Positions 1 to 43,046 of a DNA stretch of 43,046 nt are shown here, piece after piece. The stretch covers positions 1 through 43,046 of the forward strand of contig USCR01000005.1 of the NCBI GenBank assembly GCA_900553295.1, written 5' to 3'. The stretch is from an uncultured Eubacteriales bacterium (lineage in GTDB: Bacteria > Bacillota > Clostridia > Christensenellales > Aristaeellaceae). Under the pieces are notes generated by a model. That model saw nothing but the letters and a program-made list of their open reading frames with translations. It made no database searches and was not told the origin of the DNA. Within the stretch, counting starts at the first letter, position 1. Every line of letters begins with the position of its first letter. A program made the translations under genes and the position numbers.

Positions 1-143
1 AAGCCGTCTTCATGGGGCACAACGGAAGTCACGTCTTCATCAAAGTCCCAGATGGTCGTCTGCGATGGATCAGCCAAGGACAAACGTGGAAACAGCCCGA
101 GCAATATCAGGCAGAGAAACGGCAATATCTTGCGTAATCTCAT
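1..143 (-). CDS. Secreted protein, N-terminal part only
   Basis: Reading frame open to the left edge of the window, so only about the first 47 residues are visible. The start ATG at 143 is preceded by AGGAGG six bases upstream. The protein begins with MRLRK, then a leucine-rich hydrophobic stretch ending SLA-DP, a good Sec signal peptide with a cleavable A-D junction. There is no lipobox cysteine. The visible mature part is acidic (WDFDEDVTSV). I do not recognise the family from this fragment; the export signal is the only supported claim. Confidence 0.6.
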   Translation of the reverse strand, partial: MRLRKILPFLCLILLGLFPRLSLADPSQTTIWDFDEDVTSVVPHEDG

Positions 144-156
144 GATGACCTCCTGC

Positions 157-792
157 TTATGGAACGGCTAGTTCCTTTGCTTGGGTATGCAAATCCTCTG
201 CGTTTTTGCTTTTCGTTGCTTCTGCGGGCTGGAAAATCACTTCCCGAACTGCTTCCGGCAGAAGCGCCTGCGCCGGCGTGTGGAGATCCAGCCATGCGCC
301 GGCTTTTTCTTTGGAGAAAATCACCGGCATGCGGTCGTGAATAAAGCGTATCTCCGCTGCAGGGGCTTGGGTTAGAATGGAAAACTCCCCCCGGCCGTCG
401 ACGACGCGGTAAATGCCTGCCATGTACATCAGCCCGTTCTGCCGGGGACGGATGGCATACTTTACCTTGCCGGTGGCTTTGCGCTCCCATTCAAAATAGT
501 TGCTGGCGGGGATCAGGCAACGGCGCTGACACATGCCGTCCCGAAAAAGCGCCCGATCCGCTGCGGTTTCGCTGCGGGCGTTGATTACACGCTTGCCATT
601 GGGAAGCAAATACCCCCAGCGCATGGCAAAGGGCGTGGGACGCATGCTGCGGCTGTTGGCAATGACGGGTACCGTATCCGATGGGAAAATTTCTCCTGTT
701 TTCACCGTCTCGCCCCGGCGCTGCAGGATGGCGATGATCTCCTCCCAGTCCTCTTCCTCCTCATCGGGGGCAATGTAATATCTGCCGCACAT
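157..792 (-). CDS. SRAP-domain protein (YedK/HMCES family)
   Basis: 211 residues, the usual length for a SRAP peptidase-like protein. The family crosslinks to abasic sites in single-stranded DNA through the N-terminal cysteine exposed after removal of Met1. The sequence starts MCGRYYI with that cysteine at position 2; it also has NYFEWE, carrying the conserved Asn/Glu, and IHDRMPVI with the catalytic-type His. The frame is open further upstream, but the start at 792 is chosen because GAAAGGAG precedes it and Cys2 must be N-terminal. It lies 29 bases downstream of the broken XRE gene on the same strand and was probably co-transcribed with it. SRAP genes occur in chromosomes and often in phages and mobile elements. 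Family call is secure. Confidence 0.93.
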   Translation of the reverse strand: MCGRYYIAPDEEEEDWEEIIAILQRRGETVKTGEIFPSDTVPVIANSRSMRPTPFAMRWGYLLPNGKRVINARSETAADRALFRDGMCQRRCLIPASNYFEWERKATGKVKYAIRPRQNGLMYMAGIYRVVDGRGEFSILTQAPAAEIRFIHDRMPVIFSKEKAGAWLDLHTPAQALLPEAVREVIFQPAEATKSKNAEDLHTQAKELAVP

Positions 793-821
793 TTTCTCCG
801 CACTCCTTTCTGGGGAAATTC

Positions 822-1633
822 TCATTCTTCCGGTCGCTTGAACAGTGGCAGGAATGCCGCCCGGAGGGCTTCCCGGTATGCGCTGTCCATGGATGTTATG
901 CCCTCGGCGGTGTCCAGAATGGCGTCCACCATTTGTTCCGGCGTGATGCCCTTGGGGCGAATACGTCCGCCATGGTTCTGCACTTGCTGTACCAATTTGA
1001 CCACTGCCGTGGATGTCAGTTTTTGAAATTGCATCATGTAGGAACGTGCGCCTTTTTTCAAATCGGCTACCAGTTCCAGAAAGGTTGCCTCCATGGCGCT
1101 GGTGTCCGTATAGAGTGGATGCTTCAAGGATTCCATATCCTGCGCCGCCTGTATGGCCGCCTTTTGCAGGGCGGGGGATTTCTTATCAGCTGCCCCAGCT
1201 TTGACAGCATGGCATTCATGCCCGCAAGGCTGGCCGCGATGGTGGCATCCTTGAACTGGGTGATCTGGTTTACCAGTTTTGCGAAAAGGGGATGCTCCAG
1301 CAGTTGGGAAACCGTTTCGGTGTTGAGCTCTCCGGAGCACAGCTTTTCCGCGGCGCCAGCGGACAGCCCCAGGGCCTCGATGTCATAATTCGTGCGATAG
1401 GGGATATCCGTCAGGCACAGCAGAAAGTCCGTGGAGACGTGCAAGATGTTCGCGGTGCCCACCAGGCTTTCGCAGGAGAGCTTGTTGGTCTGTCCGCTCA
1501 TGAAGCGGTTGAAGGCGCTTTCTGAAATGCCAATGGCCTCTGCCAACGCCGCTTGCGTCATGTTGCGCTCACGCAGTAAATCCCTGATTCTGTCCCGGGG
1601 ATTACCGGGGTTTCCGGGTAAATACGTATGCAT
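822..1633 (-). pseudogene. XRE-family regulator, frameshifted
   Basis: The first frame (start 1633, GGGGAGG upstream) encodes a helix-turn-helix of the Cro/CI type near residues 20-75 (MTQAALAEAIGISESAFNRF, then a second helical part ending FLLCLTDI). It runs into an arginine-rich nonsense tail and stops at 1124. The rest of the protein continues in the -1 frame to 822 (from KSPALQKAA to FKRPEE) as an acidic helical domain. Adding one A to the short A-run near 1183 would join LGQLIRKSPALQKAA in one frame, giving a protein of about 270 residues. So this is either a genuine single-base loss or a sequencing slip. The ligand and operator are unknown. Confidence 0.72.
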
Positions 1634-1702
1634 TTGGTCAGCCTCCCCACGCTATCTACTTACCATTATTTTCCGCACGGCGGGAAAAATCCTGCGCAGC
1701 AT

Positions 1703-1718
1703 CTTGCATTTTTGCAAG
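1703..1718. promoter_or_regulatory. Perfect inverted repeat CTTGCA-TTTT-TGCAAG
   Basis: Six-base arms with a four-base spacer in the divergent region between the XRE gene (starts 1633, minus) and the small gene pair (starts 1844, plus). Its place fits an operator for the XRE regulator, but that is inference. Confidence 0.35.
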
Positions 1719-1786
1719 TGAAAAGCCATTTTTCCCCACGGAGACGCAAATCCGCCGGTTTGCCCGTAACATCCCGAGAATTCATC

Positions 1787-1792
1787 TATAAT
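1787..1792 (+). promoter_or_regulatory. Candidate -10 box TATAAT for the small gene pair
   Basis: Perfect TATAAT 51 bases before the ATG at 1844. No convincing -35 hexamer is seen at the right distance, so the promoter may need an activator. Confidence 0.4.
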
Positions 1793-1843
1793 CATCTCCG
1801 AAGCGCGCGCATCAAAGAATCATTATCGGAGAGGAGCTAGGCC

Positions 1844-1960
1844 ATGTATCGAAACAACCGGTATCCCTGTCATCTACCGTTTTCTCCAGAACGTCCAGCC
1901 TGGGGAAAAGGAATAATTCATTCCCAAATTGTGGAAGCTAGCAACTGGAAAGGGGAGTGA
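1844..1960 (+). CDS. Small protein of 38 residues, unknown
   Basis: ATG at 1844 is preceded by GGAGAGGAG with seven bases of spacing. The frame ends at a TGA (1958-1960) that overlaps the GTG start of the next gene (GTGA), a typical translational coupling arrangement. The product starts MYRNNRYPCHLPFSPERP and is basic at the N-terminus, without a hydrophobic segment. I do not recognise it. The good ribosome site and the overlap argue that it is translated. Confidence 0.5.
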   Translation: MYRNNRYPCHLPFSPERPAWGKGIIHSQIVEASNWKGE

Positions 1961-2232
1961 AGCATTCCTTGGAAATGCGCGTCCATGACGATAAAAAGCT
2001 GGTGGAGGTCTGGCTGACCAAAGCGGAGAAGGATGACCCGCAGGTTCAGGCAGAGCTGATCACCCTCTACGCACAATACAAGTCCAGAAAATATATGGTT
2101 GCCGTGTTCCAGTCCGGGGAGCAGCCGCTGTATCCCACCATCCGCGACCTGCTGATGTATAACCGCCGGCGCTCGGCGGAAGCAGCGGTACAGCGGGCCA
2201 AACAGCCCCGTACCCAGACGCTGGAGCGGTAA
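1957..2232 (+). CDS. Small conserved-type protein, 91 residues
   Basis: Soluble basic protein with the motifs KLVEVWLT, YKSRKYMVAVFQSGEQ, then YPTIRDLLMYNRRR. From memory, similar small proteins are common in Clostridia accessory regions near recombinases. The function is unknown. The GTG start at 1957 overlaps the preceding stop; an internal ATG at 1975 is an alternative start. A strong rho-independent terminator follows at 2271, so 1844-2232 is a self-contained two-gene unit. Called as a real gene on the ribosome site, overlap and terminator; no function is claimed. Confidence 0.65.
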   Translation: MKHSLEMRVHDDKKLVEVWLTKAEKDDPQVQAELITLYAQYKSRKYMVAVFQSGEQPLYPTIRDLLMYNRRRSAEAAVQRAKQPRTQTLER

Positions 2233-2270
2233 AATTCCACCCGGCTGATGCTGCAGCACAGTCCCACCGG

Positions 2271-2305
2271 CGGAGGTTCGCATTTTCTGCGAGCCTCCGT
2301 TTTTT
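2271..2305 (+). terminator. Rho-independent terminator
   Basis: 12-bp perfect stem CGGAGGTTCGCA / TGCGAGCCTCCG, loop TTTTC, then six T. It closes the small gene unit ending at 2232. Confidence 0.92.
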
Positions 2306-2402
2306 CATACCGATACGGTCATACATAAGCGCCTTTTGGCGCACAGCCGCAGGACAGGTTCTGCGATTTTTTTACAGGGATTGGGGTGTCACCTCAACAA
2401 GA

Positions 2403-2429
2403 ATGCACAGTGTGGCTATCACTGTGCAT
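2403..2429. repeat. Perfect 10-bp inverted repeat
   Basis: ATGCACAGTG / CACTGTGCAT with a seven-base centre (TGGCTAT). No T-run follows, so it is not a standard terminator. Confidence 0.6.
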
Positions 2430-2451
2430 TGCTTGCTGGTACAATGCGTAT

Positions 2452-2480
2452 GTCAGCAGTGTACCGGTACATCTGCTGAC
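2452..2480. repeat. Nested palindrome
   Basis: Outer arms GTCAGCAG and CTGCTGAC enclose the self-complementary TGTACCGGTACA, with one unpaired T. The dyad spans 29 bases and starts 23 bases after the previous one. Confidence 0.6.
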
Positions 2481-2672
2481 CATGTACGGACGGGGTTGAG
2501 AAAAGGGAACACCTGCCTTAACATGACTGAAAGTGGCACAATTGCTTGCCAAAATAGTTTTCCCTGTAGCAGTTTAACGCGGATGCTATTCAAAAAAGAT
2601 GCATGCTGCAATATTCCTTATTTGCTATTCGTTGTATTTAAGGAATTCCCAATTTAGAAGGAGGCGAACCCT

Positions 2673-3401
2673 GTGAAAAAAATTGCTCGGTTTTTGGTGC
2701 CTGTTTGCTTTGCCATCGTTCTTTTGATGGACAGTTGTATCTCAAATATGGCACAGGCACAAATCGTCAAACCCCAGGGAGAAGTGAATGGTTCCATCAC
2801 AATGGAAGATGCCATAAGCAGTGCTAACGCTGCTGCTTCTAATGAGGGATATGATTTCTCGCAGCTTCCACTACGAGAGACCAAAGCAAATTTGGTATAT
2901 AACGAAGAAAACAATACGTATGAATGGGTTGTCAGCTATATCGTGGAAAATGAAGCAGATCCCTATTTGCTGACCACCATAGATGCACTTACAGGAACAG
3001 TCCTTTCCATCGCTAAAACAAATTACTTTGAGCTATACGATCAGTGGGAACTTCAGCGGCAGTTACCGCATGACCTTTGGTCAATGGAGGACCTGGTGTT
3101 TTTTGACGCGCTTTATCGACGGTCTGATTTGCTTCCAAGATATACGCTTCCAACAGAGAACGATCTATCGAAAGAAACGGCTATTCAAGTCTCTCGGGAG
3201 GCGCTATTCAACAAGTTCGATCTTTCAAATGCTTCTTTGGACAAATATGAATGCTCAGCCACTCTTATGCAAGATATTGGCAATCAACGAAAATGGTATG
3301 TATGCTTTGTAACCATAGAAAAGCCTACCCAAGCAAATGTACAGTATCAAGTAACATTAGATGCCCAGACCAGTGAAGTAATTTTCTGTACAGAAAACTA
3401 A
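2673..3401 (+). CDS. Secreted PepSY-like protein, low GC
   Basis: 242 residues. GTG start at 2673, with AAGGAGG upstream. The signal peptide (MKKIARF, hydrophobic core to about residue 24) has a likely cleavage after AQA near residue 30. The mature part has two similar modules: an N-terminal one with YEWVVSYI and TTIDALTGTVL, and a C-terminal one with KETAIQVSREALFNKF followed by KWYVCFVTI and VTLDAQTSEV. The pattern of an amphipathic helix, then strands ending D-A-x-T-G/S, is typical of PepSY/YpeB-like domains, thought to inhibit or anchor cell-wall enzymes. The second half of the protein at 28548 has the same layout. The gene is visibly AT-richer than its neighbours, a sign of separate origin. 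Confidence 0.7.
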   Translation: MKKIARFLVPVCFAIVLLMDSCISNMAQAQIVKPQGEVNGSITMEDAISSANAAASNEGYDFSQLPLRETKANLVYNEENNTYEWVVSYIVENEADPYLLTTIDALTGTVLSIAKTNYFELYDQWELQRQLPHDLWSMEDLVFFDALYRRSDLLPRYTLPTENDLSKETAIQVSREALFNKFDLSNASLDKYECSATLMQDIGNQRKWYVCFVTIEKPTQANVQYQVTLDAQTSEVIFCTEN

Positions 3402-3523
3402 TAAATGTATAACATAATCCTAATTTGATATTAATAAAAAAGTTTAGTAGTTGTTGCACGTAATTATCATTTAGAAAAATTTTTCTTCATAAGATCAACG
3501 GGAACTGTTGAGAAAGAGACTAC

Positions 3524-3571
3524 AAAAAATGAGATAGGCTGCTCTGAAAGGTGTTGCCTATCTCATTTTTT
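3524..3571. terminator. Bidirectional terminator
   Basis: AAAAAATGAGATAGGC and GCCTATCTCATTTTTT form a 16-bp perfect stem with a 16-base loop. It serves both the gene ending at 3401 (+) and the one ending at 3651 (-). The rest of 3402-3650 is AT-rich and shows no gene. Confidence 0.9.
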
Positions 3572-3650
3572 ATTGCAGGTCTACTTTGCTATGCCTGTTT
3601 TCGAGCATCCGATTTTTGTTTTGGGGCTCAACAATTGTTAGTAAGTTTGC

Positions 3651-5840
3651 TCATAGAGACTCCAACTGAACCATCCGAGCAAGGCGCTGCAACAGTTGCA
3701 GCATCTCCTGCGTGCTGAGGATGCCTTCTACATATTGATTGGTATAGGTACTAATGGGGTCGGTCACCGATGCAAAAAACGTTGCTTCCCCGCTTACGTG
3801 AAAGAATGGCCGGTAGCTTTCCATCCGCTCAATATCCTTGGGGGAAACATACCATCGAAGCTGCTCCAAAAAGCCAAGGGAGGAATTGATGTCCTTGATT
3901 TTCAACTGCGCGTCCTTTAAGGCTTGCGGCTCCAAAAAGTCTAGGGAAGCTATCAGCCGGTTCCGCTCTTCTTCATAGGCTGCGTATTCAGCCGCGTATT
4001 CCGGCCTTTCCACAGGGGCAATGGGCGTGTCGGACAAAAGCATGCTGGTTTCAGCCTTTGTATAGATCCTGGCCGATTCCAGGCGAGCCACTGCTTTTTC
4101 CATATCCAGATAGGAGCTGACGGTTTCCAGGTAGGCTAATGCCGCTTCCTGGTGCTCGCTGTAGGGATTGATCAGATATACCTGGAGCTGAATGTCATAC
4201 ATAGGCTCAAGCCCCTCCGACAACACCAGCGGCAGCGGAATCCATCCATTACTTACCGAGAGCATATCGCCCATATCCTGCTGGCTCAGCAGCGGAAGTT
4301 CCAGCTCTCCATTCACCATCCGTGGGGCAGCCAGCGGAGTGCTGTCCACAAAGTATTGGTCGATCTGTGCCAACAATTCCGGGAAATCATGGCTGATAAA
4401 GTCCGGTGCCACGTGGTCTTTTTCGCATTGCTTGATATACATATTCAGTAGCAGGGTAAAGGCGCTGTGGCGCAGCGAGCGCTGCGTATCCCAAACTACT
4501 CTGCCCAGGTCTTGGGATTTTTCATATTGTGCCGCGAGCCACGGAAGAAATTCGGAAAAAGTACGCGGCAAATCTTCCTCCGTCATGCCGAACTCTTCCA
4601 TGGTTTTGGTGTTAATGCAAAGCATGTGTGCGGTGGCAGTTTTGGGGAATGCCGCATAATGTCCGTCCTGCTTGAGCAGCGCGGTAAGATTCGGGTCCAT
4701 GGCATTCATGGCGGAAACCAGCGTGCTACTAGCGTCCAGGGGAACATAGTACCCCTTTTGCATGAGCACCGACAAACAGCCGGTGGATACATCAATCCAA
4801 TAGATATCGTAGGCGTTATTCTGCGTAATCATGTCCTGCATAAGTTTTTCCGCGTCAAAGTACATACTCGTAGGAAGTGACAGAACCCGGACGTCATGAT
4901 TCGCTTCAAAGTCTTGCAGGATCTGCTTTTCTTCAAGACTTGCGATGGTCAGGAGCGGCAGGGACGTATCCGGCTGCTCCACCACAAACAGGCTGCTGTA
5001 ATCTCCCAGCACATAGCGGTCGCCAGCTACACATGAAGGAAACCAGGCTGCTTGACCGGAAAGAGGTGAGCGGTCGTAGGCTTGTATCCCAGTGCTTTCC
5101 ATGTACTGATAAACTTGCAGTGAGTCAGCCAGATAAAGACAAGCGCCGTCCTCCGAGACAGCCAGGCAGCATGCTGGCAGCTCCAGCTGCGCAAGGATGG
5201 TTTGCTCGCCGGTGGCCAGATTTACCCGCCGAAGCTCACCGCTGGACAGGGAGGCATAGATGGATGCTTCATCCGCAGGAGCGATGGACACAACAGAGGG
5301 AACAGCCACTTCTCTGATTTCTCCACGTTCACTGTCGCCATAAAGCAGCACACTTCTTTCAGCGCTTGTCCAGAGCAGCGCCGCCCAGGAAGTATACGTA
5401 AGGGGCGCAAATGCCGCAAGATCCACATAGCGCTGTTCATCCTGGCTGATGAAAAAGGCTTCGCAGTTCAGCGGCGCGCCGCAGGGATTGCATGCTTGCA
5501 TTTCCTGCTCCATGCAGTACAGGGATAACGCTTGCTCCTCGTAGGAGAGCACATAGAGCAGCCCATCCCGGTACGCAATGCGGCTATTGGGGCAAAGATC
5601 GGAATAGACCAAGGTGGATTCCCCATAAGACGCCTCCGCCAGGGAAACGCGGTAAAGCGCTCCATTCGTAAGCACCCAGAGCAGGTCTCCCGAGGCCGCA
5701 ACACTGACCGGCCGTGCAAGCTCACCAGATATGCCGTTCAAATTCAGCGACTGCGGAGACGCAAAAGCTGTACCCATAAAGAGAAAGGTAACGCAGCATA
5801 TCAGAGCAGCAATGCGTAGTTTTTTCCAGAGTACTTTCAT
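3651..5840 (-). CDS. Secreted propeller/solute-binding fusion protein
   Basis: 729 residues from the ATG at 5840 (AGGAGGG upstream; a longer in-frame start lacks a ribosome site). Signal peptide MKVLWKKLRIAALICC to TAFA-S, with no usable lipobox. Residues ~40-300 show repeating strands of the type GDLLWVLTNGALYRVSL, consistent with a beta-propeller. Residues ~300-729 resemble a family 1 extracellular solute-binding protein: SLPLLTIAS, DFEANHDVRVL, YDIYWIDVSTG, GYYVPLDASS, then a helical C-terminal lobe ending LARMVQLESL. Such proteins normally deliver sugars to ABC permeases, but no permease or ATPase gene is near. The lack of a lipid anchor and the propeller suggest a sensing or wall-associated role; that is inference. 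Confidence 0.72.
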   Translation of the reverse strand: MKVLWKKLRIAALICCVTFLFMGTAFASPQSLNLNGISGELARPVSVAASGDLLWVLTNGALYRVSLAEASYGESTLVYSDLCPNSRIAYRDGLLYVLSYEEQALSLYCMEQEMQACNPCGAPLNCEAFFISQDEQRYVDLAAFAPLTYTSWAALLWTSAERSVLLYGDSERGEIREVAVPSVVSIAPADEASIYASLSSGELRRVNLATGEQTILAQLELPACCLAVSEDGACLYLADSLQVYQYMESTGIQAYDRSPLSGQAAWFPSCVAGDRYVLGDYSSLFVVEQPDTSLPLLTIASLEEKQILQDFEANHDVRVLSLPTSMYFDAEKLMQDMITQNNAYDIYWIDVSTGCLSVLMQKGYYVPLDASSTLVSAMNAMDPNLTALLKQDGHYAAFPKTATAHMLCINTKTMEEFGMTEEDLPRTFSEFLPWLAAQYEKSQDLGRVVWDTQRSLRHSAFTLLLNMYIKQCEKDHVAPDFISHDFPELLAQIDQYFVDSTPLAAPRMVNGELELPLLSQQDMGDMLSVSNGWIPLPLVLSEGLEPMYDIQLQVYLINPYSEHQEAALAYLETVSSYLDMEKAVARLESARIYTKAETSMLLSDTPIAPVERPEYAAEYAAYEEERNRLIASLDFLEPQALKDAQLKIKDINSSLGFLEQLRWYVSPKDIERMESYRPFFHVSGEATFFASVTDPISTYTNQYVEGILSTQEMLQLLQRLARMVQLESL

Positions 5841-6180
5841 GATTGACCCTCCTGAAAATGTACCTGTGGTGTTCACATCAGCGGCTGATTTCGTGTCAGA
5901 TCAAAATGCGGTTATGCTCCAGCGGCAAGTATGGACGTATACTGGCTGATCATATTTTATCAGACAAATAGCGAATAAGTCAAGGAATGCTGAGCAAGGG
6001 ATATCTCAGGATGCAGCAGCTTTTGTTTCACGCTTGGATGTTTTACCCGGAACACAGACTTGCATTCTTGCTTTTTCAGGTGTACAATATTATCTGTAAA
6101 TAGCAAAAATGATGTCGATAAAACGGAAAACACGCGATTCCATGGCACCCGAAACCGTCTGAAAGGGGAGCGATGTACCT
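5841..6180. other. Divergent intergenic region
   Basis: No gene seen. The left part holds the ribosome site of the minus-strand gene at 5840; no clear promoter for it was found. The right part holds the recombinase promoter listed separately. Confidence 0.5.
6060..6088 (+). promoter_or_regulatory. Vegetative promoter of the recombinase
   Basis: TTGCAT, 17-base spacer, TACAAT, with TG just before the -10 (TGTACAAT). Predicted transcript start near 6095, about 85 bases before the ATG at 6181. Confidence 0.7.
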
Positions 6181-8346
6181 ATGACCGAACGCTTTGACAT
6201 TGCGGGCTACTGCCGTATCTCGGTGGACGATGAACTGGACCGGGATAACGTCTCCATCGAAAACCAGAAAGCCATCATCCAGGATTTTGTGAAGCAGCGC
6301 TTCCCGGATAGTACCCTCACCTTTTACGAGGACCGGGACCGCTCCGGCTACACCTTTGAGCAGCGGGAAGGCTACCAGGCTATGCGCAAGGGCCTCATTA
6401 CCCATAAGTATGATATCCTGGTGGTCAAGGACTTCTCCCGTTTTTCCCGCCGCAATTCCCGCGGCCTGGTGGAACTGGAGGACCTGCGGGATGCCGGGGT
6501 GCGTATCATTTCCATCGGCGACGGCATCGACTTTCCCAACGACGATGACTGGCTGAAAATCCAGTTCCAGTTCCTGATTAACGAAATGCCCGTCACCGAT
6601 ACTTCAAAGAAGGTGCGCAACGTCATCAAGCGCCGCCAGCAGGACGGGCAGTGGATCTGTGCCGCGCCCTACGGATATATCGTCAATAAGCGCAAGGAAT
6701 TCGAAATCGTCCCCACGGAAGCGGAGATCGTCCGCCGCATCTTCCACCTTTACAATGAGGAGGGCTGGGGTTACAAGAAGATTGCCAATGCCCTCACCGA
6801 GCAGGGTGTGCCCACCCCACGTATGTCCGAGCAGCTACGAAAGGAAGCCGGTGGCGAGGAATACAAGCGGGAGGTGAAGGCAGCCTGGGCCATCGTTACC
6901 GTGCAGGGCATCCTCGATAACGATTTTTACATCGGCACCCTCCGCCAGGGAAAGACCACCCGCGCCAAGATCAATGGCAAGGACGTGAAGCGCGACGACG
7001 GCGAGCACGTGGTCATTGAGAACCACCATCAGCCCATCATCGATTACCGTACCTTTGCCATTACCAAGGCCCTGCGGGAAAAGCGTACCCGCACCAATTA
7101 CCGGGGGGTGAAGAAGTATGACAACTTCTATTCCGGCTTCCTGGTTTGCGGAGATTGCGGCAGCCCCATGTTCGCCATGAGCCGCGGCGATCTTGCGCCT
7201 GCCTATACCTGCGGCACCTATCATCGCCGTGGGACGGCCGGGTGTACCTCCCATCATATCCGCGTGGACAAGCTGGATGAACTGGTGAAAATATACGTGA
7301 AGAAGGTCATGGACTCCTCTGCCTCCATGCTGAAGCGTCTCAACGCCGATCTGGCCCGCGAAAATGATCAGGTGACCGAGACCGAGCAGTCCGCGGATCA
7401 CCTGGCGGAGGTGCTGGAGGATCTGCAACAGGAGCTGAAGGCCACCAAGCGCCAGCGTATCCGGGACATCATGAAGCACCCGGAGCAGGAAGAACTTCTG
7501 GAGGCCACCTATGACGAGCTGGAGAACGACCTGCAGCGAAAAATTGAAGGACTGAACCATCAGATTGATTTGCTCAGCGACCGGCGCAATACCATCATTC
7601 AGGTGAACCGCACTGCGAAAACCGCCCTGGATGTGTTCCAGGACATCCTGGAAAAGGACAAGCTGGACCGTAACGACCTGGAACTGATGATCCGGGAGAT
7701 CCGGGTGTATGAGGACCATCTGGAGATGAAGCTCCAGGCGGACATCGACGCCCTCATTCGCAGCAGCAGCCTGGAGGATACCGTAAATTTTAAGGGGGAC
7801 ATCGAAAACAGAAATTGCCGGCTTGTCCAGAGGGCCCGGAACCAGAAGGACAAGGTTTTCGATGTCCATGTTGTCAGTGACGGCGACCCGCTGGAGATTT
7901 ACACTGACCGGGATGGCGAGGTCATTCTGAAGAAATATTCCCCCATTGGGGAGATGTCCTCGTTTGCCAAGGATTATACGGAATCCCTGTTCCGTTCTCT
8001 GGGACATATTGCGTGCATCGTGGATAGGGACCAGGTTGTGGCGGCCAGCGGTGTAAGCAAAAAGGAACTGTGGGATAAGCCCATCAGCCATGATTTGGAG
8101 GCGGCCATTGCCAATCGCCAGACGGTGGCGCTAAACCGGCAGAATGGCAGCCGTACCGTAGCGGTTACCAGCGAGGAAGATCCTTCTGGCTATACCGCGC
8201 AGGTGCTTTCTCCCATTATTGCCGATGGGGAAGCCATTGGCGCGGTGCTGCTGCTTAGCCGTGAACAAGGCGCGCGCATGGGGGATACGGAGCTGAAGGT
8301 GGCAGAAACGGCTGCGGGCATTGTGGGGCGGCAGATGGAGCAATGA
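6181..8346 (+). CDS. Large serine recombinase fused in frame to SpoVT C-terminal part
   Basis: 721 residues. Residues 1-~560 are a large serine recombinase: resolvase domain with catalytic Ser14 in GYCRISVDDE, DRDRSGYTFEQR, KDFSRFSRRN; recombinase domain from ~160 (APYGY to NDFYIG); zinc ribbon with Cys323, Cys326, Cys344 and Cys355; coiled coil ~375-475. Such enzymes integrate and excise elements at short att sites. From Gly568 to the end the sequence is SpoVT (GDPLEIYTDRDGEVILKKYS ... RQMEQ): the end of the AbrB-like hairpin plus the GAF sensor domain. SpoVT normally has ~30 residues before this point (VRRIDDLGRVVIPKEIRR type), missing here. No stop separates the parts. AAAGGGGAG lies 10 bases before the ATG. 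The 3' end overlaps the next gene (ATGA). Confidence 0.93.
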   Translation: MTERFDIAGYCRISVDDELDRDNVSIENQKAIIQDFVKQRFPDSTLTFYEDRDRSGYTFEQREGYQAMRKGLITHKYDILVVKDFSRFSRRNSRGLVELEDLRDAGVRIISIGDGIDFPNDDDWLKIQFQFLINEMPVTDTSKKVRNVIKRRQQDGQWICAAPYGYIVNKRKEFEIVPTEAEIVRRIFHLYNEEGWGYKKIANALTEQGVPTPRMSEQLRKEAGGEEYKREVKAAWAIVTVQGILDNDFYIGTLRQGKTTRAKINGKDVKRDDGEHVVIENHHQPIIDYRTFAITKALREKRTRTNYRGVKKYDNFYSGFLVCGDCGSPMFAMSRGDLAPAYTCGTYHRRGTAGCTSHHIRVDKLDELVKIYVKKVMDSSASMLKRLNADLARENDQVTETEQSADHLAEVLEDLQQELKATKRQRIRDIMKHPEQEELLEATYDELENDLQRKIEGLNHQIDLLSDRRNTIIQVNRTAKTALDVFQDILEKDKLDRNDLELMIREIRVYEDHLEMKLQADIDALIRSSSLEDTVNFKGDIENRNCRLVQRARNQKDKVFDVHVVSDGDPLEIYTDRDGEVILKKYSPIGEMSSFAKDYTESLFRSLGHIACIVDRDQVVAASGVSKKELWDKPISHDLEAAIANRQTVALNRQNGSRTVAVTSEEDPSGYTAQVLSPIIADGEAIGAVLLLSREQGARMGDTELKVAETAAGIVGRQMEQ
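7860..7905 (+). other. Putative attachment-site junction (attR-like)
   Basis: Recombinase-type sequence changes to SpoVT-type sequence here. Left of the join the codons give VFDVHVVSD, not SpoVT-like; from GGCGACCCGCTGGAG on they give GDPLEI, a highly conserved SpoVT segment. The exact crossover bases cannot be set without the other end. Confidence 0.55.
7882..8346 (+). pseudogene. spoVT: spoVT 3' part, separated from its start
   Basis: 154 residues matching SpoVT from about residue 31 of the Bacillus protein (compared from memory) to its C-terminus, including DRDGEVILKKYSPIGEM, SLGHIACIVDRD, ASGVSKKELWDKPIS, IGAVLLLS and AAGIVGRQMEQ. SpoVT is a forespore regulator; its GAF domain tunes AbrB-type DNA binding. 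The missing segment includes the LGR and VVIPKEIR strands, so this piece alone should not bind DNA in the normal way. The GAF half looks undamaged, with no stops or frameshifts, which suggests recent interruption or continued selection. Confidence 0.85.
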
Positions 8347-8918
8347 ACCCGCTGCTGCTGTGCCTGCTCGTGGTGGCATGGATGGCAACACCGCTGGAGC
8401 TATCCCTTGTGTTAAGCGCGGGGGAGGGAGCCACGGGCCAGGCGCGCTTAAAGGTCTGGGGCATTCCCCTGCGCTGGGTTTTCCGGACGCGCCAGGAAGG
8501 CGGCCGATTACGGCTGCTGGTACGGGGCAGGCGCATCCATACAGGGGAGCGCCAGGCGCCTCCCATTACGCCAGGGCGAGCAAAAGTATGGCTGGGCACG
8601 CTACTGCGCACGGATAAGGCCAGAAAGTGGCTTTTCAACGGCATCCATCTCATCCACTGCGAGGCTAAGATTCGTCTGGCCTTAAGCGATGCAGCCCAAA
8701 CGGCGTTGCTGTCGGGGGCGTTGACCACCCTTGGCGGATGGTTGCCTGGTAAGGTGCAGCTGCACGTGATACCGGATTTCTGGAGCGGACACAGCGCTTT
8801 TGCGCTGCGTGCGGCAGTGGCCACCCGCCTGGGAACGCTGGTCATTACGGCCGCGCTGGTGCTAGCGGCATGGATCGGTGAGCGTGCCGAACATCCAAAA
8901 CATAAGGAGGGAACATGA
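8343..8918 (+). CDS. DUF2953 membrane protein (YtfI-like)
   Basis: 191 residues; the start ATG at 8343 overlaps the preceding TGA (ATGA), and its own stop overlaps the ytfJ start. There is a hydrophobic N-terminal segment (LLLCLLVVAWMAT), a basic strand-rich middle, and a C-terminal hydrophobic segment (LVITAALVLAAWIG). The order DUF2953 then ytfJ is the standard arrangement in spore formers (ytfI-ytfJ in Bacillus), and that neighbour carries the call. The biochemical role is unknown; a sporulation or envelope role is inferred from context. Confidence 0.75.
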   Translation: MNPLLLCLLVVAWMATPLELSLVLSAGEGATGQARLKVWGIPLRWVFRTRQEGGRLRLLVRGRRIHTGERQAPPITPGRAKVWLGTLLRTDKARKWLFNGIHLIHCEAKIRLALSDAAQTALLSGALTTLGGWLPGKVQLHVIPDFWSGHSAFALRAAVATRLGTLVITAALVLAAWIGERAEHPKHKEGT

Positions 8919-9346
8919 TGGAGCATCCCATTGGGGAGATGATGCAAAGCACCATGGCCAGTATCAAGGACATGGTGGATGTAAATACCGTGGTGGGGGA
9001 CCCGGTGGTAGCGGCTACCGGCGCGACGATCATCCCGGTGAGCAAGGTTTGCTTTGGCTATGTAACCGGTGGTGGCGACCTTCCTTGCGAGGAAAAGAAC
9101 AAGCTGCATCCACCGCTGGAAAGCTCCGCCTTCCCCTTTGCGGGTGGAAGCGGCGCGGGCGTTTCCGTGCAGCCGGTGGGCTTTCTGGTGGTCTCCGGCG
9201 AGGAGGTACGCATGCTTCCCGCGCAGCCGCTGACGGTGGCGGATCGTATGGTGGAGCTGCTTCCCGGCGTGGTGGAGGACATGAAGCATATTTTCTCCAA
9301 GGATGGACGTAAGCAGAGCAGCACACCCACCTATGGGGAGGGATGA
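8918..9346 (+). CDS. ytfJ: Spore protein YtfJ/GerW
   Basis: 142 residues. Clear YtfJ/GerW family: HPIGEMMQSTM, IKDMVDVNTVVGDPVV, GATIIPVSKVCFGYVTGGGD, GGSGAGVSVQPVGFLVV. The family is made in the forespore and, in Bacillus, is needed for normal lysozyme resistance or germination behaviour of spores. Two tandem ATGs (8915 and 8918) are possible; the second has better spacing from AAGGAGG. The gene overlaps both neighbours, indicating one transcript with the DUF2953 and carboxypeptidase genes. Glycine-rich middle as in the family; no signal peptide. Confidence 0.93.
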   Translation: MEHPIGEMMQSTMASIKDMVDVNTVVGDPVVAATGATIIPVSKVCFGYVTGGGDLPCEEKNKLHPPLESSAFPFAGGSGAGVSVQPVGFLVVSGEEVRMLPAQPLTVADRMVELLPGVVEDMKHIFSKDGRKQSSTPTYGEG

Positions 9347-9348
9347 GC

Positions 9349-10536
9349 ATGCATAAGCAAAGGATGCGGGAGGAGAACTTCCAGACGGAAGGCTCCTCCC
9401 GAGCTTTTTCCTGGAGAAAGGTACGCTGGATGGCCGCGCTGGCGGCGGCGCTGTGCGCGTTGCTTTGGCGGCCAGGAACAGCGCAGGCCCAGGAAGTGGA
9501 TAGTTCCGCTGCATCGGCGATTGTTATCGACGCGCAGCATGGCACGGTGCTGCTATCCCATCAAGCGGAGATGGAGCGTCCCATGGCCTCCACCACCAAG
9601 GTGATGACTGCGCTGCTGGCCCTGGAGGAATGCGACCTGACTGAATTGGTCACTGCCGGCCATAATGCCTTTGGCGTTCCAGGCACGAGCATTTACCTGA
9701 GTGAAGGGGAGATCTTGACCATGGAGGACATGCTCTATGGCCTGATGCTTGCCAGCGGTAATGATGCTGCGGTGGCCATTGCCGAGCATATTGACGGATC
9801 TGTGGCGGCCTTCTGCGAGCGTATGACGGCTCGTGCGCGGGAGCTGGGGTGTGAGCACACGGTCTTTCTGACGCCCCATGGACTGCCCCAGGACGGGCAC
9901 TATACCACCGCCCACGACCTGGCCCTGATTGCCCGGGAGGCCATGAAAAGCGAAACCTTTCGGCAGATTGTTTCCACCACCCGTGCCACCATTCCCTGGG
10001 AGGGAAGGGAGTACGACCGCATCCTGAATAACAAAAACAAGCTGCTCACCACGTACCCGGGTGCTACCGGCATTAAAACGGGTTATACCCGCGCAGCCGG
10101 CCGGTGCCTGGTTTCCAGCGCGCAGCGGGACGGCATGGAACTCATCTGCGTTGTGCTGAATTGTGCCGACTGGTTCGATGAATCTGCCCGTCTGCTGGAC
10201 GCCGCATTTGCTGAATATGGCTGGTTTACCATGCTGGAAGCCGGGGAGACCGTCCGGGAAATGCAGGTGGAGGTAAGCGACGGTACCATGTTGCCCATTG
10301 TGGCGCAGGGAGAATTGGGGGGAGTAGCGTCCAAGGATAGCCTCCCCAGCCTGGAGCTGGAGCTTCCGGAGCGCCTGGAAGCACCCATCGACCGGGGAGA
10401 ACCCTTGGGTATAGCACGCATGGTGGTGCAAGGTGAAACGGTGGCACAGGTTCCGCTTGTGGCGGGGGAGGCTGTGGAACGGGATGACTTTCCCCACCGA
10501 ATCCGTCACTATTTCTCCCTCTGGATCACCTTCTGA
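9349..10536 (+). CDS. D-alanyl-D-alanine carboxypeptidase (DacF/DacB type)
   Basis: 395 residues, a low-molecular-weight penicillin-binding protein that trims the terminal D-Ala from peptidoglycan pentapeptides outside the membrane. N-terminal signal segment WMAALAAALCALLW ending AQA-QE. The active-site motifs are all present: SxxK (Ser81-Thr-Thr-Lys84), SGN (ASGNDAAVA) and KTG (IKTGYTRAAG). A PBP5-type C-terminal beta domain follows. The ATG at 9343 overlaps the ytfJ stop; 9349 has the better spacing from GGGGAGG. Placed directly after ytfJ, it is likely the sporulation paralogue that sets cortex crosslinking, as DacF or DacB does; which of the two cannot be told. Confidence 0.92.
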   Translation: MHKQRMREENFQTEGSSRAFSWRKVRWMAALAAALCALLWRPGTAQAQEVDSSAASAIVIDAQHGTVLLSHQAEMERPMASTTKVMTALLALEECDLTELVTAGHNAFGVPGTSIYLSEGEILTMEDMLYGLMLASGNDAAVAIAEHIDGSVAAFCERMTARARELGCEHTVFLTPHGLPQDGHYTTAHDLALIAREAMKSETFRQIVSTTRATIPWEGREYDRILNNKNKLLTTYPGATGIKTGYTRAAGRCLVSSAQRDGMELICVVLNCADWFDESARLLDAAFAEYGWFTMLEAGETVREMQVEVSDGTMLPIVAQGELGGVASKDSLPSLELELPERLEAPIDRGEPLGIARMVVQGETVAQVPLVAGEAVERDDFPHRIRHYFSLWITF

Positions 10537-10579
10537 GCCGGAAACTGTCTTTTCATGGCCTGATCTTTTCAAAGCGCTC

Positions 10580-10608
10580 TTGTGTTTTTCTGCGTTTTTT
10601 GGTATGCT
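10580..10608 (+). promoter_or_regulatory. Promoter before the acetyltransferase gene
   Basis: TTGTGT, 17-base spacer, TATGCT. It would start a transcript near 10615 for the acetyltransferase, rluB and mnmM, separate from the sporulation genes upstream. Confidence 0.5.
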
Positions 10609-10668
10609 TACATGGATGTGGCAAAGGCTGCGCAGGCGGCTCTTGTAACCGAAAGGGCGGAGAGGCAA

Positions 10669-11232
10669 GTGATAAAGGTTCGTAAATGTTCGCGGGAGGA
10701 GCTGAAAAAGCTGCCTCCCCTTTCCGATGCTTGCCTTTGTGGTGATGAAACAGTGCTTCGCATGGGCCGCAGCGGTTTCTCCCTGGGCTATGTACCCATG
10801 GAGAAGGCGCAGTGGCGCACGTTTCCGCCGGCGCTTCCGCTGCCACTGCCGGAAATGGCTTTTTTGCTGTCGGCGTCGGTTTACGGCGCCTTTCAGGAAG
10901 AACGCTTCTGTGGCCTGGCCGTGATTCGCAAGGATGAGCACGGCTGGGGGGAGATCCTCGATCTGCGCGTGGACGCTTCCTGCCGTAGGCAGGGAATTGC
11001 CACAGCGCTGCTGGCCTCCTGCGAGGGCTTTGCCCGACGGCGTTCGCTGGAGGGGTTGCGCATTACCGTAAGCGATCAGAATCCGGTAATGTGTCAGTTT
11101 CTGGAAGCAAGCGGTTTTCAGGTGCAGGGTGTGGACCGTTTTCTGTACAGCCGCTTGCCGGAGGAACGTCAAAAACCCCTTGCCCTGCGGGCATGTGCGC
11201 TGTTTTGCTATAAGATGATGGAAAGAGGTTGA
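10669..11232 (+). CDS. GNAT acetyltransferase
   Basis: 187 residues from the GTG at 10669, chosen because GGAGAGG precedes it and a promoter lies just upstream; longer frames from 10582 would cover the promoter. The C-terminal half has the acetyl-CoA binding signature: EILDLRVDASCRRQGIATAL, with R-R-Q-G-I-A as the pyrophosphate loop, then ITVSDQNPVMCQFLEASGF. The N-terminal half is poorly conserved. The substrate is unknown. It ends four bases before rluB and is likely co-transcribed with it. Confidence 0.82.
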   Translation: MIKVRKCSREELKKLPPLSDACLCGDETVLRMGRSGFSLGYVPMEKAQWRTFPPALPLPLPEMAFLLSASVYGAFQEERFCGLAVIRKDEHGWGEILDLRVDASCRRQGIATALLASCEGFARRRSLEGLRITVSDQNPVMCQFLEASGFQVQGVDRFLYSRLPEERQKPLALRACALFCYKMMERG

Positions 11233-11236
11233 ACCC

Positions 11237-11941
11237 ATGCGCTTGCAAAAGTATTTGGCCCAGAGCGGCGTAGCGTCCCGACGCGCGGCGGAAAAGCTGA
11301 TTGCCGAAGGCCATGTGACGGTCAACGGGGAGAAAATCACCCAGATGGGCGTACAGGTGGAGGAAACGGACCGCGTAGCGGTGGATGGCAAGGTCGTCCA
11401 TTTGGAAGAGGAAAAGCATTATCTGCTTTACTATAAACCCATCGGTGAGGTAACCACCGTACAGGACCCGGAAGGCCGCCCCACAGTGCTGGACAAGTTC
11501 CGGGACTATCCTGTTCGCCTGGTACCGGCAGGACGGCTGGACTTTGATAGCGAAGGCCTGCTGCTGCTTACCAATGATGGGGACGTGATCCAACGGGTGT
11601 TGCATCCCAGCCATGAGGTGGAAAAAAGCTATCTTACCAAGGTTAGCAATCACCTTACCCCCGAGGAGCTGCATCGCCTGAAGTCCGGTGTATTGCTGGA
11701 TGGCCGTATGACCTCACCAGCACGCTTGCGCGTCATCAAGGAAGAGACCTTCTCCACCACGGTATTGGTAAGCATTCATGAGGGGCGAAACCGTCAGGTA
11801 CGCCGCATGTTTGAAGCTGTGGGTCATCAAGTGGTGGCATTGAAACGGGTTCGTTTTGGTCCCCTACAGCTGGGGGATCTTCGGCGGGGCTGCTGGCGCT
11901 ATCTCACGGATGAAGAAGTACAGCGGTTAAAGGAGCTATAA
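11237..11941 (+). CDS. rluB: 23S rRNA pseudouridine synthase RluB
   Basis: 234 residues, RsuA/RluB family; converts a uridine in 23S rRNA (2605 in E. coli numbering) to pseudouridine. An S4 RNA-binding domain at residues 1-60 (MRLQKYLAQSGVASRRAAEK, HVTVNG) is followed by the synthase core with the catalytic Asp in GRLDFDSEGLLLLTNDG and the EGRNRQVRRMFEAVGH motif. AAAGAGG precedes the start. The gene order carboxypeptidase, rluB is common in Firmicutes. RsuA and RluB are hard to separate by sequence alone; RluB is the usual member in this group. Confidence 0.92.
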   Translation: MRLQKYLAQSGVASRRAAEKLIAEGHVTVNGEKITQMGVQVEETDRVAVDGKVVHLEEEKHYLLYYKPIGEVTTVQDPEGRPTVLDKFRDYPVRLVPAGRLDFDSEGLLLLTNDGDVIQRVLHPSHEVEKSYLTKVSNHLTPEELHRLKSGVLLDGRMTSPARLRVIKEETFSTTVLVSIHEGRNRQVRRMFEAVGHQVVALKRVRFGPLQLGDLRRGCWRYLTDEEVQRLKEL

Positions 11942-11943
11942 GC

Positions 11944-12513
11944 ATGAGCTTTCTGTTGCGCAGTGCCCGCTATCTGGCGCAGGATGCCCTGCGCCAGTCC
12001 CTTCAGCCCGGGGCACATGTGGTGGATGCCACCATGGGTAATGGCCACGACACCTGCTTCCTGGCAGAGCTGGTGGGGGAGAGCGGACAGGTTATCGCCT
12101 TTGACCTGCAGGCGGATGCGGTGGAGAGAACGCGTCAGCTTCTGGAAAGCAAGGGACTGATGGAACGGTGCGTTCTCTACTGCCTGGGGCATGAACATAT
12201 GCAGGAGGTTGTGCATGAGCCGCTGGATGCGGTGATGTTTAATTTAGGGTGGCTTCCGGGTGGCGATAAATCCATTACTACCCATTGGGAAACCACCAGG
12301 CAAGCGGTAGATGCCGCACTCCATCTGCTTCGCCCGGAGGGGCTGCTTACCCTATGCGCTTATCCTGGTCACCCCGCTGGGGATGAAGAACGCGCATGCC
12401 TAACGGCCTATTTTGCTTCCCTGCGTCCGCAGGCATTCAATGTTCTGCATCAAAAATTCCTCAATGCCGGTCCCGGTGCGCCAGAGTGCTTCCTGGTGCA
12501 AAAGCAGGCATAG
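11944..12513 (+). CDS. mnmM: tRNA wobble-uridine methyltransferase MnmM (YtqB)
   Basis: 189 residues, class I SAM-dependent methyltransferase. The SAM loop is HVVDATMGNGHDTCFLAEL and the family signature is FNLGWLPGGDK with a following THWETT. In Bacillus, YtqB/MnmM methylates the aminomethyl group of nm5s2U34 in tRNA. AAAGGAG seven bases upstream supports the ATG at 11944, two bases after the rluB stop. Last gene of the + strand block; a terminator follows at 12526. Confidence 0.9.
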   Translation: MSFLLRSARYLAQDALRQSLQPGAHVVDATMGNGHDTCFLAELVGESGQVIAFDLQADAVERTRQLLESKGLMERCVLYCLGHEHMQEVVHEPLDAVMFNLGWLPGGDKSITTHWETTRQAVDAALHLLRPEGLLTLCAYPGHPAGDEERACLTAYFASLRPQAFNVLHQKFLNAGPGAPECFLVQKQA

Positions 12514-12525
12514 ATGATATGAAAC

Positions 12526-12558
12526 AAGCCCACGGTGCCTTTGCAACCGTGGGCTTTC
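12526..12558 (+). terminator. Rho-independent terminator after mnmM
   Basis: Eleven-base perfect arms AAGCCCACGGT / ACCGTGGGCTT around a nine-base loop, followed by a short T/C tract. Confidence 0.8.
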
Positions 12559-12611
12559 CCATATTCAAAAGTATCTTCCACTGCCCTCTGTAAATCTCTT
12601 GTGAAGCATAC

Positions 12612-12649
12612 AAAAAGGGAGGCAAGCCTGAAAGGCTTGCTTCCCTTTT
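12612..12649 (-). terminator. Terminator of the rpsM-rplQ operon
   Basis: AAAAGGGA-GGCAAGCC and GGCTTGC-TTCCCTTTT form a stem flanked by A and T runs on either side, so it can work in both directions. It lies 18 bases past the rplQ stop. Confidence 0.85.
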
Positions 12650-12666
12650 GCCAATCCCTGACCGGA

Positions 12667-13179
12667 TTACACCAGCTCCAGGATCACCATTTCCGCAGCA
12701 TCGCCGCGACGGGGTCCCAGCTTGTAAATGCGGGTATAGCCGCCGGAGCAATTCTTTTCCGCGTTGCGGGCCTTGTACTTGGGGCCGATTTCACGGAAGA
12801 GCTTCTCCACCACGGGATGCTTGTTGTCCTTGGTGCGCTCCTTGTAATCCTTCTTGTTCTCGTCGGCCTTCTTCTGCTCCTTCAGGTCGTACAGGTACGC
12901 CATCATCAGACGGCGGGCATGCAGCTTGGAGGGAGCGTCGTTCACAACTTCCAGGGTCATCAGCTGGCCCTTATCGTTGTGGGTTTGCTTGGTGGTCTGC
13001 ACGTTGTTGTCGCATTCCTTGATCGCCAGGGTAATCATGCGATCGGCAATGCGGCGCACTTCCTTGGCCTTCGCCTCGGTGGTCTCAATGCGGCCGTACC
13101 AGATGAGGTTGGTCACCTGATTACGCAGCAGCGCCTTGCGCTGATCGGCCGTGCGACCCAGCTTGCGTTGATGTGCCAT
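12667..13179 (-). CDS. rplQ: Ribosomal protein L17, long form
   Basis: 170 residues against ~115-120 in most bacteria. The start [19 protein letters not shown] and the end [19 protein letters not shown] are canonical. The additional length sits in two charged insertions: residues ~78-104 ([20 protein letters not shown] region) before LHARR, and residues ~118-141 ([11 protein letters not shown] region) before VVEKLF. L17 binds 23S rRNA near the tunnel exit. Last gene of the operon, 60 bases after rpoA; GGAGGAAC precedes the start. Confidence 0.97.
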
Positions 13180-13239
13180 GGGGATGTTCCTCCTTTACGG
13201 TCGGGGGAGGGAAATACCCAGCCCCGCTTCCGCTCCGTC

Positions 13240-14187
13240 TTATTCTTCGTTGGGACGCAGGCCGAGACCCAGCGCTTCCAGCTTCTGCTCGACCTCTTCC
13301 AGGCTCTTCCGGCCCAGATTGCGAACCTTCATCATGTCTTCCTGATTACGCTGCACCAGCTCGGCCACGCTGTTGATGCCGGCCCGCTTCAGGCAGTTGT
13401 ACGCACGCACCGACAGATCCAGCTCTTCGATGGTCATCTCGAGAACCTTTTCCTTCTTGTCGTCCTCGGGCTGCACCATGCTTACCGGCATTACCTGATC
13501 GGTCAGGCTCACAAACAGGGACAGATGCTCGCTGAGGATCTTCGCCGCGCCGCTGATGGCCTCATCGGGCATCAGCGTGCCATTGGTCCAAATCTCCAGC
13601 GTCAGTTTATCATAGTCCGTGATTTGCCCTACACGGGTATCCTCCACGGTGTAGTTCACCTTCCGGATGGGGGTGAAGATACTGTCCATGGGAATCACGC
13701 CAATGGGCATGTTGGGATTCTTGTTCTTGTCCGCGCTTACATAACCGCGGCCCTTTTCCAGGATCAGCTGCATTTGCAGATGCGCGTCCTCGTTCAGGGT
13801 GGCGATGTGCAGTTCGGGATTGATAATCTCCACCTCGTCATCCACATGGATGTCCGCGGCGGTAACCTCGCAGGGCCCCTGCGCGTCGATGGTAACCTGC
13901 TTGGGAGTGTCGCAGTACATCTTTGCTGCCAGGCACTTGAGGTTCAGGATCAGTTCAGTGACGTCCTCCTTCACGCCCGGTACAGTAGAGAACTCATGCT
14001 GCACACCCTCGATGTGCACAGAAGAGACCGCCACGCCAGGGAGGGAGGACAGCAGCACCCGGCGCAGGGAGTTGCCCAGGGTGTGGCCGAAGCCGCGCTC
14101 CAAGGGTTCCACAACAAACTTGCCGTAGCAGTTGTTCTGGCCAACTTCCACGCACTCGATGCGTGCCTTTTCGATTTCGACGATCAT
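13240..14187 (-). CDS. rpoA: RNA polymerase alpha subunit
   Basis: 315 residues, normal length. The N-terminal dimerisation domain shows [22 protein letters not shown], and the flexible linker carries [10 protein letters not shown]. The C-terminal domain has [20 protein letters not shown] and [20 protein letters not shown], which bind UP elements and activators. GAGGAGGG before the ATG supports the start. Fixed place between rpsD and rplQ. Confidence 0.99.
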
Positions 14188-14276
14188 TTCGTTTACCCTC
14201 CTCTAATGGTTCAAGCCTGAAGGGTAGCGTCTCCGGGAGAGCAGCCAGAGGACTGCGCCTCCCAGGACACCCCTCA

Positions 14277-14873
14277 TTACCGGGAGTAGAACTCGACGAT
14301 CATGTTCTCCTGCAGCTGCAGGTCGATATCCTCGCGGGCAGGCAGCGCATTCACGGTGCCGGTCAGGTTGGGAGCGTCAAAGGTCAGCCACTTGGGGGTC
14401 AGCACGGAAGTGCCCTCCCGCAGCGCCTTGAACATTTCCTTCTCGGCGGAGGTGGGGCGCAGGGTAATCACGTCGCCAACCTTCACGGAATAGGAGGGGA
14501 TGTCCACCTTCTTGCCGTTCACACGGATGTGGCCGTGGCCCACCACCTGACGCGCCATGCGGCGGGTCTTGGCCAGGCCCAGACGGTACACCACGTTGTC
14601 CAGACGCAGCTCCAGCAGCTGGAGCATGTTGTCGCCGGTGATGCCCTTCATGTTCGCGGCCTTCAGGTAGTAGCGGTGGAACTGCTTCTCCAGAATGCCG
14701 TAAACAAACTTAACCTTCTGCTTTTCCTTCAGCTGCGCCCCGTACTCAGAAACCTTCTTACGACGGGTGCCGCCGGGATTACGGGTAGACTTCTTGTTGC
14801 TGTAGCCCATCACTGCCGGGGAAATATCGAAGCTCCGGCACTTGCGGGCGATCGGTTGCTTATTGACAGCCAT
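14277..14873 (-). CDS. rpsD: Ribosomal protein S4
   Basis: 198 residues. Primary 16S rRNA binder of the small subunit; in many bacteria also the repressor of its own mRNA. The S4 RNA-binding domain is seen in RLDNVVYRLGLAKTRRMARQ and HGHIRVNGKKVDIPSY; the C-terminal end is NMIVEFYSR. The N-terminus lacks the zinc cysteines of some S4 forms. GAAGGAGG precedes the start. Confidence 0.98.
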   Translation of the reverse strand: MAVNKQPIARKCRSFDISPAVMGYSNKKSTRNPGGTRRKKVSEYGAQLKEKQKVKFVYGILEKQFHRYYLKAANMKGITGDNMLQLLELRLDNVVYRLGLAKTRRMARQVVGHGHIRVNGKKVDIPSYSVKVGDVITLRPTSAEKEMFKALREGTSVLTPKWLTFDAPNLTGTVNALPAREDIDLQLQENMIVEFYSR

Positions 14874-14897
14874 TGTATGTTGTCCTCCTTCAATACC

Positions 14898-15302
14898 TTA
14901 CACGCGGCGGCGCTTGGGCGGACGGCAGCCATTGTGAGGAATGGGCGTCACGTCCTTGATCATGTTCACTTCCAGACCCGCAGCCTGCAGGGAGCGGATC
15001 GCGGCTTCACGTCCGGAGCCGGGGCCCTTTACATACACTTCCACGGTCTTCAGGCCGAATTCCATGGCCGCCTTGGCAGCGGTCTCGGCAGCCATCTGCG
15101 CCGCAAAGGGCGTGGACTTCTTGCTGCCACGGAATCCCAACCCGCCGGAAGAGGCCCAGGACAAGGCGTTGCCATTGGTGTCGGTGATGGTCACGATGGT
15201 GTTATTGAAAGAAGAACGGATATGGGCGGCGCCGCGCTCCACGAGCTTCTTCTCACGGCGCTTGCGCGTTACCTTCTTGAGCTTTTGCTTGGTGGGTGCC
15301 AT
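14898..15302 (-). CDS. rpsK: Ribosomal protein S11
   Basis: 134 residues. Canonical motifs [35 protein letters not shown] and the basic end [16 protein letters not shown]. Located on the platform of the 30S subunit. GGAGGGA upstream of the ATG at 15302. Confidence 0.98.
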
Positions 15303-15351
15303 TTTTATCCCTCCGTGCCCTCATGGGGCGTATCATTGCGTCAGGCCGAAA

Positions 15352-15729
15352 TTACTTGGTGGCCTTCTTCTTGCCAGCAATGGTCTTCTTGGGACCCTTG
15401 CGGGTACGGGCATTCTGCTTGGTGTTCTGACCGCGCACCGGGAGTCCCCGGCGGTGACGTACGCCACGGTAGCAGCCGATTTCCATCAGCCGCTTTACAT
15501 TCAGGGAAACTTCCCGGCGCAGATCGCCTTCCACCTTCAGGTGATGCTCGATGTAGTCACGCAGCTTGCTGATTTCAGTCTCGGAGAGATCCTTGATCCG
15601 GGTGTCGGGATTGATGCCGATCTCCGCAATCATCTTCTGAGAGGTCGTCAGGCCGATGCCATAGATATAGGTCAGGCCGACTTCCACGCGTTTTTCTCTG
15701 GGCAGGTCGACGCCCGCAATGCGTGCCAT
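15352..15729 (-). CDS. rpsM: Ribosomal protein S13
   Basis: 125 residues. [20 protein letters not shown] start, helix-two-turn-helix ..[13 protein letters not shown].., and the C-terminal [19 protein letters not shown] tail that contacts the P-site tRNA. First gene of this cluster: no rpmJ or infA is found just upstream, unlike the usual infA-rpmJ-rpsM order. GGAGGTG lies before the ATG. Confidence 0.98.
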
Positions 15730-16011
15730 GTGTGTAATACACCTCCAAATTGTGCTTGCGGCCCATGCCGCGATGAAAGAAGCGGATTCCTCACATTCCT
15801 CCAGGCAACCCTACCAGGAAGAAGGCGCATTCGTCCGCAGCTTCGTGTCCCGCGAGGTGAATGCAGGCGGGACGGCACCACGCATCGCCGGAAGGCGCTG
15901 AGCGCAATGCCTGCCAAAAAATTTGAGAAGACTTATGGTTAACCGGTGGAACACATCCTTAGAGGAGGACATGCAGCCGCCCACCAGTCGAACCTACTCG
16001 GCAACCATTAC
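15730..16011 (-). promoter_or_regulatory. Leader of the rpsM operon
   Basis: About 275 nt between the promoter and rpsM with no credible gene. On the minus strand it contains a hairpin (near 15945-15992) whose arms ACTGGTGG and CCACCGGT enclose a second helix CATGTCC / GGATGTG. Leaders of this operon are bound by S4 in enterobacteria; whether S4 acts here is unknown. Confidence 0.45.
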
Positions 16012-16040
16012 ATTTTAGCACGAAAGCAAGAAAATGTAAA
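16012..16040 (-). promoter_or_regulatory. Promoter of the rpsM operon
   Basis: On the minus strand: TTTACA, 17-base spacer, TAAAAT, each five of six to consensus. Transcript start expected near 16005. Confidence 0.7.
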
Positions 16041-16121
16041 TATTTATTTGCCCCTTTTCAAACATTTTTTCGGGCATATGGGGAGATTTTTCGCGGGTTT
16101 CCGGGGCATGGCACGCGCAAC

Positions 16122-17417
16122 TCATTCCCCATCTGCAAGGGGGACCACCGTGCCTGTTTTTCTTGCTTTTTCGGCACGGAAAACGGCCAGATGCCCGTTC
16201 ACGGAATCCTCAATGGAAGTGCAGGAAATAGAAGGCGTTTTGCCCTGCAGCACGCGGACAAAGTCCTCCACCAGCCGCAGGTCGCCGCCCCCGTGGGTGC
16301 CGTTGGCGCCGCTCTTGTCCCCGCCGATCCCCAGATCCACGGTTTCCTCCCGCCAACCGGCTTCGCTGGCTGTATCCACGGTGCGCACCACATAGCGGGA
16401 GTCATCGAATACGCCCTTGATTTCTCCGCGGGTTCCAATGATATGTATGTTCCGCTCCGGCTTGGCCGCTCCGCCAATCATGTTCAGGGTTCCTGTGGCG
16501 CCATCGGCAAACTGCAGCAGGACCGACTGGTGATCCACCACGGTGTGGTCGCATTTCCAGACGCAGCGCCCATAGTTGCTGTTCCCCTTCAGGGAGGCAA
16601 TCTTATCCTCCAGGGTGGGATGCTCCAACCCTTCCAGGGAATCCCACACGTAAAAGGCCCAGCGGTCGGGATGATCGATATAGTGCTTTTTGGCGGAGTA
16701 AAGGCAGTCTGCTTCTATGGGACAATCCACCATACAGCGCGTGCCGGCCCTTGGGGGTGTTTTCTCCGGCGCAAACTGGAAATCTCCGCCGAAGCTGGAC
16801 ACCAGGGTGGGCCTTACGCCGCTTTTGAGCCAGATCATCAGATCCAGGTCATGGCAGCATTTGGCCAGCAGCATGGAGGCACCGCATTTTTCCTCATTGC
16901 CCCACTTGCCGCGAATGTAGGAGACCGCCAGATGATGGTAGCTCACATGTTCCGTGCATTGTATATTGATGATTTCGCCGATGTCGCCCCGCAGAAGCCT
17001 TTCCTTGATTTGCGCGTAGAAAGGCGCGTAACGCAGTACGTGGCAGATCATCACCCGGCGGCCGGTTTCCCGGGCAGTGCGCACAAGCTCCCACATCTCC
17101 GCCTCATTGACCGCGAAGGGCTTTTCCAACAGCATGTGGTATCCGGCGCGGAGCAGGGGAATGGCCGTGGAGACATGCTGCGTGTCCATGGTGCCATTGA
17201 TGATGGCATCAGCCAACTGTGGACGGGCGGCCAGCGCTTCGGCGCTTTCGAAACACATGTCCTGCGGGATATGATAGCATGCAGCTGCTTTCTTCCGGCG
17301 GATGGGATCTGGATCGGCTACTCCGACAATGGTCAGCGCTTCCGGATGGAGCTTCGCATAGGATGCATAGAGCATGGCGCGATGTCCCGCGCCTACAATG
17401 ATAGCGGAAACCGGCAT
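16122..17417 (-). CDS. Gfo/Idh/MocA-family oxidoreductase
   Basis: 431 residues from the ATG at 17417 (AAAGGAGG upstream). N-terminal Rossmann fold for NAD(P): VSAIIVGAGHRAMLYASYAK, then IINGTMD and LLEKPFAVNEAE with the Lys of the EKP motif. The C-terminal domain has CCHDLDLMIWL with the His/Asp typical of the catalytic region. An additional cysteine-rich segment (RCMVDCPIEADCLYSAKKHY, later GRCVWKCDH) marks a subfamily seen in gut Firmicutes. Family members oxidise or reduce sugars, inositols or amino sugars; the substrate cannot be told. It has its own promoter and no sugar genes beside it. Confidence 0.9.
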   Translation of the reverse strand: MPVSAIIVGAGHRAMLYASYAKLHPEALTIVGVADPDPIRRKKAAACYHIPQDMCFESAEALAARPQLADAIINGTMDTQHVSTAIPLLRAGYHMLLEKPFAVNEAEMWELVRTARETGRRVMICHVLRYAPFYAQIKERLLRGDIGEIINIQCTEHVSYHHLAVSYIRGKWGNEEKCGASMLLAKCCHDLDLMIWLKSGVRPTLVSSFGGDFQFAPEKTPPRAGTRCMVDCPIEADCLYSAKKHYIDHPDRWAFYVWDSLEGLEHPTLEDKIASLKGNSNYGRCVWKCDHTVVDHQSVLLQFADGATGTLNMIGGAAKPERNIHIIGTRGEIKGVFDDSRYVVRTVDTASEAGWREETVDLGIGGDKSGANGTHGGGDLRLVEDFVRVLQGKTPSISCTSIEDSVNGHLAVFRAEKARKTGTVVPLADGE

Positions 17418-17468
17418 GGTTTCTATCCTCCTTTGGAGCATGTGCTGTTACGAAAATGAACTTATTTT

Positions 17469-17497
17469 ATTATGAAGAAAAGGAAATCTATTGTCAA
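17469..17497 (-). promoter_or_regulatory. Promoter of the Gfo/Idh gene
   Basis: On the minus strand: TTGACA, 17-base spacer, CATAAT, about 50 bases before the start codon. Confidence 0.7.
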
Positions 17498-17666
17498 GGC
17501 AAAAAACAGGAATACGGATTTCTTTCGCGCCGCGAGGGAGACATGTATGCATTACAGCCAGCTCCATATCCCCATCGAACGCTGAAACTTTGCCACTCTT
17601 CGGCAAACACACCGCTCAAGGCGTCCTGCCAGATGGCGGGGGCATGGCGCTTAAGGCTGATATTGC

Positions 17667-17695
17667 TTGCACTCTCAGGGGATTTGTGCTACCAT
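17667..17695 (+). promoter_or_regulatory. Candidate promoter of the YidC-TagF gene
   Basis: TTGCAC, 17-base spacer, TACCAT. The -10 is weak (four of six). The expected start is near 17702, leaving a ~250-nt leader. Confidence 0.45.
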
Positions 17696-17707
17696 AGCCA
17701 TGCTTAG

Positions 17708-17797
17708 AGCGGCCGGGCACGGCGTATTTCCACGGGCGGAAGGCAGAGCCAAAATGAACACGGGCGATTTGCACTGCCCGGTATATCGCTGGCCGCT
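17708..17797 (+). promoter_or_regulatory. Structured leader segment
   Basis: AGCGGCC (17708-17714) pairs with GGCCGCT (17791-17797) and encloses a hairpin CGGGC / GCCCG (17761-17780). It begins a few bases after the predicted transcript start. No known riboswitch is recognised. Confidence 0.35.
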
Positions 17798-17951
17798 AGG
17801 AAAATAAGGATGCTTCCCAACCAGAGGCTGCCCGCAGGGCATGCAGAACGAAATACCGGCGCTATTTCGGCGTGCTTGTGGCGGGATGGATGCCATAGCG
17901 CTGCTATGGCCGCAGGGGAGCGATGCGCGCGAAGAAAGGGTTTTTATTCCG

Positions 17952-20033
17952 ATGATGAAAGCACTGGGTAGCATATTGGGTGAAGTAATGTATTGGTGCT
18001 ATGCGCTGGTGCAAAATTATGGCCTGGCCATTATACTGTTTACACTGCTAACCAAGGTTGTGCTGCTGCCTTTTAGCATATGGTTGCATAAGAATGGCAT
18101 CAAGATCGTGAAACTCCAGGCGAAAATCAACACGGTGAAAGCGGAATACTACGGGGACGCCGGTGTGATTGCGGAAAAGCAATCGGAGCTGTACAAGCAG
18201 GAGAAATACAATCCCTTGGTAAACCTGATTCCCATCATGATCCAGCTGATCCTGCTGATGGGCCTGATCGAGGTGATTTATCATCCGCTTACCTATATCC
18301 TTCACCTGGATAGCGATTGTATCCAGCAGCTGGTTGCCTCAGCCATGTCCCTTCGGGGCATAACGGAAGCCGGAGCCTCCATTCAGCTAAGTGTGGTTGG
18401 TCTGGTCAAGACGGGGGAGCTGCAGGGGGCGCTCGCCATGCTGCCGGAGAATATGGACACAACGCTGCGGCAAATCGAAGGCCTGCGGATGGACCTCCTG
18501 GGAATCAATATGTGTGGGATTCCCAGTGAATTGGGCGGGCTGTACGTGCTTTCGCCGCTGCTGGCGGCGCTCTCCTCCTGGCTGCTGTGCATGTTCCAGA
18601 ACGCGCAGAATGTTTTGCAGAGCGAGCAGGGCCTGTGGAACAAGTATGGAACCATGCTGCTCTCTGTGGGGATTAGCCTCTACCTGGGCTGGTTTGTACC
18701 CATCGGCGTGGCGCTGTATTGGGTTGTGAGCAATCTTTGCGCCATTCTGCAAACCATGGCGCTGAATCAAATCATCAATCCGAAAAAGTATGTTGACTAC
18801 GAGGAACTGGAACAAAGCCGACAGCGCCTGCGGGCCATTGAAAGCCTGCAACCGGACGCGCACACTCCTGAAGCCAAGGAGAACGCTCGGCGGGAAAAGG
18901 CTGACTATAAAAAATTCTTTTCCATTGAAAACAAGCACCTGGTTTTCTTTTCGGAGAAAAGCGGATATTATAAATACTATCAGGATATGATGGCATACGT
19001 TCTCACCCATTCCAACGTTGTCATTCATTATGTCACCAATGATCCCAACGACCAGATCTTTGCAATCGCAAAGGAGACCCCCCAGATTCATCCCTATTAT
19101 ATCAGCATGAAAAGGGCCATTACGCTGTTTATGAAGATGGACGCGGACATGGTGGTCATGACCACGCCTGACCTGGACAACTATTATCTCAAACGCAGCT
19201 ATGTCCGAAAGGATATAGAGTATGTCTACGTTCCCCATGGCATGGCATCGCAGATATTGACCATTCACAAGGGCGGATGCGATCACTTTGACACGGCGTT
19301 TTGCGCGGGACAGCATCACATTGATGAAATGCGCGAAATGGAAGAAATGTATGGCACCCGAAAAAAGAATCTGGTCCCGGTGGGGTACGGCTTGCTGGAT
19401 GATCTGATCGCCGCCTACGCGCAGCAGGAGCATGGGGCCCACGAACGGCCCATTGTCCTGATAGCGCCTTCCTGGCAGAAGGATAACATTCTTGATACCT
19501 GCATCGACGGGCTGATTCGCAGCCTGCTGGCGGAGGGCTTCCGCGTGGTTGTCCGCCCGCATCCTGAGTACGTCAAACGATTCCGCACGCAGGCCAATGC
19601 GCTGAGGGAGCGCTGGGCGCATGTGGATGCCGAACGGCTGAGCATGGAAATGGACTTTACCTCCAATGCGACCATTTTTACCGCCGACACGGTAGTGACG
19701 GACTGGAGCGGGATTGCCTATGAATTCAGCTTCGCGACGCTGAAAAAAACCCTGTACATCGATACCCCCATGAAGGTGTCCAACCCGGACTTCTACCGTT
19801 GCAAAACGCCTCCCTTTGACCTGAACATCCGTGACAGGATTGGCGTACGCCTAAAGCCCGAAGAGGTGGAAAAGGCCGGCGCCACCGTGCGTGCCATGCT
19901 GGCTGGCCAACGGGAAAACGAGGAAACCCTGCGGGCCATCCGTGACGAAAGCGTATTTCATATTGGGCATAGTGGAGAATACGCCGGAAAGTACCTGCTC
20001 CAGCGCCTGTTGGAACGCGCCAAGAAGCAATGA
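17952..20033 (+). CDS. YidC-like membrane domain fused to TagB/TagF-type polymer transferase
   Basis: 693 residues. Residues ~1-265 are a YidC/Oxa1-like insertase domain with five or so membrane segments: YGLAIILFTLLTKVVLLPF, then a cytosolic helical hairpin (LQAKINTVKAEYYGD, EKQSELYKQEKYNPLV), LIPIMIQLILLMGLIEV, and a C-terminal pair ending GVALYWVVSNLCAILQ. The groove Arg of bacterial YidC appears as Lys in LLTKVV. After a charged linker, residues ~310-690 are a CDP-glycerol glycerophosphotransferase-like domain: VPHGMAS (His429), VGYGLLDDL, RPHPEY (His537), VVTDWSGIAYEF (Asp584). This family adds polyol-phosphate units to teichoic-type polymers at the inner membrane face. ATG 17952 or 17955 follows AAAGGG. 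Fifty-four bases later starts the phosphonate gene. Confidence 0.85.
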   Translation: MMKALGSILGEVMYWCYALVQNYGLAIILFTLLTKVVLLPFSIWLHKNGIKIVKLQAKINTVKAEYYGDAGVIAEKQSELYKQEKYNPLVNLIPIMIQLILLMGLIEVIYHPLTYILHLDSDCIQQLVASAMSLRGITEAGASIQLSVVGLVKTGELQGALAMLPENMDTTLRQIEGLRMDLLGINMCGIPSELGGLYVLSPLLAALSSWLLCMFQNAQNVLQSEQGLWNKYGTMLLSVGISLYLGWFVPIGVALYWVVSNLCAILQTMALNQIINPKKYVDYEELEQSRQRLRAIESLQPDAHTPEAKENARREKADYKKFFSIENKHLVFFSEKSGYYKYYQDMMAYVLTHSNVVIHYVTNDPNDQIFAIAKETPQIHPYYISMKRAITLFMKMDADMVVMTTPDLDNYYLKRSYVRKDIEYVYVPHGMASQILTIHKGGCDHFDTAFCAGQHHIDEMREMEEMYGTRKKNLVPVGYGLLDDLIAAYAQQEHGAHERPIVLIAPSWQKDNILDTCIDGLIRSLLAEGFRVVVRPHPEYVKRFRTQANALRERWAHVDAERLSMEMDFTSNATIFTADTVVTDWSGIAYEFSFATLKKTLYIDTPMKVSNPDFYRCKTPPFDLNIRDRIGVRLKPEEVEKAGATVRAMLAGQRENEETLRAIRDESVFHIGHSGEYAGKYLLQRLLERAKKQ

Positions 20034-20087
20034 CCGGTTGAAGAAACACAACGGGAATTACCCCATAGAAAGGAAGCGCTACACTGC

Positions 20088-22100
20088 ATGAAAGCATTGA
20101 TTCTCAATTCTGGCCTGGGCCACCGCATGGGCGTCCTTACATCCGAGCATCCCAAGTGCATGACGGAGCTCTCCACGTCCCAAACGATTCTGAGCCGCCA
20201 GCTGAAGTTCCTTGCTGATGCCGGCATCCATGAAGTCGTCATGACCACGGGATATTTTGATGCCGTGCTGGTGAACTACTGCAATTCCTTGGAGCTGCCC
20301 TTGCATATCCAGTTCATCAAAAATCCCTTGTACGCCGAAACCAACTATATTTATTCCATTTACTGCGCCCGGGAGGCGCTGCGGGATGATGATATCCTGA
20401 TGATGCACGGAGACCTGGTCTTTGAATATTCCGTGCTGGAGGACATCGTCAACCATGCCGGGAGCTGCATGAAAGTTTCCTCCACCCTGCCTTTGCCGGA
20501 CAAGGACTTTAAGGCCGTGGTGCGTGATGGCCTGGTAAAGGCGGTTGGCGTGGAATTCTTTAATTCAGCCGTGGAGGCCCAGGCACTCTATAAGCTGAAG
20601 CAAAAGGATTGGGAGATCTGGCTGAATAAGATCTGCGCCATGTGCGAAGCCGACCAACGGAATTGCTATGCCGAGGTGGCCCTGAATGCCGTTACGGACG
20701 AATGCGTCATTGAAGCCTATGACGTAAAGGACCGCCTTTGCACCGAGATCGATACGCCCGAAGATCTGGCGAACGTGCGCAGTCAGCTGTCAAAAATTGA
20801 AAGCCGAACGGTGTACATGTGCTTTTCCACGGATGTGATCCACAGCGGCCATATTGCCATTCTTCGCAAAGCACAAAAGCTGGGCAAGGTAATCATCGGC
20901 GTGCTGTCGGATGAGGCAGTGGTGAACTATAAGCGTTTCCCCTTGCTGCCCTTTGAAGAACGAAAGTCCCTGTTTGAAAGCATGGCCGGCATCTATAAAA
21001 TTGTCAAGCAGGATACGTTGAGCTATCGTGAAAATTTGCTGCGCTACCATCCCACCTATGTGGTGCACGGGGACAACTGGCGCAGTGGTGTGCAAAAGCC
21101 CATCCGTGATGAGGTTTGCGAAGTCCTGGCTACCTATGGCGGCCAACTGGTGGAGTACCCCTATGCGTCCGACGCCAAGTATGCCGAGATCGATAAACGG
21201 GTGCAGATGGAGCTTTCCACCCCGGATGTCCGGCGGGGACGCTTGCGCAAGGTGCTTGCCATGAAAGGGCTGGTAACAGCCCTGGAAGCCCATAGTGGCC
21301 TTACGGGACTGATTGTCGAAAAAACCGTGGTTGCGGAGAAGGGCGGCGCCCGGCAGTTTGACGCCATGTGGATCAGCTCCCTGTGCGACTCCACAGCCAA
21401 GGGAAAGCCCGATATCGAGTTGGTTGATATGACGTCCCGGTTCCGTACGGTGGACGATATTTGCGAAGTAACCACCAAGCCCATTATCTTCGACGGTGAC
21501 ACGGGCGGCTTGACGGAGCACTTTGTTTACACGGTGCGCACCCTGGAGCGCATGGGCGTGAGCATGATTGTCATTGAGGACAAGACCGGGCTGAAAAAGA
21601 ATTCCCTCTTCGGGACGGAAGTAGCCCAGACCCAGGACACCATCGAGAACTTCAGCAACAAGATCCGCGCAGGGAAAAACGCCCAGAAAACCAGGGACTT
21701 CATGATTTGCGCGCGCATTGAAAGCCTGATTCTGGAACGCGGCATGGAGGACGCGCTCACCCGCGCCTTTGCCTTCACCGAGGCGGGAGCGGACGCAATC
21801 ATGATCCATAGCCGCAAGAAGGACCCGGCGGAGATCTTCGCCTTTGTGGAGGCCTTCCGGGCAAAGGACCCTGTTACGCCCATTGTGGTGGTCCCAACTT
21901 CATTCAACGAAGTAACGGAGGAGGAATTCAAGCGGCGTGGCGTAAACATTGTCATTTATGCCAATCAGCTTACCCGCACGGGGGTCCCAGCCATGCAGCA
22001 TGCCGCTGAGCTCATCCTTCAAAATCATCGGGCCAAGGAATGCGATGATATATGCATGCCCTTCAAGGACATCATTCGCCTGATACCCGAGGATATTTGA
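20088..22100 (+). CDS. Nucleotidyltransferase + cytidylyltransferase + PEP mutase fusion
   Basis: 670 residues, three domains. Residues 1-230: NTP transferase (LicC/PntC type) with LNSGLGHRMG (7-15), HPK with Lys23, NPLYAETNYIYSIY, HGDLVFE. Residues 237-370: TagD-like cytidylyltransferase with HSGH (His252, His255) and YVVHGDNW; the second motif (usually GIS[ST]T) is replaced by ASDAKYAEI, so this domain may be altered or inactive. Residues ~375-670: phosphoenolpyruvate mutase with FDAMWISSL, FDGDTGG (Asp469, Asp471) and EDKTGLKKNS (Glu497-Ser506). PEP mutase makes phosphonopyruvate, the first step of nearly all phosphonates; the transferases could load a product onto CMP or CDP. The TagF-type gene upstream is the likely user. 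GAAAGGAAG precedes the ATG; a strong hairpin follows. Confidence 0.9.
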   Translation: MKALILNSGLGHRMGVLTSEHPKCMTELSTSQTILSRQLKFLADAGIHEVVMTTGYFDAVLVNYCNSLELPLHIQFIKNPLYAETNYIYSIYCAREALRDDDILMMHGDLVFEYSVLEDIVNHAGSCMKVSSTLPLPDKDFKAVVRDGLVKAVGVEFFNSAVEAQALYKLKQKDWEIWLNKICAMCEADQRNCYAEVALNAVTDECVIEAYDVKDRLCTEIDTPEDLANVRSQLSKIESRTVYMCFSTDVIHSGHIAILRKAQKLGKVIIGVLSDEAVVNYKRFPLLPFEERKSLFESMAGIYKIVKQDTLSYRENLLRYHPTYVVHGDNWRSGVQKPIRDEVCEVLATYGGQLVEYPYASDAKYAEIDKRVQMELSTPDVRRGRLRKVLAMKGLVTALEAHSGLTGLIVEKTVVAEKGGARQFDAMWISSLCDSTAKGKPDIELVDMTSRFRTVDDICEVTTKPIIFDGDTGGLTEHFVYTVRTLERMGVSMIVIEDKTGLKKNSLFGTEVAQTQDTIENFSNKIRAGKNAQKTRDFMICARIESLILERGMEDALTRAFAFTEAGADAIMIHSRKKDPAEIFAFVEAFRAKDPVTPIVVVPTSFNEVTEEEFKRRGVNIVIYANQLTRTGVPAMQHAAELILQNHRAKECDDICMPFKDIIRLIPEDI

Positions 22101-22147
22101 GGAGCGCGGTGCTCTATGGGGAAAAGTTTATGACCATGCTCTTTTAA

Positions 22148-22184
22148 GCAAAGCGGCAGCGGAATGTTCCGGCTGCCGCTTTGC
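22148..22184 (+). terminator. Strong hairpin after the PEP mutase gene
   Basis: Thirteen-base perfect arms GCAAAGCGGCAGC / GCTGCCGCTTTGC around an 11-base centre that itself begins GGAA and ends TTCC. The T-run is short, so termination may be partial. Confidence 0.65.
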
Positions 22185-22255
22185 GCGCACTCTGCCGCTG
22201 ACGGGGCAGTGTCCATTGCCTTGGGATGGCTCTTTTCCCGGTAGGCGGTTTCTGC

Positions 22256-22261
22256 TATAAT
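22256..22261 (+). promoter_or_regulatory. Extended -10 promoter of cca
   Basis: TGCTATAAT: perfect -10 with TGn extension, 40 bases before the cca start; the -35 region (TTTTCC) is weak. Confidence 0.6.
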
Positions 22262-22301
22262 GGGCGTAGCGCACGGGGCGCTGAATAAAAGGAGGCAATG
22301 T

Positions 22302-23660
22302 ATGCTTTCGATTCCCCAGGATGTGGCGCTGATTTTGCGCCTGTTGCGCCAGGTAGGCCACCTGGCATATGTGGTGGGCGGTTGCGTGCGGGACGCGCTG
22401 CTGGGCCGCACGCCCAAGGATTGGGATATATGCACCTCCGCTACGCCGGAGGAAATGCAGCGTATTTTTTCGGGATACCATGTGGTGGAAACCGGACTCA
22501 AGCACGGCACGCTCACCGTGGTGCTGCACCATGTTCCCTATGAGGTAACAACTTTCCGCGTGGAGGAGGGATACGCAGACCATCGCCATCCGGATCAGGT
22601 GCGCTTTGTCCACGATGTCCGCGAGGACCTGGCCCGGCGGGATTTTACCGTAAACGCCATGGCCTGGTCTCCCGAGGAAGGACTGGTGGATGCCTTTGGC
22701 GGGCGGGAGGATCTGCGCGCGGGAATCATCCGCTGCGTGGGCGATCCGTATACCCGCTTTGGGGAGGATGCCCTGCGCATCCTTCGGGCGCTGCGCTTTG
22801 CGTCCGCCTATGCTTTTCAAATTGATGGCGATACCGCTGCGGCTATTCATGCTTTGCATCCCACGCTGTGCCATGTGGCGGCGGAACGCATCCGCGTGGA
22901 GCTGGGCAAATTGCTCTGCGGCCAGGCGGCAGCGGAGATCCTGCGCCAGTATCCTGACGTTCTTCACACGGTTTTGCCGGAAACACAAGCTATGTTTGGC
23001 TTTGAGCAGCATAGCCCTTACCACCGCTATGACGTGTGGGAACATACCCTGCATGCCCTCAAGGCAGCTGAGGCGGAGGAAACCCTTCGCTGGGCGGTAC
23101 TCCTGCACGATACGGGAAAACCTGAGGCATTCACCCTGGATGACGCAGGAACAGGCCACGCCTATGGACATGCCAAAATCAGCCGCGACAAGGCGGAGAG
23201 TGCCATGGCACGGCTGAAAATGGACCGTGCCACCTGGGAGGATATGACCACCCTGGTGGAAAGGCATGATATACCGCTGCCGCCGGACCGCCGAACCATG
23301 AAGCGCCGCTTGCGCCAGCTGGGGGAGCGCCGCCTCCGCCTGCTGATACAGCTGCAACGCGCCGATGCCCTGGGCACCGGTACGCGGGTACCCCAGGAGG
23401 TTGAGCAAATGACGCAGGAGCGCACGCAGACGCTGAAAACCCTATTGGCGGAGGATGCCTGCGTGTCCCTTAGACAGTTGCAGGTAAATGGCCGGGATCT
23501 TCTGGCTGCGGGCATACCGGCGGGAAAGATCCTGGGGCAAACCCTGGAGCGGTTGCTGGAAGAGGTTATGGAGGAAATACTGCCAAACCAGCGGGAGCCG
23601 CTGCTGCACCGGGCTGCTGAACTGGTGCGGGAAGGAGGTACCCATGGGCAAATGGAATGA
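22302..23660 (+). CDS. cca: CCA tRNA nucleotidyltransferase
   Basis: 452 residues. Adds or repairs the 3' CCA of tRNAs. Polymerase head: AYVVGGCVRDALLGRTPKDWDIC, with the two Asp of DWD binding metal, and RRDFTVNAMAW with the nucleotide-binding Arg. Neck region RIRVELGKLL. A C-terminal HD domain is present (WAVLLHDTGKPEAF, HAKISRDKAES). AAAAGGAGG precedes the ATG at 22302; the frame upstream to 22260 covers the promoter and is not coding. The last 17 bases overlap uvrC. Whether it adds CC, A or all of CCA depends on whether the genome has a second enzyme. Confidence 0.94.
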   Translation: MLSIPQDVALILRLLRQVGHLAYVVGGCVRDALLGRTPKDWDICTSATPEEMQRIFSGYHVVETGLKHGTLTVVLHHVPYEVTTFRVEEGYADHRHPDQVRFVHDVREDLARRDFTVNAMAWSPEEGLVDAFGGREDLRAGIIRCVGDPYTRFGEDALRILRALRFASAYAFQIDGDTAAAIHALHPTLCHVAAERIRVELGKLLCGQAAAEILRQYPDVLHTVLPETQAMFGFEQHSPYHRYDVWEHTLHALKAAEAEETLRWAVLLHDTGKPEAFTLDDAGTGHAYGHAKISRDKAESAMARLKMDRATWEDMTTLVERHDIPLPPDRRTMKRRLRQLGERRLRLLIQLQRADALGTGTRVPQEVEQMTQERTQTLKTLLAEDACVSLRQLQVNGRDLLAAGIPAGKILGQTLERLLEEVMEEILPNQREPLLHRAAELVREGGTHGQME

Positions 23661-25518
23661 GGAATTGGAGCTGAAAATCCAAAAACTGCCCGAGAGCCCC
23701 GGATGTTATTTGATGAAGGACGCCCAAGGGACAATCATCTACGTGGGCAAAGCGGTAAACCTGAAAAACCGCGTGCGGTCCTACTTTCGGGAAACATACC
23801 ACACGCCCAAGGTAGCGGCCATGATTAGCCATATTCAGGATTTTGATATCCTCCTGTGCGACAGTAACCTGGAAGCCCTGTGCTTGGAGTGCAACCTTAT
23901 TAAGCGGCACCGTCCCTATTACAACATTTTGCTGAAGGATGACAAGCACTATCCCTATCTACGGGTGAACCTCCGGGAGAATTATCCTCGCCTGACCCTG
24001 GCCCGGCGCATGGAAAAGGATGGGGCAAAGTATTTTGGCCCCTATATTGGCGCCACGGCGGTGAAGCAAGTGATCGACGCGGTGCGGGATGTATTCCCCC
24101 TGCGTACCTGCAAGCTGGCCCTGCCGCTGAAATCTCCCCGCCGCCCCTGCGTGAATTATGAGATTGGACGCTGCCTGGCTCCGTGCGCCGGCAAGTGCAC
24201 GGAGGCAGAGTACTGGGATATGCTGGACGGTGTGCTGGCGTTTCTGGGAGGGGATTACAAGCAGGTGGTGGAGCGCCTGAAAAAGGACATGAACGCCGCC
24301 GCGGAAAAAATGCAGTATGAAAAGGCGGCAGTTTACCGGGACAAGATCCGGGACGTGCAGCGGCTTATGGAGCGGCAGATTGCCATACAGACCGAGCGCG
24401 CAGAGCAGGATATCCTGGCTTTGGCCCAGGACGGGCTGGACGCCATGGCGCAGCTGGTCTATGTGCGCGGGGGGCGCATGGTGGGTGGCGACCACTTCCC
24501 CCTTCCCAGGGAAGGGAGCGAAGATCCCGGAGAGATCCTTGCGGCGTTCCTTACCCAATATTATGAGGATGGAAATCTGATTCCCCGGCACGTGCTGGTG
24601 CAGGCGCTTCCGGAGGATAGCCTGCCGCAGCTGGAAGCATGGCTTCGGGAAAAGAAAGGCGCGGCCGTTACCCTGGCCACCCCCAAGCGCGGAGAAAAAC
24701 ATGAGCTGGTGCGCCTGGCCGCCAAAAACGCTGCGGATGCGCTGGAAAAGCGCAATGCCCGGGCGGCCATTCGCCAGGAACGTACCGTAGGCGCGTGCGA
24801 AGGCCTGGCCAAGGCACTGGGCCTGCCCAAGGCGCCGCGCCGCATTGAGGGCTACGACATTTCCAATACCCAGGGCGTGCTATCCGTAGCGTCCATGGTG
24901 GTGTTCATTGATGGCGTGGCGGCCAAGAAAGAGTACCGGCATTTTCGTATTAAAACGGTGGTGGGTGCCAATGACTTCGCATCCATGAACGAAGTGCTGG
25001 GCCGGCGTTTCTCCCACGGCCTGGAGGAAAAAAAGGAACGGGAAGCCGCGGGGCTCCCGGCCATTGGAGGAAAGTTTTCGGACCTGCCGGATCTGGTACT
25101 CATTGACGGTGGCCCCCAGCAGCTGCGCTTTGCCCGGGAAGCCTTGCAGGCCCTGGGCGCAGAGGTACCCATGTTTGGCCTGGCGAAAAAGCAGGAGGAG
25201 ATTTATCTTCCCGACCGGGAGGAACCCATCTGCCTGGATCACCATACGCCGGAGCTGCATCTGGTGCAGCGCATTCGCGATGAGGCGCACCGCTTTGGCA
25301 TCACCCATCACCGGGCGCTGCGAGGGAAGGCCAGCATCCACAGCCAGCTGGAGGACATCCCTGGCATCGGCCCCAAGCGGCGCAAGGCATTGCTTTCCCA
25401 TTTTGGCTCCCTGAAAGCCATACGTGCGGCTTCCCTGGAGGAACTGGCTTCGGCTCCCGGCATGAGCAAGCCCGCGGCGGAGGCCGTGTGGGCGTGGGCA
25501 CAGGATGGACAAAGCTGA
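23644..25518 (+). CDS. uvrC: Excinuclease ABC subunit C
   Basis: 624 residues, normal length. Makes both incisions in nucleotide excision repair with UvrB. GIY-YIG nuclease: PGCYLMKDAQGTIIYVGKAV at residues 17-36. UVR helix pair (DMNAAAEKMQYEKAAVYRDK) near 220. RNase H-like second nuclease with YDISNTQG and DLVLIDGGPQQLRFA, and the C-terminal tandem helix-hairpin-helix (IPGIGPKRRKALLSHFGS). GGAAGGAGG lies before the ATG at 23644, inside the end of cca, so the two are translationally linked. Confidence 0.98.
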   Translation: MGKWNEELELKIQKLPESPGCYLMKDAQGTIIYVGKAVNLKNRVRSYFRETYHTPKVAAMISHIQDFDILLCDSNLEALCLECNLIKRHRPYYNILLKDDKHYPYLRVNLRENYPRLTLARRMEKDGAKYFGPYIGATAVKQVIDAVRDVFPLRTCKLALPLKSPRRPCVNYEIGRCLAPCAGKCTEAEYWDMLDGVLAFLGGDYKQVVERLKKDMNAAAEKMQYEKAAVYRDKIRDVQRLMERQIAIQTERAEQDILALAQDGLDAMAQLVYVRGGRMVGGDHFPLPREGSEDPGEILAAFLTQYYEDGNLIPRHVLVQALPEDSLPQLEAWLREKKGAAVTLATPKRGEKHELVRLAAKNAADALEKRNARAAIRQERTVGACEGLAKALGLPKAPRRIEGYDISNTQGVLSVASMVVFIDGVAAKKEYRHFRIKTVVGANDFASMNEVLGRRFSHGLEEKKEREAAGLPAIGGKFSDLPDLVLIDGGPQQLRFAREALQALGAEVPMFGLAKKQEEIYLPDREEPICLDHHTPELHLVQRIRDEAHRFGITHHRALRGKASIHSQLEDIPGIGPKRRKALLSHFGSLKAIRAASLEELASAPGMSKPAAEAVWAWAQDGQS

Positions 25519-25539
25519 ATTTTCTTAGGGAAATTTGGC

Positions 25540-25568
25540 TTGTTCGCGGTTGGCTTTTTTGCTATAAT
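25540..25568 (+). promoter_or_regulatory. Promoter of the YitT gene
   Basis: TTGTTC, 17-base spacer, TATAAT with TGC before it. Starts a transcript about 55 bases before 25629. Confidence 0.75.
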
Positions 25569-25628
25569 CGCTTTGGTTCAGGATGCACTTTGCTGTGGAT
25601 ATGCTAGCGAGGAAAGGATGCGCTGCCT

Positions 25629-26495
25629 ATGGAACGTGCAAAACCACAAAAGCAAATTGTGAAAGAATGGCTACTTATTACTTTGGGTATCGTCTTTCTA
25701 ACGGTGGGCGTGTATTTTTTCAAGTTTCCCAATAATTTCTCCACGGGCGGGGTCAGCGGTCTGTCGGTGATTCTGGCACACTATATTCCCAGCATGACTC
25801 CTGGGACCTTTGTTACCGTGATCAATGTGTTGCTGCTTTTGTTGGGCTTCGCAGTGTTTGGGCGCAGCTTTGGCATGCGTACTACCTATGCCAGCCTGTT
25901 GTTCAGTGGCTTGACATGGCTGCTGGAGCGCGTGCTGCCCATGCAGGCGCCCATGACTTCCCAGCCGCTGCTGGAGCTGATTTTCGCGGTATCGCTGCCG
26001 GCGGTGGGTTCGGCGATTCTCTTTAACCTGGATGCTTCCAGCGGTGGCACGGATATTGTGGCCATGGTGCTAAAAAAGTTTACCAGTCTCAATATTGGCC
26101 GGGCGCTCATGTGCTCCGATTGCATTATTACGGTGATGGCCTGCGTGGCCTTTGGCATGGAGACGGGACTGTTTTCCATCCTGGGACTGCTGATGAAGTC
26201 GCTCCTGGTGGATATGGTGCTGGAAAACATCAACACCCATAAATGTTTTCACATTATTACCGCCCATCCGGAAACAATTCAGGATTTCATTGTGAAAAAC
26301 CTGCACCGCGGCGCTACCGCTTTGCAGGGGGAAGGCGTTTTTACCCACGAAGGCCGCACGGTGCTGCTAACGGTGGTAAACCGTCACGAGGCCATTTTGC
26401 TACGCAAGTATATCAAAGCGGTGGACCCCACTTGCTTTTTGCTGATTACCAATACCGGTGAAATCATCGGCAAGGGCTTCCGGGGCGTCAACTAA
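25629..26495 (+). CDS. YitT-family membrane protein (DUF161 + DUF2179)
   Basis: 288 residues. Five or six membrane segments (WLLITLGIVFLTVGVYFF; NFSTGGVSGLSVIL; VTVINVLLLLLGF; FAVSLPAVGSAILF with NLDASSGGTDIVA) followed by a soluble C-terminal domain (HIITAHPETIQDFIVKNLHR, TALQGEG, VVNRHEAILLRKYI). The family is abundant in Firmicutes; transport activity is assumed but not well defined. Its own promoter and a 12-base gap to the next gene suggest an operon with the DMT transporter. Confidence 0.92.
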   Translation: MERAKPQKQIVKEWLLITLGIVFLTVGVYFFKFPNNFSTGGVSGLSVILAHYIPSMTPGTFVTVINVLLLLLGFAVFGRSFGMRTTYASLLFSGLTWLLERVLPMQAPMTSQPLLELIFAVSLPAVGSAILFNLDASSGGTDIVAMVLKKFTSLNIGRALMCSDCIITVMACVAFGMETGLFSILGLLMKSLLVDMVLENINTHKCFHIITAHPETIQDFIVKNLHRGATALQGEGVFTHEGRTVLLTVVNRHEAILLRKYIKAVDPTCFLLITNTGEIIGKGFRGVN

Positions 26496-26507
26496 GGGGG
26501 ATGGCAT

Positions 26508-27416
26508 ATGTACGGAATCCTGGGCGGTGTATATGGAGCATTGCTCTCCATCATGAATTTGATGAATGCCCAACTTTCCGCCATCTATGGTAACTGGGCA
26601 GCCACGGTGATGATCCATCTGGTGGGCCTGGCTGTTCTGTTTCCCTTTTCCTTTGGGTGGGGACGGTCCAAGGGACGTGCTCCCTGGTACCTGTATGGCG
26701 GCGGCTTGATTGGCATTGTCACAGTGGCCTGCTGCAATGTGGGTATCAGCGGCATTGGCGTTACCGCAAACCTGGTGCTCATGCTGCTGGGACAGCTGAT
26801 TTGCTCCACCATCATAGACCAGTTTGGACTTTTGGGGGCACGGACGGTCCGCCTGAGCTGGGGGCGGGCCTTGAGCCTGGGCGTGATCGCCATAGGCGAT
26901 CTTGTAATGCTGCTGTGGACCGCCGGTGCGGCCACCGAGGGCGGCGCGCCGGTGTGGCTGGCGGTGCTGGTATCCATCCTGTCCGGCTTCTCCATGGTGC
27001 TGGCCCGCATCAGCAATGCGCGACTGGCGGAGCGGTCGGGGTTGGGCTACAGCACGGTTATGAATTACGTAACCGGCCTGAGCGGCAGCCTGCTGATTTA
27101 TCTCTGCCTGGGCAGCAAGCAGCTCCCGCCTATCCCGGCGGAGGGGCAGAGCTTCCTGATTTATATGGGTGGCGCGTTGGGCGCGGTGGCGGTTTATCTG
27201 TGCAGCCTGGTTACGCCCAAGCTTTCTACCCTGCAGTTCACGGTAATCCTTTTTGTGGGACAGATCTTTTCCAGCATGCTGCTGGATGCCTTGCTGCTGG
27301 GCGTGTTTTCCATGGGCACGCTGGTGGGCGGCGTGGTGGTGGCCCTGGGAATGGCACTGAACATCTGGCAGGAACGAAAGGGGACGAAGCCGCTTGGAAA
27401 CGCTGTCCAGCCTTAA
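26508..27416 (+). CDS. DMT transporter, duplicated DUF606/YdcZ type
   Basis: 302 residues, about ten membrane segments in two related halves, each beginning with a short helix pair rich in Gly and Asn (GGVYGALLSIMNLMNAQLSA; YMGGALGAVAVYLCSLVTPK) and ending with LGQLICSTIIDQFG or VGQIFSSMLLDALL. That repeat is the DUF606/YdcZ signature within the drug/metabolite transporter superfamily. The substrate is unknown. AAGGGGG precedes the ATG at 26508. The last 23 bases overlap the methyltransferase gene. Confidence 0.85.
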   Translation: MYGILGGVYGALLSIMNLMNAQLSAIYGNWAATVMIHLVGLAVLFPFSFGWGRSKGRAPWYLYGGGLIGIVTVACCNVGISGIGVTANLVLMLLGQLICSTIIDQFGLLGARTVRLSWGRALSLGVIAIGDLVMLLWTAGAATEGGAPVWLAVLVSILSGFSMVLARISNARLAERSGLGYSTVMNYVTGLSGSLLIYLCLGSKQLPPIPAEGQSFLIYMGGALGAVAVYLCSLVTPKLSTLQFTVILFVGQIFSSMLLDALLLGVFSMGTLVGGVVVALGMALNIWQERKGTKPLGNAVQP

Positions 27417-28155
27417 AAATCCACGGGTTCAGCTGTGGCGTAGCCTAAAGGAACGAAAGGCGCGGAAGGAAACAGGATTGTTCCTGGTGGAAGGCCGAAA
27501 GATGGTGACCGAAGCGCTGGCCTCCGACTTTCCCGTGGAAACCATCCTTTGCGATGCGGCGCAGGCAGCAACATACGCATCCCTATTGTCCCAGGGAGAG
27601 GCCGCACTGCTGCCTGCACATGTCCTGGCGGCAGTGTGCGACACCAAAACACCACAGGGTATTGCGGCGGTGGTGCGCATGGGCGCCATTGCCCATCTGG
27701 GCAAACGCCTGGTGGCCCTGGATGGTGTGCAGGACCCGGGCAATGTGGGAACCATTTTGCGCACGGCGGACTGCGCCGGCATGGAAGGCCTGCTCCTGAG
27801 CGAGCAATGCGCCGATATTTTTAGCCCCAAGGTGCTCCGGGCCACCATGGGCAGCATTTTCCGCATGCCCGTGGAAGTGACGGCAGATTTGCCCGGGCGG
27901 CTCTACGCCTTGCGGGAGCAAGGGTACAGTGTGCTTTCCTCACAGCTGGACGGGACACCGTTTTATCAGCGCAGGGGGGTAGGGGAACGCTATGTGCTGG
28001 TGGTGGGAAACGAAGGCAACGGCGTGTCCCACCAGGTGCAGCAGCTGGCCACCCATCGTTTACGCCTGCCCATGCGTGGGGGCGCCGAGTCCCTGAATGC
28101 GGCGGTGGCGGCGGGTATCATGATGTATGAGCTGACCAGAGAGCTGGGGGAATAA
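27394..28155 (+). CDS. SpoU/TrmH-family RNA 2'-O-methyltransferase
   Basis: 253 residues from a TTG start at 27394, the only start giving the full N-terminus (SLKNPRVQLWRSLKERKARK), which is the L30e-like substrate-binding domain. The knotted SPOUT domain has the three motifs: LDGVQDPGNVGTILRTADC, VLVVGNEGNGVS, and LPMRGGAESLNAAVAAGIMMYE. Family members methylate rRNA or tRNA riboses. The Bacillus counterpart is YsgA; the target nucleotide is not certain. Some Firmicutes have pheST next; here a small structured RNA region follows instead. Confidence 0.9.
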   Translation: METLSSLKNPRVQLWRSLKERKARKETGLFLVEGRKMVTEALASDFPVETILCDAAQAATYASLLSQGEAALLPAHVLAAVCDTKTPQGIAAVVRMGAIAHLGKRLVALDGVQDPGNVGTILRTADCAGMEGLLLSEQCADIFSPKVLRATMGSIFRMPVEVTADLPGRLYALREQGYSVLSSQLDGTPFYQRRGVGERYVLVVGNEGNGVSHQVQQLATHRLRLPMRGGAESLNAAVAAGIMMYELTRELGE

Positions 28156-28297
28156 GGCTGATAGAGGCCGGCTTTTCCCAAAGATGGAGTTCACCTTTTG
28201 GTACGGTATCTTTCACGTATACTTCAGCTTGCTTTCCTTGGCTGGTCAGATGCGGCAGGTATGATAAAACCAGTTCCAAGGAAAGGAGGCGGCAAGG

Positions 28298-28333
28298 ATG
28301 GGCATCCGGGATTATCAAGTGCTGCACGGTTGA
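28298..28333 (+). CDS. Possible 11-residue peptide
   Basis: ATG with AAGGAGG eight bases upstream, MGIRDYQVLHG, stop TGA lying in the first hairpin loop. Could be a leader peptide or chance. Confidence 0.25.
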   Translation: MGIRDYQVLHG

Positions 28334-28388
28334 GACCGTGCCTGATAACAGGCGATACCGCGGCGCATGATAGCCGCTGATTCAAAAA

Positions 28389-28428
28389 GACGGACGGGGA
28401 TATTTTATGAAACCGTCCGCCTTTTTTT
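28389..28428 (+). terminator. Rho-independent terminator
   Basis: GACGGACGG / CCGTCCGCC (one mismatch) with a 15-base loop and seven T. Confidence 0.88.
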
Positions 28429-28459
28429 GTTTGCAGATGTAACGTTTATCCGCCACGCA

Positions 28460-28489
28460 TTGACAGCTTTACCTGGAAAATGCTAGTAT
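28460..28489 (+). promoter_or_regulatory. Promoter of the SH3-like gene
   Basis: TTGACA, 18-base spacer, TAGTAT with TGC just before it. Confidence 0.7.
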
Positions 28490-28547
28490 CAAAATACATA
28501 ATGAGGTGAGCAAAGACAGTTGCAAAGGAGCTAAAGGAGGAAGGCAT

Positions 28548-29918
28548 ATGTGGAAGCGGTGGCTGGTGGTTTGCCTATGCCTTTGCCTGGCGGGATGGGC
28601 GCAGGCTGAGGCATACTATACGTACGGCTACATCTGCGGGGAAGACAGCGTGGTGATCTATGAGGCGGAGCGCTCGGATAGCCGCATGCTGGGCTGCGTG
28701 TTTCCGGGGACGCCGGTAACGGTGATTGCCCATCAGGGCGAATGGTACTGGATTCACCTGGACCATCAGGAGCAGGATGATATGCTGATGGGATATGTCA
28801 AGGCAGACCAGGTGTCGCGCACGGCATCGGACGCGCAACTGCCGGTGGTCAGTCTCCTGGGAGAGGAGCCGGTGAGACTGTGCTCTGAACATCAGCATAT
28901 CACGCGTGCCATGCTGGAAGCTGGCACGGAGGTGGAACTGATGGGACAGACGGACATATACTGGATTGTCCGCGCGGACGGGCAGATGGGTACAATTCCC
29001 TTGGAAAGCGCCGAGCCCGCCCAGGCGGCGCTGTCGCTGCTGAATGCCGATTATCTGGCTCAGGTACAGCAGGATGAGGCAAACCGGCAAGCCATGATAA
29101 CCTACGCCGAGGAGGCGGAGATACGCTTTGGCGCGGACAATCGGAAATGGCCCCTGCAGCAGCGGCAGGAATATGGCCGGCTGCAGGAAGCATGCGGCAT
29201 TTTCAACGTATGGGTGGATGAGATACCCCGATCCACGGAACTGGATCAGGAAACGGCCTTGCAAATGGCAAAGGACTACTTCCGCCAGATGTGGGGGGTC
29301 GATGCCAATGCGGAGGCGTGGCAGATATATACGGCTTTCGGCTATAACCGCATGGAGCCCAATGCGCGCCTGTGGCAGTTTACCTTTCAGGAAACAGCGT
29401 ATGAGGAGAGTCAATTTCTCATGCAGCTGACCGCGGACACGGGGGAGCTCTACCGTACCTCCAGTGCGGACGCATTCATGTCCGCACGGCGGAAACATGG
29501 CTATACGGCTGATCAAGCGCTACAGGACGCCCTGGCAGAATGGAGCGAACGGCTGGGGCGCGACGTGGAGGAGTGGACGATTGAGGAACAATATGACTTC
29601 GCACAAACTCCTGTTGCGCAGCTTGCCCATTATTACGAAAACGCCACAGTACCAAAAGACTGGGAAGTACCCGTGGACGAAGCGCTGTCCACGGCGCGGC
29701 TTGGCCTGATGCACCGCTATGGACTGGAAGCGGAGGAGCTGGATCGCTTGCAGCTGAGAACCCAGGCCATGGAAAATCTGCCGGAGCGATTTTATTATTT
29801 TACTTGGAGCAGCTGGAACGCGGAGATAGAACTGTGGGAGTGCCTGTATGTGGCGCAGATTGATATGGGAACCGGCGAGATCATGACGCTGTCCGGTCCG
29901 GGTGAAGGCAATGGATAA
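28548..29918 (+). CDS. Secreted protein with SH3-like and PepSY-like parts
   Basis: 456 residues from the ATG at 28548 (AAAGGAGG upstream). Signal peptide MWKRWLVVCLCLCLAGWAQA-EA. Residues ~20-85 look like a bacterial SH3 domain (DSVVIYEAERSDSRMLGCVF, GEWYWIHL, GYVKADQV); a second, weaker repeat spans ~95-150. Residues ~245-330 repeat the PepSY-like pattern also found in the gene at 2673 (LDQETALQMAKDYFRQMWG, ARLWQFTF, LMQLTADTGELY). A third module ends CLYVAQIDMGTGEIM. SH3 repeats in secreted Firmicutes proteins usually bind cell wall. The function is unknown; a wall-associated regulator or inhibitor is a guess. Confidence 0.78.
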   Translation: MWKRWLVVCLCLCLAGWAQAEAYYTYGYICGEDSVVIYEAERSDSRMLGCVFPGTPVTVIAHQGEWYWIHLDHQEQDDMLMGYVKADQVSRTASDAQLPVVSLLGEEPVRLCSEHQHITRAMLEAGTEVELMGQTDIYWIVRADGQMGTIPLESAEPAQAALSLLNADYLAQVQQDEANRQAMITYAEEAEIRFGADNRKWPLQQRQEYGRLQEACGIFNVWVDEIPRSTELDQETALQMAKDYFRQMWGVDANAEAWQIYTAFGYNRMEPNARLWQFTFQETAYEESQFLMQLTADTGELYRTSSADAFMSARRKHGYTADQALQDALAEWSERLGRDVEEWTIEEQYDFAQTPVAQLAHYYENATVPKDWEVPVDEALSTARLGLMHRYGLEAEELDRLQLRTQAMENLPERFYYFTWSSWNAEIELWECLYVAQIDMGTGEIMTLSGPGEGNG

Positions 29919-30045
29919 GCCGGCTCCAGGCAAGCGGCCTTCGCCATGCTAGCAGTAAAAGGGGCCGTGGCGCCGCTGATACTTGGCCGTCTACGGCGGC
30001 TTTGCCTCCTCGCAAAGGGGGATATACCTCTTTTTCGATATGCTG

Positions 30046-30075
30046 AACCGGGCGAAAGTGTTTTTTCCCGGTTCT
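30046..30075 (+). terminator. Terminator between convergent genes
   Basis: AACCGGG / CCCGGTT stem with a T-rich loop (GTGTTTTTT) and a short T tail, between 29918 (+) and 30089 (-). Confidence 0.55.
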
Positions 30076-30088
30076 TTGTCATGGGTGG

Positions 30089-31359
30089 TTAATGTATCAC
30101 CGCCGTTTGCCGCACGTATCGGCCCTGCTGTTCCAGACTGATGTAAAGTCCCGGCACAGAGCCGGGAAGGCGACGCAGGCACCCATCCACCCGGTCGGTG
30201 ACTGTGTCCAAGGACTCGCCGGTGAGCAGGCAAAGCTCCACAGCGTCTGCATACCCGTAGAGGGAAAGATGGATTCCCCCCTGGGACGCGCTGGCCGCGT
30301 TTATGGCCTGGTCTGCCAGGAACGTCACTGCCCGGCATACGCGGGACAGCAGCGCAGCTTTCCGCGGCAGGGTGCCTTGTACACACAGATAAAAGGGAAT
30401 GTCCCGGTCGTTTGCACACTGTATTTTTTCCAGCAGTGTTTTTTCCAGCAGCGGGTGGTCCAGCTGATGCAGGGCAGCGATGTTTTCATGATTGATCAAG
30501 GCACATTTGGAAACCAGATGCTGATAGTAAGCGCGGGATGCCTCAGGCAGATCGTTCAGCAGCGCACCTTCAAATCCGTAAATCATGTTCAGTATATTAT
30601 GCCGGAACTGACGCGTATTGGAAATCAGAGTATCCGTAATGCGCTTTTGCCGTTCAAGGGTGTCATTGTTTTGCGCATTTTCAGGTAGCGAAAGTCCTGT
30701 ATCAGATAGGAAAGGCACACCAGAATCAGCAGCATGATGATGGTGAGCAACGTGCTGGCCACATGGAGGCGTGAAGTATCAACCAGCGGCGTGAGTTGAT
30801 TGAAAAGCATAAAGGCGCAGACAAAAACCCCTGCCAATAAAAGAAAAGCCCTGGAGAGATACAGAAAGGCTGACAATCTAGCAGGAAGCCGCGGCAACAG
30901 GCGGCGTAGAAGGTAGAGAAGCCCGGCATAAGGGAAGGCTATCGCCAGGTTGACAAGGCTCTGTATTACACGCCCCCAGTCGTAGCTGACGATCATGGCA
31001 TTGGCACGCTCCGCACCAAATATCCATAAGCAAACGGGCCCAACCACAAGTACGAAGCCGAACTGCGCAAGCAGGCTGATACCTGTGGCAATCCAGAGGC
31101 ACCGCCCACGCCGGTGGAAGGCAAAACGAGCCTGCAATAACGTAAGCACAAAACACATCAGATAAGCAAAACCTGAATAGCCATCCCCCAGGAAGGGATG
31201 AGCGGCCCGCTCCAAAAGAAAGATAATACCTACGAACAATAGTCCATCCTTCCAGGCGGGTTTCTCCCCTAGACTGACACAACAAACACCATACAGGCTC
31301 ATACCATCCAGAAGCGTTGTCAAGAGCACCACAAGGGGCGCGCTCACAATCGGGTCCAT
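30089..31359 (-). pseudogene. AgrC-type kinase paralogue, frameshifted and decayed
   Basis: The first frame (start 31359, AAAGGAG upstream) gives about six membrane segments ending CLSYLIQDFRYLKMRK, then nonsense to 30625. The rest continues in the -1 frame (NNDTLERQKRITDTL to the end at 30089). Adding one A near 30670 restores MRKNNDTLERQKR, which aligns without gap to MRRRNETLEQQKR in the intact kinase upstream. The ATP-binding part is also worn: the N-box DNAIEAA of the paralogue is DQAINAA here, and the GDGLQSI box is absent. So even with the frame restored it would be a pseudokinase. It starts 18 bases after the intact kinase. Confidence 0.8.
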
Positions 31360-31377
31360 GTATCAACGGCTCCTTTG

Positions 31378-32694
31378 TTACAGGATCATCAGGGTGCATA
31401 GGATAAACCGCCCCTGCGATGTATACTGTACGTTGAAATTGGTATATTTCTGGCACAATGCAGCAATGCTCTGCAGACCGTCCCCCGCATGCCCTGCCTT
31501 GGTGGACACGGTATTTCCACGCAGAAAATCATCCACGTCCATGGTGGCGGGGAAAGTATTGACAACGTGAATCTCCGTGTGCTTCTCCTTGCAGTCCATG
31601 TGAACGATGATCCGGGGATAGAGGGAATCAGCCGCAGCTTCAATGGCGTTGTCCAAAAGCACGCCCATGGCCTGGCACAGGGCAGGTGACAACGCCTTAT
31701 TGAAGCAAAGCGGACCCGAGGCATGCAGATAGATGGGCAGATGCAGCTCTTGACAGCGGGCAAGCTTTCGCAGCAGCAACGTGGATAAGGCAGCGTCGTT
31801 GATCTTTTGCAGGGTTAACACATTGTCGTTGTTGATTTGCGCGCATTGATGGGCAATCTGCTCGTAGTAGGCTCGCTTCTGAGCCAGTGTCCCCTCGGAT
31901 AAAATGCCTCCCAGGTTATCCACCATGGAAATAACCTGGCCGCGGAATTGCCGCATGTCCGCAATGAGCGCGTCATTGATGCGCTTTTGCTGCTCGAGGG
32001 TTTCATTCCGTCTCCTCATGCGCAAGTAGCGGATGTCCTGCGCCAGGTAGGAAAAACATATGACCAGGATCATCAAGGTAATGCCGAAAAGCAGCATCAC
32101 CCGATTTAACCGGGAAGAAAGCTCCAGGGTGGGAAGCTGGTTGAATAGCAGCGCTATGGAGATAACTGTTACAATAAACAGCAAAACCGACCGCAGGATC
32201 GAGAGCTTCTCCGGCAACACGCAGGGACGGCACTTGCGTAGCCGCTGCAGCTGATATGCAGGGAGAAGCAACAGAAACAGCAGCAAATGCGTCAAAGAAA
32301 GCAATAACCTGGGCAAACGCCATTGCAGCATCAATGCGTTTACACGGTCCGGCCCCAGCAGGCAGATGGATACGGCACCTGCAAGCAACGACAAAGTGAG
32401 ATCTATGCACAGCAGCGCCAGGGAGCCAATCAACAGCCGCTTGCGTCGCAGGTGAAAAACAAACCGTGCCACAATATAAACATGCGCAAGCCCCTGCAAC
32501 AGGCTCCAGCCGGAGAACTGGCCGTGCAGGAAGAGCATATTGATTCCATCAATCACCATGGTGGCAGCCAGAAAAAGGCTCCAGTCTCTTGCACATGGAC
32601 GCTGGCAAAAGGCAACGCATGAAAAAGTATAGAGCAGTGTTCCATCGATGAGAAGCGTCAGCAGCCAGACCAGTGGTTTTTCCCAGTAAGTCAT
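31378..32694 (-). CDS. Sensor kinase, AgrC/ComD type (GHKL)
   Basis: 438 residues from the ATG at 32694, whose ATGA overlaps the stop of the response regulator gene. Six membrane segments in residues 1-220 (PLVWLLTLLIDGTLLYTF to LFGITLMILVICFSYLAQD). Then a dimerisation helix region (ETLEQQKRINDALIADMRQF; family kinases use a His nearby, here replaced around DMRQFRGQV), and a HATPase of the GHKL type: MGVLLDNAIEAA as N-box, GDGLQSIAALC as G-box. Such kinases sense peptide pheromones or antimicrobial peptides. No agrB or agrD gene is visible in the window, so the signal is unknown. Confidence 0.88.
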   Translation of the reverse strand: MTYWEKPLVWLLTLLIDGTLLYTFSCVAFCQRPCARDWSLFLAATMVIDGINMLFLHGQFSGWSLLQGLAHVYIVARFVFHLRRKRLLIGSLALLCIDLTLSLLAGAVSICLLGPDRVNALMLQWRLPRLLLSLTHLLLFLLLLPAYQLQRLRKCRPCVLPEKLSILRSVLLFIVTVISIALLFNQLPTLELSSRLNRVMLLFGITLMILVICFSYLAQDIRYLRMRRRNETLEQQKRINDALIADMRQFRGQVISMVDNLGGILSEGTLAQKRAYYEQIAHQCAQINNDNVLTLQKINDAALSTLLLRKLARCQELHLPIYLHASGPLCFNKALSPALCQAMGVLLDNAIEAAADSLYPRIIVHMDCKEKHTEIHVVNTFPATMDVDDFLRGNTVSTKAGHAGDGLQSIAALCQKYTNFNVQYTSQGRFILCTLMIL

Positions 32695-33422
32695 TCTTTC
32701 ACCAGATCTGTAAATATTTTCTTCAGCTGAACAGCGCGCCGGCGGGAGATTTTGAGCTTTTCGCCATTGACGAGCAGGCAAGTGCTTTCCCCAGTGTCAA
32801 TTTCCTGCACATAACGAATGCCAACCAGACAGTTTCGGTTGATCTGCACAAACAAACGCTCATCCAGCAGCGGCGCAATCTGCTGTAAACGGCCATACCA
32901 CTTGCACGGCTCGCCTTCTGTTACAACGGCGGTGAGATAATTGCCGTTTACCTGCAGGTAGATGATTTCTTCCTGATGCAGCAAGAGCGTGCGTTCTCCA
33001 CTTTTCACAACCAGCCGCCGGGAAAAAGCGGGCTTTTCCTGGCGGTCCTTCATAACACCCTGTAGACAGGCGCTGATGGCTTCATCGGTAAGGGGCTTGA
33101 GCAGATAGTCAAACACATGGGCATGCATGGCTTCCCATATGTAATGTTCATAGGCCGATACAAACACAATATGGCCCCGGGGATCGATCACATGAAGCTG
33201 CTGTGCAACGGCAAGACCGTTGATCACATCCTGCAATTCAATGTCCAGAAAGTACAGGTTGCCATCAGGATGTTTGCTTGCGTAGCTGAGTACCTGTTCA
33301 GCCTTGGACGCGCACAGAACAATGGAAAAGGAAATGCCAGTATTTTGGGCGACACGCTGAAAACGGGCGGTTAATAGGCGGGTATAGTCCGCATCATTAT
33401 CCAAGAAAACCACGGGAAGCAA
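32691..33422 (-). CDS. LytTR-family response regulator
   Basis: 243 residues. Receiver domain: VVFLDNDADY with the acidic pair, LYFLDIELQD with the phosphoacceptor Asp, VFVSAYEHY, YLLKPL with the Lys. LytTR DNA-binding domain: RLVVKSGERTLLLHQEEIIYLQVNGNY, FVQINRNCLVGIRYV, KISRRRAVQLKK. The start is uncertain: TTG at 33422 has GGGAG eight bases upstream; an in-frame ATG at 33440 is only ~10-15 bases from the predicted transcript start and lacks a ribosome site. Paralogues regulate virulence, bacteriocin and wall genes. It is coupled to the kinase by an ATGA overlap. Confidence 0.9.
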   Translation of the reverse strand: MLPVVFLDNDADYTRLLTARFQRVAQNTGISFSIVLCASKAEQVLSYASKHPDGNLYFLDIELQDVINGLAVAQQLHVIDPRGHIVFVSAYEHYIWEAMHAHVFDYLLKPLTDEAISACLQGVMKDRQEKPAFSRRLVVKSGERTLLLHQEEIIYLQVNGNYLTAVVTEGEPCKWYGRLQQIAPLLDERLFVQINRNCLVGIRYVQEIDTGESTCLLVNGEKLKISRRRAVQLKKIFTDLVKE

Positions 33423-33456
33423 ATGAACATCTCCCAACATGATGTGGAATACAAGA

Positions 33457-33484
33457 ATTATAGCAGAATGTGTCTTTTTTTCAA
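33457..33484 (-). promoter_or_regulatory. Promoter of the LytTR operon
   Basis: On the minus strand: TTGAAA, 16-base spacer, TATAAT preceded by TGC. Two palindromic boxes lie just upstream of the -35. Confidence 0.7.
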
Positions 33485-33491
33485 GACATAT

Positions 33492-33526
33492 TTCCCATGG
33501 GAATTCCAGCATATTTCCTATGGGAA
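33492..33526. promoter_or_regulatory. Two TTCCYATGGGAA boxes, 23 bases apart
   Basis: TTCCCATGGGAA at 33492-33503 and TTCCTATGGGAA at 33515-33526, centred about 48 and 71 bases before the LytTR transcript start. The flanks (ATAT before, TT.CAG after) are also alike, so this is a direct repeat of about 20 bases. Position and spacing fit activator sites of a LytTR regulator. Confidence 0.6.
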
Positions 33527-33665
33527 TTTCAGTGTGCCGAAAAAGTGACGTCGGTCCCTTCAAACCGCCGGAAAAGCCGGCTTATACAAAGATAGCCCGC
33601 CAGGGTGCGGCTCCATCAACACCGTTTGGCGCCTTTTTGGCAGGTTGCCATGCCTGGCTTTCCTT

Positions 33666-33677
33666 TTCCTATGGGAA
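33666..33677. promoter_or_regulatory. Third TTCCTATGGGAA box
   Basis: Identical core to the box at 33515, placed 25 bases before the rpsT -35. Confidence 0.45.
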
Positions 33678-33702
33678 ACCTAGCATTTTTCTGCAAAAAG
33701 GC

Positions 33703-33731
33703 TTGCAATTTGCGCCCGGACATGGTACAAT
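33703..33731 (+). promoter_or_regulatory. Promoter of rpsT
   Basis: TTGCAA, 17-base spacer, TACAAT. Confidence 0.75.
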
Positions 33732-33772
33732 GCCAGTTGCTGGTTTATGCTTACCTAAGGAGGTGAAACAAG

Positions 33773-34036
33773 TTGCCGAACATTCAGTCCGCTAAGAAGC
33801 GCGTAAAGGTTACTGCGAAGAAAACCCTGCGGAACCGCATGGTGAAGAGCAGCGTCCGTACTTCCATTAAGAAGCTCAACGCCGCGATTGCATCTGATCC
33901 CAAGAACGCGGCTGTGCAGTTGAGTGAGACCACCTCCGCCCTGGATAAGGCCGTGGCGAAGGGGATCATCCATAAGAATGCCGCCAATCGCAAAAAGGCT
34001 CGTCTTGCCACGAAGCTGGCCAAGGCTGCGATGTAA
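33773..34036 (+). CDS. rpsT: Ribosomal protein S20
   Basis: 87 residues. PNIQSAKKRVKVTAKKTLRN start, SSVRTSIKKLN, and the helical basic end IIHKNAANRKKARLATKLAK. Binds 16S rRNA near the bottom of the body. The start is TTG at 33773 behind GGAGGTGAAACAAG; a rare start codon is a known trait of rpsT in several bacteria and part of its translational control. Single gene with its own promoter and terminator. Confidence 0.98.
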   Translation: MPNIQSAKKRVKVTAKKTLRNRMVKSSVRTSIKKLNAAIASDPKNAAVQLSETTSALDKAVAKGIIHKNAANRKKARLATKLAKAAM

Positions 34037-34050
34037 GCCTATACGGATGT

Positions 34051-34090
34051 GCGAAAGCCTCTTCCTGCCATGGGAAGGGGATTTTTCGCA
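34051..34090 (+). terminator. Terminator after rpsT
   Basis: CCTCTTCC / GGGAAGGGG stem with an outer GCGAAA / TTTTTCGC pairing and a T-run inside it. Confidence 0.8.
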
Positions 34091-34122
34091 TTTTGGCCAA
34101 AGCACGCAAGGAGGTATGGCAT

Positions 34123-34506
34123 ATGCTGCCATTTACGGCGGTGCACCATGTGGCGGTCATTGCTTCCAGCCTGGAAAAAGCCCGGGCCTTTTACGTGGAT
34201 GCGCTGGGGTTCAAGGTGCTGCGGGAAAATTTCCGTCCCGCGCAGGGGGACTGCAAGCTGGATCTTCAGCTGGGCGACATGGAGCTGGAAATTTTCATTA
34301 AGCCGGATGCGCCCAAGCGGCCATCCTATCCCGAAGCATTGGGTTTGAGACACCTGGCCTTTCGGGTAGCGGACGCAGAGGCTGCCGTGCGTGCCCTGGA
34401 GGAACGGGGAATTGCCTGTGAACCGCTGCGCATGGATGAAATAACGGGCAAGCGAATGACCTTTTTCCAGGACCCGGATGGGTTACCTCTGGAAATACAT
34501 GAATAA
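34123..34506 (+). CDS. VOC-family (glyoxalase-like) protein
   Basis: 127 residues from the ATG at 34123 (GGAGG eight bases upstream). One vicinal-oxygen-chelate domain made of two beta-alpha-beta-beta-beta units: VHHVAVIASSLEKARAFYVD, DLQLGDMELEIFI, LRHLAFRVADAEAAVRALEE, FFQDPDGLPLEIHE. Metal ligands of the fold (His in HHVAV, Glu in LEIF, His in LRHLAF, Glu in LEIHE) are all present. Closest known group is the YaeR/SMU1112c type, whose substrate is unclear. Eighteen bases before pgcA. Confidence 0.88.
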   Translation: MLPFTAVHHVAVIASSLEKARAFYVDALGFKVLRENFRPAQGDCKLDLQLGDMELEIFIKPDAPKRPSYPEALGLRHLAFRVADAEAAVRALEERGIACEPLRMDEITGKRMTFFQDPDGLPLEIHE

Positions 34507-34524
34507 AGCGGGAGGAAAGACCGA

Positions 34525-36210
34525 ATGGCAAACGCAATGCAGGAGGCGCGCCAGGCGTGGGAACGCTGGCTTTCGTCAGAGGCGGTGGATGCCGATACCC
34601 GGCAGAAGCTCCAGGCCATGGACGATACGGAAGTGTTGGATAGCTTTTACCGGGATCTGGCTTTCGGTACGGGGGGATTGCGCGGGGAGCTGGGCCCTGG
34701 AACCAACCGTATGAATCTCTTTACCGTGGGGCAGGCAACCCAGGGCCTGGCCAATTACCTGAACCAGACGCTGCTGCCCAAGTGCGTGGCCATCGCTTAC
34801 GACAGCCGGATGGGCAGCGCGGAGTTTGCCCGGCGGGCTGCTTCCGTGCTGGCGGCCAACGGCATTGTTGCCTGGATCTACCCTCGCCTGGAACCCACGC
34901 CTGCGCTGTCCTTTGCGGTGCGGGATCTAAGGTGCGGTGCCGGTATTTGCGTTACGGCCAGCCATAACCCGGCCAAGTACAACGGCTACAAGGTTTACGG
35001 GGAGGACGGTTGCCAGATTACCCTGGAGATGGCGGAAGCCATCGGCGCAGAAATCGCGCCCATCGATCCCTTGTACGGCGTTAGCGCTATGGACTTTGAC
35101 CAGGGCCTTGCCTCGGGGATGATCCGCTACATTGGTGAGGATACCCTGGATCGCTTTGTGGCGGCGGTGAAGGCGCAGGCCATGCCCGTGGAAGCGGAAA
35201 CACCCTTGCGTGTGGTCTATACGCCCCTGAATGGTACAGGCCTGGAATGTGTGCAGCGCATCCTGACGGAAATAGGTGTGACGGACGTGCATGTGGTGGA
35301 GGAACAGCGCCTGCCTGATGGGCATTTTCCTACCTGCCCCTATCCCAATCCTGAGATCAAGGAGGCACTGACCCTGGGGCTACGAGACTGCGCCCAGTAT
35401 CGCCCGGACCTGCTGCTGGCCACCGATCCCGACTGTGACCGTGTAGGCATTGCCGTACCGGAGGGTGACGGCTATGTGCTGATGACGGGCAATGAAGTAG
35501 GCGTGCTGCTGCTGGACTTTATCTGCCGGGTACGGCAGGAGGCTGGTACGCTGCCGCAGCATCCCGTAGCGGTAAGCACCATCGTTTCCACGGCCATGGC
35601 CGATGGGATTGCGGCACATTATGGGGTGGAATTGCGACGCACGTTGACGGGCTTCAAGTTCATCGGGGAACAGATCGGCTTGCTGGAGAAGGCCGGGGAG
35701 GTGGAGCGCTACATCTTTGGCTTTGAAGAAAGCTACGGCTATCTGTCTGGTTCCCATGTCCGGGACAAGGATGCGGTAAACGCTTCCATGCTTATCTGCC
35801 AGATGGCCCGCTGGTATAAGCATCGGGGATGTACGCTGTACCAGGCCATGCAGGCGCTGTACAAAAAGTACGGATATTATTTGAACACCCTGTACAGCTT
35901 TGCCTTTGAGGGTGCGGCTGGCATGGAGCAGATGCAAGGCATTATGACACGCTTGCGCCAGACTCCGCCCACCGAGCTTGGCGCCATGGCCGTGGAGCGC
36001 GTGGAAGATTACATCCAGGGCGTTGCGGGACTACCTGCGGCGGATGTGCTGGCATTCTGCTTGCAGGGGGGCTGCAAGGTGATGATCCGCCCCAGTGGCA
36101 CAGAACCGAAGCTCAAGGCTTATCTTTTTAGCCGTGGAGATGACGCGGAGCAGGCGGCGCAAACGGAGCGGCGCCTGCATGAGGGAATTGCCGCCCTCCT
36201 GCAGGCATAA
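34525..36210 (+). CDS. pgcA: Phosphoglucomutase / phosphomannomutase
   Basis: 561 residues, the long alpha-D-phosphohexomutase type of Firmicutes (PgcA). Interconverts glucose 1-phosphate and 6-phosphate (or the mannose forms), feeding UDP-glucose for wall polymers and glycolipids. Motifs: FGTGGLRGELGPGTNRMN; active serine loop GICVTASHNPAKYNGYKVYG; metal loop ATDPDCDRVGIAV; sugar loop FGFEESYGYLSG; phosphate loop RPSGTEPKLKAYL. GGGAGGAAAG precedes the ATG. Terminal gene of its unit; rplU has its own promoter after it. Confidence 0.95.
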   Translation: MANAMQEARQAWERWLSSEAVDADTRQKLQAMDDTEVLDSFYRDLAFGTGGLRGELGPGTNRMNLFTVGQATQGLANYLNQTLLPKCVAIAYDSRMGSAEFARRAASVLAANGIVAWIYPRLEPTPALSFAVRDLRCGAGICVTASHNPAKYNGYKVYGEDGCQITLEMAEAIGAEIAPIDPLYGVSAMDFDQGLASGMIRYIGEDTLDRFVAAVKAQAMPVEAETPLRVVYTPLNGTGLECVQRILTEIGVTDVHVVEEQRLPDGHFPTCPYPNPEIKEALTLGLRDCAQYRPDLLLATDPDCDRVGIAVPEGDGYVLMTGNEVGVLLLDFICRVRQEAGTLPQHPVAVSTIVSTAMADGIAAHYGVELRRTLTGFKFIGEQIGLLEKAGEVERYIFGFEESYGYLSGSHVRDKDAVNASMLICQMARWYKHRGCTLYQAMQALYKKYGYYLNTLYSFAFEGAAGMEQMQGIMTRLRQTPPTELGAMAVERVEDYIQGVAGLPAADVLAFCLQGGCKVMIRPSGTEPKLKAYLFSRGDDAEQAAQTERRLHEGIAALLQA

Positions 36211-36287
36211 GGTACAAACCTGTGCTGCAGGCATGCCTCGCGGAAAGAAAATTTCCGCAGAAAAGCTAGGAAATTCATCGCCTTTTC

Positions 36288-36316
36288 TTGACAGATAAGG
36301 CGCGCTGTGGTAGAAT
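36288..36316 (+). promoter_or_regulatory. Promoter of rplU-prp-rpmA
   Basis: TTGACA, 17-base spacer, TAGAAT: a strong vegetative promoter. Confidence 0.85.
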
Positions 36317-36321
36317 CTTTC

Positions 36322-36402
36322 GGTAAGCCGCTCGGGAGAGGTCTGTCCAAATGCGCTATGCGCAACCTTTGGCCCGGCGAGTATGTAGAGGAGGTGCTGC
36401 TC
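36322..36402 (+). promoter_or_regulatory. Probable L21 leader
   Basis: About 80 nt between the promoter and rplU. GCTCGGG and CCCGGCGAG can pair around an inner GCGC-TAT-GCGC hairpin. Firmicutes rplU mRNAs carry a conserved L21 leader here; assignment is by position and fold only. Confidence 0.5.
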
Positions 36403-36711
36403 ATGTACGCAATTATTGCTACGGGTGGCAAACAGTACCGTGTTTCCCAGGGTAACGTGATCTTCGTGGAGAAGATCGAGCAGGATGTGGATTCCACCAT
36501 CGACTTTGATGTGCTCATGCTGGCGGGTGACGACGGCGTGAAGGTGGGCAATCCCTTGGTTCCCGGCGCGAAGGTGCAGGGCAAAGTGGTTGCGCAGGTC
36601 AAGGGCGAAAAGATCATCATCTACAAGTATAAGAGCAAGAAGAACTATCACCGTCGTGCCGGACATCGTCAGCCCTACACGAAGGTGGAGATCACCGGGA
36701 TCAACGCGTAA
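36403..36711 (+). CDS. rplU: Ribosomal protein L21
   Basis: 102 residues: MYAIIATGGKQYRVSQGNVI, then VLMLAGDDGVKVGNPLVPGA, KYKSKKNYHRRAGHRQPYT. Binds 23S rRNA with L20. The frame is open upstream to 36307, but GAGGAGG and the leader place the start at 36403. The stop TAA shares its last base with the prp start. Confidence 0.98.
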   Translation: MYAIIATGGKQYRVSQGNVIFVEKIEQDVDSTIDFDVLMLAGDDGVKVGNPLVPGAKVQGKVVAQVKGEKIIIYKYKSKKNYHRRAGHRQPYTKVEITGINA

Positions 36712-37061
36712 TGACGCGCTGCATCCTCTACCTGGACAGCACGGGAAACTATACGGGTTTCTCGGTACGGGGGCACGCGGGTTACGCGGAGGCAGGCAGC
36801 GACATTGTCTGTGCGGCAGTGTCTGCGCTAACGACCACATGCGTAAATGCCATGGAATCTGTGGCAGGCGTTCTCCCGCATGTTACCGGGGGTACGGATG
36901 GAGCTTTGGGCGCGGAGATCCCCAGGGATCTTACGGCGTCGCAGCTTCATGATTGCCAGGTGCTCCTGGGTGCGCTGCGCCAGGGACTTGCGGATCTGGT
37001 AGAAGGCTATCCGAGGTATGTCAGTCTTTCCATAGAAGAACGGAGGGAAACATCATGTTGA
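36711..37061 (+). CDS. prp: Ribosomal-processing cysteine protease Prp
   Basis: 116 residues. Cuts the N-terminal extension from L27 before it enters the ribosome, a step typical of Firmicutes. Motifs [21 protein letters not shown] contain the catalytic His and Cys; the end VSLSIEERR is also usual. Starts in the rplU stop codon (TAATG) and overlaps rpmA by seven bases, so all three are translationally linked; its target is encoded next. Confidence 0.95.
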
Positions 37062-37354
37062 AACTGAATCTTCAGCTGTTCGCGCATAAGAAAGGTATGG
37101 GTTCCACCCGTAACGGCCGCGACAGCGAGTCCAAGCGCCTGGGCGCCAAGCGCGCCGATGGCCAGCTGGCTCTGGCGGGCAACATTCTGTTCCGTCAGCG
37201 CGGCACCCACATCCATCCCGCCCTGAACGTGGGCAAGGGCAAGGATGATACTCTGTATGCGCTGAAGGACGGCATTGTCCGTTTTGAGCGCCTGGGCCGC
37301 GACAAGCGTCAGGTGTGCGTTTACCCTGTGGAGAACGCCGCCAACGCGCAGTAA
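37055..37354 (+). CDS. rpmA: Ribosomal protein L27 with cleaved N-terminal extension
   Basis: 99 residues. The N-terminus [20 protein letters not shown] carries the Prp recognition site: cleavage after LNLQLF frees AHKKG, the tail that reaches the peptidyl-transferase centre. Core motifs [18 protein letters not shown] and [27 protein letters not shown] before the ATG at 37055. A terminator follows; obgE, often next in this operon, is not here. Confidence 0.98.
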
Positions 37355-37374
37355 GGTTTGTAAAAAAACCATCT

Positions 37375-37405
37375 CTGTCCGTCAGCAATGGCGGACAGTT
37401 TTTTT
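37375..37405 (+). terminator. Terminator after rpmA
   Basis: CTGTCCG / CGGACAG stem, 10-base loop, seven T. Confidence 0.92.
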
Positions 37406-37425
37406 ATGGACGGAGATGAAAGAAA

Positions 37426-38109
37426 TTGCTTGGTACAGTGGTGAACGTATGCGCAATTCTGCTCGGGTCCGCGCTGGGGCTACTGCTGCGTAAAGGCCTG
37501 CCGCAGCGCTTACGTGATACTGTGATGCAGGGACTTGGGCTTTGCGTTATTCTGATTGGCCTGTCCGGTGCCATCGGTACAGCAGACACCATGTGTGTGA
37601 TTATTTCTATTGTTGTGGGTGGACTGGTAGGCGCAGCCGTAAATATCGAGAAGCGGTTGGAAAACCTGGGCAATCTGGCGCAACGCAAACTGGCCCGGGG
37701 TGGCGATGGATTTGCGCGCGGTTTTGTGACTGCGTCCCTGGTCTATTGTGTGGGGGCCATGGCCATTATGGGCGCACTGGACAGCGGCTTGAAGGGTGAT
37801 CATGCCACGCTGATTGCCAAATCAGCCCTGGATGGTATTTCTGCCATTATTTTTGCCAGCACCCTGGGGCCTGGCGTTGCGTTCTCGGCGCTGGCAGTGT
37901 TGGTTTATCAGGGCGCCATTACGCTCATGGCGGGCTGGCTGAAGCCCTTGCTTACGGACGCGATTGTAACCGAAATGAGCGCGGTGGGCGGACTGCTTAT
38001 AGTAGGTATTGGCCTGAACATGCTGTATGATAAGCATATTGCTGTGGGCAATCTGCTTCCGGCAATTTTTGTACCCATGGTCTATTTCCCGCTGATCTCC
38101 CTCTTTTAA
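37426..38109 (+). CDS. DUF554 membrane protein
   Basis: 227 residues, about seven membrane segments (VVNVCAILLGSALGLLL; LGLCVILIGLSGAIG; VIISIVVGGLVGAAVNIE; FVTASLVYCVGAMAIMGAL; VFSALAVLVYQGA-type; VGGLLIVGIGLNML; LPAIFVPMVYFPLI). This is the YdfK/YqgA (DUF554) family, thought to be transporters of unknown substrate. TTG start at 37426 behind GGAGATGAAAGAAA; no better ATG gives the first membrane segment. Single gene. Confidence 0.9.
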   Translation: MLGTVVNVCAILLGSALGLLLRKGLPQRLRDTVMQGLGLCVILIGLSGAIGTADTMCVIISIVVGGLVGAAVNIEKRLENLGNLAQRKLARGGDGFARGFVTASLVYCVGAMAIMGALDSGLKGDHATLIAKSALDGISAIIFASTLGPGVAFSALAVLVYQGAITLMAGWLKPLLTDAIVTEMSAVGGLLIVGIGLNMLYDKHIAVGNLLPAIFVPMVYFPLISLF

Positions 38110-38155
38110 GAAGGGATAGGGGAGAGACAATGGGGGCGAAGGTTCGCAACATGTT

Positions 38156-38185
38156 AAGGGCGACGGCAACAATGCCGTCGCCCTT
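38156..38185. terminator. Terminator between convergent genes
   Basis: Thirteen-base perfect arms AAGGGCGACGGCA / TGCCGTCGCCCTT with an ACAA loop, between 38109 (+) and 38211 (-). Confidence 0.85.
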
Positions 38186-38210
38186 GCTTATGACGAAGAA
38201 TGCCGGTTGC

Positions 38211-39623
38211 TTATCTCTTTTGCTTCGCGGGTAGGGTGATGGCGAAGGTAGTGCCTGCGCCAGGCTTGCTGCGTACGCGGATCTTGCCGCCATGGGCCAC
38301 CACGATAATGCGCGCGATGCTCAGCCCCAAGCCGTGGCCGCTGCTTTCAGCTTTGCGGGCACTGTCGGAGCGGTAGAACCTTTCGAAAATCTTCGGCAGA
38401 TCCTCCGGGGAAATGCCGGACCCGTTATCGCTGCACAGCAGGGTACAGCCGCCGTTCCAGGCCTCCACGCCCAGGGTGATCGTTCCGCCGGTAGGGGTAT
38501 ACTTCACTGCGTTGTCGCACAGAATCCGCATCACCTGCTTGACCATCCCTTTATCCGCTTCAATCCGGCAATGCTCCAGCGGTTGGAGCAAAAAGGTATA
38601 ATCGGGGGAAACCATGGCGGCTTCCCGGTGCACTTCGCTGACAACCTCGCAGGGATCAAAGGGCTCCATCTCCATCAGCAAGGTCTTCTTGTCGTGCCGC
38701 GCCAGAAACAGCAGGCTTTCCACCAGCCCCTTCATGCTCTCGGTTTCCTGGGCAATGGCGGTGATGCCCTCCTCCAGCACGGTTTTATCGTCCTTGCCCC
38801 AGCGGTTGAGCATGTTCACATAACCTTGAATAACCGCAATGGGCGTGCGCAACTCATGGGAGGCGTCGCTGACAAACTGCTTCTGGCTGTTGTAGCTGCG
38901 CTCGATGCGGTCCAGCATGGAGTTAATAACCATCGCCAGGTCCTTCAGCTCGTTTTTGGTGCCTGCGATATTGATGCGGTTGCTCAGATTGCTGGCGCTC
39001 AAGGTGGCAGCCATGTCGGTGATGTCCCGAATGGGACGCAGTACGCTTTTATCTAGGCGGTCCTTGTGGCGCAGAAAGCTGATGATTCTCCACAGGTCGC
39101 AAAAGAGCACGCCGCCCATGAGGCTCAGCCAAATGGCCAGACGGCTGCCGATGGCAAAGGATACGTACAGCGTGTGACCTGCTACCCGCCCGGAGGCGAG
39201 GGTCAGCACGGGTTCCGGCTTCCATTGGGAACGGGTCACAAGCGCCTCAAAATACTCGCCCAGGCGAGCCCCTGCGTTGGTGGACAGCTCGCCGGATTCC
39301 AGGCGGGCGGTGACCCCCTGCTGCAGAATATCCTCCGCGGCATAGACGCCGGATGCATCCGGCGTCAAGGCGGCAATGCGCTGTATGGTCTGCTGCATGC
39401 CGGGAACCTGGGCTCCGGCAAAACACAGCGTGATAAACAAGCAGACCAAGGGAGTGGTGCATAGCAGCTGGAAAGCGTAATGCATGGCGATGCGGAAGGT
39501 GAGCGAAAGCCGCAGATTGCTCATCAGGCGGCTCAGCGCGCCATGCAGCCTTTGGGAAAGGCGGTTAAATCCCTTGGCCTGTTTTTCAGCGGAAATGCTG
39601 GGGGCGCTTTTACTTCTCTTCAT
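38211..39623 (-). CDS. HAMP-containing sensor histidine kinase
   Basis: 470 residues from the ATG at 39623, overlapping the regulator gene by 14 bases. Two membrane segments (LLCTTPLVCLFITLCFAG; AIWLSLMGGVLFCDLW) enclose an external sensor domain of ~100 residues. HAMP (SVLRPIRDITDMAATL) leads to the HisKA box DASHELRTPIAVIQGY with the phospho-His. The HATPase has CDNAVKYTP, DNGSGISPEDL, FERFYRSD and GHGLGLSIAR. The signal is unknown; the layout is like ArlS/CssS kinases that watch envelope or metal stress. A complete, likely active kinase. Confidence 0.95.
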   Translation of the reverse strand: MKRSKSAPSISAEKQAKGFNRLSQRLHGALSRLMSNLRLSLTFRIAMHYAFQLLCTTPLVCLFITLCFAGAQVPGMQQTIQRIAALTPDASGVYAAEDILQQGVTARLESGELSTNAGARLGEYFEALVTRSQWKPEPVLTLASGRVAGHTLYVSFAIGSRLAIWLSLMGGVLFCDLWRIISFLRHKDRLDKSVLRPIRDITDMAATLSASNLSNRINIAGTKNELKDLAMVINSMLDRIERSYNSQKQFVSDASHELRTPIAVIQGYVNMLNRWGKDDKTVLEEGITAIAQETESMKGLVESLLFLARHDKKTLLMEMEPFDPCEVVSEVHREAAMVSPDYTFLLQPLEHCRIEADKGMVKQVMRILCDNAVKYTPTGGTITLGVEAWNGGCTLLCSDNGSGISPEDLPKIFERFYRSDSARKAESSGHGLGLSIARIIVVAHGGKIRVRSKPGAGTTFAITLPAKQKR

Positions 39624-40296
39624 AACTGAACATGTATCCCACCGCGCGGATGGTGTGGATGGTTTTAATCTGGAAGGGCTCGTCGATCTTCTGGCGCAGG
39701 TAACGAATGTAAACATCCACAATGTTGGTGTCACCCGCATAGTCATAGCCCCATACGTCGCACAGCAGAGTATCCCGGGTAACGGCGGTATCTCGGTGCT
39801 CCATCAGGTAGCGGAGCAGGTCAAACTCCTTTTTGGTTAAGGCAATGGGCTTACCGTCATAGCTGACACTGTAGCTGGCAGGTTCCACCCGCAGCTTGCC
39901 TGCGGTGAGCACAGGCAAGGCGGTACTGCGGCCCGCCCGATGCTTTTTCAGCCCCACCCGGATTCGTGCCAGCAGCTCCTCAATGGCGAAAGGTTTGGTC
40001 ATGTAATCATCCGCGCCCATGTCCAGGCCCATGACCTTGTCGCTTACGTCATCCTTGGCGGTGAGCATAATAATGGGCAGGTCGCTGTCATGGCGCAAAC
40101 GCCGGCATACCTCAATGCCACTGAGCCCTGGAAGCATCAGGTCCAGAATCATCAGGTCCGGTTCCCAGCTCAGGGCCAGGGAGAGCCCGGTGCGCCCGTC
40201 CCCCGCGGTTTGTACTTCATAGCCCTCGTGTTGCAGTTCCAGCTCCAGAAAACGGGCAATCTTCTTTTCATCCTCCACGATGAGTATACGGGCCAT
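39610..40296 (-). CDS. OmpR-family response regulator
   Basis: 228 residues. Receiver: RILIVEDEKKIARFLELEL, LMILDLMLPG with the phosphoacceptor Asp, MLTAKDD, YMTKPF. Winged-helix output domain: LTKKEFDLLRYLMEHRDTAVTRD, VDVYIRYLRQKID, IRAVGYMF. GGGGAGG lies before the ATG at 40296. It is first in the operon with the kinase. Targets unknown. Confidence 0.96.
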   Translation of the reverse strand: MARILIVEDEKKIARFLELELQHEGYEVQTAGDGRTGLSLALSWEPDLMILDLMLPGLSGIEVCRRLRHDSDLPIIMLTAKDDVSDKVMGLDMGADDYMTKPFAIEELLARIRVGLKKHRAGRSTALPVLTAGKLRVEPASYSVSYDGKPIALTKKEFDLLRYLMEHRDTAVTRDTLLCDVWGYDYAGDTNIVDVYIRYLRQKIDEPFQIKTIHTIRAVGYMFSYEEK

Positions 40297-40383
40297 CGTA
40301 AAAAACCTCCCCTGTTGTCATGGATAGATTATATCACAGCTTACCGCCGGCACGGAATCCTTTGCAGTCAGGAAAACAGCTCA

Positions 40384-40426
40384 AGCGGCCGGCTAGGTCC
40401 GGAAAACGGACCCTGAGCCGGCCGCT
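40384..40426. terminator. Long GC-rich hairpin
   Basis: AGCGGCCGGCT / AGCCGGCCGCT around an inner GGTCCG / CGGACC pair with loop GAAAA. Lies between two minus-strand units; probably ends the one from 41156. Confidence 0.7.
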
Positions 40427-40448
40427 GTTTCATGGCGAAAGCAGAGCG

Positions 40449-41156
40449 TTATTCAATGGTTGCGTTACCGTAGCCATCCTGATCCTGAGAGTATTCCACT
40501 TTGCCATCCTGGCTTTCCACCTGTACGGGAACCTGCAATACCGGTGCGCGTCCAGTATAGTCCACCGGGGCGGAGGTAGCGGCCGGGTTGGATTGATAAA
40601 AGCTGCGCTTCTGCTGGTTGGGCTGAGGCGTTTCCGGAGCAGGGGCATCGGGCTTTTGCGCTTTATCGTCGGAATTGATGGCGTCGGAAAATCCACGGGC
40701 AATATCCCCCACGGAGGATTTCACGTTCTGGGCGGCGTTCTTTACCATACGCTCAAGGTTTTCTGCGGCAAAGTCCGCATCCCGCTTGACAAACGTGATA
40801 TGATAGCCCAATATCAGGCACAGAATAATGCCTAAAATGACCAGATGAGGACTAATAATCAGCGCCACAACGCTGAAGAGCAGCGACAGGTTAGCGATGG
40901 TGATGTTGCCTTTCTTAATTTTCAGCCGGCACTGATACAACCGCGTCATGAGATTGGAAAAGCCGGTTTTGCGAGCCTGGCTTTTCTCCGAAGCACGCTG
41001 GGCGCCTTCCGGCTTGATGCGTCCGTTACGCTCCAGGTCCACCAGGGCGCGGGCTACATTGCCGTTATGGTAGTCCAGCAGTGCGACGGCTTCCTGATAG
41101 CTGATGCCGCTTTTGCGGCGGATCAATTCGATGTCCTCAATGGTGTATCGTTCCAT
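40449..41156 (-). CDS. DUF4342-like membrane protein
   Basis: 235 residues from the ATG at 41156 (GAAAGGAG upstream; the frame beyond it covers promoter sequence). Residues 1-45 look like a UBA/TS-N helix bundle (IEDIELIRRKSGISYQEAVALLDYHNGNVARALVDL). Residues ~85-135 have a basic start and two membrane segments (LKIKKGNITIANLSLLFSVV, LIISPHLVILGIILCLILGY), the layout of DUF4342 proteins. The C-terminal third is low-complexity (Pro, Gln, Ser, Asp). The function is unknown. Confidence 0.75.
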   Translation of the reverse strand: MERYTIEDIELIRRKSGISYQEAVALLDYHNGNVARALVDLERNGRIKPEGAQRASEKSQARKTGFSNLMTRLYQCRLKIKKGNITIANLSLLFSVVALIISPHLVILGIILCLILGYHITFVKRDADFAAENLERMVKNAAQNVKSSVGDIARGFSDAINSDDKAQKPDAPAPETPQPNQQKRSFYQSNPAATSAPVDYTGRAPVLQVPVQVESQDGKVEYSQDQDGYGNATIE

Positions 41157-41203
41157 AAAGTTTGACGCTCCTTTCACCGTGCGGTATTTCCTTTGGACGG
41201 GAT

Positions 41204-41232
41204 AAGCATAACACGTTTTTGAGCTTCTGTCT
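41204..41232 (-). promoter_or_regulatory. Candidate promoter of the DUF4342-like gene
   Basis: On the minus strand: AAGACA, 17-base spacer, TATGCT. Moderate match. Confidence 0.45.
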
Positions 41233-41287
41233 TGAGAAAAGGCGAAAAGAAGGATGAGAATTTTCTGAGAATACCCTTGCGGAAATC

Positions 41288-41315
41288 TTGACAAGACCTT
41301 GGGAAGTGCTACAAT
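41288..41315 (+). promoter_or_regulatory. Promoter of the PII-like/antiporter operon
   Basis: TTGACA, 16-base spacer, TACAAT with TGC before it. Confidence 0.75.
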
Positions 41316-41407
41316 GAAGAACGACCCGGGAGGTGCGTGCGCCGTTCCGGTCTTTTTCCTGCCGTGAGCAACGACATGCACTGGGAAAACGAAAGGAGAT
41401 TGTAACC

Positions 41408-41755
41408 ATGCAAATGTTCATCCTGGTTCTCAACCGGGAGGAGTGTCTGGAGCCTATTCTGGAGGCCATGCTGAAAAAGGGTCTCAGCGGCGCCACCGTG
41501 TTGGAAAGCACGGGCATGATGCGTGTACTGGACGGGGACGACAATGTGGACCTGCCCATGCTGGGAATTCTCAGGCATTTTTACAGCCCGGAACGCAAAA
41601 CGTCCAAAACCATGTTTACCCTCATCGAGGATGATCAGTTGGACACCCTGCGGGATATCATCCGTGAAAAAACCGGTGGCCTGGATAAGCCGGACACGGG
41701 CATTGCCTTTGCGGTGCCGGCAACCTTTGTGGAAGGACTGAACAATAACAAATGA
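41408..41755 (+). CDS. PII-like signalling protein
   Basis: 115 residues, size and fold pattern of PII/PII-like trimers: a beta-alpha-beta unit (MQMFILVLNREECLEPILEAMLKKGLSGATVLES), a loop region with DDNVDLPMLGIL, and a second unit (KTMFTLIEDDQLDTLRDIIREKTGGL, then GIAFAVPATFVEGL). The T-loop and the PII phospho-Tyr region are not conserved, so this is a PII-like rather than a nitrogen PII protein. Its stop overlaps the start of an antiporter gene (ATGA), which suggests that it controls that transporter, as SbtB does for SbtA. The ligand is unknown; adenine nucleotides are usual in the superfamily. GAAAGGAG precedes the ATG. Confidence 0.72.
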   Translation: MQMFILVLNREECLEPILEAMLKKGLSGATVLESTGMMRVLDGDDNVDLPMLGILRHFYSPERKTSKTMFTLIEDDQLDTLRDIIREKTGGLDKPDTGIAFAVPATFVEGLNNNK

Positions 41756-42951
41756 ATATTTTGCTGGCGTTGAGTATTGCCTTTGCCATGGGGTTGTTTT
41801 TCAGCCGCTTGATCCGGTACATACATTTACCCAATGTGACGGCGTATCTGCTGGCGGGGCTGGTGGTTGGGCCCTATGTGTTGGGGGTATTCACCCCCGA
41901 GATGAACAGCGATCTGGCGATCATCAGTGATGTGGCGCTGGGCTTTATCGCGTATTCCATTGGTAGTGAATTCAAGCTTTCCTATCTGCGGGAAATCGGC
42001 TTGAAGCCCATTATCATTACCATTTTCGAGGGCTGCGGGGCTTCGCTGGTGGTCTTTGCGGCTCTGGCGCTGCTGGGGACGCCCATGCCGTTGACCCTGG
42101 CGCTAAGCGCCATAGCTGCTGCCACGGCGCCTGCTGCCACCCTTATGGTGGTGCGTCAATACAAGGCAAACGGCCCGGTGACCAAAATGCTGCTGCCTGT
42201 GGTGGCCATGGATGACGCCCTGGGCCTGATCCTGTACGCTGTGCTGATGGCGCTTGCCCGCACCATTGAGAGCGGCACGGCGCTAACGGCCTGGACGCTG
42301 GTATTCCAACCGTTGATCCAGATTGTTGGTTCCTTGGGGCTGGGCGTGGTACTGGGCCTGATCCTGGTGTACGTGCTGCGGTTCTTCCACTCCCGGGGCA
42401 ATAAACTGGCCTTGACCATCATGATGGTGTTTGCAGGCGTAGGACTGTGCACCATGCTGGACTGGAGCAGTCTGCTCTGCTGCATGATGACAGGCGCAAC
42501 CATGGTGAACCTGTGCCGTCAGAGCAACGTGATGCTGGAGCAGTGCGACCGTTTCACGCCGCCGCTTTTCCTGCTGTTCTTTGTACTTAGCGGCGCGAAC
42601 CTGGATCTGTCCGTGCTGCCTTCAGTGGGCATGGTGGGGGTCGCATATGTGCTGGCACGTGCAGCTGGCAAGAGCCTGGGGGCTACTGCGGGTGCATTGG
42701 CGGAGCGGTGTGAACCGAGCATTATCAAATATCTTGGCTTTACGCTGATTCCCCAGGCAGGTGTGGCCATTGGTATGGCGCGCATGTCCATGACCGCTCT
42801 GCCGGAATATGGCGCTATTATCAACGCGGTGGTCCTGGCAGGTACACTCATTTACGAGCTGACCGGTCCAGTTATTACGAAAATTGCTTTGACAAAGGCA
42901 GGAGAAATACAGCGGGAAGGCAAAACCAAGGCGGCAACCCCCAGCTGCTGA
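41752..42951 (+). CDS. CPA2-family cation/proton antiporter
   Basis: 399 residues, about 12 membrane segments. N-terminal signature LIRYIHLPNVTAYLLAGLVVGPYVLG is typical of the KefB/NhaS3 (CPA2) group. Later IAAATAPAATLMVVRQYKA and VVAMDDALGLILYAVLM, with the conserved Asp pair region, mark the ion path. No TrkA-N/RCK domain follows, unlike full KefB/KefC, so gating must come from elsewhere, perhaps from the PII-like partner coupled upstream. Exports Na+ or K+ against protons; which ion is not clear. Confidence 0.9.
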   Translation: MNILLALSIAFAMGLFFSRLIRYIHLPNVTAYLLAGLVVGPYVLGVFTPEMNSDLAIISDVALGFIAYSIGSEFKLSYLREIGLKPIIITIFEGCGASLVVFAALALLGTPMPLTLALSAIAAATAPAATLMVVRQYKANGPVTKMLLPVVAMDDALGLILYAVLMALARTIESGTALTAWTLVFQPLIQIVGSLGLGVVLGLILVYVLRFFHSRGNKLALTIMMVFAGVGLCTMLDWSSLLCCMMTGATMVNLCRQSNVMLEQCDRFTPPLFLLFFVLSGANLDLSVLPSVGMVGVAYVLARAAGKSLGATAGALAERCEPSIIKYLGFTLIPQAGVAIGMARMSMTALPEYGAIINAVVLAGTLIYELTGPVITKIALTKAGEIQREGKTKAATPSC

Positions 42952-42969
42952 GTACGTTTCCTGCAAAAA

Positions 42970-43002
42970 AGGCGCTTCGGTTCATAAGAATCGAAGCGCT
43001 CA
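42970..43002 (+). terminator. Terminator after the antiporter gene
   Basis: GCGCTTCG / CGAAGCGC stem with a 12-base loop (GTTCATAAGAAT). No clear T-run, but the next dyad may add to it. Confidence 0.65.
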
Positions 43003-43005
43003 GCG

Positions 43006-43035
43006 TGTCGAAAAAGTGGCAGATGCCACTTTTTC
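43006..43035. repeat. Perfect inverted repeat at window end
   Basis: TCGAAAAAGTGGCA, GA, TGCCACTTTTTCGA: 14-base arms. A- and T-runs within the arms fit a bidirectional terminator, but it may be an interspersed repeat. Confidence 0.6.
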
Positions 43036-43046
43036 GAGGAAGCAAA

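What the first reader, a model, noticed from the sequence alone, without database searches (positions are those of the whole stretch)
6181..8346. Sporulation regulator spoVT interrupted by a serine-recombinase element
Residues 1-560 are a complete large serine recombinase (Ser14, zinc-ribbon cysteines, coiled coil); from Gly568 the frame continues as SpoVT to its natural C-terminus. The missing 30 residues are the DNA-binding strands. Elements with serine recombinases that split sporulation genes are known (skin in sigK, and others in late mother-cell genes); spoVT as the host gene is one I do not know of. The downstream overlap (ATGA) into a ytfI-ytfJ type cluster shows that the SpoVT end sits in native context.
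Basis: partly seen in the sequence, partly recalled or inferred. Interest (0 to 1): 0.95.

Follow-up and report, generated by a model that had tools for sequence, protein, structure and literature searches.

The report
Mobile element splitting spore gene spoVT
In a number of gut Clostridia a mobile DNA element carrying its own cut-and-join enzyme sits inside spoVT, a spore regulator expected to work in the future spore itself, so restoring the gene should mean cutting the element out of the cell that lives on rather than the one that dies.

Summary
Window 6181-8346 is one frame: a large serine recombinase running at codon GAC (7885) into SpoVT from residue 32. It is no chimera: all 120 listed relatives have the same domains, and isolates carry the split. 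The missing N-terminal half was found in 37 of 45 fused genomes; in 22 it lies upstream, same strand and contig, 7-81 kb away. Rejoining 29 of these pairs gave an open spoVT frame in 29 and a near-palindromic attP (17.7 of 24 positions; shuffled 6.1). The predicted circle-form recombinase, with a conserved tail instead of SpoVT, exists in a public collection (P0122). The element moves horizontally and splits spoVT in 25 of 187 spoVT-bearing genomes of four family samples. The published intervening elements I saw sit in mother-cell genes; spoVT is a forespore gene in C. difficile, and the N half here often keeps a forespore-type promoter. Best model: a constitutive recombinase plus a conserved small protein (window 1969-2232, candidate directionality factor) excise the element in the forespore, and it reintegrates after germination. 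The split is shown; excision and its timing are inferred.

The parts
1..7884 (.). right-hand part of the element (left end lies outside the window)
   Evidence: lies left of the recombinase junction; in the relative G001 the N half is on another contig with 8.4 kb on its element side
157..825 (-). cargo: SOS response-associated peptidase (SRAP)
   Evidence: Pfam PF02586 6.5e-39
1124..1633 (-). cargo: Cro/C1-type HTH regulator
   Evidence: Pfam HTH_26 2.4e-8
1911..1940 (+). promoter candidate GAATA-N17-GGAAGCTA before the small gene, read here as sigma-F-like
   Evidence: coordinates; motif in 26 of 61 upstream regions of this gene, shuffled mean 0.05; motif drawn from the same sequences; the pattern that fits spoVT matches only 1 of 61
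1969..2232 (+). conserved small protein, 87 aa from TTG 1969 (85 aa from ATG 1975); candidate recombination directionality factor
   Evidence: upstream of the recombinase in 36 of 43 loci with at least 5 kb upstream; no Pfam or PHROG match; AF2 pLDDT 89.5
2673..3401 (+). cargo: protein with weak PepSY match
   Evidence: Pfam PF03413 E 0.0045, below cut-off
3651..5876 (-). cargo: 741-aa protein without family
   Evidence: no Pfam or NCBIfam match
6060..6088 (+). sigma-A-type promoter TTGCAT-N17-TACAAT of the recombinase
   Evidence: coordinates; sigma-A-type pattern in 24 of 43 recombinase upstream regions, shuffled mean 1.4, max 4
6181..7890 (+). large serine recombinase (residues 1-570), its 3' end containing the left arm of attP
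7861..7910 (+). attR (about 24 bp each side of the crossover)
   Evidence: dyad symmetry of the reconstructed attP in 29 pairs
7885..7886 (+). predicted 2-bp crossover GA, centre of dyad
   Evidence: centre of dyad; G017, G199 and G205 left junctions differ just right of GA while the rejoined gene reads CCC; contig L054 ends exactly at this GA
7885..8346 (+). SpoVT C-terminal part from residue 32 to the natural stop
   Evidence: TIGR02851 27-180, SpoVT_C 1.3e-43
8915..9346 (+). downstream host gene: GerW/YtfJ-family sporulation protein
   Evidence: TIGR02874 2.7e-42

Best explanation
spoVT is the attachment site (attB) of a family of integrative elements whose large serine recombinase cuts at codon 32 (GAC). 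Insertion leaves the N half with its own promoter at the left end and fuses the C half in frame to the recombinase at the right end. The attP site lies inside the 3' end of the recombinase gene, so excision does two things in one step: it rejoins spoVT in frame, and it gives the recombinase back its own tail of about 25 residues. SHOWN by sequence: the split, the shared core, the dyad, the open rejoined frames, horizontal spread, and a natural circle-form recombinase. INFERRED: the recombinase is made in growing cells (sigma-A promoter); a conserved small protein made in the forespore (promoter read as sigma-F-like) turns its direction to excision, so that spoVT is whole when sigma-F and sigma-G transcribe it; and the circle, enclosed in the spore, reintegrates at germination when the small protein is gone. 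Split and mobile element: about 0.97. Regulated excision that restores SpoVT: about 0.75. In the forespore rather than the mother cell: about 0.5.
For: N half in 37 of 45 fused genomes, 22 upstream on the same strand and contig. Rejoined frame open 29 of 29; attP dyad 17.7 of 24 (range 13-21) against shuffled 6.1 (largest of 1000 means 7.4); attB 9.4. A search with the predicted circle-form protein returned natural P0122, 596 aa, 79% identical over 100%, ending SDGDPSQTTLAQWEKYCFYMMELSKRCGW. Tail codons 9-22: pN/pS 0.45 over 406 pairs, pS near saturation. Contig L054 ends exactly at the crossover GA. In 28 split genomes sigG was found in 28 at E<=1e-60 (G010 a part only) and spoIVA in 27 over the cut-off. 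Forespore-type promoter in 21 of 32 N-half upstream regions, shuffled mean 0.94, max 4. Small gene in 36 of 43 loci, own promoter motif 26 of 61, shuffled 0.05. C. difficile: spoVT depends on sigma-F and sigma-G, and its mutant gave no heat-resistant spores (passages of PMC3738446 and PMC3789822).
Against: No reads, PCR or expression data: excision in sporulating cells is not shown. Insertions are sporadic (25 of 187) and mobile, so each may be recent and conservation of the halves may be inherited from before insertion. Eight of nine long end branches in the SpoVT-C tree are split rows, which could mean relaxed selection (intact rows were chosen by similarity, so this is confounded). P0182 is a fusion whose SpoVT part leaves the frame. 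The promoter motifs were refined on the sequences that were counted; the pattern that fits spoVT matches only 1 of 61 small-gene regions, a recalled sigma-F consensus 0 of 61, and the looser F-type pattern that gpr shares (8 of 23) also matches spoVT regions (7 of 32 split, 13 of 46 intact). Only 6 of 43 sigG matches pass the curated cut-off; gpr was found in 26 of 30 and spoIIR in 26 of 30. The small protein's role is guessed from place and conservation; PDB fold search gave nothing at E<=0.001; 7 of 43 loci lack it.
Confidence: 0.72

Rival explanations
1. Skin-like mother-cell excision: the element is cut out in the mother cell only, as for sigK or spsM, and SpoVT has moved to, or is needed in, the mother cell in these species.
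For: The published intervening elements I saw are in mother-cell genes, and confinement there keeps the element in the spore genome (passages of PMC4191935).
Against: The N half often keeps a sigma-F/G-type promoter (21 of 32); spoVT is a sigma-F/sigma-G gene in C. difficile; sigma-E and sigma-K patterns were found upstream of 0 of 61 small genes and 0 of 43 recombinases.
Confidence: 0.2
2. Plain insertion: spoVT is only a handy attB; the element knocks the gene out, carriers sporulate poorly or not at all, and occasional spontaneous excision is ordinary mobile-element behaviour.
For: Sporadic distribution and horizontal spread; fast-evolving split SpoVT-C rows; a fusion that leaves frame (P0182).
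Against: Split genomes keep sigG (28 of 28 at E<=1e-60) and spoIVA (27 of 28); rejoined frame open in 29 of 29; 0 of 25 fused SpoVT matches hold a stop; the small gene has a conserved promoter-like motif of its own.
Confidence: 0.25
3. A permanent new protein: the recombinase-SpoVT_C fusion is itself the functional product, a recombinase with a sensor domain, and no excision is needed.
For: The in-frame fusion recurs in all 120 proteins listed, and the SpoVT part shows dN/dS 0.02-0.57 in 49 pairs.
Against: The N half is kept, often with a promoter, and with an open frame; the natural circle form exists; the attP dyad is kept through coding sequence; spoVT is intact in most relatives.
Confidence: 0.04
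4. Assembly chimera.
For: Most genomes are metagenome-assembled (titles).
Against: Both halves on one contig in isolates (A. massiliensis AT3 on a 3.03-Mb contig, Pseudoflavonifractor An85, P. capillosus An386a, O. valericigenes An411); 44 distinct fusion sequences parsed.
Confidence: 0.005

Closest known systems
gin element in gerE, Bacillus cereus ATCC 10987 (PMC5595907, passages read)
   Same: non-phage element with serine recombinase and a directionality factor (GirX) splitting a small sporulation regulator gene; restriction-modification cargo
   Different: gerE acts in the mother cell; gin has three recombinases; no fusion of recombinase with the host gene stated in the passages read
skin in sigK and SPbeta in spsM (PMC4191935 and PMC5595907 passages; PMC5025042 listing only)
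   Same: serine recombinase, directionality factor under a sporulation sigma factor (SPbeta, C. difficile skin), in-frame restoration
   Different: mother-cell genes, prophage or prophage-like, excision confined to the dying cell
yin element in yabG, C. botulinum (PMC10747680, passages read)
   Same: clostridial split sporulation gene, predicted directionality factor with a putative sporulation promoter
   Different: sigma-K gene; recombinase lies downstream of the 5' half; described there as unique
Active lysogeny (comK prophage of Listeria, recalled; term seen in PMC10747680 passages)
   Same: reversible excision and reintegration as a gene switch, as proposed here for the forespore
   Different: phage, not tied to a spore compartment (recalled)
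Integrative mobilizable elements (PMC5357655, listing only)
   Same: one complete element (G025) carries relaxase and NikA-like genes
   Different: mobilization genes were identified in one element only; the others were not searched for them

Membership tests
sporulation gene-intervening element (skin type) | a sporulation gene split into two co-oriented halves | tested here: met
   of 45 fused genomes: 22 N half upstream, same strand and contig; 14 on other contigs (orientation unknown); 1 downstream (G016); 8 not found
sporulation gene-intervening element (skin type) | site-specific recombinase encoded inside the element | tested here: met
   Resolvase, Recombinase and zinc ribbon; PHROG integrase 5.3e-92
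sporulation gene-intervening element (skin type) | attL/attR with shared core and inverted repeats; in-frame restoration | tested here: met
   29 of 37 pairs analysed, 29 of 29 open; dyad 17.7 of 24
sporulation gene-intervening element (skin type) | excision during sporulation | not testable with these tools
   no reads; circle-form protein P0122 shows the free form exists somewhere
sporulation gene-intervening element (skin type) | host gene expressed in the mother cell (true of the published cases I saw) | tested here: not met
   forespore-type promoter on the N half in 21 of 32 regions; published forespore control in C. difficile. Indirect: expression in these species and the compartment of excision are untested
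sporulation gene-intervening element (skin type) | directionality factor under a sporulation sigma factor | tested here: inconclusive
   candidate small gene with its own motif 26 of 61, sigma assignment uncertain; function not shown
prophage | phage structural genes in the element | tested here: inconclusive
   none among 28 element proteins scanned with Pfam, but most cargo was not scanned; 0 relatives in viral contigs
integrative mobilizable element | relaxase/mobilization genes | tested here: inconclusive
   met in G025; not searched in the others
SCC recombinases CcrA/B/C | NCBIfam curated cut-off | tested here: not met
   109 bits against 900 for CcrB

The most novel reading that the evidence does not exclude
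A germline excise-and-return cycle: in the forespore, a sigma-F-made directionality factor and a constitutive recombinase excise the element, rebuild spoVT in the cell that will live, and enclose the circle in the spore; at germination the recombinase alone reinserts it. The recombination also swaps the recombinase's own C-terminus (a 25-residue tail when free, the SpoVT sensor domain when integrated), so integration state could feed back on enzyme activity. spoVT codon 32 is a repeated target: two further elements (G178, G077) split it at the same codons.
Probability: 0.42. Interest if true: 0.93.

Novelty: new variant of a known kind. Interest (0 to 1): 0.83.

Why it matters
Programmed excision from sporulation genes has been explained by being confined to the mother cell, which dies, so the element is never lost (PMC4191935). 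A split forespore regulator breaks that rule: either excision is heritable and reversible, or SpoVT acts elsewhere in these bacteria, or the hosts cannot finish spores. Each is directly testable in cultured gut isolates. It also offers a natural set of serine recombinases with mapped attB and attP and a candidate directionality factor, and bears on how these gut bacteria control sporulation and so pass between hosts.

Tried and rejected
Rejected: assembly chimera (isolates). Rejected: one ancestral insertion inherited vertically. Recombinase and SpoVT part disagree in divergence: recombinase dS is lower in 34 of 49 pairs (e.g. L003/L005, 0.30 against 0.99) and higher in 15, mostly the Dysosmobacter/Oscillibacter group; many dS values are near saturation. 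The split label needs 22 changes on the SpoVT-C tree, at least 9 forced by starred branches; 39 of 500 shuffles were as low. spoVT is intact in most relatives. Rejected: proof of native context by neighbours (contig C14 against intact relatives, no useful synteny). Dropped rows: one group of four parsed to one row, and L052 was lost from another, 8 of 37 pairs.

Led nowhere: viral contigs scan (0 relatives); phage and plasmid BLAST (only matches downstream of the finding); Pfam and PHROG on the small protein; PDB fold search (no hit at E<=0.001). The first attempt at gpr and spoIIR upstream regions picked wrong starts; gpr was redone (F-type 8 of 23), spoIIR was not. The sigma-F/G pattern that fits spoVT matched 1 of 61 small-gene regions, and a recalled sigma-F consensus 0 of 61. 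Promoter patterns were adjusted; the first strict sigma-G pattern gave 9 of 41 regions sorted as split and 3 of 37 as intact, with a few intact rows sorted wrongly. The 32 'split' regions include the two of G077 and G178, which carry other elements.

Literature: no paper holding spoVT + serine recombinase or spoVT + integrase + attB; spoVT + split + excision gave 3 papers, 2 listed, neither about this by title or abstract; spoVT + prophage gave 27, 20 listed, none about an inserted spoVT by title or abstract start. Only open-licence PMC was searched, so a report elsewhere is possible.

Full report
What is there. Window 6181-8346 (+) is a single open frame of 721 codons. Residues 1 to about 510 are a large serine recombinase (Resolvase, Recombinase, zinc ribbon; PHROG integrase over 5-516), and residues 569-721 are SpoVT from its residue 32 to the natural end (TIGR02851 from position 27, SpoVT_C 1.3e-43). 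The AbrB motif of the first 31 residues was not found in the window. The fusion is common: all 120 proteins listed, a capped list, have the same four domains.

Where the other half is. The window's own genome is not held. I looked for the N half in 30 genomes of related loci (E<=0.001) and in 18 further fused genomes (E<=1e-10, so weaker matches could be missed there). Of these 48, three (G024, G026, G028) have an intact spoVT. Of the 45 fused genomes, 37 have a separate N half that stops matching SpoVT at about residue 34-42: 22 upstream on the same strand and contig (about 6.9 to 81 kb between the halves), 14 on other contigs (among them G001, whose fusion, L001, is 98% identical to the window's), and 1 downstream on the same strand (G016). 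In 8 it was not found (G002, G007, G021, G092, G102, G120, G137, G142; G007 shows a partial hit). Where the sequence was read, the N half ends REGDP, or REGDR in the Butyricicoccus-like genomes, and runs into a short tail. Four isolates have both halves on one contig: Anaerotruncus massiliensis AT3 (3.03-Mb contig), Pseudoflavonifractor An85, P. capillosus An386a and Oscillibacter valericigenes An411.

The attachment site. Left and right junctions share a short core around GGYGACC. For 29 of the 37 pairs (G008, G013, G030, G139, G157, G189, G199, G207 dropped: not loaded, not parsed by the script, or cut by a contig end; for G001 the right half is the window's) I joined the flanks in a script. 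All 29 give an open spoVT frame across the junction. The reciprocal product, attP, is nearly palindromic around GA: 17.7 of 24 positions complementary (range 13-21), against 6.1 for shuffled arms (largest of 1000 means 7.4); attB scores 9.4. In G017, G199 and G205 the left junction reads GACCGG or GACAGG, yet the rejoined gene regains CCC, which places the exchange at or left of GA. Contig L054 stops exactly at that GA, as an assembly would if reads held more than one junction; this is one case.

attP lies inside the recombinase gene. Because the frame is kept across the core, the free circle encodes a recombinase ending in about 25 residues, often of the form S(Q/L)xTxxxWExFCFxMLDLAKRxGW, which at the left junction follow the SpoVT N half. 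Codons 9-22 of the tail, beyond most of the DNA arm, show pN/pS 0.45 over 406 pairs, with pS near saturation. I searched the protein collection with the predicted circle form. Among the 120 listed hits, P0122 (596 aa, 79% identical, aligned over 100%) is that form in nature. Of three other hits read, P0160 ends differently after GDP, P0182 is a fusion that leaves frame in SpoVT, and P0145 runs into another sequence. L049 also holds a recombinase with its own tail.

Mobile, not fixed. In evenly drawn samples of four families, SpoVT was found in 187 of 243 genomes and fused in 25 (4 of 35, 11 of 54, 7 of 44, 3 of 54); the four centre genomes had been chosen because they are split, so 21 of 183 without them. 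Recombinase and SpoVT part disagree in divergence: recombinase dS is lower in 34 of 49 pairs and higher in 15, with many values near saturation; the SpoVT part has dN/dS 0.02-0.57. On a SpoVT-C tree of 78 rows (44 split, 34 intact) the label needs 22 changes, at least 9 forced by starred branches; 39 of 500 shuffles were as low. Complete elements parsed run from 6981 to 35943 bp. Scanned cargo: type I and GmrSD-type restriction genes and RhuM in A. massiliensis, relaxase and NikA-like genes in G025, ATPase and nuclease domains in G006, a Wzy-like gene in G027, and, on the two G001 contigs beside the junctions, sugar-transport, two-component and peptidase genes (that both contigs belong wholly to one element is not shown). 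No phage structural family was seen among the 28 proteins scanned; most cargo was not scanned.

A conserved partner. Upstream of the recombinase lies a protein of about 85 residues (window 1969-2232): 36 of 43 loci with at least 5 kb upstream have it on the same strand within 10 kb (missing L003, L030, L031, L043, L045, L056, L183). The window's copy has no Pfam or PHROG family; the model is confident (pLDDT 89.5), without a PDB match at E<=0.001. Place, size and conservation make it the candidate directionality factor; this is inference.

Timing signals. Recombinase genes have a sigma-A-type promoter in 24 of 43 upstream regions (shuffled 1.4). The N half has a sigma-F/G-type promoter in 21 of 32 regions (shuffled 0.94), and intact spoVT in 24 of 46 (shuffled 1.28). 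The small gene has a motif of its own, G.ATA-N15-18-GGAA(A/G)(A/C/G)TA, in 26 of 61 (shuffled 0.05). [quoted passage not shown] describe for sigma-F (PMC3789822, passages), and a looser F-type pattern matches 21 of 61 small-gene regions and 8 of 23 gpr regions. Against this, the F-type pattern also matches spoVT regions (7 of 32, 13 of 46), the pattern that fits spoVT matches only 1 of 61 small-gene regions, and a recalled sigma-F consensus 0 of 61. Sigma-E and sigma-K patterns match 0 of 61. The patterns were tuned on the same sequences. In C. difficile spoVT depends on sigma-F and sigma-G, and its mutant gave no heat-resistant spores (passages of PMC3738446, and PMC3789822). In 28 split genomes sigG was found in 28 at E<=1e-60 (over all 43 searched genomes 6 pass the curated cut-off; G010 has a part only) and spoIVA in 27, all over the cut-off, G006 missed; gpr was found in 26 of 30 and spoIIR in 26 of 30.

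Why this is unusual. Abe et al. state that excision of the elements known to them is confined to the mother cell, which keeps the element in the spore genome (PMC4191935, passages); gerE and yabG, split in later reports, are also mother-cell or sigma-K genes (PMC5595907; PMC10747680; passages). spoVT is a forespore gene in C. difficile. If SpoVT is needed there, the element must leave the chromosome that survives. A serine recombinase without its directionality factor is expected (established knowledge) to catalyse attP x attB only, so reinsertion after germination would follow without further parts. That cycle is my best model; excision and its timing are not shown.

A repeated target. In G178 and G077 the same codons are split by other elements: by eye the G178 junctions form a different dyad, and in G077 the recombinase frame converges on the left half.

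Limits. No reads and no expression data were available, the window's left half was not seen, and the literature searched is open-licence PMC only.

Noticed in passing
L144, L178 (G178); L145, L123 (G077): spoVT is split at the same codons by two other elements; in G178 the halves lie about 240 kb apart on opposite strands.
   Followed up: partly
L030, L172, L089 (G016): The N half lies 19 kb downstream of the fusion on the same strand, with core-looking genes upstream of the fusion; excision here would put spoVT on a small circle, or the contig is rearranged.
   Followed up: partly
L169-L171 (G025), L049/L181/L182 (G026): Extra N halves: G025 has two N halves and one fusion; G026 has an N half, a recombinase with its own tail, and an intact spoVT on one contig. 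Tandem or past rearrangement, not explained.
   Followed up: partly
L044 9544-12406 (Angelakisella massiliensis): Small gene and recombinase sit directly upstream of an intact spoVT, without a fusion; looks like a settled remnant.
   Followed up: no
L053 10001-11769 (G028): Recombinase broken into two frames in a genome with intact spoVT.
   Followed up: no
L077 7850-8110: A copy of the small gene about 2 kb upstream of an intact spoVT, possibly a scar of a lost element.
   Followed up: no
P0145: A recombinase of this family running after VVSSGE into an unrelated sequence, perhaps a secondary attachment site.
   Followed up: no
window 13232-17405: Two 'Bacteriophage sp.' records from human faeces (MT839913, MT835905) match parts of this stretch at 73-79%; 15364-15747 matches rpsM in a Vescimonas replicon, so the phage records may hold host DNA.
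   Followed up: no
SpoVT-C tree: Eight of nine long end branches are split rows; relaxed selection or sampling bias.
   Followed up: no
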